Below are positions 1 to 64,000 of a DNA stretch of 64,000 nucleotides, in pieces (the stretch's first letter is position 1; each line of letters opens with the position of its first letter). This DNA comes from Halobaculum sp. MBLA0143 (lineage in GTDB: Archaea > Halobacteriota > Halobacteria > Halobacteriales > Haloferacaceae), in NCBI RefSeq assembly GCF_041361465.1, contig NZ_JBGKAC010000001.1, positions 1,984,001 to 2,048,000 on the forward strand, written 5' to 3'. The notes under the pieces were generated by a model that had not been told where the DNA came from, made no database searches, and saw only the letters and a list, made by a program, of their open reading frames with translations. A program made the position numbers and the translations under genes.

Positions 1-1010
1 CCGAGGTGGAGGCGGAGGCGGAAGCCGAAGCCGAGGCGGAAGCCGAGACCACGGAGGAGCCGACGACAGAGGAGTCCGCCGAGCCCGACGACGGCGACGA
101 CAGCGACGACGACGGACCGGGGCGACTGAAGCGTGCCGCCGCGTTCGCCACCGGGCGGGTTATTATCGAGGAGGGTGACTTAGAGGACCAGCTGTGGGAC
201 CTGGAGATGGCCCTGTTGGACTCCGACGTGGAGATGAGTGTCGCCGAGGAAATGTTGGAGTCGATCAGAGAGAGTCTGATCGGCGAGACCCGCGCACAGG
301 TGGAGACGACCGAGGAGCTCGTGACGGAGGCGCTCCACGACGCCCTGTTGGACGTGATTGCGGTCGGACAGTTCGACTTCGAGCGCCGGGTTCGAGAGGC
401 GGACAAGCCGGTCACCATCGTGTTCACCGGCATCAACGGGGTCGGGAAGACGACGACCATCGCCAAGCTGTCGCGGTACTTCGAGGAACGCGGGCTGTCG
501 ACGGTGATGGCCAACGGTGACACCTACCGTGCCGGCGCCAACGAGCAGATCACGGAACACGCGGAGACGCTGGGGACGGAGATCATCACCCACGAGCAGG
601 GCGGTGACCCGGCGGCCGTGATCTACGACGCCGTGGAGTACGCCGAGGCGAACGACGTGGACGTAGTCTTGGGCGACACCGCCGGGCGGCTCCACACCTC
701 CGAGGACCTGATGGAGCAGTTGTCGAAGATCGACCGGGTCGTCGGCCCGGACATGACGTTGTTCGTCGACGAGGCGGTCGCCGGCCAGGACGCCGTCGAG
801 CGTGCTCGAGAGTTCGACGACGCGGCGGCGATCGACGGCGCGGTTCTGACGAAGGCGGACGCCGACTCCTCGGGCGGCGCCGCCATCTCCGTCGCGTACG
901 TCACCGGGAAGCCGATCCTGTTCCTCGGTGTCGGTCAGGGGTACGACGATCTAGAGCGGTTCGAACCGGAGGAGCTCGTCGACGCGCTGCTGGGAGACGG
1001 AGAGGACTGA
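1..1010 (+). CDS. ftsY: FtsY, signal recognition particle receptor (5' partial)
   Basis: SRP receptor GTPase, which docks ribosome-SRP complexes at the membrane and pairs with SRP54 (encoded here at 5472). The reading frame is open to the left edge, so the N-terminus is missing; the GTG at 6 is probably internal. The visible protein starts with an acidic Glu/Ala-rich tract, usual for haloarchaeal FtsY, then the helical N domain, then the G domain with P-loop GINGVGKTTT (about residue 143 counted from 6), DTAGR (about 225), TKAD (about 281) and a closing GVGQGYDDLERF motif. The next gene lies 61 bases downstream on the same strand. Confidence 0.96.
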   Translation, partial: EVEAEAEAEAEAEAETTEEPTTEESAEPDDGDDSDDDGPGRLKRAAAFATGRVIIEEGDLEDQLWDLEMALLDSDVEMSVAEEMLESIRESLIGETRAQVETTEELVTEALHDALLDVIAVGQFDFERRVREADKPVTIVFTGINGVGKTTTIAKLSRYFEERGLSTVMANGDTYRAGANEQITEHAETLGTEIITHEQGGDPAAVIYDAVEYAEANDVDVVLGDTAGRLHTSEDLMEQLSKIDRVVGPDMTLFVDEAVAGQDAVERAREFDDAAAIDGAVLTKADADSSGGAAISVAYVTGKPILFLGVGQGYDDLERFEPEELVDALLGDGED

Positions 1011-1071
1011 CACACACGAGCGCCGAGGCGGAACCGACACCGACACCTTCTCGCGGGCCCGACGGCCGGGC

Positions 1072-2115
1072 GTGACAGTCGTCGCACAGACGCCGGTCGA
1101 CGCGCTCGTGGCCGCGGCAATCGCCGCCGTCCGGACCCTCGCGGCCGTCGACTACGCGACCGTGCTGCCGCGGGCTGGCGAACGGGTCGTCCGGATCTCC
1201 GTCCTGATCTCCGTCGGGGTGTTCCTGGCCAACCTCGCCGTCTCCTTCGGCGCGGTCGAACGGATCGCCGGCGTGTCGCGGTTCCTCACCGGTCCCGCGA
1301 ACCTCCCGGACGAGGTAGGGACGGCGATCCTGACCACGGCGGCGTCGACGACGGCCGGCTACGGTATGCTGGCGGACTTCCGGGAGTCCGGCCGGCTGTC
1401 CGACCGCGCGACGCTCGTGGCCGTGACGATCAACACGTTCTTCGGGTTCACACAGCACATTTTCACCTTCTACGCACCGGTGATTGTCCCGATCCTCGGT
1501 CGGGAGACCGGACTCCTGTACGTCGGCACCCGCGGCGCGATCGCGCTGGGGATCACCCTCACGGGCGTCGTCGCCGGCGCGGTGCTCCTGACCGACCGGG
1601 ACGTAGACGAGACGGTGACGGTAGAGACGGACGCGACCGAGACCGCGGCAGACGGGGGCAGCGAGGGGGGACCGCGGGCGGCCGTCGCGGAGGCGTGGTC
1701 GTCGACGGCCGGGAAGCTCCGCAGCATCGTCCCACGGCTAGCGGCCGTCTACCTCCTCGTGTCCGTGCTCGCGGCCGCGGAGGCGTTCCGGTCGCTGTCG
1801 GCCGCCGCCGGGCCGTTGGCGGAGGTCGCCGGACTCCCGGCCGCGGCCGTCCCCGTGATCGTCGTGTTCGCGTTCGACACCACCGCCGGCGCCGCGACGG
1901 TCGCCCCGCTGATCGGCGGGACGCTGACGGTCGACCAGGCCGTCGTGACGATGTTGCTCGGCGGGATCGTCACGTTCGCCGTGTCGACGTTCAAGCGGTC
2001 GATCCCGTTCCAGTACGGGATCTGGGGGGCGTCGTTCGGCTCGAAGGTGATCGTCGTGAACACCGTGCTGAAGGTGGTGTTCATCTCCGGGGCTGTGGTC
2101 TGGTTCTTGATCTGA
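1072..2115 (+). CDS. Gate-domain (nucleoside-recognition-like) membrane protein
   Basis: Polytopic membrane protein of 347 residues with about eight hydrophobic segments and a charged Asp/Glu/Thr loop near residues 180-205. Glycine-rich repeated halves (for example TAILTTAASTTAGYGML in the first, FDTTAGAATVAPLIGGTL in the second) fit the nucleoside recognition/Gate family, whose substrates are mostly unproven. It starts at GTG 1072, 61 bases after ftsY, and may be co-transcribed with it. Family assignment is from memory of conserved haloarchaeal neighbours of ftsY; transport function is inference. Confidence 0.75.
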   Translation: MTVVAQTPVDALVAAAIAAVRTLAAVDYATVLPRAGERVVRISVLISVGVFLANLAVSFGAVERIAGVSRFLTGPANLPDEVGTAILTTAASTTAGYGMLADFRESGRLSDRATLVAVTINTFFGFTQHIFTFYAPVIVPILGRETGLLYVGTRGAIALGITLTGVVAGAVLLTDRDVDETVTVETDATETAADGGSEGGPRAAVAEAWSSTAGKLRSIVPRLAAVYLLVSVLAAAEAFRSLSAAAGPLAEVAGLPAAAVPVIVVFAFDTTAGAATVAPLIGGTLTVDQAVVTMLLGGIVTFAVSTFKRSIPFQYGIWGASFGSKVIVVNTVLKVVFISGAVVWFLI

Positions 2116-2213
2116 TTCGGCTGTCGGAGTCGTTCCGGTCGTCGTCGGGACGACACGCAGTCCGGAAGCCCGTCCGAACAGCACTGCACCACAGCCACAC
2201 CTCCCCCAGCCTC

Positions 2214-2233
2214 CTCGTTCGCTTCGCTCACGA
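2214..2233 (-). repeat. dispersed 20-base motif, copy 1
   Basis: On the minus strand this reads TCGTGAGCGAAGCGAACGAG. Near-identical copies lie at 23121-23140 and 55981-56000, all outside coding sequence. The function is unknown. Confidence 0.5.
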
Positions 2234-2305
2234 AGGCCTCGCGCGTTTCGCGCATCCCGACAGCCCTGTCGTCTCGCAGGATCGACCCTGACGACTCACT
2301 CTGTC

Positions 2306-2317
2306 GGCACATGTGCC
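2306..2317. promoter_or_regulatory. palindrome upstream of vapB (putative operator)
   Basis: GGCACATGTGCC is a perfect 12-base palindrome just upstream of a TATA-like box (CATGTATGG, 2322-2330), which itself lies about 27 bases before the GTG at 2354. This is the position expected for an autoregulatory VapB/VapBC operator. Binding is inferred. Confidence 0.5.
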
Positions 2318-2353
2318 ACAACATGTATGGCGTGGTCGGGACAACGGGCGGGT

Positions 2354-2617
2354 GTGACAACCGACGTATCCGTCGAGGAGACGAAGGTAAACGACAGTGG
2401 AATGGTGACGCTTCCCGCCGACGTTCGCCGTCGTCTCGACATCGGAGCCGGGGACAAACTACGGTGGACAGTGGACGACGAGGGAACGTTGGAGGTCGAA
2501 GTCGTCCACGAGCGGTACGGTGCGTTCGAGGACGCACAAACTGCGTCACTCGGTGACGACTCACTAGATTCGTACGACCGTGCCGGCTACGAACCCCCCT
2601 CTGGGGAGGAGGAGTGA
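2354..2617 (+). CDS. vapB: AbrB/MazE-type antitoxin (VapB)
   Basis: Small DNA-binding antitoxin of 87 residues. The swapped-hairpin AbrB core is visible as KVNDSGMVTLPADVRRRLDI followed by GDKLRWTVDDEGTLEVEVV, with an acidic C-terminal tail that would neutralise the toxin. GTG 2354 is preferred over ATG 2327 because a TATA-like box ends about 24 bases upstream, giving a leaderless mRNA; starting at 2327 would add nine residues before the domain. Its stop overlaps the toxin ATG by one base (TGATG at 2615-2619), so translation is coupled. A decayed second copy of its C-terminal half lies at 4365-4494. Confidence 0.88.
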   Translation: MTTDVSVEETKVNDSGMVTLPADVRRRLDIGAGDKLRWTVDDEGTLEVEVVHERYGAFEDAQTASLGDDSLDSYDRAGYEPPSGEEE

Positions 2618-3048
2618 TGCCGGCCGCGCTCGTCGACAGTAACGTCCTGATCGACTTCAGGAACGAGGATAGCCGTCGACACGACTCGGCGCGTCGGACC
2701 GTCGCTGGGATCGACTCCGGAGACCTCCCAACGGGACGAGTTGTCGACTACGTCGTCTTAGAGACACTGAATCTCCTCCATACGCGACATCGACCCGACC
2801 TCGCCGTCAACACGAGGAGACAGCTGTCCGAGTCTGCGGGGTTCGAGATCGTCCACACGACACAGAGCGACTTCACCAGGGCTGTGGACATCCACGAGAA
2901 GTACGAACAGCTGTCGTTCGGCGACGCCGCCATCGCGGCTCACGGGCAACGGAGCGGTTCCGAGTACCTGTACTCGTTCGACGACGACTTCGATCAGATC
3001 GACTGGGTGACGAGGCTGTCGTCCGCGCGCGACCCGTTCGAAACGTAG
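2617..3048 (+). CDS. vapC: PIN-domain toxin (VapC)
   Basis: Putative site-specific ribonuclease of a type II toxin-antitoxin pair, 143 residues. PIN-domain acidic residues are visible: Asp in LVDSNVLIDF (residue 6), a Glu in VVLETLNLL, Asp in LSFGDAAIAAH, and a closing SFDDDFDQI. The ATG at 2617 overlaps the vapB stop by one base and is preferred over the GTG at 2614. The reading frame is intact, unlike the second PIN toxin at 36833-37296. Targets of haloarchaeal VapCs are usually tRNA or rRNA, but nothing here specifies one. Confidence 0.9.
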   Translation: MPAALVDSNVLIDFRNEDSRRHDSARRTVAGIDSGDLPTGRVVDYVVLETLNLLHTRHRPDLAVNTRRQLSESAGFEIVHTTQSDFTRAVDIHEKYEQLSFGDAAIAAHGQRSGSEYLYSFDDDFDQIDWVTRLSSARDPFET

Positions 3049-3156
3049 TCTCCACCCGGGGACTGTCCCACTCGTCGCTCCGACGCGGTGGTACCGACGA
3101 CCGGGCCGTCGTGGGGATCAGGGAGTCCGAGACCTCCGACCGCCCGAACTGCGTTT

Positions 3157-4245
3157 TCACTCACTGTCGTCGTCGCCGGCGTTCGCTCCACTCTTCGCCT
3201 CGGGTTCCCCCCAGTCGAGGTCACGAGACTGGTCGGTCTCCCGGAGGACGAACGGCCCGATAGAGAGCGTGCGCTTCGTCACGGTGACGATACGGAGGAT
3301 GTACGACAGGAGGAACGCGAACGGGAGCAGGGAGACGGCCACACCCGCACTCACCACCACGACGGGCGTACGCACGCCGAACACGGTGCCCGGGAACAGA
3401 GTCGGATCGAGGTAGACGATGCCCGCGACCGCCGTGAGGAGCGCCGGGATGGACGCGTACAGCATCGTCCGGGAGAGGTCGATGAGCGTCCACTGGAAGT
3501 ACAGCGTCTTGAAGTGCTCGCGCGCCGGGCCGAACAGTTCGAGCGCGTGGACGAGCTCGTCGAGCGCGTGGTGTGCCTCCTCGGTGAGCACGTCCTCGTT
3601 TTCCGCGCGGATGCGGCGTGCCACGTACAGCTTCCACGAGTAGTTGTAGTTCAGTGCGGAGAACACCACGTCGAACTCGCCGAACTGGGAGCCCTCGAGG
3701 CTGCCCTGGACGGCGTCCGCGTTCCGTTTCACGTTCTCCGTGAACGCGGCCACCTGGTCGTTCAACTCGTCGTCGTCGACGTCCGCGATGGCGTCCTGGA
3801 GGGCAGTAGAGTGGCGCTCCGTGAGTTTCACGAGCGACCGGAGGAACGCCGACGGCTGTGCGGGACTCACGCTCTCCTCGATGGCGCTCTCGACGTCTCT
3901 CCGGAACGCCATCGCCCCTTCCATCCGCTCGCGCTGGTCCCCGACCGGCCCCTGTTCCTGGGAGAGCACGAGCTGACTGAGCGTGAGTACGAGCGTGACA
4001 GCCGTGATGATGGACGTGAGCAGCCCCTGGAACAACGTCTCGACGGGGTCCTGCTGGCCGAACAACGGTGGTGTCCCGACCGGGCGGAGCTGTCCGACGA
4101 CGACGAGCGCGAGGAACACACTGCCCGCGATGCCGGCGGCGACTAGCCACCGGTTCGCGTTCGACAGGAGCCAGAACTTCCGGCTGCTCTCCGGCACGCG
4201 CTCCCGCATCGTGTCGCTCGGGCGACTTCCCTCACTGTCGGTCAC
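3157..4245 (-). CDS. conserved haloarchaeal membrane protein, four TM segments
   Basis: Unidentified protein of 362 residues starting at GTG 4245, with an alternative ATG at 4209. Two hydrophobic segments lie near the N-terminus (WLVAAGIAGSVFLALVVV and LLTSIITAVTLVLTLSQLVL), followed by about 150 mostly helical charged residues, then two C-terminal segments and an acidic tail. The layout suggests a membrane-anchored helical bundle with a soluble middle region; no catalytic motif is visible. An AT-rich stretch at 4250-4290 would hold its promoter. It converges on vapC and may be the youngest insertion between ftsY and srp54. The open frame extends far upstream to 5373, but that part is antisense to the hydrolase and is not coding. 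Confidence 0.75.
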   Translation of the reverse strand: MTDSEGSRPSDTMRERVPESSRKFWLLSNANRWLVAAGIAGSVFLALVVVGQLRPVGTPPLFGQQDPVETLFQGLLTSIITAVTLVLTLSQLVLSQEQGPVGDQRERMEGAMAFRRDVESAIEESVSPAQPSAFLRSLVKLTERHSTALQDAIADVDDDELNDQVAAFTENVKRNADAVQGSLEGSQFGEFDVVFSALNYNYSWKLYVARRIRAENEDVLTEEAHHALDELVHALELFGPAREHFKTLYFQWTLIDLSRTMLYASIPALLTAVAGIVYLDPTLFPGTVFGVRTPVVVVSAGVAVSLLPFAFLLSYILRIVTVTKRTLSIGPFVLRETDQSRDLDWGEPEAKSGANAGDDDSE

Positions 4246-4364
4246 ACAAGCCGTATTCCACTCAAAATTGAAAACAGTTGATGATACTATAGAAGAGCCG
4301 TCACGCCGTGGTCGTCTGCTGGAGCCGTCTCGCCCCCCGTCGGAACCACACGGGGGCAGGGGCG

Positions 4365-4494
4365 AGCCGCGGTGGACGGTGGACGACGAGGGAACGCTGG
4401 AGGTGGAGGTCGTCCGCGAGCGGGACGGTGTCCGGGTGCGCCCGGGGCGCCTCACTCGGTGACGATTCAACGATTTCGTCGGAGTCTGTGCCGT
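4365..4494 (+). pseudogene. decayed second copy of the vapB C-terminal half
   Basis: The DNA from 4370 onward closely matches the intact vapB from 2462 (CGGTGGAC.GTGGACGACGA and so on). It first encodes RWTVDDEGTLEVEVVRERDG, as in vapB; after a frame change the next frame encodes ASLGDDS, again as in vapB (TASLGDDS). The N-terminal AbrB half is absent, there is no start codon in frame and no toxin follows. The remnant runs to the first codon of the broken hydrolase gene. This is a partial duplication or a relic of a second TA pair. Confidence 0.75.
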
Positions 4495-5412
4495 GAGACG
4501 GACGCTCCCGAAGTCGATCGAGTCGGTCGACGTGACAGACGAAATCGAACGGATCACGGTCTCCGGCCGGTCGTTCCCAGTCGTCGACCACGGGTCGGGG
4601 GCGGTGGTGGTGTTGCTCCACGGGTTCCCGGACACCCGCAGACTGTGGCGGTACCAGGTGCCGGCACTCGCGGACGCCGGATTCCGCGTGCTCGCGCCGG
4701 ACCTGCGCGGGTTCGGTGACGCTCCGAACCCGAAGCCGTCGCGGTGTACGAACTCCAGACGGTCGTCGAGGAGGACGTGGTCGGACTGCTGGACGCGGTC
4801 GACGTCGAGACGGCTCACGTCGTCGGTCACGACTGGGGCGCACAGGTCGGGTGGACCGCGGCGGCGACACCGCCGGAGCGTGTCTCGTCGTTGACGGCAC
4901 TCACGGCCGGGGTGTTGGGCAACTCCGGGTTCGCGTCGGCGACACAGCGCCGGGCGCCGTGGCACCTCGACTACTTCCAGTTCGAGGCCGCAGAACACGA
5001 GCTCCGGGCGGACGACTGGGCGTTGTTCCGCGACTGGTGTGCGGGCGGTGACGACGTGGACCGGTACGTCGACCGGCTCTCGGAGCCGGGGGCACTGACG
5101 GCCGCACTCGGCTGGTACCGGGCGAACGCGAAGCCCGTGCCGCCGGCAGACGCGCCGCCGGCCCCACCGGACGTGACCTGCCCGGTGATGGGCGTGTTGG
5201 CGGAAGACGACGCGTACCTCCTCGAACCGCAGCTCCGCAACTCGACGGAGACGATCGATCTCACGGAGGGGTCGTGGCGCTACGAGACGGTCGCCGACGC
5301 GAGCCACTGGCTCACCGTCGACGAGCCACGGGCGACGACACGGCTGTTGGTCGACTTCTTGACCGACCGGCACGACGGCGACTCACCCGGGAGAGCGTCG
5401 CCGACTTGGTGA
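4493..5412 (+). pseudogene. alpha/beta hydrolase (epoxide hydrolase-like), frameshifted
   Basis: Two overlapping frames together encode one alpha/beta hydrolase of about 306 residues. The first (from GTG 4493 or GTG 4532) holds VVVLLHGFPDTRRLWRYQ (oxyanion HGFP motif) and VLAPDLRGFGDAPNPKP. The second, one frame back, resumes as VAVYELQTVVEEDVVGLL, then nucleophile elbow VVGHDWGAQVGW with catalytic Asp, and ends with a C-terminal [10 protein letters not shown] carrying the expected His. The switch lies at about 4730-4745. The total length of 920 bases is one short of a multiple of three, so a single missing base explains the break. This is either true decay or a sequence error. Substrate unknown. 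Confidence 0.85.
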
Positions 5413-5437
5413 GACGGCAGAGACACACGACGAACAA

Positions 5438-5447
5438 GGTTTTAGCG
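5438..5447 (+). promoter_or_regulatory. TATA-like box for srp54
   Basis: GGTTTTAGCG is centred about 30 bases before the srp54 ATG, matching the archaeal promoter position for a nearly leaderless transcript. Confidence 0.5.
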
Positions 5448-5471
5448 CCCCCCACACCTACTCCCGAGCAA

Positions 5472-6869
5472 ATGGTACTCGACAATCTCGGCAGTTCCCT
5501 CCGGGACAGCCTCGACGACCTCCGGGGCCAGTCCCGAATCGACGAGGCGGACGTGGAGAACGTCGTCCGGGAGATCCAACGGTCGCTGCTGTCGGCGGAC
5601 GTGGAGACCGGACTCGTCATGCAGCTGTCGGACGACATCGAACAGCGCGCGTTAGACGAGGAGCCGCCCGGCGGCACGACCGCCCGCGATCACGTCCTCC
5701 GGATCGTCTACGAGGAGTTGGTCGACCTGGTCGGCGACTCGACCGAGCTCCCGCTGGAAGAACAGACGATCATGCTCGCCGGGCTCCAGGGCTCCGGGAA
5801 GACGACCACCTCGGCGAAGATGGCGTGGTGGTTCTCGAAGAAGGGGCTCCGGCCCGCCGTGATCCAGACGGACACGTTCCGACCGGGCGCGTTCGACCAA
5901 GCCCGCGAGATGGCCGAGCGCGCGGAAGTGGAGTTCTACGGCGATCCGGACTGTGACGATCCGGTCCAGATCGCCCGCGAGGGACTGGAGGAGACGGCCG
6001 ACGCCGACGTCCACATCGTGGACACGGCCGGGCGGCACGCGCTCGAAGACGACCTGATCGCCGAGATCGAGGAGATCGACGACGTCGTCGAGCCGGACCG
6101 CTCGTTGCTCGTGTTGGACGCCGCCATCGGTCAGGGGGCGAAGGATCAGGCCCGCGAGTTCGAGCGCGCCATCGGTATCGACGGCGTCGCCATCACGAAG
6201 CTGGACGGCACCGCGAAGGGTGGCGGGGCGCTGACGGCCGTCAACGAGACGGACTCGTCGATCGCGTTCCTGGGCTCGGGCGAGACCGTCCAGGACATCG
6301 AGCGGTTCGAAGCCAGTGGCTTCATCTCCCGGCTGCTCGGGATGGGTGACCTCCAACAGCTCGCCGAGCGGGTGGAACGCGCGATGGAGGAGACCCAAGA
6401 GGAGGAAGACGACTGGGACCCCGAGGACATGATGGAAGGGGAGTTCACCCTCGTCGACATGCGCAACCAGATGAAGGCGATGGACCGGATGGGCCCGCTC
6501 GACCAGGTGATGGACATGATCCCCGGTCTCGGCGGCGGGATGATGGATCAACTCCCGGACGACGCGATGGACGTGACTCAGGATCGGATGCGGGAGTTCG
6601 AGGTCGTGATGGACTCCATGACCGACGAGGAGATGCTCGACCCGAACGTCATCGGTCAGCGACGGAAGGAACGCATCGCCCACGGCTCCGGCGTCGAGGT
6701 CGAACGCATCGAGGAGCTACTCGAACAGTTCCGGATGATGAAGCGCACGATGGAGCAGTTCCAGGGGATGGGCGACGGCGACATGCAACGGATGATGCAG
6801 AAGATGCAGCAGGGCGGCGGCGGCGGTGGCGGCGGGGGCATGGGCGGAATGGGGCCGTTCGGGGACTAG
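5472..6869 (+). CDS. srp54: SRP54, signal recognition particle GTPase
   Basis: Ribonucleoprotein GTPase that binds signal sequences and the SRP RNA and docks on FtsY; 465 residues. The N domain begins at ATG 5472 ([17 protein letters not shown]). The G domain shows [20 protein letters not shown] (about residue 102), [13 protein letters not shown] (about 183) and [13 protein letters not shown] (about 243). The M domain, from about residue 300, is rich in methionine ([19 protein letters not shown]) and ends in a Gly/Met-rich tail. The longer open frame from 5274 only overlaps the hydrolase remnant. ftsY lies 4.5 kb upstream; an accessory patch sits between the two SRP genes. Confidence 0.98.
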
Positions 6870-6911
6870 TCCCCGATCACGACTCTGTGTGCAGGTGGGG
6901 TCGGACGGCTC

Positions 6912-7304
6912 GTGTGTCGTCAGTTCATCACTCTGCTCGAATACAATGCCGACCTGTACGGCTGTCACGTCGTACAAGTCGAAGCGGCAGGAACGACCAA
7001 AGAGTGTACGGCGTGTAGTGTGGAGACGGCGAAACCCATCTGGGTCAGGGAACACTCCTGCCCGGCGTGTGGGTTCGAGTGTGACCGTGATGCGAACGCG
7101 ACGATGAACGTCCTCAAGCGCGGCTTTTCTGAGTTAGGGCTGGGATGGCCCGAAGACACGCCCGTGGAGACTGTGACCGCTGTGGATACCGTTGAGTTTC
7201 AGCGAGTGTCTGCAAGTCACGTCGTGGAAACGGGAAGCCTCGGGGTCGTTCGGAAGACGAAGTCTTCCGTGATGACGAGAGACGAAGTCTCTCGAACCAC
7301 TTGA
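6912..7304 (+). pseudogene. TnpB (IS200/IS605 OrfB) C-terminal remnant
   Basis: Only the last ~130 residues of an IS605-type TnpB remain. The zinc ribbon (ECTACSVE ... HSCPACGFECDRDANA) carries CxxC pairs and the final RuvC Asp of the DRDAN motif; the family-typical tail SASHVVETGSLG follows. The N-terminal domain and the first RuvC acidic residues are absent, and the homology starts abruptly at CRQF about 45 bases after srp54. No TnpA is nearby. The end of the frame runs into the folded right-end sequence (7237-7313). The fragment cannot be an active RNA-guided nuclease. Confidence 0.85.
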
Positions 7305-7313
7305 CCCCGAGGC
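7237..7313 (+). mobile_element. IS605-type right end with nested hairpins (possible omegaRNA scaffold relic)
   Basis: An outer inverted repeat pairs GCCTCGGGGTC (7237-7247) with GACCCCGAGGC (7303-7313). Inside are two perfect hairpins with GAA loops: GGAAGAC/GTCTTCC (7252-7268) and CGAGAGAC/GTCTCTCG (7276-7294). Subterminal hairpins at the transposon right end, overlapping the tnpB 3' end, are typical of IS200/IS605 elements, where this region is also transcribed as the TnpB guide RNA (omegaRNA). Here it follows a truncated tnpB, so it is probably a relic. A transcription terminator is the alternative. Confidence 0.65.
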
Positions 7314-7453
7314 GATTCACACGCGATTCTCTCCCGAACGTACTGGACGACAACTACGCTACCTATCAGCTGTCTTCGTTCTCGATACTTTCCGATCGAT
7401 AAGGAAACAACTCGATACGAGTCTCTACAAACGCCTTCAGTTCGAGGTTCCAG

Positions 7454-7497
7454 AAAACTCTACGAAACACTGTTATAACAGGATTTCGTAGAGTTTT
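7454..7497. promoter_or_regulatory. nested palindromic operator over the TATA box
   Basis: A perfect 14-base inverted repeat (AAAACTCTACGAAA at 7454-7467, TTTCGTAGAGTTTT at 7484-7497) encloses a second perfect palindrome, CTGTTATAACAG (7470-7481), whose centre is a TATA box. That box lies about 25 bases before the GTG at 7500, so the transcript would be leaderless and the whole core promoter sits inside the palindrome. Autorepression by the winged-helix protein encoded immediately downstream is the simplest reading. Confidence 0.8.
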
Positions 7498-7499
7498 GC

Positions 7500-8600
7500 G
7501 TGTGCTTTGTAACATCAGATCTCCAGGTAATCGCTGGGGTCGAGGCAGGGGCGCGTCAGTACCGAGATCTGATAGATCGAACCGGGCTCGCACGGTCGAC
7601 GATCTCGAAGAGTGTGAGCCGTCTGTCGGAGCGTGGAATCGTCGAACGGGATCAGAGCGGGCGCACAGTCACCGTCCGGCCGCAGCCGACGAGTGTTGTC
7701 GACGAGATGGCTACTGTTCGTGAGTCGGCACCGCAACTAGATCTCCAAGAGTTCCTGACGGTATCGCGGCTCCGGATCATCTGGTTTCTCACAGCACCAC
7801 GTACACCGTCAGAGATTGCACGGTTCACCGACGTCGACGAGCCGCGCGTGAGGCAGATCCTGACAGCACTACAGAAGCGGCAGGTCGCAACAGAGACGGG
7901 CGGGCAGGTACGACTCCGGTCGAAGTACGAACCACTGCAGTCACTCGCCGAGTGTGTGTTCAATCTGTTCTACGCGGCCGAAATCGATTCGATGTACCGG
8001 AGTCCGACAGTGATCTGGACAGCACCACACGAAGCGTTGTTCACCGCTCCCTCGGCCGGCGGATGCGAGTCTCTGGATGGGACAGTCACCGAAACCGGAC
8101 TAGATCAGTTCATCCGGTGGGGACTGGAGTTCCGGAGCTCGTCGTCTCCGGTGTACTACTACTCTGAGCTTCCCGATACGGGCACACTGGCTACGACGGA
8201 CGTAATCGTCCACACACTCTGTCGGAGGGTCGACAACAGACGGGTGGAGTACAGTGCTCTGTTGGTCGCCGAGGCTGTGGTAGACGGTGATTTCGTTCAC
8301 GAGCAGTTCCTCGAACTCACAGACCACTACGGAGTGAGAGAGGTCGGAGAGTACCTCGCGGCGCTCGTCGTTGCGAGTGCCGAATCCGCGGGGACCGGCC
8401 GGCGGCACAGATCGGTGAGAAGGACAGACGCGGCAACGACACGATCCGAGCGAGATCGCTCCACACCCACTCACGAGTGGCTCCCGTCGCCGGGTCGCGT
8501 TCGAGACACCGCGGTGCAGTACGGCGTCGACATCTCCGCAGCCAGTGAGAAGCTGAAAGACGCTGTCGATGGAGAGGTATTAAAACAGGTGAGAGAGTAG
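7500..8600 (+). CDS. double winged-helix regulator (possible AbiEi-like antitoxin)
   Basis: Protein of 366 residues. Two winged-helix domains are visible at the N-terminus: about residues 18-62 (YRDLIDRTGLARSTISKSVS) and about 88-145 (RTPSEIARFTDVDEPRVRQI followed by a wing). The remaining ~220 residues are a globular region of no recognised family, with a charged linker near 300. GTG 7500 sits directly after the nested operator. The next gene, 10 bases downstream, is a nucleotidyltransferase, so the pair resembles type IV AbiE systems (autoregulatory wHTH antitoxin plus NTase toxin); this is inference from architecture. The regulator is intact while the partner is frameshifted. Local G+C is lower than in the neighbouring housekeeping genes. 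Confidence 0.75.
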   Translation: MCFVTSDLQVIAGVEAGARQYRDLIDRTGLARSTISKSVSRLSERGIVERDQSGRTVTVRPQPTSVVDEMATVRESAPQLDLQEFLTVSRLRIIWFLTAPRTPSEIARFTDVDEPRVRQILTALQKRQVATETGGQVRLRSKYEPLQSLAECVFNLFYAAEIDSMYRSPTVIWTAPHEALFTAPSAGGCESLDGTVTETGLDQFIRWGLEFRSSSSPVYYYSELPDTGTLATTDVIVHTLCRRVDNRRVEYSALLVAEAVVDGDFVHEQFLELTDHYGVREVGEYLAALVVASAESAGTGRRHRSVRRTDAATTRSERDRSTPTHEWLPSPGRVRDTAVQYGVDISAASEKLKDAVDGEVLKQVRE

Positions 8601-8610
8601 AACAGATATA

Positions 8611-9494
8611 GTGGAGTCGTCAGAAGAGTACAGTACAGAGGCACAGTTACGCGAGACGTTCGAGGAGGTAGGCTCTACACTGGAGTATCCAGCAGACGCC
8701 TATCTGATCGGAGGGGGTGCGATGACACTTCGAGGAACCAAGCCGTCGACAAAGGATGTCGACCTCGTTACCGTAGCCGAGACTCGTTTCGACGGGTGAA
8801 GGCGGCACTCCTCGACACGGACTACAGTATCGAGCGGAACGTCGCACCGGAGTACGAGTCTCTCGGGGCGACAGCCGTCTTGAAGCGAGAGGACGGAGGC
8901 CACGTCGACCTGTTCGACCGGCAGGTTGCACTGAAACTCGACTTCTCCGAGCGAATGCAGTCGCGGGCGACCGAACTTCTCGCCGTCGGGGAACTGACCG
9001 TGTCGGTGTGCGCACCCGCCGACATCGCGCTGTTCAAGATGATGACACCACGTCCGGACGACACCCAGGACGTTCGAGACATCATTACAGCGAACTCTCC
9101 GACGTTCGACTGGACGACGGTTCGAGAGGAGTTCGAGTCACAGCTCCCACTCAACTCTGGGGTGCGCGAGTACGAGTGGCTGATCGAAGGCAAGCCACAC
9201 CCGATTATCCAGCTCGAACAGACGATCCGGCGTCTCGACGGGGTCCCGTCGGAGTTAGCGGAGACAGTTCGTCGGACTGCAGACACCGTCGAGGCGGAGA
9301 GGTACGTGATCGAACGACTCCTCCGCGTCGGGTCGACGACGACACGGCAGCTTCGAGAGCACGTCACCGAGACGAGCCCGACAGTTCCCGCGCACGTCGA
9401 GCGAGCACTCGACGAACTGATCGACAAGGACGTTGTCGCACGTCACGACGACACGGTCGAACTCGACACCGCGTGGGCAGACGACGTGTCGTAG
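8611..9494 (+). pseudogene. nucleotidyltransferase (AbiEii/MNT-like), frameshifted
   Basis: Two frames together make one ~294-residue nucleotidyltransferase. The first (GTG 8611 to TGA 8799) carries the active-site signature YLIGGGAMTLRGTKPSTKDV followed by DLV, that is GG...DxD. The second frame starts at the overlapping GTG 8796 and continues VKAALLDTDYSIERNVAPEY with HVDLFDRQVALK, APADIALFKMM and a C-terminal winged-helix-like part (TTRQLREHV). The total of 884 bases is one short of a multiple of three, and I recall homologues as single proteins, so a base is probably missing near 8793. Two coupled genes (GTGA overlap) or programmed frameshifting are alternatives. Its partner is the regulator just upstream. 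Confidence 0.75.
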
Positions 9495-9599
9495 CCGCGA
9501 TTTCGGTCTCGTCGAGCGACACCGGAGGTGGCTAGCACCTCCACCGCCTCGCAGCACCGAGGACACTGGACTCCATCCAGCGGTTCCGACGGGGCTACG

Positions 9600-9750
9600 C
9601 TCCGTCGAACTGCGTCAATCGGAGATTGACTCACTCGACCTCGGCTTACGCTCCGTCGAACTGCGTCAATCGGAGATTGACTCACTCGACCTCGGCTTAC
9701 GCCTCGTCGAACTGCGTCGATCTCCGATCGGCGCGCTCGATCCAGCTACG
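9600..9750. repeat. 51-base tandem repeat with hairpins between convergent genes
   Basis: Two near-perfect 51-base units begin at 9600 and 9651 (CTCCGTCGAACTGCGTCAAT...), followed by a degenerate third from 9702. Each of the first two contains the hairpin TCAATC-GGA-GATTGA. In the third unit the stem is changed to CGATC-TCC-GATCG, with pairing kept but loop and stem altered together. The block lies between the convergent nucleotidyltransferase and dehydratase genes, so it may act as a bidirectional terminator. Confidence 0.75.
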
Positions 9751-10984
9751 CGGGATCGAACAACGTCTCTCCCTCCACCATGTACTCCTCCACGACGTCC
9801 ATGTCCAGCGTCACGCCGAGCCCGGGTTCCTCTGGGATCTCAACGGAGCCCTCGACGATCACGTCCTCCTCCACGAGGTCGCCCCACCAGTCGAGTTCGT
9901 ACGAGTGGAACTCCACGGCCAGGGAGTTGGGGATCGCGGCCCCGACCTGGGCGGACGCCATCGTCGCCACCGGCGAGGAGACGTTGTGCATCGCCACCGG
10001 AACGTAGTACTGATTCGCCACGTCGGCGATCTTCCGGGTCTCGCGCATCCCGCCGACCTTCGGCAGGTCCGGCGCGACGATGTCCACCGCCTGGTTCTCG
10101 ATCAGCCGGCGTTCCTCGGTGACGCGGTAACGGTTCTCCCCGACGGCGATGGGTGTCGTCGTGGACTTCGTCACCTCCTCCTGCACCTCCAGGTTCTCCG
10201 GCGGGACGGGGTCTTCCAGCCACCAGACATCGTACTCCTCTAGGGCGTCGGCGAGTCGTTTCGCGCTCCCGCCGGAGAACGACCAGTGGCAGTCGAACGC
10301 CACGTCCGCGCGGTCCTTCACGCGCTCGGTCACCTTCTCGACGATCTCCGCCTTGTGACGGATCTCGCCGGGCCGCAGGTGTCGGTTCGCGCGGTCCTTC
10401 TCGTGGCCCGAGGGCACGTCCAGGTCGAACTTCAGGGCGTCGTACCCCAGTTCCTCGACGACCCGCTCGGCCTCGTCGGCACACGCCTCTGGGTCCGCCT
10501 CCGACTCCGTGTGACAGTCGTTGTACACCCGGACCTCGTCGCGGTACTTCCCACCCAGCAGTTGGTAGGCGGGCACCTCCAGGATCTTCCCCGCGAGGTC
10601 GTGGAGCGCGATCTCGACGCCGGCGACGGCAGTGACACTCACACCCTCGACTGTGCCCTCCCCGGACATCTTCTGGATCAGGTGCTCGTACAGTCGGTCG
10701 ACGTCCAGTGGGTTCTCCCCGCGGAGGAACGGTGTCATCCGTTCGATCAGCTCCGGGACGCCGGCACCCCAGTACGCCTCGCCGGTCCCGACGATTCCGG
10801 CGTCCGTGTAGATCCGGACGAGGGTCCACGGGAAGTTGCCGTCGACCATCGTACACTGCACGTCCGTGATCTCCACGTCACGGCCGCCGCCGCGCTTCGC
10901 AGTCGCTCCCATCGTCTCCGCGGACAGCTCTCGCATCGTGTACTCCGCGTTCGGGTCGTGGAGCGACTCGTAGTCTCTCGACAT
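9746..10984 (-). CDS. xacD: enolase-superfamily sugar acid dehydratase (D-xylonate dehydratase XacD-like)
   Basis: Mandelate racemase/muconate lactonizing-type dehydratase, 412 residues. It removes water from an aldonic acid to give the 2-keto-3-deoxy acid; XacD of the haloarchaeal xylose pathway is the closest family I recall. Visible features: capping domain with GEAYWGAGVPELIERM; barrel motif DALKFDLD with a catalytic Lys; metal ligands Asp in VAFDCHW, Glu in WWLEDPVPPE and Glu in VGENRYR; catalytic His in PVAMHNVSSPVATM. No other pentose or galactose genes are next to it, so substrate (xylonate, gluconate or other) is unproven. It starts at ATG 10984. Confidence 0.8.
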   Translation of the reverse strand: MSRDYESLHDPNAEYTMRELSAETMGATAKRGGGRDVEITDVQCTMVDGNFPWTLVRIYTDAGIVGTGEAYWGAGVPELIERMTPFLRGENPLDVDRLYEHLIQKMSGEGTVEGVSVTAVAGVEIALHDLAGKILEVPAYQLLGGKYRDEVRVYNDCHTESEADPEACADEAERVVEELGYDALKFDLDVPSGHEKDRANRHLRPGEIRHKAEIVEKVTERVKDRADVAFDCHWSFSGGSAKRLADALEEYDVWWLEDPVPPENLEVQEEVTKSTTTPIAVGENRYRVTEERRLIENQAVDIVAPDLPKVGGMRETRKIADVANQYYVPVAMHNVSSPVATMASAQVGAAIPNSLAVEFHSYELDWWGDLVEEDVIVEGSVEIPEEPGLGVTLDMDVVEEYMVEGETLFDPA

Positions 10985-11032
10985 GCCTCGGACTTCACTC
11001 GGCTGGGGGTAAACCTTGCGTCGCCGGATCGA

Positions 11033-11398
11033 CTACCCGATCAGCAGCCGGAGGTTGAACGCCGTCGTGAACGCGCCCGCGACCGCCAACACCGCCGGCG
11101 GGAAGTAGTAGCCGAAGCGGTCGTTCGCGCGGGCGGCCCGCAACGAGATCGCCAGACACAGCCCGAACACGAGCAGCTTCGCGCCGACGAGCCCCGCCTG
11201 GCCGAACGCCTCCATCGCCGCGAGCAACAACCCGTTGCCCTCCCGGACCCACGGCGCCCGGAACAGGGCGATGGTCGTCACCACGTCGCCGACGCCGTAC
11301 GTCAGCGTCGCCAGGAACCACAGCCGTGTGAACTCCTCGGGGTCGAACGCCGTCTCCTCCAACGAGAGCCAGCGAGCCACGACTGGAGGGAGGCACAC
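11033..11398 (-). CDS. small membrane protein (DUF5658-like)
   Basis: Protein of 121 residues with three or four predicted membrane segments (TRLWFLATLTYGVGDVVTTI, LVGAKLLVFGLCLAISLRAA, PPAVLAVAGAFTTAFNLRLL). The LTYGVGDVVTT pattern resembles the haloarchaeal DUF5658 family as I recall it; function unknown. GTG 11398 is chosen because upstream codons in the longer frame overlap the HAD gene. It follows the HAD gene by 29 bases on the same strand. Confidence 0.65.
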   Translation of the reverse strand: MCLPPVVARWLSLEETAFDPEEFTRLWFLATLTYGVGDVVTTIALFRAPWVREGNGLLLAAMEAFGQAGLVGAKLLVFGLCLAISLRAARANDRFGYYFPPAVLAVAGAFTTAFNLRLLIG

Positions 11399-11427
11399 TC
11401 CCTGTAAAACCGTTCGGGAACCGAGAC

Positions 11428-12711
11428 TCAGTCGTCGACCGCGAACGACTCGTCGACGAGGCAGTTCAGCGCCCACACCGTCCCGAGCAGCTCTGCCGCC
11501 TCCCCCGGCGGGAACAGGAGTTCGTCCGTCTCGCGGACGTGGTCCAACACGCCCGAGGAGGCGTGTGTCGGGGCGGCCGCCAGCCCGGCGTCGTTGTCCG
11601 TCGCCCACTCCATCGCCCGGCGGTCGGACTTGCTGTCGCCCATCACGACGACGAACGGGTCGGACACGCCCAGCACGGACAACGCCGCCTCCACGCCGGC
11701 GGCCTTGTCTAGGTCGCTGACGGCCAACTCCGCCGCGTCGGCGTGGTACAGCGCCACCTCCAGTTCGGCCAACAGGTCCGCGGCCGCCGGCGGCACCGTC
11801 TCCGCGCGGGCGGCCGACTCGCGGTCCAACGCGTCGGCGATCTCCGGGTCCGCGTCCGCGAAGAACGCCCGCGCGGTCGCCGGGCCGGCGGCGACCCCCG
11901 CCGTGTCGTCGCCTGCGGTGGTGTCGTCCGGGAGATCCACCCGGTCGGCGACGGACTCGCCGACCAGATCGAGGAGGTGGACGAGCGCCTCGTCGATCCG
12001 TGCCGCGGCGGTGTCGCTGCCGGTCTCGGCGTTCGGCTTCAGCGTCACGTTGAACTCGTTGCCCTGGAGGTGACAGCCCCGCCGCACCCGCTCGGGAGCC
12101 TCGCGCAACACCCGCGAGCGCACGTCGTCGACGACACCACGGGTGTCCGGCGAGAGGTCGTCGTACAGGAGTCGCTTCGTCTCCGTGCCGTGGCCGGGGG
12201 TGAACACCCCCGCGCCGGCCTCGTACACGACAGACACGTCGCCGGAGTGGACGAGTTCGTTGCCCAGCCCTTGGACGAGGAACCCCTTGACGTTCTCCAG
12301 GGTCTGGCCGGTACAGATCACGAGCGGCACACCACGCTCGACGAACTCACGCAGGAGGTGGAGCGTCTCGCGGGGGATCTCGTTGTCCGTGTCGCCCGCG
12401 GATCGGAGCGTCTCGTCGACGTCCAACACCAGCGCGTTCACCGCACGGCCGTACTTCCCCCGGAGGTCGAGCGCGGTGAACGCCGCCTCGCGGTCGGCCC
12501 GAGCGGCGATGGGCGCCAGCCGCTCGCCGTCCTCGATCCCGCGTTCGATCTCCGCGCGTCGGTCGGCCAACGCCTCGCTGGCCTCCTCCCAACGGTCGAG
12601 CGCGACCGTGCTCGACAACGGAGGAAACAGGTCGACGAACACCCGGTAGTCCCGGAGTCGCTCCGTGTCGAACCGGTCGTACAGCTCGTACAGCCGGTCG
12701 TAGTCGTCCAT
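11428..12711 (-). CDS. HAD-superfamily hydrolase (Cof-like phosphatase)
   Basis: Protein of 427 residues. An N-terminal helical extension of about 90 residues precedes HAD motif I, LVLDVDETLRS (about residues 95-104), with both nucleophile and acid/base Asp. Motif II is probably VICTGQ, and motif III/IV is VVMGDSKSDRRAMEWA with the metal-binding Asp pair. A cap region of about 200 residues lies between. The extension and long cap separate it from ordinary Cof proteins. Substrate unknown. ATG 12711 begins MDDYDRLYELYDRFD. Confidence 0.8.
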   Translation of the reverse strand: MDDYDRLYELYDRFDTERLRDYRVFVDLFPPLSSTVALDRWEEASEALADRRAEIERGIEDGERLAPIAARADREAAFTALDLRGKYGRAVNALVLDVDETLRSAGDTDNEIPRETLHLLREFVERGVPLVICTGQTLENVKGFLVQGLGNELVHSGDVSVVYEAGAGVFTPGHGTETKRLLYDDLSPDTRGVVDDVRSRVLREAPERVRRGCHLQGNEFNVTLKPNAETGSDTAAARIDEALVHLLDLVGESVADRVDLPDDTTAGDDTAGVAAGPATARAFFADADPEIADALDRESAARAETVPPAAADLLAELEVALYHADAAELAVSDLDKAAGVEAALSVLGVSDPFVVVMGDSKSDRRAMEWATDNDAGLAAAPTHASSGVLDHVRETDELLFPPGEAAELLGTVWALNCLVDESFAVDD

Positions 12712-12754
12712 GTCCGCGAGAGGTGACGCCGCGTGAAAAGCCTACGGCGGTGAC

Positions 12755-13117
12755 TCACCCGGACAGTCGTCGGTGGCCGGCGTACGCCACGACGACCGGC
12801 GGGAACAACAACGCGACGCCGGCGTACAGCCAGCGGGCCCGGCCGACCCCCTCCCCCGCGGCCGTGCGGACACGGTCGTCCTGGAACACGGCTGCAGCGA
12901 CCGACGGTGCCAGCAACAACGAGTACGCGCTCCGGACGAGTGCCCACGGTGAGCTGCCGGCCGCGAGGAACTGGTGGTCGAGGGCCACGAGCGCGACCCA
13001 CGACAGCGTCGCCACGGCGGCGACCGTCAGCCACGGCCCCGTCTCGTCGGCGGGGTCCGATCGGTCCTCGGGGTGGAGCGCGGACGGCGGGGGTGAGCGA
13101 CCCGACACGACCCACAC
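12755..13117 (-). CDS. small membrane protein, unknown
   Basis: Protein of about 120 residues with three hydrophobic segments (WLTVAAVATLSWVALVAL, SAYSLLLAPSVAAAVF, WLYAGVALLFPPVVVAYAG). GTG 13117 or GTG 13108 could start it; the longer frame to 13369 overlaps the regulator antisense and is rejected. No family recognised. It lies 34 bases after the HTH gene on the same strand and may be co-transcribed. Confidence 0.55.
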   Translation of the reverse strand: MWVVSGRSPPPSALHPEDRSDPADETGPWLTVAAVATLSWVALVALDHQFLAAGSSPWALVRSAYSLLLAPSVAAAVFQDDRVRTAAGEGVGRARWLYAGVALLFPPVVVAYAGHRRLSG

Positions 13118-13151
13118 GAGGCGTGGGAGCGACTTCAACGGTCCGTTCGCG

Positions 13152-13874
13152 TCACGGCGTCGGCTCCTGGGGTTCGTCCAGCTCCTCCAAGGCGTCGACG
13201 ACCCGTTGGAGCATCTTCCGTTGGCCTCGCCGGAGGTTCTTCGAGACGGCGGGCTTCGACACGTCGAACTCGTCGGCCAGCGACCCCAGAGTCGCCGACC
13301 GAGGGCTCTCGAAGTACCCCTCCGAGGCGGCCGTCTCCAGCGTCTGCCGCTCCACCGGCGAGAGGTCACGACAGCCCTCGACGAGCGTCATCGCGGCGCC
13401 GGCGTTCTGGACGAACTCCTGGAGCTCCGGCAGCTCCGGCTCCTCGCGGTCGACGACGTCGAACTCGTTGCGACGGTCGAGCCGCGCCAGCGTCGCGTCT
13501 TCCGCCTCCCGGTCGTCGAAGCCGACGTGCCACAGCTCGCTGCCGTCGGCGATGTAGAACGGTCCCGTGATGTACCCCCCGTTGTCGCGGACGGTGGACA
13601 TCGCCGCCGTCTCGTCGATCACCGTCCGGATCTGTGCCACCCCTCCCGTCTTCCGCAGGAGCTCGTACTCCGCCATCTGGTCGTGGTCCCGCAGGGCCAC
13701 GAGACCGTCCGCGAGCGCGTGCCGGTCTCCCCCCTCCACGACCATCCGGGTCTCCAGCGACTCCGTCGCCGTGTCGAACTCCCACTGGACGGCGGCGAAC
13801 GACACGTCGTGATCCGCCGTCGTGTCGATGAACGGGCAGTCGTACTGCTCCATGTCCAGTGTAGTGTCGATCAT
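13152..13874 (-). CDS. Bat-type HTH transcriptional regulator
   Basis: Haloarchaeal regulator of 240 residues from ATG 13874. An N-terminal ~155-residue sensor-like part is followed by the bacterioopsin-activator type HTH (HTH_10): LSPVERQTLETAASEGYFES then LGSLADEFDVSKPAVSKNL, with the recognition helix around residues 205-220. Such proteins are common in haloarchaea and control varied genes; the target is not shown by the sequence. The longer frame to 13937 adds only a basic, non-conserved-looking extension. Confidence 0.85.
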   Translation of the reverse strand: MIDTTLDMEQYDCPFIDTTADHDVSFAAVQWEFDTATESLETRMVVEGGDRHALADGLVALRDHDQMAEYELLRKTGGVAQIRTVIDETAAMSTVRDNGGYITGPFYIADGSELWHVGFDDREAEDATLARLDRRNEFDVVDREEPELPELQEFVQNAGAAMTLVEGCRDLSPVERQTLETAASEGYFESPRSATLGSLADEFDVSKPAVSKNLRRGQRKMLQRVVDALEELDEPQEPTP

Positions 13875-13962
13875 GCCCGTACCCGCTCGCACGGACGCGA
13901 CTCGGAAGGATAAACGCTGCGTCCACCGGTGACACACCGCAGCCGGCGCGGCGACGAACGGG

Positions 13963-15036
13963 TCAGATCAGGTCGTCCAGCTCCTCCGCCTGGAACATCT
14001 CGGCGGGGTCCTCGCGCTCCTCCTGTTCTTTGGCCTCCTTCGCCCGGTCCATGAACGCCTCGACGCGGCTGGACCGCTCGACACCGCCCAGGAGGACGAG
14101 CGCGGCGATCCGGTCGGAGTCCAACGGGAAGTCGCCGCCGCGCACCCGCATGCTGCCGGTCTCGTCTTCGATCCACGAGCGGGCGCGCTCGACCCCCTTG
14201 CGGGAGATGTTCTCCGCGCGACCCGCGAGCACGACGAGTCCGGTCTCGGCGGCGGTGGCGTCCGGCAGACTCGCGCCCGTCAACAGAGCGTTGCGGGTGA
14301 CGCTCGTCACGACGTTGACGTTGTCGTCGGTGTCGTCGGCCGCCTGGGCGCTGCCGTACCCCAGCGAGGCGATCCCGCCGGCCCGGAGTGTGTTGATGAT
14401 CTCGCTGGTGTCGACGACGGACTCGCCGACCCCCTCCACCGCCTCGCCGGAGGCCATCAACAACCCGACGCGCTGGGCGATTGCCTCGTTGATCGCCTGG
14501 AACCCCTCTTCCATGCTCTCGCCGGAGCTGCGCCAGGCGTCGTTGTCGATCAACAACACCGCGTCCGCCTCCCGCGCCAGGGTCTTCAGTGACCGACCGG
14601 CGTTGACCTGGTACATCGCTCCCTCGTCGGCGCCGGGTAGGATTCCCAGCGCGTACACGGGGATCTCGTACACCCGGTTGAGCTCTCTCGCCAGCACCGG
14701 TGCGCCGCCGGAGCCGGTGCCGCCACCGAGTCCGGCGACGACGAAGATCGCTTCCGCCTCGGCAGTGATACGACCGTCCAGCGCCGACATCACCTCGCCG
14801 GCGTCCGCCTCCATCACTTCTGCGCCGAGTTCGTTGTCACCGCCGACCCCGTGACCGTTCACTCTGTCCTGTCCGATTAGAACAGTGTCCGTGGAGAGGG
14901 GCTTGAGGTCCGCCTTCGCAGTGTTCACGGCGAGAGCACCGCGGATAGCGTCGAACCCCATGTCGCGGTCGAACTCTCGGAGGGCGGCGGTGACTTTCCC
15001 GCCAGCCTGTCCGACCCCAATGAGGACCGTCTTCAT
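13963..15036 (-). CDS. cetZ: CetZ tubulin-like GTPase
   Basis: Tubulin/FtsZ-superfamily GTPase of 357 residues, of the archaeal CetZ class that influences cell shape and motility in haloarchaea. N-terminal nucleotide-binding loop GVGQAGGKV (residues 6-14), tubulin signature loop AGLGGGTGSGGAPVLA (about 103-118), and a later helix EEGFQAINEAIAQRV in the T7/H8 region. It ends with a short acidic tail (AEMFQAEELDDLI). ATG 15036 (MKTVLIGVGQAGGK) is chosen because a TATA-like box lies about 30 bases upstream; the frame extends 13 codons further. Which CetZ paralogue it is cannot be told. Confidence 0.93.
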   Translation of the reverse strand: MKTVLIGVGQAGGKVTAALREFDRDMGFDAIRGALAVNTAKADLKPLSTDTVLIGQDRVNGHGVGGDNELGAEVMEADAGEVMSALDGRITAEAEAIFVVAGLGGGTGSGGAPVLARELNRVYEIPVYALGILPGADEGAMYQVNAGRSLKTLAREADAVLLIDNDAWRSSGESMEEGFQAINEAIAQRVGLLMASGEAVEGVGESVVDTSEIINTLRAGGIASLGYGSAQAADDTDDNVNVVTSVTRNALLTGASLPDATAAETGLVVLAGRAENISRKGVERARSWIEDETGSMRVRGGDFPLDSDRIAALVLLGGVERSSRVEAFMDRAKEAKEQEEREDPAEMFQAEELDDLI

Positions 15037-15061
15037 ACCAACCCGTGCGGTCTCACAACGC

Positions 15062-15072
15062 TTGTATTTTCC
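15062..15072 (-). promoter_or_regulatory. TATA-like box for cetZ
   Basis: On the minus strand AAAATACAAG is centred about 31 bases before the cetZ ATG, in the divergent region between cetZ and the secretion genes. Confidence 0.5.
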
Positions 15073-15159
15073 CACTCTGTCACTCGCGTCGCAGTTGGTC
15101 TCGCCCGCTCGTGTCTAAGTCACCCAAGGTTGAAACGCGGTGCCGGGACCAACGCCCCC

Positions 15160-15348
15160 GTGACGGACGACGACGACCGGATCGAGACACTGGAACGGCG
15201 AGTGAGCGAACTGGAGGCGGCCACGCGGGCGCTGCGAGGGTACGTCGGCGACCGACGGGCGGTCGCGGCCAGCGTCGAGCGACGGGCCGACGCCGCCTTG
15301 GCGGCCGTCGACCGGATCGAGACGGACGACGACTGCGGGGGGTCGTGA
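15160..15348 (+). CDS. short coiled-coil protein (DUF7310-like)
   Basis: 62 residues from GTG 15160. The heptad pattern RIETLERRVSELEAATRAL predicts a coiled coil, followed by a charged helix and an acidic end. The stop overlaps the next gene's GTG (GTGA at 15345-15348). Proteins of this kind sit at the head of archaeal secretion ATPase/TadC clusters in haloarchaea (DUF7310 from memory). Probably a structural or assembly factor of that machine. Confidence 0.7.
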   Translation: MTDDDDRIETLERRVSELEAATRALRGYVGDRRAVAASVERRADAALAAVDRIETDDDCGGS

Positions 15349-15923
15349 TCCGAGCGGTGACGGCGGCGCTGGTCGCGCTCGCGTTGTTCGCCGTGGCGGC
15401 GCCGGCGGTCCGAGACGTCCGAGCGGCCCGCGGCGACGCCGTCGTCGACCGGCTCGACCGCCGGCTGACCCGGGCGGTCACCGGACTCGTCCGGACGGAG
15501 GCTCCCGTTCCGCCGCCGGTGCCGGGGCCGCGACGGCTGCTGTCCGTCGACGTGCCGCCGCCGTCGCCGACGCGGGCCGCGGTCGACCGGCTGCGGCTCC
15601 GGTGTCGCGGCCCGCGGCGGCTCGCCGTGACCGCGTCCGTCGGCGGCAGACGCCGGACGGCCGTCGTCGAGAGCCCGGTGCGGCTGGCGGTCGCCGGCGG
15701 CGAGCCGCGCGGCCGGCTGGCACACGACACGACCCTCCGCGTGAGCTTCCGACTGTTCGCGGACGGGCCGGCGGTCGTCGTCGGCGAGGCCTCAAGTACG
15801 GTGACGCGACCACCCGTCCCGTGCTGGAACGACTCGGACGACTCCGGTCGGACGGATCCGACGGAGCCTGCGAGTGTCGCGTCGAGTTCGACCGAGCGGC
15901 GGGCGTGGACCACCCCCGGCTGA
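15345..15923 (+). CDS. membrane-anchored protein of the secretion cluster (DUF7311-like)
   Basis: 192 residues from GTG 15345, overlapping the previous stop. One N-terminal hydrophobic segment (AVTAALVALALFAVAAPAV) and an extracellular-looking Arg/Val-rich domain suggest an anchored or pilin-like product; no clear prepilin peptidase site is visible. The last ~34 codons overlap the ATPase start in another frame and read less like protein, so either the overlap is real or the true end is earlier. Function unknown; placement implies a part in the pilus/secretion apparatus. Confidence 0.6.
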   Translation: MIRAVTAALVALALFAVAAPAVRDVRAARGDAVVDRLDRRLTRAVTGLVRTEAPVPPPVPGPRRLLSVDVPPPSPTRAAVDRLRLRCRGPRRLAVTASVGGRRRTAVVESPVRLAVAGGEPRGRLAHDTTLRVSFRLFADGPAVVVGEASSTVTRPPVPCWNDSDDSGRTDPTEPASVASSSTERRAWTTPG

Positions 15924-17680
15924 CCGTCGCCGCCGACAGCTGCCCCGGCGAGGGCGCACTCGCCGCCGCACCGGCCTGTCGGGGTCGGGTGGTCGACGCC
16001 CTCACCGACCGCGACGCCGCGACGGTCGTCGTCACCCACGCCGGGCTCGTCCGGACGTACGCCGGCCGCGGAGCGGCGACACTGCGGGCCGCCGGTCGGT
16101 TTCGCGCCCGAGTCCGGGGTCACGACGAGCGGCTGGCCGACCGGGCCCGGACGGACCCGTTGGGCGCCGCCCGCGCCGCGACGGGGCGTGCCGGCGGGGT
16201 CGGTCGGATCGCCGCCGCGACCGGGCTGTCGGCGTGTGCCGCCGGCCTCGACGGAGGCGGGGCCACCGGCTATCGTGACCTGTTCGAGCCCGGAGTCGCC
16301 CCGGTGGGTGCCGTCGGCCGTACGCGTCCGGCGGCGCCGGACGACGAGCCGACCGCCGAGTGGGAGCTGGAGACGGGCAGCGTCGCCCGTCGGTACGCCC
16401 GCGCGGACGGCTGGGACCGCCTCCACCTCCGGCCGGCGTCGGCGGCGCTCGACGCCACGGCACGCCGAACGCTCGCAGCCGCCCGCGACCGGCTGGCGGC
16501 GGGTGTCGGCGAGCGGGCGCCGGAGCGAGCCGTCGCGGCCGCGGTGGCGAGCGTGGCCGACGACGACAGCCCGACCGACCGGCTGACGGCCGTCCTCGAG
16601 CGTCACACCCGCGGATTGGGGCTGTTGACCGATCTCCTCGCAGTCCCCGGGGTGACGGACCTGTGGCTGACCGCGCCGGTCCGGGAGACGCCCGTCCGGG
16701 TCGCAACGGACGGCTGGCGAGCGGAGACGAACGTCCGGCTGTCGGCGGCCGACGCTCGGACGCTCGCCTCGCGGGTGCGGGCAGACAGCGGCGGCGGGCT
16801 CTCGCGGGCCGACCCGACCGCGGACGCCGCCGTCGACGGCGTCCGGGTGGCGGCCGTCGGAGAGCCGGTCAGCGACGGCCCGGCGTTCGCGCTCCGACGC
16901 GACGGCGACGCGGACCCGTGGACGCTCCCACGACTCGTCGCCACGGGGACGCTCCCGGCACGAGCGGCGGCACTGTTGTCGCTGGCCGTCGCCCGCGGGG
17001 CCGCCGGGCTCGTCGCGGGGCCACGCGGGGCCGGGAAGACGACCGTCCTCGGTGCGTTGCTGTGGGCGCTCCCCCAGACCGTCCGGACGGTGATCGTGGA
17101 GGACACGCCGGAGCTGCCGGTCGCCGAGCTCCGCGAGCGCGACCGGGACGTGCAGCGACTCGCGGTCGACACCGGCTCGAACGCGACGTTCACCCCGACG
17201 GACGCGGTCCGGACGGCGCTGCGGCTCGGCGACGGAGCACTCGTCGTCGGTGAGGTGCGTGGCGAGGAGGCGCAGGCCCTGTACGAGGCGATGCGGGTCG
17301 GCGCCGCCGCAGACGCCGTCCTCGGGACGATCCACGGCACGGACGCCGCCGCGGTCCGCGAACGGGTCGTCTCCGACCTGGGCGTCCCCCGGTCGGCGTT
17401 CGCCGCCACGGAGTTCGTCCTCTCGCTGTCGCCGGACCACCGGCTGTCGGCGATAGAGGAGGTGCGACAGACTGACGACGGCGTCACGTTCCAACCCGTG
17501 TTCGACACGGAGGGGGCGACGGGGCTGCTCCGGCGAGGCGACAGCGAACTGCTCGCCGGGCTCACCGCGACGGAGGAGTCGTACGCCGACGGCCTGACGG
17601 CGCTGTCCGCCCGCGCCGAGCGGATCGAGCGGCTGGCGGCGACCGGACGGACGGACCCGTCCGTCTCGTTGGAGCCGTGA
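15821..17680 (+). CDS. type II/IV secretion system ATPase (pilus motor, GspE/PilB-like)
   Basis: Hexameric secretion or pilus assembly ATPase, 619 residues. Walker A is AGPRGAGKTTVLGALLWALP (about residue 400), the Asp box is IVEDTPELPV, the Walker B region is LRLGDGALVVGEVRGEEA (about 466-485), and the His box is VLGTIHGTDAAAVRERV. The N-terminal 250 residues are a divergent domain seen in the haloarchaeal class. GTG 15821 (VLERLGRL) is a likely start; the frame extends to 15602, but that part looks like an antisense shadow of the preceding gene. The stop overlaps the TadC-like gene (GTGA at 17677-17680). Confidence 0.88.
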   Translation: MLERLGRLRSDGSDGACECRVEFDRAAGVDHPRLTVAADSCPGEGALAAAPACRGRVVDALTDRDAATVVVTHAGLVRTYAGRGAATLRAAGRFRARVRGHDERLADRARTDPLGAARAATGRAGGVGRIAAATGLSACAAGLDGGGATGYRDLFEPGVAPVGAVGRTRPAAPDDEPTAEWELETGSVARRYARADGWDRLHLRPASAALDATARRTLAAARDRLAAGVGERAPERAVAAAVASVADDDSPTDRLTAVLERHTRGLGLLTDLLAVPGVTDLWLTAPVRETPVRVATDGWRAETNVRLSAADARTLASRVRADSGGGLSRADPTADAAVDGVRVAAVGEPVSDGPAFALRRDGDADPWTLPRLVATGTLPARAAALLSLAVARGAAGLVAGPRGAGKTTVLGALLWALPQTVRTVIVEDTPELPVAELRERDRDVQRLAVDTGSNATFTPTDAVRTALRLGDGALVVGEVRGEEAQALYEAMRVGAAADAVLGTIHGTDAAAVRERVVSDLGVPRSAFAATEFVLSLSPDHRLSAIEEVRQTDDGVTFQPVFDTEGATGLLRRGDSELLAGLTATEESYADGLTALSARAERIERLAATGRTDPSVSLEP

Positions 17681-19428
17681 TCGGACGTGACGGCGACGCC
17701 GAGGACGACGGTCGCGGGGTCGTCGCCGTGCTAGCCGAACTCTGGCCGGGAGCGCCGACGGCCGGCGAGCGGCTCCGCCGTGCCGTTCGGTTCCGCCGGT
17801 CGGCGCCACCGGCCGTCGCCGAGCGGACGGCAGACCGGATCGTCGCCGCCGGCTACACGGTCGGCGTCGCTGCGACACTCCTGGCCGCGGTCGTGGCGTA
17901 TGCCGCCGGGGCGCCGGGCGCCGTCTCCGTCGCCGCGCCGCCGGCCGTCGGACTGTGCGTGACCCACGCCGTCCACCGGACGCCGGTGTGGCGCGCGGAG
18001 TTCCGGCGGAGCCGGGCCGTCGGGGCGACGGCGACGGTCGTCGGGTTGATCGCGGTCAGGCTCCGGCTGGACGCGCCGCCGGAACGGGCGGCCGCGTTCG
18101 CCGCCGACACGGCGAGCGGGCCGCTGGCGGCCTCGCTGGCGCGACACGTCGCGGCGGCCCGCGCCACGCCGACGACCGGGCTGGACGACTGGGCGGCCGA
18201 CTGGCGGACGTGGTTCCCGGCGCTGGACCGCTCGGTCGCGTTACTCGTCGCGGCCGCCGACGCTCCCCAGCCGGCCCGCGACCGGACGCTGGACCGGGCC
18301 GTCTCGGCCGTCGGCGACGCCGTCGAGCGACGGGCTGGGACGTTCGCCACGGAGATCCGTGGCCCCGTGACCGCGCTGTACGCCGGCGGGGTGTTGCTCC
18401 CGTTGGCGCTCGTCGGTGCGGTTCCCGCCGCCACCGTCACCGGGCTGCCGGTCGGCGCGACCGTGTTCGTCGCCGTCTACGACCTCCTCCTGCCGGCGGC
18501 CGTCTGTCTGGCCGGCGCCCGAGTGTTGCTCGCGCGACCGGTCGCGTTCCCGCCGCCGCGACTCCCCCGGGACCACCCCGCGCTGCCGGACGACTCGCGC
18601 CGAACGGTCGCAGCCGTGGCCGCGGGTGTGACCGGCGGCTGGATCGCCGCGAGCGTCGCCGTCGCCGACTGGGCCGCGCCACTGTCGGCCGTCGGCTTCG
18701 GTCTCGGCCCGGGACTGCTCGTCCGGTTCCGCCCGGCCAGACGGCTCCGCCGTCGCGTGACGGCCTTGGAGAGGGGACTTCCGGACGCGCTGGCGCTCGT
18801 CGGTCGCCGCGTCGCCGACGGCGTCGCCGTAGAGACCGCCGTCCGAACCGCCGGCGACCGACTCCCGCCGCCGGTGGGAGAGGCGTTCACAGTCGCCGCT
18901 CGCAGGCGTCGAACGTTGGGCGTCGGGGTGCGCCGGGCGTTCTGTGGGGACGACGGTCCGTTCGCCGAGACGCCGACCGTCGGCGGCCGGGCCGCGGCGA
19001 CGCTGTTGTCGGTCGCGGCCGAGGCGGGGCCGCCGGCGGGGGAGCTGCTCGTCACGGAAGCCGAACGACTGGAGACGCTGCGGGATCACGAACGGCGCGC
19101 ACGCCGGTCCGTCGCCGCGGTGACGGACACGCTGGAGAACACGGCCGCGGTGTTCGGCCCGTTGGTCGGTGGGACGACGGTCGCACTCGCCGGTGGACTG
19201 GACGGACTGTCGGCCGCGACCGACGGCGGGGCCGCGTTGGAGACCACGGTCGTCGGGGGTGCCGTCGGCGGCTACGTGCTCGCCTTGGCCGTCCTGTTGC
19301 CGACGCTCGCTGTCGGACTCCGGGAAGGGGTCGACCGCGCGCTCGTCGGTTACCGCGTCGGGCGGAGTCTCACCGCCGCGACGGCCACGTTCCTCCTGGC
19401 CGTTCGGGCGACGGGACTGCTCGTCTAG
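17677..19428 (+). CDS. type II secretion system F family protein (TadC/PilC-like platform)
   Basis: Inner-membrane platform protein of 583 residues paired with the ATPase. It is built as two GspF-like halves: helical domains (for example LARHVAAARATPTTGLDDWA and later LGVGVRRAFCGDDGPF) separated by clusters of hydrophobic segments near residues 60-120, 230-340 and 490-575. It starts at GTG 17677, overlapping the ATPase stop by four bases. Its stop shares the four bases CTAG with the convergent guaB stop. No pilin gene lies in this cluster, so the exported subunit must be encoded elsewhere (a candidate is at 44113). Confidence 0.85.
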   Translation: MIGRDGDAEDDGRGVVAVLAELWPGAPTAGERLRRAVRFRRSAPPAVAERTADRIVAAGYTVGVAATLLAAVVAYAAGAPGAVSVAAPPAVGLCVTHAVHRTPVWRAEFRRSRAVGATATVVGLIAVRLRLDAPPERAAAFAADTASGPLAASLARHVAAARATPTTGLDDWAADWRTWFPALDRSVALLVAAADAPQPARDRTLDRAVSAVGDAVERRAGTFATEIRGPVTALYAGGVLLPLALVGAVPAATVTGLPVGATVFVAVYDLLLPAAVCLAGARVLLARPVAFPPPRLPRDHPALPDDSRRTVAAVAAGVTGGWIAASVAVADWAAPLSAVGFGLGPGLLVRFRPARRLRRRVTALERGLPDALALVGRRVADGVAVETAVRTAGDRLPPPVGEAFTVAARRRRTLGVGVRRAFCGDDGPFAETPTVGGRAAATLLSVAAEAGPPAGELLVTEAERLETLRDHERRARRSVAAVTDTLENTAAVFGPLVGGTTVALAGGLDGLSAATDGGAALETTVVGGAVGGYVLALAVLLPTLAVGLREGVDRALVGYRVGRSLTAATATFLLAVRATGLLV

Positions 19429-20909
19429 CTCCCGTCCGGGGAGTAGTTGGGCGCCTCGTCCGTGATCGTCACGTCGTGGGGGTGCCCCTCCGTCTGGCCG
19501 GCCTGCGACACGCGGACGAACGCGGCGTCCGTGCGGACCTCCGACAGTGTCTCTGCGCCGACGTACCCCATCCCGGAGCGCATCCCGCCGACGAGCTGGT
19601 GGAGCTCGGACGCCAGCGGCCCCTTGTACGGGGTCGCCGCCTCGACGCCCTCGGGGACGAACTCCTCGCCGTCCTCCTCGTCTTTGAGGTACCGGTCGCC
19701 GCTGCCCTCGTTCATCGCGCCGACGGAGCCCATGCCGCGGTACTGCTTGTACCGTTTGCCGTTCATCGTGATGACACGACCCGGCGCCTCCTCCGTCCCG
19801 GCGAAGTACGACCCGAGCATCACCGCGTGGGCCCCGGCGGCGATGGCCTTGATCGCGTCACCGGAGTATCGGATCCCCCCGTCGGCGATCACCGGCACGT
19901 CGTGGTCAGCGGCCACGTCTGCGACTTCGGCGACGGCAGTGATCTGTGGCATCCCGGCGCCGGAGACGACCCGGGTGGTACAGATCGACCCCGGGCCGAT
20001 CCCCACCTTCAGCCCGTCGGCGAAGCCGACACAGGCTTCCGCCGCCTCGCGGGTACCGACGTTGCCGACGACCACGTCTGCGTCCACCTCCGCCGTGATC
20101 GCCTCGGCGGCGTCCAGTACGTTCAGATTGTGGGCGTGGGCACAGTCGATGAACAACACGTCCGCGCCCGCCTCGTCGGCGGCGACGCCCCGTTCCTCCT
20201 CGAACGGGCCGACGGCGACGCCGACACGGAGAGTGCCGTCGTCGTCGCGGGCGGCGTCCGTGTGCTCGCGGCGCTGGAGCACGCCCTGCATCGTCACCAG
20301 CCCGACGAGACGGTTCTCACCGTCGACGACCGGGACGCGCTCGATCTTGTGGTCGTACATCAGTTCCAGCGCCTCGCGGGCGGTGACGGACTCCGGTGCG
20401 GTGATGACCTCGTCGGTCATCGCCTCCCGGACGGCGTCGGACTCCCCGACCTCCAGGTACGGACGGATGTCGGTTCCGGAGATGATCCCGAGGACACGGT
20501 CCTCCTCGTCGACGACCGGTGCGCCCGACACCTCCTCGGACTCCATCATCGCGTCCACCTCGCGGACGGTCTGGTCCGGCGCGGCGGTGACGACGTTCTC
20601 GCGGCGGATCACGAGTTCGTCCGCTCGCTTCACCCGTTCGACCTCCGCGACCATCTCCGAGACGGTCATGTTGCGGTGGAGGACACCCAGCCCGCCACGA
20701 CGAGCCATCTCGATGGCGAGGTCGCTCTCTGTGACGGTGTCCATCGCCGCCGACAGGACGGGAACGTTCAGCTCGACGTTCCGCGAGACGCGGGTGGACA
20801 CGTCCGCCTCGTCGGGCTCGACTCTGCTCTCGGCCGGGCGCAACAACACGTCGTCGAACGTCAGCGCCTCCGGAACGCGCAACTTCTCCGAGAAGTGTTC
20901 GTTCTCCAT
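19425..20909 (-). CDS. guaB: inosine-5'-monophosphate dehydrogenase
   Basis: Oxidises IMP to XMP with NAD, the first committed step of GMP synthesis; 494 residues from ATG 20909 ([10 protein letters not shown]). Two CBS domains lie within the barrel (about residues 90-210). The catalytic Cys loop is [20 protein letters not shown], the phosphate-binding motif is [13 protein letters not shown], and the flap contains [15 protein letters not shown]-like box lies about 27 bases upstream, so the mRNA is probably leaderless; the open frame to 21128 is spurious. The stop overlaps the TadC-like stop at CTAG. Confidence 0.97.
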
Positions 20910-20930
20910 GTTGCCGGTCCGCCCGGGGAC

Positions 20931-20940
20931 GGCAAAAACG
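20931..20940 (-). promoter_or_regulatory. TATA-like box for guaB
   Basis: CGTTTTTGCC on the minus strand is centred about 27 bases before the guaB ATG. Confidence 0.5.
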
Positions 20941-21171
20941 TTGTGAGGGACGGACACGTCGAGAGACGGTGACGTGTGACGAACCAACTCGCTTCCGACG
21001 CGTGCGAGACGATTCGTCGGTTCGATCCCGAGACGGGCGACGATCCGACGGCACAGTGGCGTGTCGACCGACGATACGTAGGCGCTTTTTAAGTAGCACA
21101 CCGTAGTTCGGTCGGCGTGTGTGGCCACGTCTCACGCAACGCTTATGATTCCAGTGAAGTATCGTTATGGT

Positions 21172-21366
21172 ATGCAGTCCGAGAACGCTGTGCGCCAGAG
21201 CACCGACGTCGAGGAGTCCGCCGGCTCGGAGGCCACGACACTCTCGATTGGTGTGGAAGCGCGAACACTCGGACCACGGTGGAAACCCCGGTTTGGTGGC
21301 CAGGGGTTCGCCGTGTCGTCACGTTGTTACCGTTCGGCCACCGGTGAGGCCTATCCGTATCCGTAG
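21172..21366 (+). CDS. possible small protein, unknown
   Basis: A 64-residue frame from ATG 21172 (MQSENAVRQSTDVEESAG). An AT-rich TATA-like stretch (GCTTATGATT, near 21141-21150) lies about 27 bases upstream, fitting a leaderless transcript, and the first ~25 codons have the strong G/C third-base preference of the genome. The second half (Arg/Gly/Tyr-rich) does not. The stop lies four bases before the DUF5794 gene. It could be a real leader peptide or small protein, or a transcribed 5' region. No family recognised. Confidence 0.35.
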   Translation: MQSENAVRQSTDVEESAGSEATTLSIGVEARTLGPRWKPRFGGQGFAVSSRCYRSATGEAYPYP

Positions 21367-21369
21367 TCG

Positions 21370-22557
21370 ATGAGCACCTCACGTCACCCGGTCGCGTACC
21401 GACTCGAACAGTTAGTCGACGGTCCGACGAAGCTCCTCGCGACGGTGATGGGGCTCCCGCTCGTCGACGGAATCTTCCCCGCGCTCGTGTTGGCGGGGGC
21501 GCTGTCGCAGCCGCTCCAGATTGTCGAGACGGGGCTGCTGATCTTCGGCGGCTCCGCCACGATGGCGGTGATCCTGGCCGAGATGGACGGCACCCCCCGC
21601 GAACACGTCGCGGCGATTCTCGTGCTCGCGGCCGTGTTGCTCCCGCTGGCGGCGTTGGAGGCCGCCCTCGCGGAGACGATCAAGAGCCTCCTCGACCTGG
21701 CGGTGTTCAAGCGGTTCGCCGCCCTGGTGATCCTCGCGGTCGCCGCGAAGACCGCCAGCGCCGAGGTCGGCGAACTGCTCCCCCGTCCCGGAGCGATCAT
21801 CGGACTGGGGCTGCTCGCCTCGCTGTCCCCGGCGGGCGTGACGTTAGTCGTCGACGCCGACCCGGTGATGATGGTGAAGGCCGCCGCCGCGGCCGGGGTC
21901 GGCGTCGCGTTCGCGCTCGGCGTCGCCGTCGCCGGTCCGCGTCTACGCGGTCGTGTCGACCTGGACCGCTTCCGCTTCGGCTCTGCCGTCGCCTTGGGTG
22001 TGCTGGGGCTGTCCGTCCTGGAACTCGGGATCGTCGGCACGGAACACCCCGTCGCGCTGGGTGTCCTGCTCGTGACCGCCGTGTTCTCGTACGACCCCAG
22101 CGGGAAGTCGTCCGGAGACGCCGACCCGACCGACGACGACTCGGACGATCCGAGCGACCCGAGCGCCGACGACGGCAGTTCGACGGACGAAGAGCCCGCT
22201 CCGGCGCCGGACGACGACCTGGACGACGTCGGTGACACGCCCGGCGAGCCCGTGGCCGACGTGATCGGCGACGTCGCGGGCGAGCCGTCGGCTGTCGTCG
22301 ACGGGGAGTCCCCGGCTGTCTCCGCCCGGGAGAGCTGGGGGACGATGCCGGCCCGTACGGCCGCCGACGGGGCGGAGCCGACCGCACCGGACGACGCCAC
22401 GGTCGCTCCGGCCGACGGAGACCTGGCCGACGACGTTGCCGTCTCGGGCGACGACGCCGAGTCTGGAGGCGACTCGGCGGCGGACACCGACGACGCCGAG
22501 TCTGGAGGCGACTCGGCGGACGCCGACGACGGCGGCGCTCGCGCCCCGTGGCTGTGA
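21370..22557 (+). CDS. DUF5794-like membrane protein with acidic tail
   Basis: 395 residues from ATG 21370. The first ~230 residues hold about six or seven membrane segments (for example GIFPALVLAGALSQPLQIVE and VAAILVLAAVLLPLAALEAA). The remaining ~165 residues are a disordered Asp/Ser/Pro-rich tail containing a near-repeat (DDAESGGDSA twice). The N-terminus (TKLLATVMGLPLVDGIFPAL) matches the haloarchaeal DUF5794 family as I recall it; function unknown. The DUF5795 gene follows 55 bases downstream. Confidence 0.75.
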   Translation: MSTSRHPVAYRLEQLVDGPTKLLATVMGLPLVDGIFPALVLAGALSQPLQIVETGLLIFGGSATMAVILAEMDGTPREHVAAILVLAAVLLPLAALEAALAETIKSLLDLAVFKRFAALVILAVAAKTASAEVGELLPRPGAIIGLGLLASLSPAGVTLVVDADPVMMVKAAAAAGVGVAFALGVAVAGPRLRGRVDLDRFRFGSAVALGVLGLSVLELGIVGTEHPVALGVLLVTAVFSYDPSGKSSGDADPTDDDSDDPSDPSADDGSSTDEEPAPAPDDDLDDVGDTPGEPVADVIGDVAGEPSAVVDGESPAVSARESWGTMPARTAADGAEPTAPDDATVAPADGDLADDVAVSGDDAESGGDSAADTDDAESGGDSADADDGGARAPWL

Positions 22558-22612
22558 CCGCTCGGTGACTCGCCACCGCGAGATTTAGGACGCCGTCGGT
22601 CTTTGAGAGGGT

Positions 22613-22834
22613 ATGAGCAACCGCGTCGTCCAAGGACGGATGGTGACGCCCGAACGACTCGCAGAACTGGTCGAAGGAGAGTCCGTGATGGACGCCGAAC
22701 CGATCGAGGACGCCGACCGCGACTGTCCGGACTGTGACGGCGACGTGATCTCCGTCGGCTACATGCCGGACATCACGGCGTTCGTCACCGGGTACAAGTG
22801 CCAGGACTGCGACTGGCGCGAGCGCGAGGAGTGA
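22613..22834 (+). CDS. DUF5795-like zinc-ribbon protein
   Basis: 73 residues from ATG 22613. Two CxxC pairs (DCPDCDGD and YKCQDCDW) form a probable zinc ribbon after an N-terminal helix (RMVTPERLAELVEGESVMD). I recall this as the haloarchaeal DUF5795 family, often beside DUF5794. Role unknown; small zinc-ribbon proteins in haloarchaea are often regulators or adaptors. Confidence 0.8.
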   Translation: MSNRVVQGRMVTPERLAELVEGESVMDAEPIEDADRDCPDCDGDVISVGYMPDITAFVTGYKCQDCDWREREE

Positions 22835-22883
22835 CAGGGGAATCGTAATCCCTTTACGCGATTCTACAGTACGGAGTGACAGT

Positions 22884-23057
22884 GGGGTCGTGGCCCAGTC
22901 CGGTAGGGCGACTGACTCCAGAGGCACGCGCCCGGTGACGAACTCCAGACTGGTATACCGAGCGGCCGGCTGATCACCGCCCGTTGTGACGACCCTCTGG
23001 AGAACCGAGGCGACCGGAGATATCAGTCGATCGGGGGTTCAAATCCCTCCGACCCCA
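22884..23057 (+). tRNA. trnW: tRNA-Trp (anticodon CCA) with intron
   Basis: Acceptor stem GGGGTCG (22884-22890) pairs with CGACCCC (23050-23056); discriminator A at 23057; the 3' CCA is not encoded. Anticodon CCA is at 22918-22920. After removal of a 100-base intron (22922-23021) the anticodon arm reads ACTGA-CTCCAGA-TCAGT and the T arm is GGGGG-TTCAAAT-CCCTC. The exon-intron junctions form an archaeal bulge-helix-bulge: outer stem ACTGA/TCAGT, three-base bulge ATA, four-pair helix CTCC/GGAG, bulge AGA. The mature tRNA is 74 nt before CCA addition. Confidence 0.97.
22922..23021 (+). ncRNA. tRNA-Trp intron with embedded box C/D guide
   Basis: The intron carries two GTGACGA elements (22935-22941 and 22986-22992) like box C/C'. 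Downstream of the second, CTGGAG (22997-23002) is complementary to tRNA nucleotides 32-37, and CCGA (23005-23008) sits where box D should be. Counting five bases upstream of CCGA gives the G opposite C34, so the guide predicts 2'-O-methylation of C34. CTGAT (22971-22975) can also pair with bases 38-42 around U39. This matches the known dual-guide intron of Haloferax tRNA-Trp. Confidence 0.85.
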
Positions 23058-23185
23058 CTTGCTGCCGCGAGCCAACTGGCGAGTGGCAGCAATGTTGGAG
23101 GAGGGATTTGAACAGGGAGCGAGTGAGCGGAGCGAACGAGCGACCGTGGTTCGAATCCCTCCGACCCCGCTCGTTGCCGCGAGCT
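23036..23185. repeat. duplicated tRNA-Trp 3' end and flank (att-like)
   Basis: The tRNA-Trp T arm, acceptor and downstream 17 bases (23036-23073) recur with four changes at 23148-23185 (GGTTCGAATCCCTCCGACCC ... TTGCCGCGAGC). Between them, 23100-23113 (GGAGGGATTTGAAC) is an inverted copy of part of the T arm, next to a copy of the dispersed motif at 23121-23140. tRNA 3' ends are classical integration sites, so this looks like the scar of one or more insertions. Confidence 0.7.
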
Positions 23186-23420
23186 ACTTACAGAACACTG
23201 GCAGTGTAGGGTGGAGCGAAGCGGGCGAAGCTCACACACCCCTCCGGCCACCCTGTCGCGACTCGGCCAGCGAGAGCCGAGTCATAGTTGCTCTCCTCGT
23301 TCGGTCGTCGTGGCCAGTTAGTGTCGGTCGGCATAAGTACGCTTTGAAAATTGATAAGTTATTACTCTGGTGTCGAATAGCTCCTTTACTTTTATGATAT
23401 ACTGGTTCTCGATGTGGTCT

Positions 23421-23687
23421 ATGGAACTGTCTGTAGGAAGTTCCGCACGGACACTCGTCGTTGCACAGATCATCGCACTGTGGGTTGCAGTGTTCACACT
23501 CGGGTTGACACACGAGATGGGAGTGAACTACGTGTTGCTCGGGGGGACGGCACCGACGAACCCGTTGGTGCACGCGACGAACGACACGGTCGTCAGTCTC
23601 GTTCCGTACCTGCTCACCATCGGTGTCGCCGAGTTGGTCGCACGGCAGTTGGGCGGTGGCAACACCGGTCGGAGTACGGCTGCGTAA
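23421..23687 (+). CDS. small membrane protein, unknown
   Basis: 88 residues if started at ATG 23421 (MELSVGSSARTLVVAQIIAL), which lies about 27 bases after an AT-rich TATA-like stretch (ACTTTTATGATA, near 23387-23398), fitting a leaderless mRNA; in-frame starts also exist at 23370, 23394 and 23412. Two membrane segments (VVAQIIALWVAVFTLGLTH and VVSLVPYLLTIGVAELVA). The upstream DNA is clearly lower in G+C than the surroundings. No family recognised. Confidence 0.6.
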   Translation: MELSVGSSARTLVVAQIIALWVAVFTLGLTHEMGVNYVLLGGTAPTNPLVHATNDTVVSLVPYLLTIGVAELVARQLGGGNTGRSTAA

Positions 23688-23748
23688 CCGACCCACTCGG
23701 GTGGGCGGTCGACGGCCTCGAGCCCACTCGGCCGACTACTCGCGTCGA

Positions 23749-24582
23749 TTACGGCGGTGTGACGAGCTCGCCGTCGGCTTCGAGCATGGACTCCGCAGCG
23801 AGTGCTGCGTTGAACGCGACGGTCGCGGCGTACTCGTCCGTGTCGTCGTACGGCCACCCGAGTGAGTCTCGTCGACGCAACTGGTCGGCGACAGTCTCGG
23901 ACGTCTCGGTGGCCAGCTCCCGGCCACCGACGGCGACCGCTTCTACCGTCGCTCGCTGGCGGACGTACGTCGTGTGTTCGTCGGGAGCGTCGGCCGCGCG
24001 TTCGACTGGCGGAGTGTCGAGCGACTCCTCGCCACGCGCCGCTGCCGACTCGATTACGTGAGCCGGTGGACCGGGGTAGTGGAGGAGAGTCCGCTCCCTG
24101 TCGGTGAGGTGGTCCGCGAACACTGATTCGCGGTCGTCGTCGGGTGACAGCCCCGTCTCGTCGAACCCGGCAACTGACCGAAGCCGTTCGCGCTCCGCTT
24201 CGTCGAGTGACTCGCGGCGGTCCTCACTCGACAGGACGGTGACGGCATCGAACCGCTCAAGCGGGTCGAGAAGCGGGTGTCGTCGTCGTTCGACACGGTC
24301 GGCGTATCGTTCGTCGCCGTCGTCTCTGGCAGTGGCAGCGACGAACCGTGCCTTCGTCAGCTCGGGGACGAGTCCGGGGTCGGGGTGTGGGAACGAACCG
24401 GTCTCGGCCACGTGGTCGAGCGCCCGAACGAACGTCTCGTCACCGACGAGCGTGGCGGGGAACGGCCGTTCACCGAGTGGATCGCCGTCGGCCCGACCAG
24501 CGCCGAGGCAACCGAACAGGGTGGCAGACCACCCGACGACGGCACCGGTCAGGATCGCTTGGTCGAGCGGGGACAGAAACAC
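23749..24582 (-). CDS. hypothetical haloarchaeal protein
   Basis: 277 residues from GTG 24582. One N-terminal hydrophobic stretch (QAILTGAVVGWSATLFGCLG) may anchor it. The remainder is acidic and helical, with many Arg/Glu/Asp residues and no recognisable motif. It precedes the arylsulfotransferase-like gene's end by about 100 bases on the same strand. No function can be given. Confidence 0.6.
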   Translation of the reverse strand: MFLSPLDQAILTGAVVGWSATLFGCLGAGRADGDPLGERPFPATLVGDETFVRALDHVAETGSFPHPDPGLVPELTKARFVAATARDDGDERYADRVERRRHPLLDPLERFDAVTVLSSEDRRESLDEAERERLRSVAGFDETGLSPDDDRESVFADHLTDRERTLLHYPGPPAHVIESAAARGEESLDTPPVERAADAPDEHTTYVRQRATVEAVAVGGRELATETSETVADQLRRRDSLGWPYDDTDEYAATVAFNAALAAESMLEADGELVTPP

Positions 24583-24678
24583 ATCTGCAACAGTGCCGTC
24601 GAGGGGCGTAACTCCTTCGCCGTCGCGTTCTGAACCGGTACCGCGACCCGCTGTGGGTGGAGTTGAGGCCCCGTCGGG

Positions 24679-25932
24679 TTACCGCCGTGGAACCAGCCCA
24701 CGCGCGAACAGTTCGTAGCCGACGAGTCCGAGCGCCGACACCAGACTCACCAGGACGGTCACGAACTCGGGGAGTCGCATCCACGCGGGCGTGAGCCAGA
24801 TGATGCTGTTCACCACGCGCGGGCCCAGGACAGACTCCACGGCGACCTGTGCCCGTTCGAGTGGGGTCTCCGGCTCGACAGTCCGGGAGTCGAGCCCCAG
24901 CTCGGCGGCCGCGGTGCCGCCGGCGCTCTCGTCGCCCGTCGACAGCCGTTCGGCCTCGTAGGCGTCGAGGTTCGTCTCGATCGACCAGACGACACGGCCG
25001 CGTCGGTCGACCTGGAGGACACGGTTGCCGTTCGTGTCGGTGACGAGCGTGTGGCCGTTGGGGAGTCGGTCGGCGTCGCGGGGCCACTTGAGCCGGTCGT
25101 CCTGCCACACCCACGACTCGACCCACTCCCCGTCCTCGCGGCGGAACTCGACGACACGGTCGTTGTTCGAGTCGGCGACGATCATCGCCGGGCCGCCCCG
25201 CTCCTCGGGGATGTAGTCGGCGTTGTGTTGCTCGTCTAAGATCGAGTGGTCGTCGTCCGTGCCCAACGACAACGACTCGTTCACCCGACCGGAGGTGCGG
25301 TTGACGAACACCACCCGGTCGTGGTTGCGGAGACTCGCGGTGACGTACTGGCCGTCGCGGACGATCTCCACGTCGTTCAGGTGGGTCCAGTCCCCGTCGA
25401 ACTGGCCGCCGGCGCCCGGCGACAGCGCGGTGTAGGCGCTCCACTCCCAGACGGTGGTGTCCGTCGTGGTGTCGACCGTCTCCACTTCGTGTTGTGCGAT
25501 GTCGGCGATCACGTACCGTGTCTCGTTGACTCTGTCGACGTCGTGCCACTCGACGTTACGTTCTCCCGGCGTCACCTCGCTGTACAACACCTCCCGGTCA
25601 CCCGTCGTCGGGTCGATACGTTCGATCCGTTGCACCACACAGTTCGAACAGCCGAGTCGGTCCGGGCTGCGTGTCACCGTCGAGACGACGACTGCGTCGC
25701 TGTCGGGGATCGGATCGACGTCCCAGTACCCGTCGCGCACTGTCTCCCGATACTCGACGGTGCCGTCGCCGTCGACGACGACGAACGCCGTGCCGGTGAC
25801 GACCGTCTGACCGGAGACGGAGCCGTCGGGCGAGTACCCCGGACCGTCGGCGACGAACACCGGGTTCGTGGCGACGGTCACTACCAACGGGACGACCACC
25901 AGACAGCCCAGTACGAGTCGGAGCAGCCTCAT
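24679..25932 (-). CDS. arylsulfotransferase (ASST)-family membrane-anchored propeller protein
   Basis: 417 residues from ATG 25932 (MRLLRLVLGCLVVVPLVV, a signal anchor). The middle shows repeated beta-propeller blades with Asn/Asp-rich turns typical of ASST-like proteins: VEWHDVDRVNETRYVIADI, DWTHLNDVEIVRDGQYV, and KWPRDADRLPNGHTLVTDT. A C-terminal membrane segment lies near residues 392-412. Most archaeal members are of unknown activity, so sulfotransfer is not assured. It diverges from the DUF457 gene at 26016, leaving 83 bases for both promoters. Confidence 0.75.
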   Translation of the reverse strand: MRLLRLVLGCLVVVPLVVTVATNPVFVADGPGYSPDGSVSGQTVVTGTAFVVVDGDGTVEYRETVRDGYWDVDPIPDSDAVVVSTVTRSPDRLGCSNCVVQRIERIDPTTGDREVLYSEVTPGERNVEWHDVDRVNETRYVIADIAQHEVETVDTTTDTTVWEWSAYTALSPGAGGQFDGDWTHLNDVEIVRDGQYVTASLRNHDRVVFVNRTSGRVNESLSLGTDDDHSILDEQHNADYIPEERGGPAMIVADSNNDRVVEFRREDGEWVESWVWQDDRLKWPRDADRLPNGHTLVTDTNGNRVLQVDRRGRVVWSIETNLDAYEAERLSTGDESAGGTAAAELGLDSRTVEPETPLERAQVAVESVLGPRVVNSIIWLTPAWMRLPEFVTVLVSLVSALGLVGYELFARGLVPRR

Positions 25933-26015
25933 GCGTCTGGGTCGGGTCCGGCACGTTTCCCGCCTTCGTTGTCCGTCGGGGGAAGACACAGTACCGTCGA
26001 ACTCGTACCGAGGGT

Positions 26016-26528
26016 GTGCTCTTCGCGACACACCTCGTGCTCGCGGCCGGGCTCGCGAGGGGTCGGTACCCGACAGTCTGGGTCGTCGCCGGCGCCGCGT
26101 TGCCGGATCTCGTCGACAAGCCGTTGGGAGTGGCCGGACTGATCCCCACCTACCACTCGATCGCTCACTCGGCGTTGTTCGGTGTCGTGTTTCTCTGTCC
26201 GGTGTTGCTCGGCCGGGTGATCGACTGGACGCCCGACACCGGGCGACTCGCGGCAGTGGCGTTCGGGTGGGGGAGCCACCTCGCCGCCGACGCCCTCCAC
26301 ATCACTCTCAACGGGCGTCCGGCGAACACCGTCTTCCTGTTGTGGCCAATCGTCGACAGTTGGGACTCGCTGGACGCCGGACCGGGGGCGTTCGTCGTCC
26401 AGTACGTCGGCACCACCTCCTTCTACCTCGAACTCCTGATCTGGCTGTCTGTCGGGCTCCTCGTGGCACGCGAGGGACGATCGGCAGTCGGGCTGCCGAC
26501 GGGCGGGTCGGACGAGTCGAGTGAGTGA
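26016..26528 (+). CDS. membrane-bound metal-dependent hydrolase (YdjM/DUF457-like)
   Basis: 170 residues from GTG 26016. Family features: an early His in ATHLVLAAGLA, ALPDLVDKP, YHSIAHSALFGVVFL and GWGSHLAADALH, giving the His/Asp set thought to bind metal within the membrane. Four to five hydrophobic segments. Enzymatic substrate unknown. It is divergently transcribed from the ASST-like gene. Confidence 0.8.
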   Translation: MLFATHLVLAAGLARGRYPTVWVVAGAALPDLVDKPLGVAGLIPTYHSIAHSALFGVVFLCPVLLGRVIDWTPDTGRLAAVAFGWGSHLAADALHITLNGRPANTVFLLWPIVDSWDSLDAGPGAFVVQYVGTTSFYLELLIWLSVGLLVAREGRSAVGLPTGGSDESSE

Positions 26529-26635
26529 GACGGTCGGGAACCGCCAGTGGCGTCGGACCCTCCTCTTGTGTAGAGTAGCCGGTGAACTGGTCGCTCTGCC
26601 TCCCAGACTCAGTGGAGCTGCCGGAAGCCACGGCT

Positions 26636-26702
26636 ATCGGGGGTTCGCGGCTCCCTGTGACTCCACTCGCTGCCGCGAGCCACCTGGCGAGCGGCGGCAG
26701 TG
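26636..26702 (+). repeat. degenerate copy of the tRNA-Trp-linked repeat
   Basis: ATCGGGGGTTC (26636-26646) equals the tRNA-Trp T-arm region, and 26664-26700 (CACTCGCTGCCGCGAGCCAC...) matches the sequence just after tRNA-Trp (23056-23092) with about five changes. It lies 3.6 kb from the tRNA and could be the distal boundary of an old insertion. The surrounding 207 bases (26529-26735) contain no gene. Confidence 0.55.
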
Positions 26703-26735
26703 GAGAGAGCGACGGGACGGGTCCGCCGAAGGCCC

Positions 26736-27557
26736 TCACGCCCCCTCGACTACTCCCTCCAAGTTCTCCTTCCCCAACGCGATCGTCGCGTAGTCTTCCG
26801 TCCCGATCTCCAGCGTCGCAGTCCCCTCCCAGCCGCACTCCACGAGCGGCTCGAGGACCCGCTCGAAGTCGATCACGCCCATCCCGACCGGGAGGTGTTC
26901 GTCACTGTCGCCACGCGTGTCGACGAGGTGGAGGTGGGCGACGCGATTCGAGTGCTCGCGGAGGAAGTCGGCCATCTCCGCCTCGGACTGGCCGGCCAGC
27001 AGCGCGTGACTCGTGTCGAACGTCATCTGCGCGTCGGGGTAGCGCGACAGCAGTTCGTCGAACGTGGTGGCGTCGTAGTAGCTGGAGACGATATTCTCCA
27101 GACACGGCTCCAGCCCGCGGTCGTTGGCGGCGGGGAGGAGTTCGTCGAGACTGTCGTGGACGAACGCCCGGGTCGCCGTCGTGTCCCAGCCTTTCGACCA
27201 GGCGTCCGAGGAGGGGTGGAAGACGACACGGTCGGCACCGAGGTCGCCCGCGAGGTCCATGCCGAGAGTGAGCTCCTCTACGGCGCCGGCGCGGACCGGC
27301 TCGAACGGGGAGCCAGGGTCGACGGCGAACGGGAGGTGGACGACGACGCCGCAGTCGTACGTCGACAGCGTCTCGCGGAGTTCGGCGGCGCGGTCCTCGA
27401 TCCGTTCGCGGGCGTAGCGAGCGTCGAGGAGCAGTTCCACGAAGTCGAACCCCTCGCGGGCGGCGAAGGCGACCGACTCCGCGAACGGGAGATCCAAGCC
27501 GAGCGTGAACCCCACGTCGAGGTCGAGTCCGTCGGTAGCGGTGGACACGACCGCCAC
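26736..27557 (-). CDS. sugar phosphate isomerase/epimerase-like (AP endonuclease 2 fold)
   Basis: 273 residues with a TIM-barrel of the xylose isomerase-like class. Likely metal ligands: His in VVFHPSSD, Glu in CLENIV, Asp and His in MTFDTSHALL, His in VAHLHLVDTRGD, Glu in ATLEIGTED. Such proteins isomerise or cleave sugars or cyclitols, or act as endonuclease IV relatives; the sequence does not choose between them. It lies 16 bases downstream of the SHOCT gene on the same strand. Confidence 0.8.
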   Translation of the reverse strand: MAVVSTATDGLDLDVGFTLGLDLPFAESVAFAAREGFDFVELLLDARYARERIEDRAAELRETLSTYDCGVVVHLPFAVDPGSPFEPVRAGAVEELTLGMDLAGDLGADRVVFHPSSDAWSKGWDTTATRAFVHDSLDELLPAANDRGLEPCLENIVSSYYDATTFDELLSRYPDAQMTFDTSHALLAGQSEAEMADFLREHSNRVAHLHLVDTRGDSDEHLPVGMGVIDFERVLEPLVECGWEGTATLEIGTEDYATIALGKENLEGVVEGA

Positions 27558-27573
27558 GGGGGCCGTTCGAGAG

Positions 27574-28230
27574 TTAGTCGTTTCGCTCGGGCTCGCGGGT
27601 GGTCGGGGTCGGGCCGGTCGTACTCCCGTCCGTCGCCCCCGCCGCGTCGGGGGTCGTCGCGTTCGAGCCCGTGGCCGCGTCCGGCGCGTCCGAGTCCGTC
27701 TCCGCCGTGTCGTCCGCAGTCTCCTGGAGGGTTTCGAGCCGGTCGCGGTACGTCGCCTCGTCGATCTCGCCGCGGGCGTAGCGGGCTCGCAGCAGCGCGA
27801 CCGCGTCCGCGGGGTCCGGCTCCGCCGTGGCGGCGCCGTCGGCGTCGACGGGCTGGGCCAGCCGCTCGTCCAGCCGGTGCTGGAACGTCTCGTAGTCGAT
27901 CTCGCCGGCGACGTACCGACTCCGGAGAGAGTCGTCCGGCTCCTGCTCGTCCGTCTCGTCGTCGCCGTGGTCCGGGAACACGGCCTCCATCCGGTTGTTC
28001 ACGATCAGGAAGACGAAGAAGGCGCCGATCAACAGTCCCCAGCCGACCCCGCGGAGCACGACCCCGAGCGCGAGACCGTAGTCCAACACGTTCAGGATCG
28101 GCCCCACGGCGACCCCCGCCGCGAGCGCCAGGCCGGTCCGACGCTGGAGCTCCGGCTCTCGGTTGACGAGCGTGGCCGCACGCCGCAGCCACTGGCGTGC
28201 GTCGGCGAGGCCGTCTGCGGGGTCTGCCAT
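27574..28230 (-). CDS. membrane protein with two SHOCT-like motifs
   Basis: 218 residues from ATG 28230. Two hydrophobic segments near the N-terminus (GLALAAGVAVGPILNVLD and GWGLLIGAFFVFLIVNN) are followed by two short helical SHOCT-type repeats: LRSRYVAGEIDYETFQHRLD and LRARYARGEIDEATYRDRLE. The C-terminus is a Thr/Asp/Ala-rich disordered tail. SHOCT motifs are thought to mediate oligomerisation at membranes. Function unknown. Confidence 0.8.
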   Translation of the reverse strand: MADPADGLADARQWLRRAATLVNREPELQRRTGLALAAGVAVGPILNVLDYGLALGVVLRGVGWGLLIGAFFVFLIVNNRMEAVFPDHGDDETDEQEPDDSLRSRYVAGEIDYETFQHRLDERLAQPVDADGAATAEPDPADAVALLRARYARGEIDEATYRDRLETLQETADDTAETDSDAPDAATGSNATTPDAAGATDGSTTGPTPTTREPERND

Positions 28231-28366
28231 CGGACGGTGTGACGGCAGGCGTGTTGAAAAATCACGGGGGCCGATTCCGAGTACCGACGAGTGAGACACA
28301 CCGGGGCGGCTGGCCCGCGGCTGCGGGGCGACGGTCGAGAGGCAGAGAACCGCTCGAACGGCGTGT

Positions 28367-28540
28367 CTACCGTCGTTCGACGGTCTCGACGACCTCGCCG
28401 GTGAACTCGGCGTCGCCGCCGGTCGGCTGAGCCAGCGTCGTACCACAGACCGCGCAGTTGACGACGGAGGCGGCCTTGCCGAACACCGTCTGTTCGTTCT
28501 CACAGTCCGCACACCGGACGGTGAAGAAGTTGCCAGCCAT
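28367..28540 (-). CDS. rps27e: 30S ribosomal protein eS27
   Basis: 57 residues from ATG 28540 (MAGNFFTVRCADCENEQTVF). The four-Cys zinc finger is RCADC ... NCAVCGTTL. Too short for many gene callers but unmistakable. It follows the L44e gene by two bases, the usual archaeal rpl44e-rps27e order. Confidence 0.97.
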   Translation of the reverse strand: MAGNFFTVRCADCENEQTVFGKAASVVNCAVCGTTLAQPTGGDAEFTGEVVETVERR

Positions 28541-28542
28541 CG

Positions 28543-28824
28543 TTACTCCTGGAAGGTGAGTCGGCCGGCGCGCCACCCCTCGCGCATGTGGGCCTTGCCG
28601 CAGTCGCTGCACCGGTACTTCAGGTGGGTCTTCTTCGTCGGCTTGTCGCCGCCGGGCACCTTCGAGAACTTCCCGGAGTTGCCGATGGTGGACGTGCCGC
28701 GCTTCTGTTGGCGGTCGGTCCACTTCATCCCCGTCTCGCGGCCGCGGCGGACCTTCTCCACCTCGTGTTCGTGGTGGGCGTTACAGTGTGGACAGTACGT
28801 GTTCATTCGACGTGGCATCTCCAT
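28543..28824 (-). CDS. rpl44e: 50S ribosomal protein L44e (eL42)
   Basis: 93 residues from ATG 28824 ([20 protein letters not shown]); 28818 is an alternative start. The zinc-binding cysteines are YCPHC and YRCSDCGK; the E-site loop [19 protein letters not shown] is conserved. It heads the eS27 operon; a TATA-like GTTTTAACC lies about 40 bases upstream. Confidence 0.97.
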
Positions 28825-28974
28825 AGCGAAATCGCCTCTTGTCACCCACTTCCGCGCGGGTGGTTAAAACAGGTACGGTTCGCTGCCTACGGTCGGACGC
28901 GACCACGACCCGACTCGGCGGTCGGTGTCGGCCGCTTCGGCTCGGGCACTCAGTTCGACGCCACGGCGGCGGGG

Positions 28975-29970
28975 CTACGCCAGCGGCGTCCGTTCGACGA
29001 CGGTGCCGTCGACGGTGGGGTACTGTTCGACGATCTGGCCGTCGTCTACGTCGCCCTCGTCGACCATCTCCTCCAGCAGCCACCACGCCACCTCGACGTG
29101 CTCGGACTTCACGCTGTAGAACTCCTCGGGGACGCCCAACGACTTCAGTCGGTCGGGGTTGGTGTACGTCTTCCCGTAGACGAGCGTGCCGTCGTCCGTC
29201 ACCTCGTCGAACGGCCGGCGGACGTTCTGTGCCATCCGTTTCAGCCGGTTGCGGTGTTGGGCGGCGTCTTTGAACACGGACGTACAGAAGTACACCTTCT
29301 CGTGGTCGCCCATCACGTCTAGGATCTCCTCGCGAGAGCCGTCGACGGCGGACATGTGGTCCTCCTGGAGCTCGAACCCACGCTCCTGCATCCGGCGGTA
29401 GTTGCCGTCGGACATCTCGAACTCGTTGATGTTACAGAACTCCGCGGCACCCTCGTCCAGGAACTCCAGGAACTCCGGCTCCGGCCGGATGCCGGGGATC
29501 TCGAAGGCGGGGGTGAGCCCCTCGTCGCGGGCGACATGGAGAATGTCCTCCCACTCCGTCCCGTGGAGGTCGCCCCACAGCTCGTACGGCGGGTGGAACC
29601 GAATCTCGTCTAACCCCGCCTCCGAGAGCCGGCGCATGTTCTCGCGCCCACCGGTGATCCCAGTGTACAGGTGGGTGTGGTGGTCCTCGCCGAACTCGTC
29701 TTTCAACAACGAGAGGTAGTGACACGTCCGGTCGAGCCGTTCTTGTGGCTCACCGCCGGTGATGGAGGTGCCGAGCGCGTCCATCCGGTGGGCCTCCGTC
29801 AGCACGTCCTCGTCACACGTCACCTCGCGCTCGTTGGCGTACACCGTGTTCACGTTCTTCCGGTTCTCACCGAGCGGACAGTAGAAACAGTCCCGCTGGT
29901 CACAGTAGCCGTAGACGAACAACACCATCTTCCCGCCCTTCGCGCACTGTTCACACCCCTTCGAGATCAT
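28975..29970 (-). CDS. radical SAM protein with CX4CX2C cluster motif
   Basis: 331 residues from ATG 29970. The cluster motif reads YGYCDQRDCFYCPLGENR, that is Cys-x4-Cys-x2-Cys rather than the usual Cys-x3-Cys-x2-Cys. An extra CEQC pair precedes it at residues 6-9. The SAM-binding GGE motif is present as SITGGEPQERLD, followed by barrel strands (LYTGITGGRENMRRLSEAGL, DEIRFHPPYELW). I know it only as a conserved archaeal radical SAM family without assigned reaction. It is 150 bases from the ribosomal protein genes and its promoter region faces the lower-GC gene at 30097. Confidence 0.85.
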   Translation of the reverse strand: MISKGCEQCAKGGKMVLFVYGYCDQRDCFYCPLGENRKNVNTVYANEREVTCDEDVLTEAHRMDALGTSITGGEPQERLDRTCHYLSLLKDEFGEDHHTHLYTGITGGRENMRRLSEAGLDEIRFHPPYELWGDLHGTEWEDILHVARDEGLTPAFEIPGIRPEPEFLEFLDEGAAEFCNINEFEMSDGNYRRMQERGFELQEDHMSAVDGSREEILDVMGDHEKVYFCTSVFKDAAQHRNRLKRMAQNVRRPFDEVTDDGTLVYGKTYTNPDRLKSLGVPEEFYSVKSEHVEVAWWLLEEMVDEGDVDDGQIVEQYPTVDGTVVERTPLA

Positions 29971-30057
29971 TCGTCGTCGATGGTTGCCGACGGACGGACT
30001 AAAGACGTGTGGGTTTCGTCTGTCGGAACCCCCTCTGTACGCACCACCGATAGAACG

Positions 30058-30075
30058 GTTCGTTTATGAGCGAAC
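30058..30075. promoter_or_regulatory. inverted repeat around a TATA-like box
   Basis: GTTCG-TTTATGAG-CGAAC places a TATA-like core between five-base inverted arms about 30 bases before the GTG at 30097. Possible operator and promoter of the next gene. Confidence 0.35.
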
Positions 30076-30096
30076 GGAGAGCAAACAGGATCAACA

Positions 30097-30870
30097 GTGT
30101 CGCGGAGTTCTCCACGAGCTGTACTGAAACGAGGTCTGAGGAGGGCACGTACTCGTGTTGCCGACACGGATCTAGTCTCGCGCAAGTCCGTTGTGACCCT
30201 CTGCCTACTCGCTCTCATGGGACTCTGCTTGGTGAGCCTCTCTAGACCGTACAACGTCGCTGGCTTCAGCGCCGGAGTGACGGTTCTCAGCACAGACTAC
30301 AAGCTCCTTCGCCGGATTGGGCTAGAACCCGTGTACCGAGCTATTGTGACACCGAATCTTGCCGGCCGTGCGAGAGACCTGTACAAGAGAAAGCAGTTTA
30401 TCGAACAGGGCTCGGACAGAATCGAGCTGACGTTCGAGGGCGAGGGTAACTTCCGGGCGCAAGTGCTCCAGGGGACTGAGTACGTTTACACTGGACTGAG
30501 ATTCCGGCTGTACATCGAAGCACCGATTAGAGGGAACGCCATAGGTAAGGATGTCGACACATACCACTTGAGGCTGGGAACTGTGGAAGTGACGGACGTG
30601 TCGGAGACAACCGGTGATAGGGAGGGAGTCGTCGTCTTTCTATCTGTTCGTAACTGGTACATAGATTCACAGGACAAGAGAAGAGACAATTTGGCTCAGA
30701 AGGCTCGTGAACACTTCAGTGGTGAGAACACCGGGACAACAGAGTCAGCGAAAGAGACCGAGCTCGAGAGTCCGTTCGAAAAAGTGGAAGATCGGGGACA
30801 GATCAACGAGTTCAGTGTCGATCAGTGGCGTGCTATTTCGCGGTGGGTCGGTGAGGAGTTCGAGAATTAG
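30097..30870 (+). CDS. membrane-anchored protein of unknown function (lower GC)
   Basis: 257 residues from GTG 30097. A basic N-terminus (LKRGLRRARTRV) is followed by one membrane segment (SVVTLCLLALMGLCLVSL) and a soluble domain that looks beta-rich (GEGNFRAQVLQGTEYVYTGL), ending in a charged helix. Codon usage is clearly different from neighbours: AGA/AGG arginines and A/T third bases are frequent, suggesting recent transfer. No family recognised. Confidence 0.7.
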   Translation: MSRSSPRAVLKRGLRRARTRVADTDLVSRKSVVTLCLLALMGLCLVSLSRPYNVAGFSAGVTVLSTDYKLLRRIGLEPVYRAIVTPNLAGRARDLYKRKQFIEQGSDRIELTFEGEGNFRAQVLQGTEYVYTGLRFRLYIEAPIRGNAIGKDVDTYHLRLGTVEVTDVSETTGDREGVVVFLSVRNWYIDSQDKRRDNLAQKAREHFSGENTGTTESAKETELESPFEKVEDRGQINEFSVDQWRAISRWVGEEFEN

Positions 30871-30945
30871 AATGTGTATCCAAGACAATCTGCGTCGGTT
30901 CACCCACGCAACTTATATTCTGTCACCCAGTACACCGGGATAGAG

Positions 30946-31134
30946 ATGAGCGTCGCACCACGCCTGACCGAGTCGAAAGTCAGGATCAACGAGTACACCG
31001 TTGTCGTCTCTGCAGGTGCCGAAGACGGAGTTACAGAAGGTGACGAGGTCATGGTGCCGGTCGACGGGGAGAAAATCGTCGGGACGACGACACAGGTCGG
31101 CCGTCACGAGTCTGTTGTAGAACTGCGAATCTAA
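30946..31134 (+). CDS. small beta-rich protein, unknown
   Basis: 62 residues from ATG 30946 (MSVAPRLTESKVRINEYTVV). Alternating hydrophobic residues and Gly-Asp turns (EDGVTEGDEVMVPVDGEKIV) suggest a small barrel such as an SH3- or OB-like fold. A TATA-like TTATAT at 30912 lies about 30 bases upstream. It shares the lower G+C of the preceding gene and may belong to the same acquired segment. Confidence 0.6.
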   Translation: MSVAPRLTESKVRINEYTVVVSAGAEDGVTEGDEVMVPVDGEKIVGTTTQVGRHESVVELRI

Positions 31135-31220
31135 GTCGGACAGCGTCGTACTTCGGCTGTGCGCTCTGGTCGGGTCCGGGCGTAGACAGACTCAAGTCGC
31201 CACACACCCACCCGGCGACC

Positions 31221-32093
31221 GTGACAGACACAGACAGCCACGCGGACGGCGACGCGGACGACGTAGCGACGGACGACCCGGAGGCAGACGACCCCGACGT
31301 GTCGACCGTCGACACGCCGACGGCGATCCAGGAACGGTTCTCGGTGGCAGGACAGACGGCAGTGGTCACGGGCGCCTCCAGCGGGATCGGGCGCGCCGTC
31401 GCCGAGACGTTCGCGGCCGACGGCGCGGACGTGGTGATCTGCTCGCGCGAGCAGGCGAACGTCGATCCGGTCGCGGAGGCGATCGGGGCCGGGCCGGGCG
31501 GCGACTGTCTCGGCGTGGAGTGTGACGTGACGGAGCCGCCGGCGGTCGAGGCGCTCGTCGAGGCGACCGTCGACGAGTTCGGCAGCGTGGACACGCTCGT
31601 CAACAACGCCGGTGCCTCGTTCGTGGCGTCGTTCGACGACATCTCCGAGAACGGGTTCCGGACGATTCTGGAGATCAACCTCGCGGGCGCGGCGACGTGT
31701 GCCCGCGAGGCGGCCGGCCACCTCGCGGACGGCGGCGGCACCGTCATCAACGTCTCGTCGGTGGCGGGCCAACGAGGCGCGCCGTACATGAGCCACTACG
31801 CGGCGGCGAAAGCCGGCCTCGAGAATCTGACGCGTTCACTCGCCGTCGAGTGGGCCGGCCGCGACGTTCGGGTGAACTGCCTCGCGCCGGGCTACGTCGC
31901 AACCCCGGGCGTGGAGCGACAGATGGGCGTCTCTGCCGACGAGATCGACCGCGAGACTGTCGACCGCCAGATCGGGGAGAGCCGGGAGATCGCCGACCTC
32001 GCGCGGTTCCTCGCCAGCGACGCCGCCAGCTACGTCACCGGTGAGACGCTCGTCGCACAGGGGGTCCCGCCGGCCGAAGAGCTCCCGTCGTGA
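31221..32093 (+). CDS. short-chain dehydrogenase/reductase (FabG-like)
   Basis: 290 residues from GTG 31221, with an acidic ~40-residue N-terminal extension. Classical SDR motifs: cofactor loop TGASSGIGRAVAETFA, NNAG (LVNNAGASF), catalytic Ser in VINVSSVAGQ, and YxxxK in SHYAAAKAGLENL. The C-terminus includes GYVATPGVERQM and the tetramer-type ending. It acts as a cytosolic NAD(P)-dependent oxidoreductase; substrate unknown. Confidence 0.9.
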   Translation: MTDTDSHADGDADDVATDDPEADDPDVSTVDTPTAIQERFSVAGQTAVVTGASSGIGRAVAETFAADGADVVICSREQANVDPVAEAIGAGPGGDCLGVECDVTEPPAVEALVEATVDEFGSVDTLVNNAGASFVASFDDISENGFRTILEINLAGAATCAREAAGHLADGGGTVINVSSVAGQRGAPYMSHYAAAKAGLENLTRSLAVEWAGRDVRVNCLAPGYVATPGVERQMGVSADEIDRETVDRQIGESREIADLARFLASDAASYVTGETLVAQGVPPAEELPS

Positions 32094-32176
32094 GGGCTCG
32101 GACGGGTCGTTTCGGCGTGTGAACCGACCACAGTATTCGACACCTACTTACAGCCACGCCGGCCAGTGTGAGCGTA

Positions 32177-33433
32177 ATGAGTAGCGATGTCGAGACGGGC
32201 GGCCCCAGCGACGACCGCCGGGAGTACGAGTTCCGGAAGGTGTTGGAGGAACTCGACGACTTCGAGGGGTCCGGCACCCAGCTCGTCACGATCTACGTCC
32301 CCGACGACCACCAGATCTCGGACGTCGTCGCCCACGTCACCCAGGAACACAGCGAGGCGTCCAACATCAAGTCCAAACAGACCCGGACGAACGTCCAGGA
32401 CGCCCTCAAGTCGATCAAGGATCGACTGAAGTACTACGACACCAAGGCTCCCGAGAACGGGATGGTGTTGTTCTCCGGTGCGGTCGACTCCGGCGGCGGT
32501 CGGACGGAGATGGTGACGAAGGTGTTGGAGTCGCCGCCGGAGCCGATCCAGTCGTTCCGGTACCACTGTGACTCCGACTTCCTCACGGAGCCGTTAGAGG
32601 AGATGATGGGCGACAAGGGTCTGTTCGGCCTGGTCGTCCTGGACCGCCGCGAGGCGAACGTCGGCTGGCTGAAGGGGAAACGCGTCGAGGCGGTGAAGTC
32701 CGCCTCCTCGCTCGTCCCCGGCAAGCAACGGAAAGGGGGTCAGTCCGCCCAGCGGTTCGCCCGACTCCGGCTGGAGGCGATCGACAACTTCTACCAGGAG
32801 GTCGCCGGGATGGCCAACGACCTGTTCGTCCCCGAACGTCACGAACTGGACGGTGTCCTCGTCGGTGGGCCCTCACCGACGAAAGACGAGTTCTTGGACG
32901 GCGACTACCTCCACCACGAGCTCCAGGACCTCGTCCTCGGGAAGTTCGACGTGGCGTACACGGACGAGTCCGGGCTCCACGACCTCGTCGACGCCGGCCA
33001 GGAGGCGCTGGCCGACCAGGAAATCGTCGAGGACAAGAACCTCATGGAGGAGTTCTTCGAGAACCTCCACAGCGGCGGCGAGGCCACCTACGGGTTCGAC
33101 CAGACCCGTCAGAATCTCGTGATGGGCGCCGTCGACCAGCTCCTCCTCTCGGAGGACGTCCACGACGACGTCGTCGCCTACGAGTGTCCGGAGGGTCACG
33201 AGGAGTTCGACCTCGTCGACCGCCGGCGCGACACGCCCGACCACGAGTGTTCCGTCTGTGGCGAGGCCGCCGAGCCACAGGAGCGCGAGGACGTGGTCGA
33301 ACACCTGATCGACATCGCCGAGCAACGCGGCACGGAGACGAAGTTCATCTCCACCGACTTCGAGAAGGGCGAGCAACTGCTGGACGCTTTCGGTGGGGTT
33401 GCGGGGCTGTTGCGGTACGAGACGGGTGTCTAA
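32177..33433 (+). CDS. prf1: peptide chain release factor aRF1
   Basis: Archaeal/eukaryotic class-1 release factor, 418 residues from ATG 32177 (nine bases after an in-frame GTG). The stop-codon recognition motif NIKS is at residues 63-66 (EASNIKSKQT), the peptidyl-hydrolysis motif GGQ is near 187 (RKGGQSAQRF), and the C-terminal domain keeps a Cys cluster (ECPEGH ... ECSVCGE). TTACAG near 32149 may be part of its promoter. Its stop overlaps the minus-strand stop of the broken gene at 33430. Confidence 0.98.
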   Translation: MSSDVETGGPSDDRREYEFRKVLEELDDFEGSGTQLVTIYVPDDHQISDVVAHVTQEHSEASNIKSKQTRTNVQDALKSIKDRLKYYDTKAPENGMVLFSGAVDSGGGRTEMVTKVLESPPEPIQSFRYHCDSDFLTEPLEEMMGDKGLFGLVVLDRREANVGWLKGKRVEAVKSASSLVPGKQRKGGQSAQRFARLRLEAIDNFYQEVAGMANDLFVPERHELDGVLVGGPSPTKDEFLDGDYLHHELQDLVLGKFDVAYTDESGLHDLVDAGQEALADQEIVEDKNLMEEFFENLHSGGEATYGFDQTRQNLVMGAVDQLLLSEDVHDDVVAYECPEGHEEFDLVDRRRDTPDHECSVCGEAAEPQEREDVVEHLIDIAEQRGTETKFISTDFEKGEQLLDAFGGVAGLLRYETGV

Positions 33434-34058
33434 GCGTCCGGCTTCGCCTCGGGGAACTCTGACTCGATGTCGGATTCTATCTCGCCGTTGTTCACCTTCG
33501 TGGCGTACTCCGCGAAGTCCATCGGCTCGTCGTACTCGATCTCGCGGTAGAGCCACGACTCCTCACTCCACTCTGCCAGTTCTTCGTTCGCCTTCGACTT
33601 CGTCGCCTCGTGGAGCCGGACGACGATGTCTGCGGCAGGCTCCGGGAGATTGAGGGAGTCAGCTTCGTCGGTGAATCGGTACGCATCCGTTCGTTTTCCG
33701 TGGTGAAAGTCCGGGCGTACGACGACATCGTCGCGGCGATCGATTGCGTCGAGTGTTTCGGCGACTCGTTCGGAGTAGCTCCCGTACGTGTAGGGTTTGA
33801 ACTTGGCTCCGACGAGCGTCTGGCCGTCGTTCTCTTCTGCGTGGTGTCGTCAGCGAGCGTGTTGACACCCTGACCGACCACCAACCTCACGAGGAGTACA
33901 CCGACGACCCCGACGGCGAGACTCGCCAACGTCGGAAGCCCGCGTTCCCCACCACCACCTGAGAAGATTTCAGCCGGAAGCAACGACAGGAGTCCGAACG
34001 CGAGGAGACTCCCCGGCACCGACTTCCCGAAGAGGTCGTACGGGTCGAACACCTCCAA
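33430..34058 (-). pseudogene. membrane-anchored protein, frameshifted
   Basis: The N-terminal frame, from TTG 34058 or GTG 34052, encodes a two-helix membrane anchor (VPGSLLAFGLLSLLP and TLASLAVGVVGVLLVRLVVG). Near 33832-33850 the sensible frame changes and continues as EENDGQTLVGAKFKPYTYGS, DDVVVRPDFHHGKRTDAYRF and NEELAEWSEESWLYREIEYD, ending at 33430. The total of 629 bases is one short of a multiple of three, so one base is probably missing. Function unknown. Its stop overlaps the convergent aRF1 stop. Confidence 0.7.
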
Positions 34059-34148
34059 CGGGCCGTTCGCCGTCCAGTACTAGATATCTGATTCTAGACA
34101 GAGGAACTGTTTCGGACGACTACCTGATCGTCAGAGAAGAGAACCGAA

Positions 34149-34541
34149 CTACACCAACTGCTCCATCTGGACGATCTTCCGTTCGAGCGCGAACGCCGGC
34201 TCCACGTCCGGCGCGGCGACGAGTCGGTCCAGCGTCAGTGGCACGTCCACCCCGGCACGCTCGGCGTGGTCGCGCAGTGTCCGAATCGCGGGCTTCTCGA
34301 CGGCCAACGACGGGAGCTTTCCCAACAGCAACGCGACCGCGATACCGCCGTAGTCGTCCGGAAACGTCTCGTCGACGCGGTCGAACGCCGGGTGGTCGGC
34401 TGGCTCCGCTACCGCGGCGTCGGCAGCCCCGACGGCGAGACACCGAGGGCAGATGGCCGCCGTCTCCCCGGGGGCGACCTCGTAGAGGACGGGCGGGACA
34501 CGGAACGCGACGGGTGCGGGGTCGCAGGCGCAGTCTGACAC
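34149..34541 (-). CDS. conserved haloarchaeal zinc-binding protein (DUF6276-like)
   Basis: 130 residues from ATG 34541. Cysteines in MSDCACDP and AICPRCLAV could bind one zinc. The rest is helical (YGGIAVALLLGKLPSLAVEK), and the C-terminus is ALERKIVQMEQLV. A TATA-like TTTTCTCC lies about 25 bases upstream. I recall this layout from the haloarchaeal DUF6276 family but cannot confirm it. Confidence 0.65.
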   Translation of the reverse strand: MSDCACDPAPVAFRVPPVLYEVAPGETAAICPRCLAVGAADAAVAEPADHPAFDRVDETFPDDYGGIAVALLLGKLPSLAVEKPAIRTLRDHAERAGVDVPLTLDRLVAAPDVEPAFALERKIVQMEQLV

Positions 34542-34723
34542 GGTCGGGACTGTGTGGGCCAGGGAGAAAACGCTGTGTGACGTGAGTAGGGGGGCGGTCG
34601 AGCGTCGCAGTCACTCCTCCGCTCACCCGACGGTGTGGCCGATCCGTCGACGCCAGGTGCAACGGCGCTGGACACCGTCGGGAACGACAGAGAACGAAGA
34701 ACCGGTGTCGACGCCAGAAGCCG

Positions 34724-35431
34724 TCAGTCGTCGGCAGACAGCCGCTCGACCGACTCCTCTTCGGTCTCGGCTTCGGCCGCCTCCGCTTCGCGTTCCTCTT
34801 TCTCCTCTTCTTCCTTCTTCGCCTTGATCTTCTTCAGCCGGAAGATCTCCTCGCGTTCCTGCTCCATCAGCTTCTGCTCGATGTACTCCTGGTTGTCGCG
34901 GAGCTCCGGCAGCAGCTTGAACTCCAGGGCGTTCACGCGGCGCTTGGTGGTCTCGATCTCGTCTAACATCTTCTTCATCGCCGTCTCCACCTCGGCCGCG
35001 AGGATGATCGACTCGATCAGCTCCTCGTAGGCGTCTGCGGCCTCGTCGATCCGGGCGGACGACCCCAGCAGACCGTACCCCCGCTCGTCGATGTTCTTCT
35101 TCACCTTCGAGGAGTCGATCTGCGGGACGACGACCCCCATGATGTTGTTGGACTGGGTCGTGATCTCCGGGTACTCCTCTAGGGCGGCTGCGGCGCCGCG
35201 GACGGCCACGTCACCCTCCAGCGCACGGGCGACGTTGATCCGGTCTTGGGCGCGCTCGTAGTCGGCCTCCAGCTCCGAACGCACGTCCTGGGCCTGGTCG
35301 AGAATGTCCATGAACTCCATGATGAGCCCGTCACGCTTCTGTTCGAGCGTGTCGTGGCCCCGCTCGGAGAGTTCGATCCGGTCTTCGATCTCCATCAGGT
35401 TCTTCCGGGTCGGTTTGACGTCCTCGGCCAT
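34724..35431 (-). CDS. atpD: A-type ATP synthase subunit D
   Basis: Central-stalk subunit of the archaeal ATP synthase, 235 residues from ATG 35431 ([20 protein letters not shown]). Long coiled-coil helices at both ends enclose the middle [20 protein letters not shown] and [20 protein letters not shown]. The extreme C-terminus is very rich in Glu, as usual in halophiles. A TATA-like GGATTAACC lies about 30 bases upstream. None of the other ATP synthase subunits is in this window. Confidence 0.95.
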
Positions 35432-35534
35432 CTGTTGGCGGCGATTGTAGCCGCGGGTGGTTAATCCTTTCCAGTCTACCGACACCGCCCCTCGACAGCG
35501 AGGGTTCAAGCCCGTGGCTCCCGTCTGTCGGGGC

Positions 35535-35921
35535 GTGACGGAGGAGACAGCGTATCTGGCGCGTGCGGTGACGGGACTGTCCGTCGCCGGGAGTGGGCTA
35601 CCGACCGCCTACCGACGGGACCAGGTCCGGTGTGCTCGGTGTGCGACCGCACTCCGGGCCGGCGACCGTGTGACCGTCCTGTTGCGCCGGGGGTCCGAAG
35701 GGTGGCGCCCGGCGTCGTTCCGGTGTGCCGACGACGCACCCACGGAGCTGGTGTCGCTGACGAGCGTCCACGGCGACGATCAGGCGCTCGTCGCAGCCAC
35801 GCTGGAGCCGACTGGCGACTTCGACCCGGAGGAGGGGTTCGACCCCGACGCGCTCACGCTCGGTGGAGTGGAGGTGCGAGAGTACAGCGGCGTCGACTCG
35901 GTGGGCGACGGTCGAGAGTGA
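35535..35921 (+). CDS. hypothetical haloarchaeal protein with Cys pair
   Basis: 128 residues from GTG 35535. A central [20 protein letters not shown] holds a CxxC, and FRCADD a third Cys, hinting at a metal site. The C-terminus is acidic ([16 protein letters not shown]). No family recognised. The MBL-fold gene follows on the same strand after 74 bases. Confidence 0.6.
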
Positions 35922-35995
35922 CGTTCGGTGCCGGGCCGAACAGATCGTCTGCACCTTCGTCGTCGCTTTCCGGCCCGCCCGTCCGAGCGTCGGAC

Positions 35996-36820
35996 GTGAA
36001 CGTGACCTGTCTCGGGACCGGCGACGCCCTCGGCGTCCCGGCCCCACTGTGCGACTGCGAGTACTGTACCGAGAGCGACCGTCGGCGTCGCCCCGGGCTC
36101 CTCGTCGAGTCCGGCGACACGACCGTCCTCCTCGACGTGCCACCGGACGTGACCGAGGGCCTCCACGCGACCGGAACGACGAGTCTCGACGGCGTCTTCG
36201 CCACGCACGCCCACTACGACCACTTCCACGGCGTCCACGAGCTCAACCACACGCAGTACGAGCAACACGTCTGGAACGAGGACGACTACGACCACCCCCA
36301 CCCGCTCGCGGACGACCTGACCGTCTACGGCAACGACAGCGTGCTCAAACACGTCCACTCCCAGACCCCACACCTCACGGAGCGGCTGGACTTCGAGGCG
36401 CTGAACCTCGGCGAAGAAGAGCAGGTCGGCCCGCTCACGGTCGAGCCGTTCCGCGTCGACCACGGCGGGCCGTTGTTCCACACGCAGGGGTACGTCGTCA
36501 CCGGGCCGAGCGGGGACGACGGCGGCTCTGGTCCGAGTGCGGAGACGGCGGCCGTCGCGTACGCACCGGACGCGAACAGCCTGGACCCGAACCCGCTGCC
36601 GTCCGTCGACCTCCTGTTCGTCGAGGGGTCGCTGCTGGGTCCCGAGCTCCACGCCGACGCCGAGGAACTCCGCGAGCAGGTCGCCCGTGTCGACGCCGAC
36701 CGCGTCGTCCCGACGAACGTGTCGGAACACCAGGCCGAACTGCACACCGCCGCGCTGGAGGCGCACGCGAGCGACCTCGGGTACGAGGTGTGGGAAGACT
36801 TCCAGACGGCGGTCGTTTGA
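35996..36820 (+). CDS. metallo-beta-lactamase fold hydrolase (PhnP-like)
   Basis: 274 residues from GTG 35996 (VNVTCLGTGDALGVPAPLCD). The metal motif HxHxDH is ATHAHYDHFHG; a second His lies in FRVDHGGPLFH. The CDCEYC near the N-terminus recalls the PhnP group of MBL phosphodiesterases, which have an extra structural zinc site. Likely a cytosolic phosphodiesterase; substrate unknown. Confidence 0.85.
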   Translation: MNVTCLGTGDALGVPAPLCDCEYCTESDRRRRPGLLVESGDTTVLLDVPPDVTEGLHATGTTSLDGVFATHAHYDHFHGVHELNHTQYEQHVWNEDDYDHPHPLADDLTVYGNDSVLKHVHSQTPHLTERLDFEALNLGEEEQVGPLTVEPFRVDHGGPLFHTQGYVVTGPSGDDGGSGPSAETAAVAYAPDANSLDPNPLPSVDLLFVEGSLLGPELHADAEELREQVARVDADRVVPTNVSEHQAELHTAALEAHASDLGYEVWEDFQTAVV

Positions 36821-36832
36821 CCACTGGTCGAT

Positions 36833-37296
36833 TCAGCTGACGTGTTCGATCTCGATTTCTGGCACGCCCTGCCGTGTGAGATCCAGCCGTGCGAACGACT
36901 CGTCGTTCGTGAGAATCGTCGGCTCCCGGTCGGCGTGTCTGTACGCCAGCACGAGGATCGGCACGTCCTTCGCCTCGACACCGAGGACGGCAGACAGGAG
37001 TTGAGTGTGTGTGGCCGCTCGCGTCTCTTCGAGCAGTCGATCAGTCACGTCGCGCCGTGACGGTGCCTCGACGAGCCCATCCGTGAGAGGCGACGACAGA
37101 ACGCCGTCACGAGTCGGTCGCGCTCCGCCCCCGACAGCCCCGGCACCCGGTCAAAGGCGCTCAGAACCTCTTCGAGCATATACGCCGACGGCGCAGACGT
37201 CGTGCTGCCAGCCTCGATCTCGTCGAGGAGGTGCTCGGCGCGGTCGTTCGCTTCGAGCGTCCCGAACACCCACAGGTTCGAGTCGAGAACGATCAC
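36833..37296 (-). pseudogene. PIN-domain toxin (VapC-like), frameshifted
   Basis: The first part, from ATG 37296 (MIVLDSNLWVFGTLEANDRA), has the first catalytic Asp. Near 37065-37085 the frame changes, and the other frame continues DGLVEAPSRRDVTDRLLEET, VEAKDVPILVLAYRHADREP (a further catalytic Asp) and TILTNDESFARLDL. The total of 464 bases is one short of a multiple of three. Its ATG overlaps the antitoxin stop (ATGA). If the break is real, the toxin is dead while its antitoxin remains intact. Confidence 0.85.
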
Positions 37297-37619
37297 TCGT
37301 CGAGCAGTCGCTCTGCGGTCTCCTCGCGGGCCGCCGTGACGGCTGACTGGAGTTCGTCGTCGTCGACCGCGGCCGCCAACTCCGACAGCCGACTGTCGAC
37401 CGCCTCGTGGTCCGCGGTGCCGGCGTCAGCGCGTTCGAGGAGCCGTTCGAGACGCAGCGCCGCGACGCCCGGCTCCCGCTGAAGCTCCGTGAGTCGTCGT
37501 CGACACGCCTCCTTGACGAACTCCGATTTGTTCGTGTACAGCCCCGTTTCCGCCACCAACTGCTCGATCTCCGTGTCGAGATCCCGGGGGAACCGCACAC
37601 TGACGTTGGCGTACTCCAT
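37293..37619 (-). CDS. ribbon-helix-helix antitoxin (CopG/VapB-like)
   Basis: 108 residues from ATG 37619. The RHH core is MEYANVSVRFPRDLDTEIEQ, with the beta strand VSVRF and helices LDTEIEQLVAETG and SEFVKEACRRRL. A C-terminal helical extension would wrap the toxin. The stop overlaps the PIN toxin ATG by four bases. This TA pair is unrelated to the AbrB-type pair at 2354. Confidence 0.85.
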   Translation of the reverse strand: MEYANVSVRFPRDLDTEIEQLVAETGLYTNKSEFVKEACRRRLTELQREPGVAALRLERLLERADAGTADHEAVDSRLSELAAAVDDDELQSAVTAAREETAERLLDE

Positions 37620-37695
37620 CGTGTGCTACGACCGTACTACGACAATTTCAGCGTTGGCGTGGATCGACGCCGTATGGGGGGTCGGACGGGGTCGC

Positions 37696-39852
37696 TCACT
37701 CCGCCGGCGGCCAGTCGACTCCCCGCTCGGCGAGCACGTCCGCGAACCCGTCCTCGTCGACCACGGGCACGTCCTCGCTGTCGGCGTCGTCGCGCTTGCT
37801 CTGGCCGGGGTTCTCGCCCGCGACGAGGTAGTCCGTGTTGCCGGAGACGGAGCCGGTGGCGGAGCCGCCGTGTCGCTCCACGAGGTCCGACGCGACCCGC
37901 CGCGGCTCGGACAACGACCCGGTGAACACGAACGTCAGCCCGGCGAGCGCGTCGCCGTCGTCGTCCGTCTCGACGGACTCCGGGTCGACGAACCCCAGCA
38001 GTTCGTCGATCACGGCCGCGTTGTCCGGGTTGTCGAGGAACTCTCGGATCGTCCGGGCGACCGTCTCGCCCACGTCGTCGACGGCGACGAGTTCGTCGAC
38101 CGTCGCCGACCGGAACGTCTCGAAGTCGCCGAACTCCCGAGCGAGGTTCCGGGCAGTCGCCTCACCGACCTCGTGGATCCCGAGCCCGGCCAGGAACTCC
38201 GGCAACGGCGGCTCCCGGCTGGCCCGAACCTCGGCGATCAGGTTGTCGGCGCTCGTCTCCCCCCAGCCGCCGAGGCCCGCGAGCGCTCCGCGCCGCTCCG
38301 GCAGGCGGTACAGATCCGGGAGATTGTCGAGCAGTCCCGCCTCGCGCAGCTGTTCGACCCGTTCCTCGCCGAGCCCCTCGATGTCCAGCCCGCCCCGAGA
38401 GGCGTAGTGTTGGATCGTCCGCGCCACCTGGGCGTCACACGACAGCCCGCCGGTACAGAACGCGACCGGGCCGTCGCGCTCTGCCGGACTGTCACAGACG
38501 GGACAGGTGTCGGGGAACTCGAAGTGACCGTCGTCCCCGTCGTCGACAACCTCCGTCACCTGCGGGATCACGTCGCCGGCGCGTTTCACCCGAACCCGGT
38601 CGCCGACGCCGACGCCCAACTCGGCGATCTGTTCCGGGTTGTGGAGGCTGGCGCGGGCGACCGTCACGCCGCCCACGTCCACCGGGTCCAACAACGCGAC
38701 GGGAGTGAGTCGGCCGGTCCGGCCCACCTGGACGACCACGTCCGTGACGCGGGTCACCTCGCGGCGCGCGGGGAACTTGTAGGCGAACGCCCACCGGATC
38801 GCCCGGCTGGTCGCTCCCAGCTCCTCGCGGGCGGCACGGTCGTCCACCTTGATCACGACGCCGTCGATCTCGTAGTCCAGTTCCTCGCGGTCGTCGAGCA
38901 GTCGGTCGCGGTAGTCGAGCGCTCCGTCGATCTCCCCGACGTGTTCCGACCGGTCGACCGTCCGGAGCCCGAACCGATCGAGGGCCGCCGTCTCCGCTCG
39001 TTGGGTGTCCGGGCGGCTGTCGTCGTCTTCGACCTCCGAGAACGGTTCGGCCGTCGCCGGCGCCGTCGCCCGCCAGCCCAGCACGTCGTAGAAGTAACAG
39101 TCGAGCGGGCGGTCGGCGACTGCGGACACGTCCAGCTGCCGGAGTGTGCCGGCAGCGAGGTTCCGGGGGTTGGCGAACGGCTCTTCGCCCCGCTCGACCC
39201 GCTCGCGGTTGTGCTCGCGGAACGCCGGCCGCGGGACGTACACCTCGCCGCGGACGGCCAGGAACCCCGGCGGGTCGCCCGCGAGCCGTTCGGGAATCGA
39301 CCGGATCGTCCGAACCTGTTCGGTCACGTCTTCCCCCTCGTCGCCGTCGCCACGGGTCGCCGCCCGGGTGTAGACGCCGTCGACGTACACCACCTCGACG
39401 GAGAGCCCGTCGAACTTCGGCTCGCAGACGTACGACACGTCGCCCACCTCGCGGTGGACCCGGTCGTCGAACTCCCGCACCTCGTCGGCGTCGACGGACT
39501 GCTGGATCGACAGCATCCGGGTGACGTGCGCGACGGTGTCCAGTTCGTCCAGCGTCTCGCCGCCGACACGACGCGTCGGCGACCCCTCTCTGTCGAGGTC
39601 GAACGTCTCCTCCAGCGTCTGGAGTCGTTCGAACAGCGTGTCGTAGACGGCGTCGGACACCAACGGGTCAGCGTCCGTGTAGTACCGGGCGTCGTGCTCC
39701 CGGACGGCGTCTCGGAGGACGGCCGCCTGCTCGCGGGCCGTCTCCGGGTCGAGTTCGTCTACCGGGTGGAACGAGGTGCCCGGGTCGCGGAGGTACGGAT
39801 TGTCCGGCTCCGCGAACCGGAGATCGGCCACGAGACTGTCGGTGTCGGTCAC
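37696..39852 (-). CDS. ligA: NAD-dependent DNA ligase
   Basis: 718 residues from ATG 39852. Domain Ia with YYTDADPLVSDAVYDTLFE; adenylation motif CEPKFDGLSVEVVYVDG (Lys about 143); OB fold; four-Cys zinc finger (CPVCDS ... CTGGLSCDAQ); helix-hairpin-helix region (GLGGWGETSADNLIAEV, GIHEVGEATARNLARE); and a C-terminal BRCT (LTFVFTGSLSEPRRVASDLV). NAD-dependent ligases are bacterial-type; haloarchaea are thought to have acquired ligA by transfer and keep an ATP-dependent ligase as well. The codon usage here matches the host. Confidence 0.97.
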   Translation of the reverse strand: MTDTDSLVADLRFAEPDNPYLRDPGTSFHPVDELDPETAREQAAVLRDAVREHDARYYTDADPLVSDAVYDTLFERLQTLEETFDLDREGSPTRRVGGETLDELDTVAHVTRMLSIQQSVDADEVREFDDRVHREVGDVSYVCEPKFDGLSVEVVYVDGVYTRAATRGDGDEGEDVTEQVRTIRSIPERLAGDPPGFLAVRGEVYVPRPAFREHNRERVERGEEPFANPRNLAAGTLRQLDVSAVADRPLDCYFYDVLGWRATAPATAEPFSEVEDDDSRPDTQRAETAALDRFGLRTVDRSEHVGEIDGALDYRDRLLDDREELDYEIDGVVIKVDDRAAREELGATSRAIRWAFAYKFPARREVTRVTDVVVQVGRTGRLTPVALLDPVDVGGVTVARASLHNPEQIAELGVGVGDRVRVKRAGDVIPQVTEVVDDGDDGHFEFPDTCPVCDSPAERDGPVAFCTGGLSCDAQVARTIQHYASRGGLDIEGLGEERVEQLREAGLLDNLPDLYRLPERRGALAGLGGWGETSADNLIAEVRASREPPLPEFLAGLGIHEVGEATARNLAREFGDFETFRSATVDELVAVDDVGETVARTIREFLDNPDNAAVIDELLGFVDPESVETDDDGDALAGLTFVFTGSLSEPRRVASDLVERHGGSATGSVSGNTDYLVAGENPGQSKRDDADSEDVPVVDEDGFADVLAERGVDWPPAE

Positions 39853-39939
39853 AGACAGCGTTGTCGCGGGGTCGGCCTAAGCGTTACTGTCCGCGGGAGC
39901 CACGGCGGAAAATTCTCCGTTCGGCTGTCCGCGCCGGGG

Positions 39940-40242
39940 TCACTCCGCGTCACCGTCGCCGCCCGGCAACACGTCCGCGAGCGCCGGCGTCGGGTCGTCC
40001 GGGTCGGCACGGAGTTCGACGACCACGCCCGCGACGCCGGCGACGACCGTCCCCAGCCCCCAGACGCGGGTCGCACGGACGAGCCACGGGCGCGCCCGGA
40101 GCCCCTCGACCCCCTCGAAGCCGAGGCGGTAGCCAACGGTCGACAGCCGGATCGACCGTCGCGGCGCGACGACGGCGAGCAGTCCCTGGAGCAGTGCGAG
40201 CGCGTAGCCCGCCAGCGCGGGCGAGACCTCTGGTCTGTCCAC
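39940..40242 (-). CDS. small membrane protein, unknown
   Basis: 100 residues from GTG 40242. Two hydrophobic segments (ALAGYALALLQGLLAVVAP and VWGLGTVVAGVAGVVVEL) and an acidic C-terminus. It ends 87 bases upstream of the ligA start on the same strand. No family recognised. Confidence 0.6.
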   Translation of the reverse strand: MDRPEVSPALAGYALALLQGLLAVVAPRRSIRLSTVGYRLGFEGVEGLRARPWLVRATRVWGLGTVVAGVAGVVVELRADPDDPTPALADVLPGGDGDAE

Positions 40243-40486
40243 ACCCGTCCGTAGCCCGTTGGCCGGCTTGACTCTGGGGATCGAGCGGTGTCTCCGAACG
40301 AGACGGGAGCCACACGGCTATCGCTTCGGCGTCGACGGGAGACGGTCCGGCTCGTCGCTCACTCCGCTCGGGAGGACTCCACCCTCCCGTAGCCGGGCTC
40401 CGGGGCGCCACCGGACGTACCCGTTGGAGTCGCAGCCCCACGACCGCTACCCCGGCTACCGACTTCGGGGACACCGATCGGACGGG

Positions 40487-41158
40487 TCACTCCTCGAAGT
40501 CGGGGTGTCCACGGACGATCTCGGCGCCCGACGAGGCCCCGATCCGCTCGGCACCGGCCGCCAGCATCTCCACGGCGGCCTCGTAGCTGCCGACGCCGCC
40601 GCTGGCCTTCACGGGGAGGTACTCCGCCAGCAGTTCCACGTCGGGAACGGTCGCACCGGCGTCGGCGAAGCCCGTCGAGGTCTTGAGGTAGTCGGCGTCG
40701 GCGGCGACGGCGGCCTCGGCGGCAGTCCGTTTCTGGTCGTCCGACAGCAGCGCGGTCTCGACGATCACCTTCACCGGGAGCGGTGTGGCGTCGACGACGG
40801 CCGCGAGGTCCGCCTGGACGGCCGCCTGCTCGCCGGCCTGGAGGCGGCCGACGTTGACCACGACGTCGAGTTCGTCGGCACCGTCGGCGTGGGCGCGCTC
40901 GGCCTCGGCCGCCTTCGCCGCAGTCGCGTGCTGGCCGTGGGGGAAGCCGATCACGGTCGCCAGCGTCGTCTCGGGGGCGTACTCCGCGGCCTCGGCGACG
41001 TAACACGGCGGGAGACAGGCGTTGGTGCCGTGCGCCGCCGCCTCGTCCAAGAGGACGTGGACGTCCGCGAGCGTCGTCTCCGGCCCCAACACGGTGTGGT
41101 CGATGGTCGCCGCGAACTCGGCGAGCGACCGGTGGTCGTCCGTCACGGTCGCCGACAC
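40487..41158 (-). CDS. deoC: deoxyribose-phosphate aldolase
   Basis: Cleaves 2-deoxyribose 5-phosphate to acetaldehyde and glyceraldehyde 3-phosphate; 223 residues. Class I aldolase motifs: [11 protein letters not shown] (N-terminal substrate region), [12 protein letters not shown], Schiff-base Lys strand [20 protein letters not shown], second Lys in [15 protein letters not shown], and the closing [16 protein letters not shown]. About 240 bases between it and the membrane gene at 40242 hold no gene. The promoter region upstream (41159 onward) is shared with the divergent DUF1684 gene. Confidence 0.95.
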
Positions 41159-41322
41159 GCCGGCCCCCGAGGAAAAGCCTTCGAGACCACGGACGGCCGC
41201 GAGATCGACCGTTGTCTCGTGTGTCCGTCGACCGCGGGCGTTCGTGAGTCACACGGTCCTCTCGTGCGTCCGCGAGTCACGAGCGACCCGGCTTGAAGCC
41301 GCTGGGGCGCCCACGTCCGAGA

Positions 41323-41889
41323 GTGAGCGACATCGATACAGACACGGACACCGGCGACTACGCGGCACAGGTCCGCCAGGAGCGGGAGGAGAAAGACGAG
41401 TTCTTCGGCGAGCACCCGCGGTCGCCGATTCCGGGAGAACGCCGCGAGGGGTTCGACGGCCTGTCGTACTACGACGTCGACCCGGCGCTCCGGTTCGAGG
41501 TCGAGCTGGAGCCGTTCGACGACCCCGAGGAGATCACGGTCGAGACGACCCAGGACGGCCAGCAGACGTACCTGGAGGCCGGCACGTTCGAGCTGTCGGT
41601 CGGCGGCGAGACGGTCACGCTCACCGCCTTCCGTCCGCCCGGGGGTGAGGGTCGGCTGTGGCTGCCGTTCCGGGACGCCACCAGCGGCGAGGAGACGTAC
41701 CCCGCCGGTCGCTACCTGGACTTGGAGGAGCCGGACGACCGGACGGAGACGGGCGCCTGGGTGGTGGACTTCAACAGAGCGTACAACCCGTTCTGTGCGT
41801 ACGCCGACGCGTACGAGTGTCCGCTCGTCCCGACGGACAACTGGCTCGACGTGCCGGTCCGGGCGGGGGAGCGAGCGCCGTCGACCTAG
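41323..41889 (+). CDS. DUF1684 domain protein
   Basis: 188 residues from GTG 41323. Features of the family: EKDEFFGEHPRSPIPGERRE, YYDVDPALRFEVEL, the beta-strand region GEGRLWLPFRDATSGEETYP, and WVVDFNRAYNPFCAYADAYE with CPLVPTDNWLDVPVRAGE. Members are widespread but their activity is unknown. Its stop is directly next to the stop of rpoL on the other strand. Confidence 0.85.
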   Translation: MSDIDTDTDTGDYAAQVRQEREEKDEFFGEHPRSPIPGERREGFDGLSYYDVDPALRFEVELEPFDDPEEITVETTQDGQQTYLEAGTFELSVGGETVTLTAFRPPGGEGRLWLPFRDATSGEETYPAGRYLDLEEPDDRTETGAWVVDFNRAYNPFCAYADAYECPLVPTDNWLDVPVRAGERAPST

Positions 41890-42183
41890 CTACGCCTCGG
41901 CGAACGCGGTCTCGATGTCGTCGGCCAGCGTCGCCATCTGGGCGGAGACGCCGTCGGCAGCCTCCTCTAGGGCGTCCAACGGGTCCACGCCGTCTTCCGT
42001 GTTGATCGAGAGAATCGGTTCCGTCTGGCCCCCGGACTGCTCCGGGTTCACGTCGTACGTCGCCGCGGCGACCCCCTCCGTCCGGAGCAACGACCCCTTC
42101 AGGACGTTCATGAACGTGTGGTTCTCGCCCGCGATTTCGATGCGGAGTTCCGCGTCCGTCTTGTCTACGACCCGCAGTTCCAT
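41890..42183 (-). CDS. rpoL: DNA-directed RNA polymerase subunit Rpo11 (L)
   Basis: 97 residues from ATG 42183 ([20 protein letters not shown]). The dimerisation motif [20 protein letters not shown] is the alpha-N-terminal-like fold that pairs with Rpo3. The acidic C-terminal helix is longer than in non-halophiles. It converges on the DUF1684 gene with no intergenic base. Confidence 0.96.
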
Positions 42184-42452
42184 ACGCCCGGGTTCGCTCG
42201 GTCCGCGCTTGTACCTTGCGTTCCGGCGACTCCCCCCGGCTCCGTTCCGTCCCGGGACCCCCGGTTCGTCGTCGACCGCCCGTCGCCGACCACGACCACG
42301 TCCGCCGTCTCCCGCGACTCCTCACTGGCTCGGCCGACCCGTCTGTAGACGTACGGTGAGGCTGTCTCCGCCACGAATGCCGACTCCGTTCACGGGTACA
42401 ACTGTTCGGTGGCGGCGCACACGCGTGCAGACGACGGGTTACGCTACGGGGG

Positions 42453-43268
42453 TCACGTCTGCTCCCGGTCCAACACCCGGTCCACGACCGTCGCCAGCGA
42501 CGCGCAGACGTGATCCGGCTCCGGGTCGCCGTCCGCGGCGGGGGTGACGCCCCCTCCGTCGCCGTCGATGTCGGTGACGCCGGTCCCGACGAGTGCCGTC
42601 TCGGCGCCGAGCCGCTCTCCAAGCGCGACGTCCGTCGACAGCCGGTCGCCGACGACGAGCAGGTCCTCGCCCTGGACACCGAGTCGTTCGCGGACGAGCC
42701 GGGCGGCCGTGGCCGACGGCTTCCCGGGGACGGCGTCCGGCTCGCGGCCGATCACACCCGCGAGCGCGTTGACGACGGCGCCGGAGCCGGGCACTCGCCC
42801 CTCGCTCGCGGGGATCACCGGGTCCGGGTCCGTCCCGACGAACGCCGTGTCGTCGTCGACAGTCTGGATCGCCAGCCGCATGTCGTCGTAGCCGAAGTCG
42901 TAGTCGATCGTGGCGACGACGACGGACGCCGGCCCCGGCTCCGACAGGAGTCGCAGCTCCGTCGTCTCCCGGAGCCGGTCCTCGACGCTGTCCTCGCCGA
43001 ACACGTACGCCGAAGCTCCGGCGTGGTTGGCGCGGAGGTACGCCGCCGTCGCAGTCGCGGCCGTCACCACCGCCTCGCCGTCTACCTCGATCCCGGCGCC
43101 GCCGAGCCGGTCGACGTACGCCGCCGGCCCGGCTGTCGGGTTGTTCGAGCAGAACACCACCGGGAGTCCGGCCGCGCGCAGGCGGTCGACCGCCGCCGGT
43201 GCCCCCGGGATCGGCTCACCGCCCCGTACGACCGTACCGTCCACGTCTAACACGACGCCTCCGATCAC
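42453..43268 (-). CDS. HAD-superfamily IIA phosphatase (NagD/phosphoglycolate phosphatase-like)
   Basis: 271 residues from ATG 43268. Motif I is GGVVLDVDGTVVRGGEPIPG, motif II is VVFCSNNPTAGP, and motif IV is VVGDRLSTDVALGERLGAET. The cap domain between (TATAAYLRANHAGASAYVFG) is the C2 type of the NagD group. Haloarchaeal members are often named glycolate or p-nitrophenyl phosphatase; the true substrate is unknown. About 270 bases downstream, toward rpoL, hold no convincing gene. Confidence 0.88.
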   Translation of the reverse strand: MIGGVVLDVDGTVVRGGEPIPGAPAAVDRLRAAGLPVVFCSNNPTAGPAAYVDRLGGAGIEVDGEAVVTAATATAAYLRANHAGASAYVFGEDSVEDRLRETTELRLLSEPGPASVVVATIDYDFGYDDMRLAIQTVDDDTAFVGTDPDPVIPASEGRVPGSGAVVNALAGVIGREPDAVPGKPSATAARLVRERLGVQGEDLLVVGDRLSTDVALGERLGAETALVGTGVTDIDGDGGGVTPAADGDPEPDHVCASLATVVDRVLDREQT

Positions 43269-43363
43269 GCCGTCGTTTCGCCGCCGCCGGCTATCCCTCT
43301 TTCCCCGTCACACATTCGTGAACGGTAACACCCTTGTGTCATCGTCCCCAGGTACGATCAACA

Positions 43364-44116
43364 GTGACGCTCACGCAGGCGACGCAGTTCCAGATCGACA
43401 ACTACGGCCCGTGGACGGTGACGCCGGAGCCACGGCGAGAGATGGACCTCCAGACCCTCCAGTCGCGGCTGTACGCCGACGTCGCGCAGTTCGTCGGCGG
43501 GCGCGACGGCTACGCGTTCTACGCCCGCGGCGACAACGTCGTCGCCGTGACGAACGGGATCGACCGCGCGGCCCACCGCACGCTCCAGGAGTCGATTGCC
43601 AACCGCTACCCGGTGACGGTGAGTGTCGGTGTCGGCGTGGCAGAACAGCCGGCCGACGCGCTCGCGGCCGCCTCCGAGCGCATCCAAGCGGCCGGGAGCG
43701 CCCAGTCGCCCGACCGCACGGAGGTTTTGGACGGCGAGTTCCACACGGAGCCGGGTCCGGACGACGTGCAGGTGGCTCACTTCGACGTGGACGACGCGAC
43801 CGAGAAGTACACCGACCGGATCTCCGAGTTCGACACGTTCGTCGAGGTGGAGACCGGCTACGCCAGTCTGATGCGACACCTCCGGACGGAACACGGGGCG
43901 CTCGCGTTCTTCGTCGGCGGCGACAACGTGATCGCGGCGTGTCCGGACCTCTCGGCGGACGACTACCGAGCGGCCGTCGACACCGTCGGCGAGGAGGCGG
44001 GCGTCGAACTGAAGGTCGGCGTCGGCACCGGTCGGACCGCCCACGACGCCGGGATGGACGCCAAACACGCGCTGGAGGACTGCCGACACGACGGGACGAC
44101 TGTCGAGATCGTCTAG
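43364..44116 (+). CDS. gch3: GTP cyclohydrolase III
   Basis: Converts GTP to the formylamino-pyrimidine that feeds archaeal riboflavin/F420 (and possibly pterin) synthesis; 250 residues from GTG 43364. It has two ferredoxin-like, nucleotidyl-cyclase-type halves, each with a GGD-like loop: GGRDGYAFYARGDNVVAVTN and GALAFFVGGDNVIAACPDLS. It starts VTLTQATQFQIDNYGPWTVT. Its stop shares CTAG with the convergent pilin gene. Confidence 0.92.
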   Translation: MTLTQATQFQIDNYGPWTVTPEPRREMDLQTLQSRLYADVAQFVGGRDGYAFYARGDNVVAVTNGIDRAAHRTLQESIANRYPVTVSVGVGVAEQPADALAAASERIQAAGSAQSPDRTEVLDGEFHTEPGPDDVQVAHFDVDDATEKYTDRISEFDTFVEVETGYASLMRHLRTEHGALAFFVGGDNVIAACPDLSADDYRAAVDTVGEEAGVELKVGVGTGRTAHDAGMDAKHALEDCRHDGTTVEIV

Positions 44117-44508
44117 AAGAAGGAGTCGCTCTCCCGGTAGCTCCCCGTGTCACCCCGGGCGATCACCGCCGCGTCACCGTCCGACCGCTCTGCGACGACC
44201 ACCACCTGTTGGTCCGGCGACGCCGGCAGCGTCACCTCGTCACCCACCGCCGTGATCGTCCGCACCTCCGTGCCGACGGCCACCCGGAGCCTGCCGGCGG
44301 TCCCCTCCTGTGTCCACTGGACGGTGATCTCACCCCCCTCGTACACGATCTCCGTCTGGGCGTCGACTGTCCCGACACCCCCCGGTGTCGTCGTCAGCAT
44401 CCAGGTCCCGAGAACGGCCGCAAGCGTGACGGAGACAGCCACCAGCGCCGCCACGGCGATTCCGGGCGTGATCCCCCGGTCCGTTCCTCGGAGTGTGTGT
44501 CCGTGCAT
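44113..44508 (-). CDS. type IV pilin-like protein
   Basis: 131 residues from ATG 44508. A short charged leader ends in RGTDRG, followed by the hydrophobic ITPGIAVAALVAVSVTLAAV, the layout of a class III (prepilin peptidase PibD) signal with the H-domain that forms the pilus core. The rest is a small beta-rich head (EGGEITVQWTQEGTAGRLRV) common to haloarchaeal archaellin/pilin N-terminal domain proteins. It could be a substrate of the secretion machine at 15160-19428. The stop overlaps gch3 by four bases. Confidence 0.75.
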   Translation of the reverse strand: MHGHTLRGTDRGITPGIAVAALVAVSVTLAAVLGTWMLTTTPGGVGTVDAQTEIVYEGGEITVQWTQEGTAGRLRVAVGTEVRTITAVGDEVTLPASPDQQVVVVAERSDGDAAVIARGDTGSYRESDSFF

Positions 44509-44681
44509 CGGTCGGTCCCAGGTGCCGCTCGTCGTGAACGTCGTCTGTCACCGATATAAACGTTCCCGGTTCGTTATCGGGTTCGATAACGGACGGTCGT
44601 CGCGTACCCCGTGTCGTCGCCGTGTGCTGTCCGACGATCCGGTTGTTCTCCAGCCGGTCGCGCCCGTCTCGCCTAGCCCTG

Positions 44682-44775
44682 CTCCGGCTGGTCGCAGTCG
44701 TCTCACTCGGTCCTACTCCGGCTGGTCGCAGTCGTCCCACTCGGTCCTACTCCGGCTGGTCGCAGTCGTCGCCCG
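44682..44775. repeat. 34-base direct repeat, nearly three copies
   Basis: Units begin at 44682, 44716 and 44750, each opening CTCCGGCTGGTCGCAGTCGT. The first two are followed by C(T/C)CACTCGGTCCTA; the third breaks off. There is no spacer, so it is not a CRISPR. It lies between the receiver gene and the pilin gene, in a non-coding stretch of 277 bases. Confidence 0.8.
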
Positions 44776-44785
44776 TCTCCGGCCG

Positions 44786-45139
44786 TCACACCACGCCCGC
44801 GAGCTCTTCTAACACCTCGTCGCCGTCGAACGGCTTCGTGACGTAGGCGTCGGCACCGGCGGCGACTGCCTTCTTCATCATCTCCCGTTGCTCGACGCTC
44901 GTGATCATCACGATCGTGGTGTCCGGACTCCGGGACTTGATCTCCTCCGTCGCCTCGACCCCGTTCGTGGCCGGCATCATGATGTCCATCGTCACCACGT
45001 CGGGCGAGAGCTGTTCGAACTTGTCGACGGCCTCTGCGCCGTTCTCCGCCTCGCCGACGACCTCGTACTCCTCGCTGACTGCGTCACGGACGAGCGTCCG
45101 TTGGAACCCGGAGTCGTCTACGATCAGGACACGCTGCAT
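44786..45139 (-). CDS. stand-alone response regulator receiver (CheY-like)
   Basis: 117 residues from ATG 45139 (MQRVLIVDDSGFQRTLVRDA), a receiver domain with no output domain. The acidic pocket is Asp-Asp at 8-9, the phosphorylated Asp is in VVTMDIMMPATNG (about 52), switch Thr in VMITSVEQ and Lys in VTKPFDGDEV. It could be a chemotaxis CheY or a phosphate sink; no histidine kinase or che genes are in the window. Confidence 0.93.
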   Translation of the reverse strand: MQRVLIVDDSGFQRTLVRDAVSEEYEVVGEAENGAEAVDKFEQLSPDVVTMDIMMPATNGVEATEEIKSRSPDTTIVMITSVEQREMMKKAVAAGADAYVTKPFDGDEVLEELAGVV

Positions 45140-45227
45140 CTCTCCGGGCGGTTCGTACCCGGTGGTCTTGAACTACGGGGTTCCGACGCCCGACGTTTTT
45201 TACTCCGCCTCGGTCTGTAGCCGGACG

Positions 45228-46076
45228 ATGTCAGACCGACCCACTCGTCGACGCCTCTTGGAGACCGCCGGAGTCGCTCTCGCCGGTCCGTCCGGCTGTC
45301 TCCAACTCAGCGACGAGCCGACACCGGAGCCGGCCGCCGCCACACGGCCGTCGCCGACGGCCACGCGGACGCCGACCGCGTCGGCCACGGAGCGCGACAC
45401 GGACGGCCAGTCGACACCGGACCCGACCGACAGCCCGACGGCGACGGACACCCCGACCGACACTCCGACCCAGACCGCTCGCCCGACGTTCACCGACGGG
45501 TTCGAGCGCGGCACGGTCAACTGGGTGTTGGAGCCGCTCGCCAGCGACGGCGCGACGGTGACGGTCGCCGACAACGGCGGCTACGACGACACCCGCGCGC
45601 TCCGGTGGGGGTTCGACGCCGCCGAGACGACCGCCTACGCCGTCACCCGGGACCCGGTCGTCGCCCCCGGCCAGACGCTGACCGTCCGCGCACGGCTCCC
45701 CCAGTTGGCCGAGCGCTCACCGTCCGTCAGCCTCGCCGGCGCCGGCGTGTTCGGCACGGACGGCCCCGGCGGTCTCCTCCAGTTCGCCTACTCCGGGTGG
45801 AACGACCGCCTGTCCGTCGAGGCGAACAACACGAACACGCTCGGTCGGCGCGACGCCGGCGGCGTCCTCACGAGCGGCGGCTGGCTGGAGTTCCGGGTCG
45901 ACTGGCGCTCGACGGACCGGCTCCGGTTCTCCGTCCGTGACCTCCAGACCGACACCCGGACGCCGGAGCTGTCCGTCCGGCAGTCCGTCCTCGACAGCCC
46001 CGCCGAGATCGGACTGTCCGTCTACAACACCACCGCCGGCGACCCGGCGTTCTTCGACCGCGTCCTCGTCGAGTGA
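45228..46076 (+). CDS. Tat-type lipoprotein with carbohydrate-binding-like domain
   Basis: 282 residues from ATG 45228. The leader MSDRPTRRRLLETAGVALAG has a twin-arginine-like run and a lipobox ending in Cys (GPSGC). A Thr/Pro/Asp linker (residues 30-90), probably glycosylated, leads to a beta-sandwich resembling LamG/CBM domains (FTDGFERGTVNWVLEPLASD; RALRWGFDAAETTAYAV). Likely on the outer face of the membrane, bound to lipid. A TTTTTTAC box lies about 30 bases upstream. Confidence 0.8.
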   Translation: MSDRPTRRRLLETAGVALAGPSGCLQLSDEPTPEPAAATRPSPTATRTPTASATERDTDGQSTPDPTDSPTATDTPTDTPTQTARPTFTDGFERGTVNWVLEPLASDGATVTVADNGGYDDTRALRWGFDAAETTAYAVTRDPVVAPGQTLTVRARLPQLAERSPSVSLAGAGVFGTDGPGGLLQFAYSGWNDRLSVEANNTNTLGRRDAGGVLTSGGWLEFRVDWRSTDRLRFSVRDLQTDTRTPELSVRQSVLDSPAEIGLSVYNTTAGDPAFFDRVLVE

Positions 46077-46327
46077 CCGCCGTGACACCGATCACCGACC
46101 TCCTCCGGGCCGTCGTTACGATGGTCGTCGCCGTCCCGACGTTCCTAGCCTGTCTCGGCGTCTTCAGACGACTCGACGTCCAGCCGACGAAACAGCTGTC
46201 GAGCGTCCACCAGGCCAGCCACGAGGTCGACCGCGACCTGACCGACCGCGTCGCGCCACTCCTCTTCTATCTCGCGTTGTTCGCCTCGATGGCGGTCGGG
46301 TTCGTCGTCGCCGAACTCGTCGTGTAG
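46073..46327 (+). CDS. small membrane protein, coupled to the lipoprotein gene
   Basis: 84 residues from GTG 46073, overlapping the previous stop by four bases (GTGA), or from GTG 46082. Two membrane segments (AVVTMVVAVPTFLACLGVF and LLFYLALFASMAVGFVVAEL) flank a charged loop (SSVHQASHEVDRDLTDRV). Coupling suggests joint function with the lipoprotein. Confidence 0.6.
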   Translation: MTAVTPITDLLRAVVTMVVAVPTFLACLGVFRRLDVQPTKQLSSVHQASHEVDRDLTDRVAPLLFYLALFASMAVGFVVAELVV

Positions 46328-46366
46328 CCGAGGTGTTATCCGCCCCCCGACACGACGCACGGCCGA

Positions 46367-46888
46367 ATGTCGGCCCCCAGCTACTGTGTCGACTGCGGGA
46401 CCGAACTCGACGGCCGCCGAATCGAGGGCCGCGAGCGGGCGTACTGTCCGGCGTGCGAGCGGCCACGCTACCGCAACTCGAAGCCGTGTGCCGGGGTGTT
46501 CGTCGTCGACGGCTCTGCGCTCCTGCTCGTCGAGCGGACCGCACCTCCCGGTGTCGGCGCTTGGAGTCTGCCCGCCGGCTTCCTCGAACACGACGAGCCG
46601 GCCCCGGAGGGTGCGGTCAGGGAACTGCGCGAGGAGACCGGGGTCCGCGTCGACCCCGCAGACCTGTCGCTCCAGACGACACGTCACGTCACTCACCCGG
46701 AGCGGTCGCCCGCGTTGGTCGTCGTGTACGCGGCCCCGGCGGCGGCGACGACGACCGGCGACCCGGTCGCCGGCAGCGACGCCGCCGCCGCCCGGTTCTG
46801 GCGGCTCGACGAACTGGACGCCGCCGGCGAGCGGATGGAGCCGGGGTACCGCGAACTCGCCGAACGGCTCGTCGCCGACACACCCTGA
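46367..46888 (+). CDS. Nudix hydrolase with N-terminal zinc ribbon
   Basis: 173 residues from ATG 46367. Zinc ribbon Cys pairs YCVDCGTE and YCPACERPRYRN are followed by the Nudix domain, with box GFLEHDEPAPEGAVRELREE then TGV (GX5EX7REUXEEXGU). This layout resembles NADH pyrophosphatase-type or ADP-ribose-type haloarchaeal enzymes. Substrate not determinable. Confidence 0.88.
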   Translation: MSAPSYCVDCGTELDGRRIEGRERAYCPACERPRYRNSKPCAGVFVVDGSALLLVERTAPPGVGAWSLPAGFLEHDEPAPEGAVRELREETGVRVDPADLSLQTTRHVTHPERSPALVVVYAAPAAATTTGDPVAGSDAAAARFWRLDELDAAGERMEPGYRELAERLVADTP

Positions 46889-47021
46889 TCGACTCCCGTC
46901 GGCACTCCCGGCACGGCCGCGTCGAGCAGCCGAGACTCCGGGCAGTTCGTCGCTCGGTCGCGTGTCCCACGGGCTGAGCCGTTGCGGTGGACGTTTCCCC
47001 GACCGGCCACAGCGAACGGAG

Positions 47022-47855
47022 GTGAACGCACACACCGGCGGCTCCCGCGGCCGTCCGAGACTCGCTACGCTGTGTGTCGTCGCACTCCTGCTCGTCGCCG
47101 GCTGTGGCGCGGCGACCGGTCCCGACGACGCGGGCGCGACGACGAACACGACGAGAGAGGCCACGGCCGCGACCGTGGCCGCAGACGCGCTGCCGCCCGG
47201 CGTGAGCCGCGACGGCGTCACGAACGCGACACGGCTGTTGGAGACCCACCGGCAGGCGTCGCTCGGGACGCCGGGGCGGACGCTGACGGCGACGAACGCC
47301 ACGCTGGGCGGACGGACACTCCAGACGGAGACCACGACGACGGCGACCGCGAACCTCTCGCGGGTGCGGTACGACAGTCGCGCGACCGGCGACCTCGGCG
47401 ACGACCAGCGCAGCCGTCGAACCGTCCTGTACGCCAACGCGACGAACGTCACCCAGCGAGTGACGGTCGACGGCGAGGTACGGCTGTCGAACGTCCGGGC
47501 CCGCTCGGAGGCGTTCGAACTGGCGCTCACCGGGTTCGCAACCGCCAGCAACCCGCTCCGCGGGTTGTTGTCGCGGGGCGACTACCGGCTCACGAACGTC
47601 ACTCGCACCGGTGGCGGTCGGGTGTACACGCTGCGGGCCGACAGCTACGGCGGCGGACAGCTCGTTGCCGCGGAGAACGTCACGAGCTACGCCGCGACCG
47701 TCCGGGTGACGGACGCGGGAGTGGTCGTCTCGGCCCGCGAACGAATCGAGGGACGGGAGACGGCGGCGTTCGGCAGCTACCAGTTCCGGTACCGGTTCCA
47801 GCCGGGCGCGGTCACGCCGGAACCGGTCGACGACGACGCCCGGACACGGGGCTGA
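47022..47855 (+). CDS. haloarchaeal lipoprotein (DUF7537-like)
   Basis: 277 residues from GTG 47022. Signal and lipobox: TLCVVALLLVAGCGAAT. The mature part begins with a Thr/Asp-rich linker, then a beta-rich domain with many Asn-x-Thr sites (NATNVTQRVTVDGEVRLSNV; YRLTNVTRTGGGRVYTLRAD) suited to surface glycosylation. I recall many paralogues of this type in haloarchaea (DUF7537). The 262 bases after it hold no clear gene. Confidence 0.75.
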   Translation: MNAHTGGSRGRPRLATLCVVALLLVAGCGAATGPDDAGATTNTTREATAATVAADALPPGVSRDGVTNATRLLETHRQASLGTPGRTLTATNATLGGRTLQTETTTTATANLSRVRYDSRATGDLGDDQRSRRTVLYANATNVTQRVTVDGEVRLSNVRARSEAFELALTGFATASNPLRGLLSRGDYRLTNVTRTGGGRVYTLRADSYGGGQLVAAENVTSYAATVRVTDAGVVVSARERIEGRETAAFGSYQFRYRFQPGAVTPEPVDDDARTRG

Positions 47856-48118
47856 TCTGCTGTCCCTGGCCACGACTCTGTACCGGTAGCTCCGACTCCG
47901 CCGCTCGTGGCTACGACTCTCCTGTCTGCGGCTACAGTTCGGCCGTCCGACCGTCGTCGAGTCGGCGGAGTCGGTCGCCACACGCCCCGGGGAGCGACTC
48001 GACGGCCACGGCTCCAGTCCCCGGCCGTGGTCGGCACGACGGGAGTGTGGCGGTCGCTGGCGGCGAGAGCGCCGACGGGAGGGGGACGGCTCAAGGCGCT
48101 CCAGCACCAACGACGACC

Positions 48119-48670
48119 GTGACCGACACGCTGAAACTGCCCGACGGGAGTGTCGTCTCCCCCGACGACGTGTTCCTCTACAACGGCTACCCCTACCGGT
48201 ACGTCCCTGTCGACGAGGAGCGGTCGGCGGACGGAGCCGGCGACGGAACGAGGTCGGCGGACGGAGCCGGCGACGGAACGAGGTCGGCGGACGGAGCCGG
48301 CGACGGAACGAGGTCGGCGGACGGAGTCGGCGACGGAACGGGGTCGGCGGACGGAGCCGGCGACGGAGTGGAGCGGACAGGCGAGTCCACACGGCAGTCT
48401 CCGGGCCCCGAGCCTCCCGACTTCTACCTCTCACCGCTGTACTGGGGCGGCGGGGAGATGGACGTGCCATTCGACGACCGGGCGGCGCTGGCGGACCAGT
48501 GGGAGGCGAGCGAGAGCGGCGTTCTGGGACCGGACGAGTGGGCGTCGTGGCTCGCGGACGCCCGCGGCGACGACCGGTTCGACGACGCGGAGCTGGACGC
48601 CGTCGCGCGCGAACTGCCCGGCGGCGACACGCCGGGGCTGTTGGACCGTCTCCGGCGGTTCGTCGGGTAG
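48119..48670 (+). CDS. unknown protein with five decapeptide repeats
   Basis: 183 residues from GTG 48119. The N-terminus (KLPDGSVVSPDDVFLYNGYP) and C-terminus (LSPLYWGGGEMDVPFDDRAA) look folded. Between them lie five tandem repeats of RSADGAGDGT (DNA 48221-48370), an acidic, flexible linker probably variable in number between strains. No signal peptide. Function unknown. Confidence 0.65.
   Translation: MTDTLKLPDGSVVSPDDVFLYNGYPYRYVPVDEERSADGAGDGTRSADGAGDGTRSADGAGDGTRSADGVGDGTGSADGAGDGVERTGESTRQSPGPEPPDFYLSPLYWGGGEMDVPFDDRAALADQWEASESGVLGPDEWASWLADARGDDRFDDAELDAVARELPGGDTPGLLDRLRRFVG
48221..48370 (+). repeat. 30-base in-frame minisatellite, five units
   Basis: Five tandem copies of GGTCGGCGGACGGAGCCGGC plus GACGGAACGA, with only a few base changes, keep the reading frame of the surrounding gene. 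The near identity of the first three suggests recent expansion. Confidence 0.9.
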
Positions 48671-48737
48671 CCGACCGCCGACGCTCCGTCGCGTGGTCGA
48701 CCGTCGACGGTTTCACGCTCGGACCCGTCGTCTACCC

Positions 48738-49085
48738 GTGACCAACCACGTCCCGGACGAGGCGCTGGCGGCGCTGGACGCCTTCGGCCGCGGTCACCTG
48801 GAGGGGTCGCCGCCGCCGGTGCGCGAACGGCTCCGAGGGGACCTCCGGCTGGCCGTCGACCCGCCGGCAGAGGGGGGGTCCGGCGCTACCGCAGACTGTC
48901 GGTTCCACGTGACCCACGCCCGACAGCCGGCGACGCTCCGCGAACGAGGGTCGTACGTCCGGACGATCGTCGACGGCGTCGACGACAGGCTCCGGGCGTG
49001 GGGGGTTCGACCGCCGGCCGCCTACGAGTACGCCGGGACGGACGACGGGGTCCACGAGTACGCCGGGCGGCTCCGACTGCCGTGA
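48738..49085 (+). CDS. hypothetical haloarchaeal protein
   Basis: 115 residues from GTG 48738. Starts VTNHVPDEALAALDAFGRGH and ends in a beta-rich segment (YEYAGTDDGVHEYAGRLRLP). Mixed alpha/beta, cytosolic, no motif recognised. It converges on the 58-residue membrane protein at 49099. Confidence 0.55.
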   Translation: MTNHVPDEALAALDAFGRGHLEGSPPPVRERLRGDLRLAVDPPAEGGSGATADCRFHVTHARQPATLRERGSYVRTIVDGVDDRLRAWGVRPPAAYEYAGTDDGVHEYAGRLRLP

Positions 49086-49098
49086 CCCGGGTCGCCGC

Positions 49099-49275
49099 TC
49101 ACTCTCCGGCGAAGAAGCTCGTGAAGAAGCCGGAGAGGAACGCGGAGAGTGCGACGGCGACCGCGACCTCCGAGAGGTCCCAGGGACCGTCGTCGTTGTC
49201 GGCCAGCTTGATCGTCACGCCGACACTGATCGCGAGCGACACGACACCGTTGACGAGGTGCTTGAACAAGCCCAT
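49099..49275 (-). CDS. 58-residue membrane protein
   Basis: Read directly on the minus strand: ATG 49275 opens MGLFKHLVNGVVSLAISVGV, continues through an acidic turn (ADNDDGPWDLSE) to a second hydrophobic segment (VAVAVALSAFLSGFFTSFF) and ends AGE at TGA 49099. Nearly every codon ends in G or C, as in real genes here. It diverges from the lipoprotein gene at 49375. Function unknown. Confidence 0.7.
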   Translation of the reverse strand: MGLFKHLVNGVVSLAISVGVTIKLADNDDGPWDLSEVAVAVALSAFLSGFFTSFFAGE

Positions 49276-49374
49276 ACTCGACCCTACGCCGGCGCGGAGA
49301 TAGGGCTTTTCGTTTCACAACGGTCGGACGCCGCCGCCCGACGATACAAGTGTGTCCGGTGCGACGGGGCGGAC

Positions 49375-50586
49375 GTGAATCGACGGAGGGCACTCGCAGT
49401 GTTGGGGACGGGGCTGTCCGGCGGCTGTCTCCAACTCGCCGGCGGGGGAGGCACCGAGACGGCGTCACCGGCGCGGACACGGGCACGAACCGCGACGGAG
49501 AGTCCGACGGAGACGGCGTCGCCGACGGACTCGCCGACACCGACCGACTCACCGACGCCGACGGAGTCACCGACAGCGACGCCGGCGCCGGGGGAGTTCC
49601 AGTACCCGCCGGGCACGAGCTCGGACGGGCTGACGGGGGCACTCGGGCGAGCACACGAGTCCCGGCTCGCGTTCGAGTCGTTCGAGGTGGAACGCCAGAA
49701 CTCTTACCGGGGGCTCACCGCCAGAGTGACCCCCGACCGGATGGCGCTCAGGATCGACGAGTACGGCGGCGACGGGTTCGTCGCCGACGGACAGTTCTAC
49801 CTCCGGGCGCCCGTCGGGGGGCGACGGGTGTACGACTACCGGGAGACGGTACCCCGGAACTTCAGGCGCGAGCGGGTGGTCGGCGCCGACACCGTCTCGA
49901 CGCTCGCGAGCGGCGGCGAGTGGACGATCGACGGCGTCGTCCGACGGGACGGCAGTCAGTACCTCCGAGCGGTCGCCGACGGGGTCGCCGACCCGTCCGT
50001 CTTCCGGGACAGCCCGCTGAGTCGGTACTACCTGAAGCCGTTCGAGGTGACACAGGTGCTCGGCGACTGCCTGATCGCCGAGTCCGGGATCGTCCGCCGA
50101 ATGTCCGCGAGCGTCACCGCCGAGGAGGACGACAGCGACGAGACGGAGACGGAGGAGTTCGGCGTCGAGACCACGGGCGTCGGCGAGACGAGCGTCGCCC
50201 GGCCGGGCTGGCTGTCGACGGCGAAGGCGAACGCTCCGGTCCTCACGAGCGCGTTCACCGACGGGAGTCGGGCGGTGGCGATCACGCTGGAGGACGGCGT
50301 CGACCTCGTGGGCGACGTGGACATCGGCGCCTACGACGACTCCGGCTACTACGATGGCGAGTTCGACGGGACGTTCGCCGTCGGCGACACGCTGTACCTC
50401 TGGAAACGGACGGGCGGCGAGGCGAGAGTAGCCCGCGATCCCCCCTCGGCCGGCGACATCGCCGACGGCTGGGGGCCGGGGACGGCGTTCAACCTCCGCA
50501 TCGAGCGAATCTCTCTCGCCTCCGGGCAGGAGGTGGGAAGCTCGCGGACGAGGGCCCGCAGTTGGCTCGCCCGGCTGTTAGGGTAG
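49375..50586 (+). CDS. large lipoprotein of unknown function
   Basis: 403 residues from GTG 49375 (VNRRRALAVLGTGLSGGCLQ), a twin-arginine-like leader with lipobox Cys. A long Thr/Ser/Pro linker (SPTETASPTDSPTPTDSPTP) precedes a ~320-residue domain rich in Gly, Asp and Tyr (YGGDGFVADGQFYLRAPVGG; VDIGAYDDSGYYDGEFDGTF). A GATACAAG box lies about 30 bases upstream. Same architecture class as the lipoprotein at 45228, but not evidently homologous. Confidence 0.75.
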   Translation: MNRRRALAVLGTGLSGGCLQLAGGGGTETASPARTRARTATESPTETASPTDSPTPTDSPTPTESPTATPAPGEFQYPPGTSSDGLTGALGRAHESRLAFESFEVERQNSYRGLTARVTPDRMALRIDEYGGDGFVADGQFYLRAPVGGRRVYDYRETVPRNFRRERVVGADTVSTLASGGEWTIDGVVRRDGSQYLRAVADGVADPSVFRDSPLSRYYLKPFEVTQVLGDCLIAESGIVRRMSASVTAEEDDSDETETEEFGVETTGVGETSVARPGWLSTAKANAPVLTSAFTDGSRAVAITLEDGVDLVGDVDIGAYDDSGYYDGEFDGTFAVGDTLYLWKRTGGEARVARDPPSAGDIADGWGPGTAFNLRIERISLASGQEVGSSRTRARSWLARLLG

Positions 50587-51042
50587 TCGGCCGCTGCCGA
50601 TTGCCGCCAGCCCCCCGGCGCCGGCTAGGATGAGTCCGCCGGCGACCGCACCGGTGACGGCGTCGGTGATCCCGACAGCGAGCGGAGCAGCCGCCAGGAC
50701 GGCCGCGACCGGGTGACGCCGGAGTTGGCTCCCGAACGCCCGCAGCTCCCAGACGCCGTCGCGGAGTCGCTCGCCGGCGCCGCCACCACCCGTCGGCGCT
50801 GTCGCCGGCTCGAACCCCGCCAGCGACGCGACCGCGACGACCTCCCCGGTGTGGACCCGTCGGCCGTCCGCGTCGCCGACTCGGAGGAGCGTGACGCTCC
50901 CGTCGCCGTGGCCGACGACTCGGTAGACACCGGGGGTGTGGGTCGTGTCGGAGGCGTCGTTCCCGCTCGTCTTCTCCGTGACCGCGAAGTGATCGCCGAC
51001 GGCCGGCGGTCGGTCGTCGGTAGTCGGATCGGTCCCTGACAC
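50578..51042 (-). CDS. unknown protein with C-terminal membrane segments
   Basis: 154 residues from GTG 51042. The N-terminal half has an SH3-like beta region (GDHFAVTEKTSG; GVYRVVGHGDGSVTLLRVGD with GRRVHTGEVVAV). The C-terminal half has two hydrophobic segments (HPVAAVLAAAPLAVGITDAV and AVAGGLILAGAGGLAAIGSG). Its stop overlaps the convergent lipoprotein's end by nine bases. It diverges from the gene at 51124, 81 bases away. Confidence 0.6.
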   Translation of the reverse strand: MSGTDPTTDDRPPAVGDHFAVTEKTSGNDASDTTHTPGVYRVVGHGDGSVTLLRVGDADGRRVHTGEVVAVASLAGFEPATAPTGGGGAGERLRDGVWELRAFGSQLRRHPVAAVLAAAPLAVGITDAVTGAVAGGLILAGAGGLAAIGSGRLP

Positions 51043-51123
51043 GCCCGGGCTTGCGGGTCCGCGAGTGTAGTCGTTGTGGCGGTCGGGGGAAGACTTTGAT
51101 CCGTCCTGGTCGTAGCCACGACC

Positions 51124-51459
51124 GTGCGACAGGCAGTACGTGCGCTCGCGGCGGTAGCACTGACGTACGGTGGGGTCGGCGGGGGGTTGGTGGTCGGCGC
51201 AGTCCTCCTCGTCGCCTCGAACGTGGCGGTGATCGTCACCGGTGGTCTCGGGCTGGCGGCGTTGGTCGTCGGCGTCGCCGGCGGCGTCGACGCCCCGGGC
51301 GCCGGGGCACCGGAGACAGAGGTGTCGGCGATGGGATCGCTCCACGGCGACGACGGACCGGTTCCGACCCCGGGGGAGGTCGGTCGGTCGACGGCGCTGG
51401 CGGCCGTCGGCGGCGGCACACTCGTCTGGAGTGTCGTCGTGACGCTGCTCGTGGTGTAG
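51124..51459 (+). CDS. small membrane protein, unknown
   Basis: 111 residues from GTG 51124. Hydrophobic segments (LAAVALTYGGVGGGLVVGAV, VAVIVTGGLGLAALVVGVAG, ALAAVGGGTLVWSVVVTLLV) separated by an acidic Pro/Gly loop. No family recognised. Confidence 0.6.
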   Translation: MRQAVRALAAVALTYGGVGGGLVVGAVLLVASNVAVIVTGGLGLAALVVGVAGGVDAPGAGAPETEVSAMGSLHGDDGPVPTPGEVGRSTALAAVGGGTLVWSVVVTLLVV

Positions 51460-51497
51460 CCGAAGCCGTCAAGCCGCTGGGAGCCCTGACTCTGACG

Positions 51498-51902
51498 ATG
51501 TCAGACGGGGACTACCCGGTGGAGGGACTGCCGACACCCGCAGCGTCGATGGAGCCGGCGACGGTCGTCGACACACAGTTGTCTGCGCTCTCGACCAACG
51601 ACGAGCCGTTCGAAGACGCCGGCGTGTTGACGGCGTACAACTTCGCCTCGCCGTCGAACCGCCGTGCGACCGGGCCCCGCGACCGGTTCGTCCGGATGGT
51701 TCACGGCCCGCAGTACTCGCCGATGATCGACCACGAGGAGGCCGTCACCGGCCCGGTGGAACGCGAGGAGGGCGTCGCTCGCCAGCGTGTCACCCTCACC
51801 GGCCCGACGGGTCGGACGGTCACCTACCGCTTCCGGCTCGTGCGACAGTCGACCGGACAGTTCCGCAACTGCTGGACGACCGCGGGTGTGCTCGTCGACT
51901 GA
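51498..51902 (+). CDS. DUF4864-like protein
   Basis: 134 residues from ATG 51498. The family-like core YNFASPSNRRATGPRDRFVR is followed by a cystatin/NTF2-like sheet (RQRVTLTGPTGRTVTYRFRL) and ends NCWTTAGVLVD, as DUF4864 proteins do from memory. Activity unknown. It is convergent with ilvA. Confidence 0.75.
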   Translation: MSDGDYPVEGLPTPAASMEPATVVDTQLSALSTNDEPFEDAGVLTAYNFASPSNRRATGPRDRFVRMVHGPQYSPMIDHEEAVTGPVEREEGVARQRVTLTGPTGRTVTYRFRLVRQSTGQFRNCWTTAGVLVD

Positions 51903-51944
51903 CCGGGGCCACGCCGTCCGTCGTGGCGTCGTCCGCGTCGCCGA

Positions 51945-53261
51945 TCACACCACCGAGTCGTTGTCGGGCTGGCTCTCGCCGCCGCCGTCACTGTCGCCGA
52001 TCGCGTCCCCCTCCAGCGGGAGGTCACTCGCTCCCTCGGGGACGACCCGGCGGACAGTGTAGCCAGCGGCGTCGATCTCCGCGAGCAGCCCCTCTAACGC
52101 GGCGTTCCCGGGGGTCGTCACCCGGAACACGAGGTGCGCCTTCCCGACGGGGAGGCCGGCCTCCGAGCGGTCGTGACGGACGCTCCGGATGTTCGTGTCG
52201 TAGTCGCCGACGATCTCCGCGATCTCCCCGAGCACACCCGGGCGGTCGTCGATCCGGACGTGTACCGTGACGAACTGGTTGCGGTCGACCAGCGCCCGGG
52301 TCAACACGTCCTGGAGCGTCGCGGTGTCGACGTTCCCCCCACACAGCAACGGGACGATCGTCTCCGACGGCGCCGTCTCCAGGGCGCCCGACTGGAGCGC
52401 GGCGACGCTGGTCGCGGCCGCCCCCTCGACGAGCTGTTTGGCGCGCTCCAACAGCCACAGCGTCGCCGACGCGATCTCCGCGTCCGAGACGGTCACCACC
52501 TCGTCGACGTGTTCGGCGATGACCTCGTACGTCAGCTCCGCGACGCCGCCGGTGGCGATCCCGTCGGCGATGGTGTCGGGGTCGTCCACGTCCACCGGGT
52601 GGCCGGCAGAGAGGCTCTGCGGGAGCGTCGCGGCACCCTCGGCCTGGACGCCGACGATCCGGGCGTCGGAGCCACGACCCCGCAGTGCCGTGGCGACGCC
52701 GGCGATCAGCCCGCCGCCGCCGACGGGGACGACCACCGTGTCTAGCTCCGGCACCTGCTCCAACAGCTCCAACCCGAGCGTCCCCTGGCCGGCGACGACC
52801 GCCGGGTCGTCGTAGGCGTGGACGAACGCCGTCTCCGGGTCGGTCGCCAGCTCGCGAGCGGCCGTCGTCGCGGCCGCGAACGTCTCGCCGATCAGCTCCA
52901 CCGTCGCGCCGTAGCCCCGAGTGGCGTCTACCTTCGTCTGTGGTGCCGTCTCCGGCATCACGACGGTGGCGTCCAGGCCCAACTCCGTCGCCGCGAACGC
53001 GACCCCCTGGGCGTGGTTGCCGGCGCTCGCGGCGACCACCCGCTCCACCTCGCGGTCGCTCGCCACCAGCTCCGCGACGGTGTTGTACGCCCCTCGGGGC
53101 TTGAACGACCCCGTCTTCTGGAGGTGTTCGAACTTCAGCCGCACGTCTGCGCCGACTGCCTCGCCGAGGCTGGCGCTCTCGACGACCGGCGTCTCCGACA
53201 CCTGCGGCACGCCCGCGAGTCGCTCGCGGGCCGCCTCCACGTCGGTCAGTGTGACTGTCAC
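51945..53261 (-). CDS. ilvA: threonine ammonia-lyase (threonine dehydratase)
   Basis: PLP enzyme converting threonine to 2-oxobutanoate for isoleucine synthesis; 438 residues from GTG 53261. PLP Lys in HLQKTGSFKPRGAYNTVAEL (about 53), phosphate cup VVPVGGGGLIAGVATALRGR, and Cys of LLCGGNVDTATL. A C-terminal ACT domain (HVRIDDRPGVLGEIAEIVGD) indicates feedback control by an amino acid. A TATA-like CTTATACC lies about 30 bases upstream, so the mRNA is probably leaderless; the frame extending to 53360 is not used. Confidence 0.95.
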   Translation of the reverse strand: MTVTLTDVEAARERLAGVPQVSETPVVESASLGEAVGADVRLKFEHLQKTGSFKPRGAYNTVAELVASDREVERVVAASAGNHAQGVAFAATELGLDATVVMPETAPQTKVDATRGYGATVELIGETFAAATTAARELATDPETAFVHAYDDPAVVAGQGTLGLELLEQVPELDTVVVPVGGGGLIAGVATALRGRGSDARIVGVQAEGAATLPQSLSAGHPVDVDDPDTIADGIATGGVAELTYEVIAEHVDEVVTVSDAEIASATLWLLERAKQLVEGAAATSVAALQSGALETAPSETIVPLLCGGNVDTATLQDVLTRALVDRNQFVTVHVRIDDRPGVLGEIAEIVGDYDTNIRSVRHDRSEAGLPVGKAHLVFRVTTPGNAALEGLLAEIDAAGYTVRRVVPEGASDLPLEGDAIGDSDGGGESQPDNDSVV

Positions 53262-53287
53262 GAGTTGCCCGACTTTGTCCGAACCGT

Positions 53288-53295
53288 GGTATAAG
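53288..53295 (-). promoter_or_regulatory. TATA-like box for ilvA
   Basis: CTTATACC on the minus strand is centred about 30 bases before the ilvA GTG. Confidence 0.55.
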
Positions 53296-53441
53296 AGCCG
53301 TGGTACGTCGCTCGCGGCGGGTGTGGTCAGTCGTCCCCGACGGGTGTGGTCGGTACCCACCCACGGCGGGACGGCGTCGTGGCCTCCACGACCCCGCCGA
53401 GCGTCCGGGAGACACTTCTACCGTCGTCACGTACTGCGGGT

Positions 53442-53684
53442 GTGAACCTGGAACTCGTCTCCACCGAGGCCGACGAACTGTTCGTCGACCGTACGGCCGG
53501 CGACCGCGGGTCGAAGGGAGCGTTCTTCCACGCCTACGACGACCCCGACGGGGAGTCTCGCTGGGGCTTCCTCTGTGCCAACTGCGAGGCGGCCGACAAC
53601 GCCGTCGACACGATGGGCCGCATCGAGTGCAACGAGTGTGGCAACGTCCGTAAGCCCGACGGCTGGGACGACGCTCACGAGTGA
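53442..53684 (+). CDS. DUF5816-like zinc-ribbon protein
   Basis: 80 residues from GTG 53442. The first half is GSKGAFFHAYDDPDGESRWG; the second has two Cys pairs, LCANCEAADN and IECNECGNVRKPD, making a zinc ribbon. I recall it as haloarchaeal DUF5816; role unknown. Confidence 0.75.
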   Translation: MNLELVSTEADELFVDRTAGDRGSKGAFFHAYDDPDGESRWGFLCANCEAADNAVDTMGRIECNECGNVRKPDGWDDAHE

Positions 53685-53725
53685 CGGACAGAAAGTTTAC
53701 GTCGTAGTCGGTCGAAGCTTACGGC

Positions 53726-54034
53726 GTGGCGCGCACGACGGTCGTCGCCGACACAGCCCGCCGGTTGTTGGCCCCCCGTCGGTCGGTGTTGCTCGCCTTC
53801 GGCCTGCTCGTCGGGCTGTCGACCGTCTACTACCTCCAACTGCTGGTCGGTGAGCCGTTGCCGGGCGTCGACGCCACGCTCCGGGTCGTCAACCGCCCGG
53901 TGGAACTGCTCGCGCGGACGGTCGGCTACGGCGCCGTTCCGGACCCGCTCGGACTGGTCGTGTTCTTGGGGTACTACTACCTCCTGGCCGTCGGGCTCGC
54001 GTGGGTCGGACGCCGACTGTCCGGGCTGGTCTGA
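53726..54034 (+). CDS. small membrane protein, unknown
   Basis: 102 residues from GTG 53726. Two membrane segments (SVLLAFGLLVGLSTVYYLQL and LGLVVFLGYYYLLAVGLAWV) around an amphipathic middle. Basic ends suggest both termini are inside. A TTTACG box lies about 30 bases upstream. No family recognised. Confidence 0.6.
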   Translation: MARTTVVADTARRLLAPRRSVLLAFGLLVGLSTVYYLQLLVGEPLPGVDATLRVVNRPVELLARTVGYGAVPDPLGLVVFLGYYYLLAVGLAWVGRRLSGLV

Positions 54035-54138
54035 TCGGGAACACAGTGGCCGTGGTGGGGGGCGCGCGGCGCTCGCCTCGCCCGACCGTCCGGAGACCGA
54101 CAGCCTCGTTCCCCCGGAGTGGGTCTGTCCGGTACCGA

Positions 54139-55515
54139 ATGGTCACGCTGTTGCACCACTCCGACATCGAGAACGTCTACGACGACCACGAACGCGCCGC
54201 CCGTCTCGCCGGACTGTTGGCGAGCCACGAGGGGCTGGTCGTCGGCACCGGCGACGACACCGCGCCGGGTGTCCTCCCACTCGTGACCCAGGGGCGACAG
54301 TCGATCCCGTTCTTCGAGGGCGCCGGGACGGCCGTCGAGACGTTCGGCAACCACGACTTCGACTTCGGCGTCGCCGCGACCCGCGATCTCGTCGCCGACG
54401 CGCCGCCGACGTGGGTGACCGTCAACGTCCGCGACGAGGACGGTCGGCCGTTCGACCACCACGACGGGGTCGAGCCGTGGGTCGTCAGGACGGTCGACGA
54501 CGCCCGCGTCGGTCTGTTCGGCGTGACCGACCCCGCGACGGACTCGCTGAACCCCGCCGCCGCCGACCTCTCGTTCGACGACCCACTGCCGGCCGCCCGC
54601 GAGGCGGTCGACACACTCCGCGACCGGGTCGACTACGTCGTCGCCCTCTCGCACCTCGGCCAGGGTGACGACGATCTCGCTCGCGTCGACGGCGTGGACG
54701 CCGTCTTGGGTGGCCACGTCCACAGCCGCCGGGTGGAGACCGTCGGCGACGACGACACGCTCGTCACCCGTCCGGGGGTCAACGGGGAGGCGATCGTCGT
54801 CGTCGACCTCTCGCCCGACGGCGCGGCGGGAGAGTTGGTCGAGATCGGTGACGGCGACGCCGCTCGCGACGACAGTGTCACCCCCCGCGACGACGGCGTC
54901 GCCGCCGCGCTGGCCGACCGGACGAGCGAGGCCGGGCTGGACGAGGTGGTGGCCGAGGTGGCCGGCCGGCTGGAGCGCACGGAGGCGACGATCCACGGCG
55001 GAGAGTCTCGAATCGGCAACCTCGTCGCCGACGCCTACCGGTGGGCCGCCGGCACCGACGTTGGCCTCCAGAACGCCGGCGGCATCCGTCTGGGCGACGC
55101 CCTCTCGGGTCCGGTGACGCTCGCGGACTGTATCGGCGTCGTCCCGTTCGAGGAGCCGGTCGTCGTCTGCGAGGTGACCGGGGCCGAACTCCGGGCGCTC
55201 GCCCGGGAGATGTCCGCGTCCGTCGTCGACTTCGGTGACCCCGACTGGTGGCACGGCCACGTCTCCGGGCTGGAACTCGTGTTCGACACCGAAAACGAGA
55301 CCGTCCGGCGGCTCCGGGTCGGGGGTGAGCCCGTCGCCGACGACCGCACCTACACGCTCGCCACCGCCGAGTACCTCCTCCACTCCGACCACGAGTTCCC
55401 CACGCTGTCGGAGCGACACCGAGCCGGCGAACACGGGATCCAACACGAGGTGTTGGCCGAGTTCCTCCGAGAACACGGGGCGTCGGAGGTCGAGGGACGG
55501 ATCTCGCTCGTTTGA
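54139..55515 (+). CDS. metallophosphatase/5'-nucleotidase family protein
   Basis: 458 residues from ATG 54139. N-terminal calcineurin-like domain with LLHHSDIENVYDD, VGTGDDTAPG, ETFGNHDFDFG (GNHD), VALSHLGQGDDD and GGHVHSRRVET. The C-terminal 5'-nucleotidase domain shows IGNLVADAYRWAAGTDVGLQ then NAGGIR, and VPFEEPVVVCEVTGAELRAL. No signal peptide is seen, unlike bacterial UshA, so it is probably cytosolic. Hydrolyses nucleotides or related phosphoesters; exact substrate unknown. Confidence 0.88.
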   Translation: MVTLLHHSDIENVYDDHERAARLAGLLASHEGLVVGTGDDTAPGVLPLVTQGRQSIPFFEGAGTAVETFGNHDFDFGVAATRDLVADAPPTWVTVNVRDEDGRPFDHHDGVEPWVVRTVDDARVGLFGVTDPATDSLNPAAADLSFDDPLPAAREAVDTLRDRVDYVVALSHLGQGDDDLARVDGVDAVLGGHVHSRRVETVGDDDTLVTRPGVNGEAIVVVDLSPDGAAGELVEIGDGDAARDDSVTPRDDGVAAALADRTSEAGLDEVVAEVAGRLERTEATIHGGESRIGNLVADAYRWAAGTDVGLQNAGGIRLGDALSGPVTLADCIGVVPFEEPVVVCEVTGAELRALAREMSASVVDFGDPDWWHGHVSGLELVFDTENETVRRLRVGGEPVADDRTYTLATAEYLLHSDHEFPTLSERHRAGEHGIQHEVLAEFLREHGASEVEGRISLV

Positions 55516-56226
55516 GTGGTCCGTGGTGTGTCAGCTCTCTAGGGGAGGTCCAGTGATCCCTGCCGCCGTGTTCGACTCGTGAGTGCGGACGGTCTGAACC
55601 CCTACGGGGGAGCGAAGGCCTCCCGGACGGTGGCTCCGCCGCCGTCGACGCCTCCTCCGTTCCCGCCCCGTAGAGAGTCACGACGAGCGTTCGCCGGGGA
55701 GACTGTCGACCGACGCTCGTGGGACAGTCGGGGCTCAGTACAGCCCGTTCGCGGCTCACTCCGGTCGGGCGGCTGCACTGCCCGACCCGGCGGGAGCTCC
55801 GGCCCCGACTCGCTCGGCTTCGCAACCCCCCCAGCGATCACGGAAGTTCCCCTCCCGCACAGCGGTCACGGAGGCCCGCGGCACGCCTCCCGTGGGCGGT
55901 CATCAACCGTATGTCGGTTTAACGAACCGTCTCTGGGCGGGCAGCGCTCGCAGTCTCACGAGTGTAACCACGCGAGAGTCTCGTGAGCGGAGCGAACGAG
56001 ACTTCGCCGACGGTCGCTCCGACGTGAGACGAGCGGCCCGGCGACCGGGAGGAGCGAGCAACGCAGTCGGCTGGGTGTGGGTGTGCCGGGACGGAGAGGC
56101 GACGTGACGTGGACTCTCGGGCCGTTCGGGGCCTCACGCTCGCCAGAGCAGAGGCCCACCACGGGCGGGGACCCGAACTACAGTCGGATCGAAACCCACA
56201 ACGTCACCCGTCGCCCACGCCGTCGC
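55516..56226. other. 711-base non-coding region upstream of tgtA
   Basis: No convincing gene in six frames. It holds a dispersed-motif copy (55981-56000), a small inverted repeat CGGTT-TAACG-AACCG (55914-55928) and several GC-rich short inverted repeats (for example GAGTCTCGTGAGCG...GAACGAGACT, 55976-56003). I looked for RNase P and SRP RNA signatures and a tRNA and saw none. The promoter and any leader of tgtA should lie in its right part. Confidence 0.5.
55981..56000 (+). repeat. dispersed 20-base motif, copy 3
   Basis: TCGTGAGCGGAGCGAACGAG, one base from copy 1 (2214-2233, minus strand) and two from the copy at 23121-23140. Confidence 0.5.
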
Positions 56227-57711
56227 ATGCGCGACCACTTCGAGGTGCGCTCGTGGGACGCGGCCGCCCGGTTGGGCGACCTAGAGGTCCCACGAGCGGG
56301 CGTCACCGTGCGGACCCCGGCGTTGATGCCGGTCGTCAACCCGAACCTGGAGACGATCGCTCCCGAGCGACTGGGCGAGGAGTTCGGCGCGGAGATTCTC
56401 ATCACGAACAGCTACATCGTCCGCACGACGGACGGGTTGCGCGAACGGGCACGCGAGCAGGGGCTCCACGACCTCCTGGGGTTCGACGGGGCTATCGTCA
56501 CCGACTCCGGCTCCTTCCAGCTCGCGGAGTACGGCGAGATCAGCGTGACGACGGAGGAGATCGTGGAGTTCCAACGGGAGATCGGCTCCGACGTGGCGAC
56601 CCCGGTGGACGTGCCGACGCCGCCGGACGCGAGCCGCGAACAGGCGACGGCGGATTTAGAGACCACGCGACAGGCGTTAGACGACGCCGCCGCGGTCGAC
56701 ACCGGGGAGATGCTCGTCAACGCACCGGTCCAGGGGTCGACGCACCTGGATCTCCGGGAGCAGTCCGGGCGGGCGGCAGCGGCCACGGACCACGACGTGT
56801 TCCCGGTGGGTGCGGCCGTCCCGTTGCTGAACGACTACCGTTACGCGGATCTGGTCGAGGTGATCCTGGCCGCGAAACGGGGGCTGGGCACGGACTGTCC
56901 CGTCCACCTGTTCGGCGCCGGCCACCCGATGATGCTGGCGTTGGCGACCGCCGCCGGCTGTGACCTGTTCGACTCGGCGGCGTACGCGCTGTACGCCCGC
57001 GACGACCGGTACCTCACGGTCGCCGGCACCCGCGAACTGGACGGAATCGAGGCGTTCCCGTGTTCGTGTGCCGTCTGTACGGACCACACCCCGGCGGATC
57101 TCCGCGACCGAGACGGCGAGACCCGCGAGCGGTTGTTGGCCGAGCACAACCTCCACGTCACGTTCGCGGAGATGCGCCGGATCAGGGACGCGATCCGGCG
57201 CGGGCGGCTGTTGGAGTTGGTGGAGCGCCGGGCACGGGGCCACCCGGGGCTGTTGGACGGCTACCGGACGCTGTTGGATCACGTCGAGCAGGTCGAGCAG
57301 ACGGAGCCAGCCTCCGGCGACAGCTTCTTTCACGTCTCGGCGGAGTCGGCGCGGCGGCCGGCGGTGGTGCGTCACCACGAGCGACTGAGTGAGCTGTCTG
57401 CCCCCGACCGGCTGCTGTGTTCGGAGTACGACGAGCCGAAGGAGCACGACTACGACGCCGTCTGGCGGGTCGTCCCGCCGTTCGGGCCGTTCCCGCGGGC
57501 GCTGTCGTCGACGTACCCGGTGACGGCGACCGTGCCGGAGCGGACGGACCGGGCGGCAGCGCGCGCGGCCGCCGAGGGGGTGGCGGCGCTGGCGTCCGCC
57601 AACCCCGAGACGCGGCTCACGCTGGCACACGACGACTGGGCCGAGACGGCGCTCGCGGCGTTGCCCGACGGCGTCGAGACGGAGAACCTCGCCGGCATCG
57701 GCGAGGAGTGA
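56227..57711 (+). CDS. tgtA: tRNA-guanine(15) transglycosylase
   Basis: Exchanges G15 of archaeal tRNAs for preQ0 on the way to archaeosine; 494 residues from ATG 56227. Catalytic motif [28 protein letters not shown]; second Asp region [27 protein letters not shown]; zinc site with [11 protein letters not shown]. The C-terminal part after about residue 340 is the extra domain of archaeal TgtA, here without an obvious full PUA domain. The ArcS gene is 1.1 kb downstream, so the two archaeosine steps are clustered. Confidence 0.93.
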
Positions 57712-57720
57712 GCCGAGGCG

Positions 57721-58650
57721 TCACAGGAGGTACGCCGGGAGCCCGGCGACGACGAGTCCGGCCGCGAGCCCGGCCAGTCCGGCGATACGCGCGACGGCCA
57801 GCGGACGCTCGGTGACGACGCCGTCGCCGGACTGGGTGGACGGGCTCCCCCAGTCGTCCAGCGTCGCCGTCGCCAGGCGGACGAGTCGTCTGGGGGCGAA
57901 CGCGGCCGGCAGGCCGACGACGGCGACGGTCAGCCCGACGCTCAGTGACTGGGGGGTGGGCGTGCCGAGCAACGGGCCGACGGCGTACACCGTCGGGGCG
58001 AGGACGGCCGCCAGCGGCCCCCACCACGCCCCCTCGGTCCGGGCGCCGACGGCGTACAGCGCAGCGCCGGCACCGGCGAGGCCGACGAGTCCGACGGCAG
58101 TCGCGGTCGGGTCGTCGGCGAGGGTCGCCGTCCGGCGGGCGGCGACCGCGAGCGCGTCGATCTCGGCGGGCCACGACCGCACTGCGGCGGCCTCGGAGAC
58201 GGTGACGAGTCGGAACGCCGCCGGCAGCGCGAGCGGGGGGAGCGCCCACGCCGTCCGGCTGCCGACGACACGGACGGAGCCGGCGGCCGCGAAGGCGCCA
58301 GTGAACAACAGCCACGCGCCGCCGACGGCCAGGAGCGTTCCGGGCAGCAGTTGCCGGACGGCCGTGGCGGCGTGGCCGGCCCGGTCGACCGTCACCGTCG
58401 CCGGCGCAGAACAGGGGTCGAACGCGCCGGGCGTGCCCGAACGGCTCTCACAGACATCTGCGGGCGGCCGGCTCGGGTTGTCGATGGTCGTAGTGCCCGT
58501 GACGGCGTCACCGACGGCGTCGGCGGCGACGAGCGTCCCGCCGCCGCAGACGGCCGCCGTCAGGAGGGCGACCGCGAGTGCCGCCCGCGGTCCCGGGCGG
58601 GTGGACGCGAGCGAGGCGAACAGCCGGCGGAGTCGGCTCCCGAGTGACAC
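57721..58650 (-). CDS. polytopic membrane protein between tgtA and arcS
   Basis: 309 residues from GTG 58650 (VSLGSRLRRLFASLASTRPG). About six hydrophobic segments (ALAVALLTAAVCGGGTLVAA, LLPGTLLAVGGAWLLFTGAF, ALPPLALPAAFRLVTV, ATAVGLVGLAGAGAALYAVG, VARIAGLAGLAAGLVVAGLP). Two Cys in the exterior-looking loop (PADVCESRSG, AFDPCSAPATV) could form a disulfide. It resembles YIP1-type haloarchaeal membrane proteins, weakly. It lies on the strand opposite its neighbours. Confidence 0.65.
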   Translation of the reverse strand: MSLGSRLRRLFASLASTRPGPRAALAVALLTAAVCGGGTLVAADAVGDAVTGTTTIDNPSRPPADVCESRSGTPGAFDPCSAPATVTVDRAGHAATAVRQLLPGTLLAVGGAWLLFTGAFAAAGSVRVVGSRTAWALPPLALPAAFRLVTVSEAAAVRSWPAEIDALAVAARRTATLADDPTATAVGLVGLAGAGAALYAVGARTEGAWWGPLAAVLAPTVYAVGPLLGTPTPQSLSVGLTVAVVGLPAAFAPRRLVRLATATLDDWGSPSTQSGDGVVTERPLAVARIAGLAGLAAGLVVAGLPAYLL

Positions 58651-58778
58651 ATGCGTCGGTGGCCGGGCGACCGAAAAGTGTCTTGCTCTCTCGGCGTGCA
58701 GTCGGGAGACGGCGCGACCGGCCCTCCGCTCGGCGCGCACTCGGAAGGCAGTTCAACTGGGGCCACGGACGGGTGGGC

Positions 58779-60581
58779 GTGACCGAACACTTCGAGATTC
58801 ACGAGCGGGACGGCGCCGCTCGACTGGGGGAGCTCAGGCTGACGGAGCCGGTGACGACACCGGGGCTCGTCGCCGGCGCCGACACGGAGCCGCCACACCC
58901 GGACACGGCGGCGGTGATCCGCGACGCCGGCAGCCTCTGGACGGACGAGCGCACGGTGCCCGAGGGCGACGACGATGTCGTGACGGTGCTGCCACACCGG
59001 GCGTTCCCGTCCGGGACCCGCGACGAGGTGGTCGACTCCTTCGCGCCGGAGTTTCCCGCGGTCGACGGCCCCTCGGCGGCGGTCGTCACGAGCGACGCGC
59101 CCGAGGCCGGCGGCGCCGCGGACGCCCCCGTCGACGCGTACGTCCTCTCGGACGCACAGGGGGTCGTCGGCCACGCGAGCGCGTTCGTCGACGCCGTCGT
59201 CCGGACCCGGGCGGCGGTGGCGCCGGACACGGCGTTGTACCTCGCGGGCGTCGCCACCCCCCGAAACGTCGCCGGTCTCGTGTACGCGGGTGTCGATCTG
59301 GTGGACGCGACGGCCGCCCGGGTCGCCGGGTCGCGGGGCCGTTACCTGACGACGGACGGGGAGCGCTTCCTGGAGGATCTCTCGGAACTGCCGTGTGGCT
59401 GTCCGGCCTGTCGAGGGGGTCGCGAGTCGTTCGACCGCCGAGCGTGTGAACGACACAACGTGAACGCGCTGGCGGCGGAGCTCCGGCGGGTCCGCCAGCG
59501 GATCCGAGAGGGGCGACTCCGGGACTATCTGGAGGGGCAGGCCAGACACGAGCAGTGGGTGACGGCGACGCTGCGGGAGCTCGACCAGGAGTACACCCAC
59601 CTGGAGCGTCGGACCCCGGTCGTCCGGGAGGCGGAGATCACGGCCGCGACGGACGACACCCTCCGCCGGCCGGAGATCCAACGGTTCGCCCAACGGGTGA
59701 CGAACCGCTACCGTTGTCGGTTCGACCGCCCGCTCGTGCTCGTCCCGTGTTCCGCTCGGAAGCCGTACTCCGAGTCGCAGTCACACGCCCAGTTCCACGA
59801 CGCGATCCAGTACCGGGCACACCTCGCGTCGATGACCTCTCCCATCGGCGTGGTGCCACAGGAACTGGAGCTGACGTACCCGGCACAGCACTACGACACG
59901 GTCGTCACCGGCCGGTGGACGGAGACGGAGAAGACGTTCGTCGCGGACGTGCTCCGGGCGTACCTCGACCGGACGGACTACCCCCGAGTGATCGCGCACG
60001 TCCCGCCGGAGGGGTACCGCGACATCTGCGAACGGGTGGCCGCGGACGTGGACGTGCCCTTCGAGTTCACGGTGGAGGACCACCCGACGACGACGGCCTC
60101 GATCTCCAATCTCATGCAGACGATCGAGGGGGAGTCGAAGTACCGGAAACGGGAACGCGAGCACAACACCGTCCGGGCCATCGCCGACTACCAGTTCGGC
60201 GAGGGTGCCGGCGACGCGTTGTTCCCGGAGCTGTCGACGACGAGTCGGCTGCCGAAGCTCCAGGTGCGCGACGACGACGGCACGCAGTTGGCGACGATGG
60301 TGCCCAACTACGGCGTGTTGTCGTTCACGCTCGCCGGCGCTCGCGGCTGGGTCGACAGCGACGCGCCGACGAAACGGGTGGAGATCGACAGCTTCGTTCC
60401 GCGGGGGAGCGTGCTCGCGCCGGGCGTGGTCGACGCCGACGACGACATCCGGGTGGGCGACGAGGTGGTCGTCGAAGGACCGTCGGCGTTCGCGGTCGGG
60501 CGCGCCCAGATGTTCGGCCGCGAGATGCGAGCCTCGACCCGTGGAGTCGCGGTGAAGATTCGACACGTCGAAGAACGGTGA
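58779..60581 (+). CDS. arcS: archaeosine synthase ArcS (TgtA2)
   Basis: Converts preQ0-15 in tRNA toward archaeosine; 600 residues from GTG 58779 (VTEHFEIHERDGAARLGELR). It is a paralogue of TgtA (compare the tgtA start [20 protein letters not shown]) that keeps a Cys cluster (LPCGCPACRGG) but lacks the transglycosylase TDSGSFQ motif. The ArcS signature VPCSARKPYSESQSHAQFHD is present, and a C-terminal PUA domain (DDIRVGDEVVVEGPSAFAVG; RGVAVKIRHVEER) binds tRNA. The open frame to 58578 is spurious. Confidence 0.94.
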   Translation: MTEHFEIHERDGAARLGELRLTEPVTTPGLVAGADTEPPHPDTAAVIRDAGSLWTDERTVPEGDDDVVTVLPHRAFPSGTRDEVVDSFAPEFPAVDGPSAAVVTSDAPEAGGAADAPVDAYVLSDAQGVVGHASAFVDAVVRTRAAVAPDTALYLAGVATPRNVAGLVYAGVDLVDATAARVAGSRGRYLTTDGERFLEDLSELPCGCPACRGGRESFDRRACERHNVNALAAELRRVRQRIREGRLRDYLEGQARHEQWVTATLRELDQEYTHLERRTPVVREAEITAATDDTLRRPEIQRFAQRVTNRYRCRFDRPLVLVPCSARKPYSESQSHAQFHDAIQYRAHLASMTSPIGVVPQELELTYPAQHYDTVVTGRWTETEKTFVADVLRAYLDRTDYPRVIAHVPPEGYRDICERVAADVDVPFEFTVEDHPTTTASISNLMQTIEGESKYRKREREHNTVRAIADYQFGEGAGDALFPELSTTSRLPKLQVRDDDGTQLATMVPNYGVLSFTLAGARGWVDSDAPTKRVEIDSFVPRGSVLAPGVVDADDDIRVGDEVVVEGPSAFAVGRAQMFGREMRASTRGVAVKIRHVEER

Positions 60582-60596
60582 CGGCGCGAGGGTGCG

Positions 60597-61133
60597 TTAC
60601 GACTCCGAGTCGCCGTCCGTCTCGCGGTCCGTCTCCGTCGCGGCTCTCGGCGCTCGGTCGGAGTGTCGACCCCGCGTGTCGGCGTTCGGCGTGAGTGTCG
60701 CGTCCGCGCCGAAGACGAGCCGGCCGTGGCGGTGCCAGACGGCCGCGAGGAGGTACGTCGCCGCGACCCCTCCCAGTTCCAACCCGGTCGACACCGGGCT
60801 CCCGGGCGGGGGGGTGACGCCGACCAGGAACGCGCCGGCCGGGACGGTGACGGCGACACACAGCCCGGCGACGGTCAGTCGGAACACGACGGCACCCAAC
60901 GCCGTCACCGACCGACCGACGTACCAGTAGCCGGCCGCGACAGGGGTGGTGGCGGCGACGGTCGCCGCCCACGACGGCACGACCGGGAACAACAGTCCTC
61001 GCAGTTCGACCACCGGAACGACCAACAGAATCGTCCAGCCGACGAACGACAGGACGAACCCCTGGGGGGTGCGGGGGTGAGGGGGCACGACACCTCGTAC
61101 CGACTCACCCGACGAATAAGTTTCGGTACTCAC
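60597..61133 (-). CDS. membrane protein, four TM segments, unknown
   Basis: 178 residues from GTG 61133. Hydrophobic segments: GFVLSFVGWTILLVVPVVEL, WAATVAATTPVAAGYWYVG, VVFRLTVAGLCVAVTVPAGA, LELGGVAATYLLAAVW, followed by a charged, disordered C-terminal tail. AT-rich DNA just upstream (61123-61165) would hold the promoter. No family recognised. Confidence 0.65.
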   Translation of the reverse strand: MSTETYSSGESVRGVVPPHPRTPQGFVLSFVGWTILLVVPVVELRGLLFPVVPSWAATVAATTPVAAGYWYVGRSVTALGAVVFRLTVAGLCVAVTVPAGAFLVGVTPPPGSPVSTGLELGGVAATYLLAAVWHRHGRLVFGADATLTPNADTRGRHSDRAPRAATETDRETDGDSES

Positions 61134-61271
61134 AAAGAAATGAAATCGATCTACGACGAGTTTTGATCCGAGTCGCCAGCGGAGCGGGCGACGATCGGCC
61201 GCCGTCGGAGGCGGTCACCGATCTCGGTCGTCACCGATCTCGGTCGTCGCTGGTTTCACCCGCCGCCGGCC

Positions 61272-61838
61272 TCAGTCGTCGCCGGTCGGGTCGACGATCT
61301 CCACCTCACCGTCGACGACCTCCACGTTGATGAGTGTCTTCACGTCGTAGTCCGTCCCGTCGAGCGCGTTCTCGCCCGCCTTCTTGATCACGGCCACCAC
61401 GTCGAGCACCTCCGCGCCGATGTCGTCCAAGGCGGTGAGAATCCCCTTCATCGTGCCGCCGGTGGACAGCACGTCGTCCAACACCAACACGTGGTCGCCC
61501 TCGTACACGTCGTTGATGTACATCTCTCCCTCGGAGTAGCCCGTCACCTGGGTGAGCGACACCTCGCCGTCGAGCCCGTACGCCCGTTTGCGGATCACGA
61601 CCAACGGGATGTCAGTCATCAGCGACACCGCCGTCGAGATGTGGATCCCCATCGCCGCCGGCGTGACGATCTTGTCGACGTCTTCGATCTGTGCCTTCCG
61701 GATGATCTTGATGACGATCTCTCGGAGGAGCTCCGGCTGGAGCATCGGGACACCGTCGCTGATCGGGTGGACGAAGTAGTTGTAGCCGTCCTTCTCGATG
61801 ATCGGGGCTTCGAGTAGGGACTGCTGTAACCGATCCAT
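61272..61838 (-). CDS. hpt: purine phosphoribosyltransferase (HGPRTase/archaeal Apt)
   Basis: 188 residues from ATG 61838 ([20 protein letters not shown]). The PRPP loop is [20 protein letters not shown], and the flexible loop region includes [16 protein letters not shown] and [20 protein letters not shown]. Salvages purine bases to nucleotides. Haloarchaeal members are annotated hypoxanthine/guanine PRTase, though related archaeal proteins prefer adenine; specificity cannot be read here. A TTTTCCCC lies about 25 bases upstream. Confidence 0.9.
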
Positions 61839-62026
61839 GTCGTGACGTATTGGAGGGTGGGGAAAAGCGTGGTGGATCGAGTGACGCCGCGTCGCACCCT
61901 CTCGCGGGCCGTCCGTGGCGTTCGCGGGCGACCACGTGTCGCACGCACTCACGGGTGGTCCCGCGGCGTTCGCTCGCAAGCCACCCTCCGGCGTTCGTCC
62001 GACACCCGTCCGCGTCGGTAGCGACG

Positions 62027-63067
62027 CTAGATCCAGCCTTCCGTCGCCAGCAACTCCCCGTTGAGCAGCGACGCCCCGGCGGCACCCCGGATCGTGTTGT
62101 GTGCCAGACAGTTGTACTTCACACCCGTCTCCGTCGCGGTCACGCCGCCGGCCGACACCGTCATCCCGCCGCCACGGTTCCGGTCCATCCGCGGCTGTGG
62201 CCGCTCGGGGGCGTCCTCGCCGAACACGTGGACCAGCGTCTCCGGAGACGAGGGGAGGTCGCCGCTCGGGACGTTCGCCATCGCCTCACGCACCTCGGCT
62301 GCCGTCGGGTCGTCCGCGAGCGAGACGAACACGTTCTCCAGGTGGCCGTCCAGCGTCGGAATTCGGTTACAGGAGGCCGCCACGTCCGCGTCTAGTCGCG
62401 TCAGTTCGCCCCCGTCGAACGACCCCAGCAGCTTCCGGCTCTCCGTCTCCATCTTGTCCTCCTCGCCGCCGATGTGAGGCACCGCGTTGTCGATGATCTC
62501 CATCGACGTGACGCCGGAGTAGCCCGCGCCGGAGACGGCCTGGAGGGTGGACACCTGGACGCTCTCGACGCCGAACTGCGTCAGCGCCGAGAGCGTCGGC
62601 ACCATCGTGATCGTCGAACAGTTGGGGTTCTTCACGAGCGCGCCGTCCCACCCTCGCTCCTCGCGCTGGACCTCGATCAGCCCCAGGTGTTCCGGGTTGA
62701 TCTCCGGGATGGTCAGCGGTACGTCCGGCGCCAGCCTGTCGTTCGAGGAGTTCGACGAGACCACGTAGCCCGCCTCACACAGCGCCGACTCCACGTTCGC
62801 CGCCACCGACGACGGCAGCGACGAGAACAACAGATCCAGGTCGTCCGGCAACGCCTCCGGTGCCGTCTCCCGAACGGTCAGCTCGCCGACCGCCTCGGGA
62901 ATCTCCGTGTCCAGCCGCCACTTGGCCGCCTCGTGGTAACGCTTCCCCACGCTGTCCGGACTCGCCGTCACCGCACCGATCTCGAAGGCCGGCGTCCGCT
63001 CGATCAACTGGACGAACCGCTGGCCGACCGCCCCCGTGGCGCCGAGTACACCCACTGTGTGTGTCAT
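62027..63067 (-). CDS. asd: aspartate-semialdehyde dehydrogenase
   Basis: Reduces aspartyl phosphate to the semialdehyde for Thr, Met and Lys synthesis; 346 residues from ATG 63067 ([20 protein letters not shown], an NADP-binding loop). Catalytic Cys in [15 protein letters not shown] (about 150), [20 protein letters not shown], and His in [15 protein letters not shown]. It belongs to the archaeal/fungal-type ASADH class. The frame continues upstream to 63805 but is antisense to rps12 there and not used. Confidence 0.95.
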
Positions 63068-63485
63068 TGCCGGGGGTTGGGCGCTACTGGGGTAAACTGG
63101 TTCCGTTTCGGTTCTGTGCGTCGCCCCGGTTCGGGTTCGTGCGTGGCCGGCTCTCCGACCCCGCGAGCGCCCTGCGACGGGTGGTCGATTCGGGAGGCTG
63201 TCCACACACACCGCTCGAACGGGGAAACAGACGGATCCCGGGACATCGACCCAGTGAGAACACACGGGACAGGCCGACGAGAGCGCGCGAGTCGAACGGG
63301 GGCGAACACGAGCGGAGAACAGCCGAGACAGACGGAGGCGGGCGGAGAGTCGGCAGAACACCGACACACGGACGGCCGAGACGGGCGGAGACGCGCCGAG
63401 AGACACCTCTCGCGGGCTCTCCGCCGCCGAGACCGATCCGTGAAGGGGAACCCTTAGGTGGCTCCGGTCGGAAATCCAGTGTACT
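63068..63485. other. 418-base intergenic region between asd and rps12
   Basis: Divergent promoter region. The plus strand from about 63225 to 63400 is purine-rich with many GA and GGCGG runs, a strong strand bias unlike coding DNA. CCCTTAGGTGG (63449-63459), about 30 bases before the rps12 ATG, could be its promoter. No gene or structured RNA recognised. Confidence 0.5.
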
Positions 63486-63914
63486 ATGTCGAACGGTAAG
63501 TACGCCGCGCGGAAGCTGAAGAAGGACCGCCAGAAGCGGCGGTGGTCCGACTCGGAGTACGCGCGCCGAGAGCGGGGGCTCGACGAGGCCTCCGACCCGT
63601 TGGAGGGGGCCCCGCAGGGGCGTGGTATCGTACTGGAGAAGGTCGGGATCGAGGCCAAACAACCCAACTCTGCGATCCGGAAGTGCGTTCGGGTCCAGCT
63701 CATCAAGAACGGCAAACAGGTCACGGCGTTCTGTCCGGGCGACGGCGCGATCTCCTTCATCGACGAACACGACGAGGTCACGATCGCCGGTATCGGCGGC
63801 GCCAAGGGCCGCGCGATGGGGGACCTCGGCGGTGTGAACTACAAGGTGGAGAAGGTCAACGGTGTGTCGCTGATCGAACTGGTCCGCGGGAACGCAGAGA
63901 AGCCGGTGCGCTGA
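63486..63914 (+). CDS. rps12: 30S ribosomal protein S12 (uS12)
   Basis: 142 residues from ATG 63486 ([20 protein letters not shown]). The decoding-centre loops are [20 protein letters not shown] and [16 protein letters not shown] with [20 protein letters not shown]. It is followed one base later by rps7, the start of the usual str operon (rps12-rps7-EF). Confidence 0.98.
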
Positions 63915-63915
63915 T

Positions 63916-64000
63916 ATGTCCGACGCAGAACAACCCGACCCCGACGCCCCCGCCGGCGGCGAGCAGGCCACGGAGAACGCCCTGTTGTTCGGCGAGTGGG
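63916..64000 (+). CDS. rps7: 30S ribosomal protein S7 (uS7), 3' partial
   Basis: ATG 63916 follows the rps12 stop by one base. The 28 visible residues begin MSDAEQPDPDAPAGGEQATE and reach ALLFGEW, the acidic N-terminal extension and first conserved segment of haloarchaeal uS7. The gene runs off the right edge. Confidence 0.9.
   Translation, partial: MSDAEQPDPDAPAGGEQATENALLFGEW

Follow-up and report, generated by a model that had tools for sequence, protein, structure and literature searches.

The closest described systems are bacterial operons in which a regulator gene is paired with a nucleotidyltransferase gene. In AbiE, a type IV toxin-antitoxin system of Streptococcus agalactiae, the bicistronic operon carries the winged-helix regulator first and a polymerase-beta-type nucleotidyltransferase second, and AbiEi represses abiE with positive cooperativity via two 23-bp inverted repeats that lie 3 bp apart in the promoter and cover 49 bp (PMC3985639, PMC7319586). 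The regulator-nucleotidyltransferase operon Rv2827c-Rv2826c of M. tuberculosis is likewise autoregulated via inverted repeats in its promoter (PMC7319586).

In a 64-kb stretch of the Halobaculum sp. MBLA0143 genome (the complete stretch analysed, hereafter the window) we found a 44-bp palindrome centred on a TATA box (positions 7454-7497) that is, with high probability, the negative autoregulatory operator of a toxin-antitoxin-like operon encoding a tandem winged-helix regulator and a DUF6036 nucleotidyltransferase. The regulator would bind this site as a dimer and repress from it, and the nucleotidyltransferase may be toxic and be neutralised by the regulator. The likeness to abiE extends to the gene order, to the polymerase-beta motif of the second gene product and to an operator that overlaps the promoter, which measures 44-52 bp here versus about 49 bp, as two halves of about 23 bp, in abiE (22-26 bp per inverted half among the relatives studied here). 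In addition, the operators at two related loci (L012 and L018) have the outer arm TGTTGC, which also forms the outer arm of the abiE operator in S. agalactiae (TGTTGCTTTTA); this may be a coincidence.

Membership of the AbiE family itself was rejected for both proteins. The regulator combines two winged helices with an HVO_2833_C domain and lacks the AbiEi C-terminal domain, no AbiEi model (COG5340/DUF4095) being present among its Pfam matches, and its partner belongs to DUF6036 and not to DUF1814/AbiEii. The links of the nucleotidyltransferase to AbiEii were weak (one of 13 members matched the PADLOC AbiEii model, E 0.002, and an AbiEii/AbiGii-family PDB chain, 8an4, matched with E 0.012). 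A further difference is that the operator is centred exactly on an archaeal TATA/BRE promoter. Rv2827c-Rv2826c differs in having four 23-bp repeats (two pairs), negative cooperativity and a bacterial promoter, against a single symmetric two-layer site here. The operon is best explained as one that works like abiE in its autoregulation while lying outside the AbiE family. A literature search for DUF6036 or HVO_2833, whose coverage excluded most subscription journals, returned no paper naming either.

The palindrome and the core promoter

The sequence of the palindrome, AAAACTCTACGAAACACTGTTATAACAGGATTTCGTAGAGTTTT, is laid out as AAAACTCTACGAAA-CA-CTGTTATAACAG-GA-TTTCGTAGAGTTTT and is self-complementary at 40 of 44 positions (20 of 22 pairs) without any spacer. 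As the original prediction had it, perfect 14-nt arms (7454-7467 and 7484-7497) surround a perfect 12-bp palindrome, CTGTTATAACAG (7470-7481), and the two mismatched pairs fall between the arms and this core. At the centre lies the self-complementary TATA box TTATAA (7473-7478, plus strand), and a TATA-like centre was found in nearly all relatives. Further out, the left inner box CGAAA (7463-7467, plus strand) is identical to the haloarchaeal BRE consensus (PMC4983044), coincides with the position expected for a BRE in a haloarchaeal promoter and is the proposed contact of the first winged helix (HTH1). It is mirrored by the right inner box TTTCG (7484-7488, minus strand). The left outer box AAAACTC (7454-7460), with its mirror GAGTTTT at 7491-7497, is proposed as the contact of the second winged helix (HTH2), by analogy with the family-wide outer layer and its co-variation with HTH2 (see below). 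We know of no core-promoter role for the right-hand mirror copy of the BRE box.

The palindrome is the top symmetry centre of the window, with 20 of 22 pairs versus 16 for the runners-up, and first-order Markov sequences (n=15, 64 kb each) reached a maximum of only 16-18 pairs, on which grounds a chance palindrome was rejected. A scan of the 3.58-Mb genome, allowing at most three mismatches in 20 arm bases, returned 7454-7497 as the sole match. The exact arm pattern was absent from the viral contigs searched and had 10 matches in a collection of genome contigs; every one of these was bacterial and was attributed to chance.

The palindrome was expected just before a GTG and does adjoin the one at 7500, the actual gap being two intervening bases. 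Initiation at this GTG is probably leaderless, judging from the position of the TATA box, although the TATA centre lies 24 bp before the GTG versus the common 27, slightly short for a transcript that starts exactly at the start codon. In Haloferax volcanii, 72% of the coding transcripts are leaderless and some of these start at GUG (PMC4983044).

The regulator and nucleotidyltransferase genes

The regulator gene (7500-8600, plus strand, GTG start) encodes 366 aa, with matches to MarR/TrmB-like winged helices and to PF24271 (HVO_2833_C; 42.6 bits, cut-off 34), which makes the protein a member of the latter family. An AlphaFold2 model of the lone window sequence was unusable (pLDDT 35). The second gene, which the original prediction had missed, encodes the toxin-like DUF6036 nucleotidyltransferase (8611-9494, plus strand). 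In the window it is frameshifted near 8778-8799 and split over ORFs 8611-8799 and 8796-9494, with the regulator gene and the palindrome intact in the same genome, so that this genome may no longer have a working intact module. The frameshifted fragment alone scored 16.8 bits against PF19502 (DUF6036; cut-off 23.6). The gene is intact in the orthologous loci of two same-genus genomes, and their products (295 and 297 aa) scored 32.9 and 39.1 bits, within the family. The polymerase-beta motif hG[G/S]x9-13DhD is retained in the nucleotidyltransferase as GG-x13-DxD, reading IGG-x13-DVD in an orthologue, and the residues G35, G36, D50, D52, K144, R149, D152 and D155 were found to be invariant. The regulator and nucleotidyltransferase genes overlap by 4 bp in 11 of the 15 pairs checked, a sign of a single operon. 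A toxin-antitoxin-like pairing of the two would explain selection for tight autoregulation. Several plasmid loci (L163, L165 and L166) likewise have a disrupted or absent nucleotidyltransferase gene.

Conservation of the palindrome and its geometry

The original prediction had staked itself on the palindrome recurring upstream of close homologues. It was present in the same two same-genus orthologues, where 43 and 36 of its 44 bases are kept at protein identities of 65% and 63%, whereas the 60 bp just upstream of it match at only 24 and 22 positions, giving a sharp conservation boundary at the upstream edge of the palindrome in both. In one of the two (G003) the centre had changed on both sides, from CTGTTATAACAG to CTATTATAATAG, and was still perfectly symmetric, while the right outer arm had drifted.

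These observations leave little room for a feature of RNA or mobile-element origin (a transcribed hairpin, a terminator or a transposon end derived from the upstream TnpB element at 6912-7304), which is scarcely credible. A TnpB C-terminal fragment does end about 150 bp upstream and a 44-bp palindrome could fold as a hairpin if transcribed, but the palindrome is single-copy in the genome, stays in place in the orthologous loci without conserved flanking DNA and lies upstream of the expected transcript start, and in many groups its geometry is tied to the start codon and the TATA box; a transposon end or hairpin was rejected on the contrast between the conserved palindrome and its unconserved flank. 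The TnpB-type fragment lies between the palindrome and ffh (a signal-recognition-particle gene that ends at 6869), and a different small ORF was found at its position in one orthologous locus (L032).

Regulator-nucleotidyltransferase pairs were collected from the haloarchaeal family and order, yielding 67 unique upstream regions in 30 clusters at 70% identity. Most of these regions contain a palindrome of about 44-52 bp that is centred on a TATA-like element and stops a few bases short of the start codon, and in nearly all the best 50-bp symmetry is centred between -24 and -31 relative to that codon. When each cluster was represented by a single member, the mean was 16.1 of 25 symmetric pairs versus 12.5 in dinucleotide shuffles (combined p ~4e-23; individually p<0.05 in 20 of 30 clusters). 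A symmetry of at least 14 of 25 pairs was found for 84% of the family TATA boxes versus 17% of 249 other TATA-like hexamers at the same loci, a conservative control since a few of these hexamers may be unfiltered operators. Two groups (L125 and L158) showed little total symmetry, and L004 and L124 were more weakly affected in the same way.

Averaged over clusters, symmetry peaks at 8-11 bp (inner boxes) and at 19-24 bp (outer boxes) from the centre, which places the inner boxes about 20 bp (two turns) from each other and separates each outer box from its inner neighbour by about 11-12 bp (one turn). The two concentric layers of the original prediction were drawn differently from these family-wide boxes: in the window the inner and outer boxes both lie within a single 14-nt arm, the outer box being about 3 bp closer to the centre than in other groups, and most of the 12-bp palindrome in the middle is simply the TATA box, which is self-complementary. 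The layout is common to groups with unrelated arms (TTGTCTCA, TGTTGCA, TGTAACA, GTCAAC/GTAAAC and AAAACTCT). Taken with the conservation in the orthologues, it provides good support for the predicted core-promoter operator, autoregulated by the tandem winged-helix protein that it precedes.

Annotated members include those of Haloterrigena turkmenica plasmid pHTUR04 (HTUR_RS24690/RS24685, the latter annotated as a DUF6036 nucleotidyltransferase), Halobacterium sp. DL1 and Haladaptatus sp. DYSN1. Outside the haloarchaeal order, six members (G217, G226, G228, G325, G219 and G288) had 16-20 of 25 pairs around a TATA-like run and also had the nucleotidyltransferase downstream. Searches for related loci in the genome contig and viral contig collections and in phages returned no relatives at the sensitivity of the search.

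Probable recognition of the boxes by the two winged helices

Across 62 distinct combinations, the similarity of the inner boxes was found to track the recognition helix of HTH1 (partial r 0.38 given HTH2, versus 0.07 for HTH2 given HTH1) and that of the outer boxes the recognition helix of HTH2 (partial r 0.42, versus 0.13 for HTH1). Controlling for whole-protein identity as well gave 0.31 (HTH1) versus 0.08 for the inner boxes and 0.23 (HTH2) versus -0.05 for the outer boxes, shared ancestry being controlled only partly in this test. The clearest case is the outer box TCTCA, which pairs with RATVYR/RATIYR-type HTH2 helices across groups with differing HTH1 helices. This co-variation supports binding by the cognate regulator, probably with one monomer per half-operator.

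It also bears on two other explanations of the palindrome. The first, that a genuine operator serves another regulator encoded by the host and not the product of the adjacent gene, draws on the many winged-helix proteins that haloarchaeal genomes encode. We consider it improbable, because the operator letters vary with the recognition helices of the adjacent protein and because the site is single in the genome and hence, at the stringency of that search, not a member of a larger regulon.

The second holds that the palindrome is a bidirectional core promoter, on which a BRE, a TATA box and a mirrored BRE load TBP and TFB either way. TTATAA is indeed self-complementary and has on both sides a box resembling CGAAA, the haloarchaeal BRE consensus, but the box letters track the recognition helices of the regulator, and the upstream flank is unconserved in the orthologues, where a conserved divergent gene is not apparent. 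Moreover, symmetry is highest in the outer boxes, which at 19-24 bp lie beyond BRE and TATA. On account of these outer boxes a bidirectional promoter was rejected, and we hold it to be even less probable than binding by another regulator.

A model for autoregulation

As an autoregulatory operator of the adjacent gene, the palindrome would be bound by a regulator dimer whose four winged helices each occupy one of the four boxes, all on the same face of the DNA. The HTH1 domains would sit on the inner pair of boxes, which are separated by two turns, and the HTH2 domains on the outer pair, each a further turn away from the centre. Such a dimer would span the entire core promoter and cover BRE and TATA box simultaneously, so that TFB and TBP would be unable to bind and the operon would be off for as long as the regulator is in excess.

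It is about an even call whether these operons represent a widespread and undescribed archaeal toxin-antitoxin family, in which the tandem winged helices of each antitoxin monomer would read a two-layer, TATA-centred palindrome whose geometry is shared by haloarchaea and by further families in the same phylum, with letters that diversify along with the recognition helices to give orthogonal self-repressing promoters. The box rule (boxes 8-11 bp and 19-24 bp away from the TATA box in both directions) would make the operator of each member readable from sequence, and the natural variety of arm and helix pairs makes a recognition code testable and offers potential orthogonal repressible promoters for haloarchaea. 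An uncharacterised gene pair that is common on haloarchaeal replicons is thereby tied to control of a toxin-antitoxin-like kind. In the group with TGTAACA arms (L007, L023, L024, L029 and L179) we also observed another inverted repeat, TTAACCAACA...TGTTGGTTAA, which is conserved and lies upstream of the operator, about 80-150 bp before the start codon.
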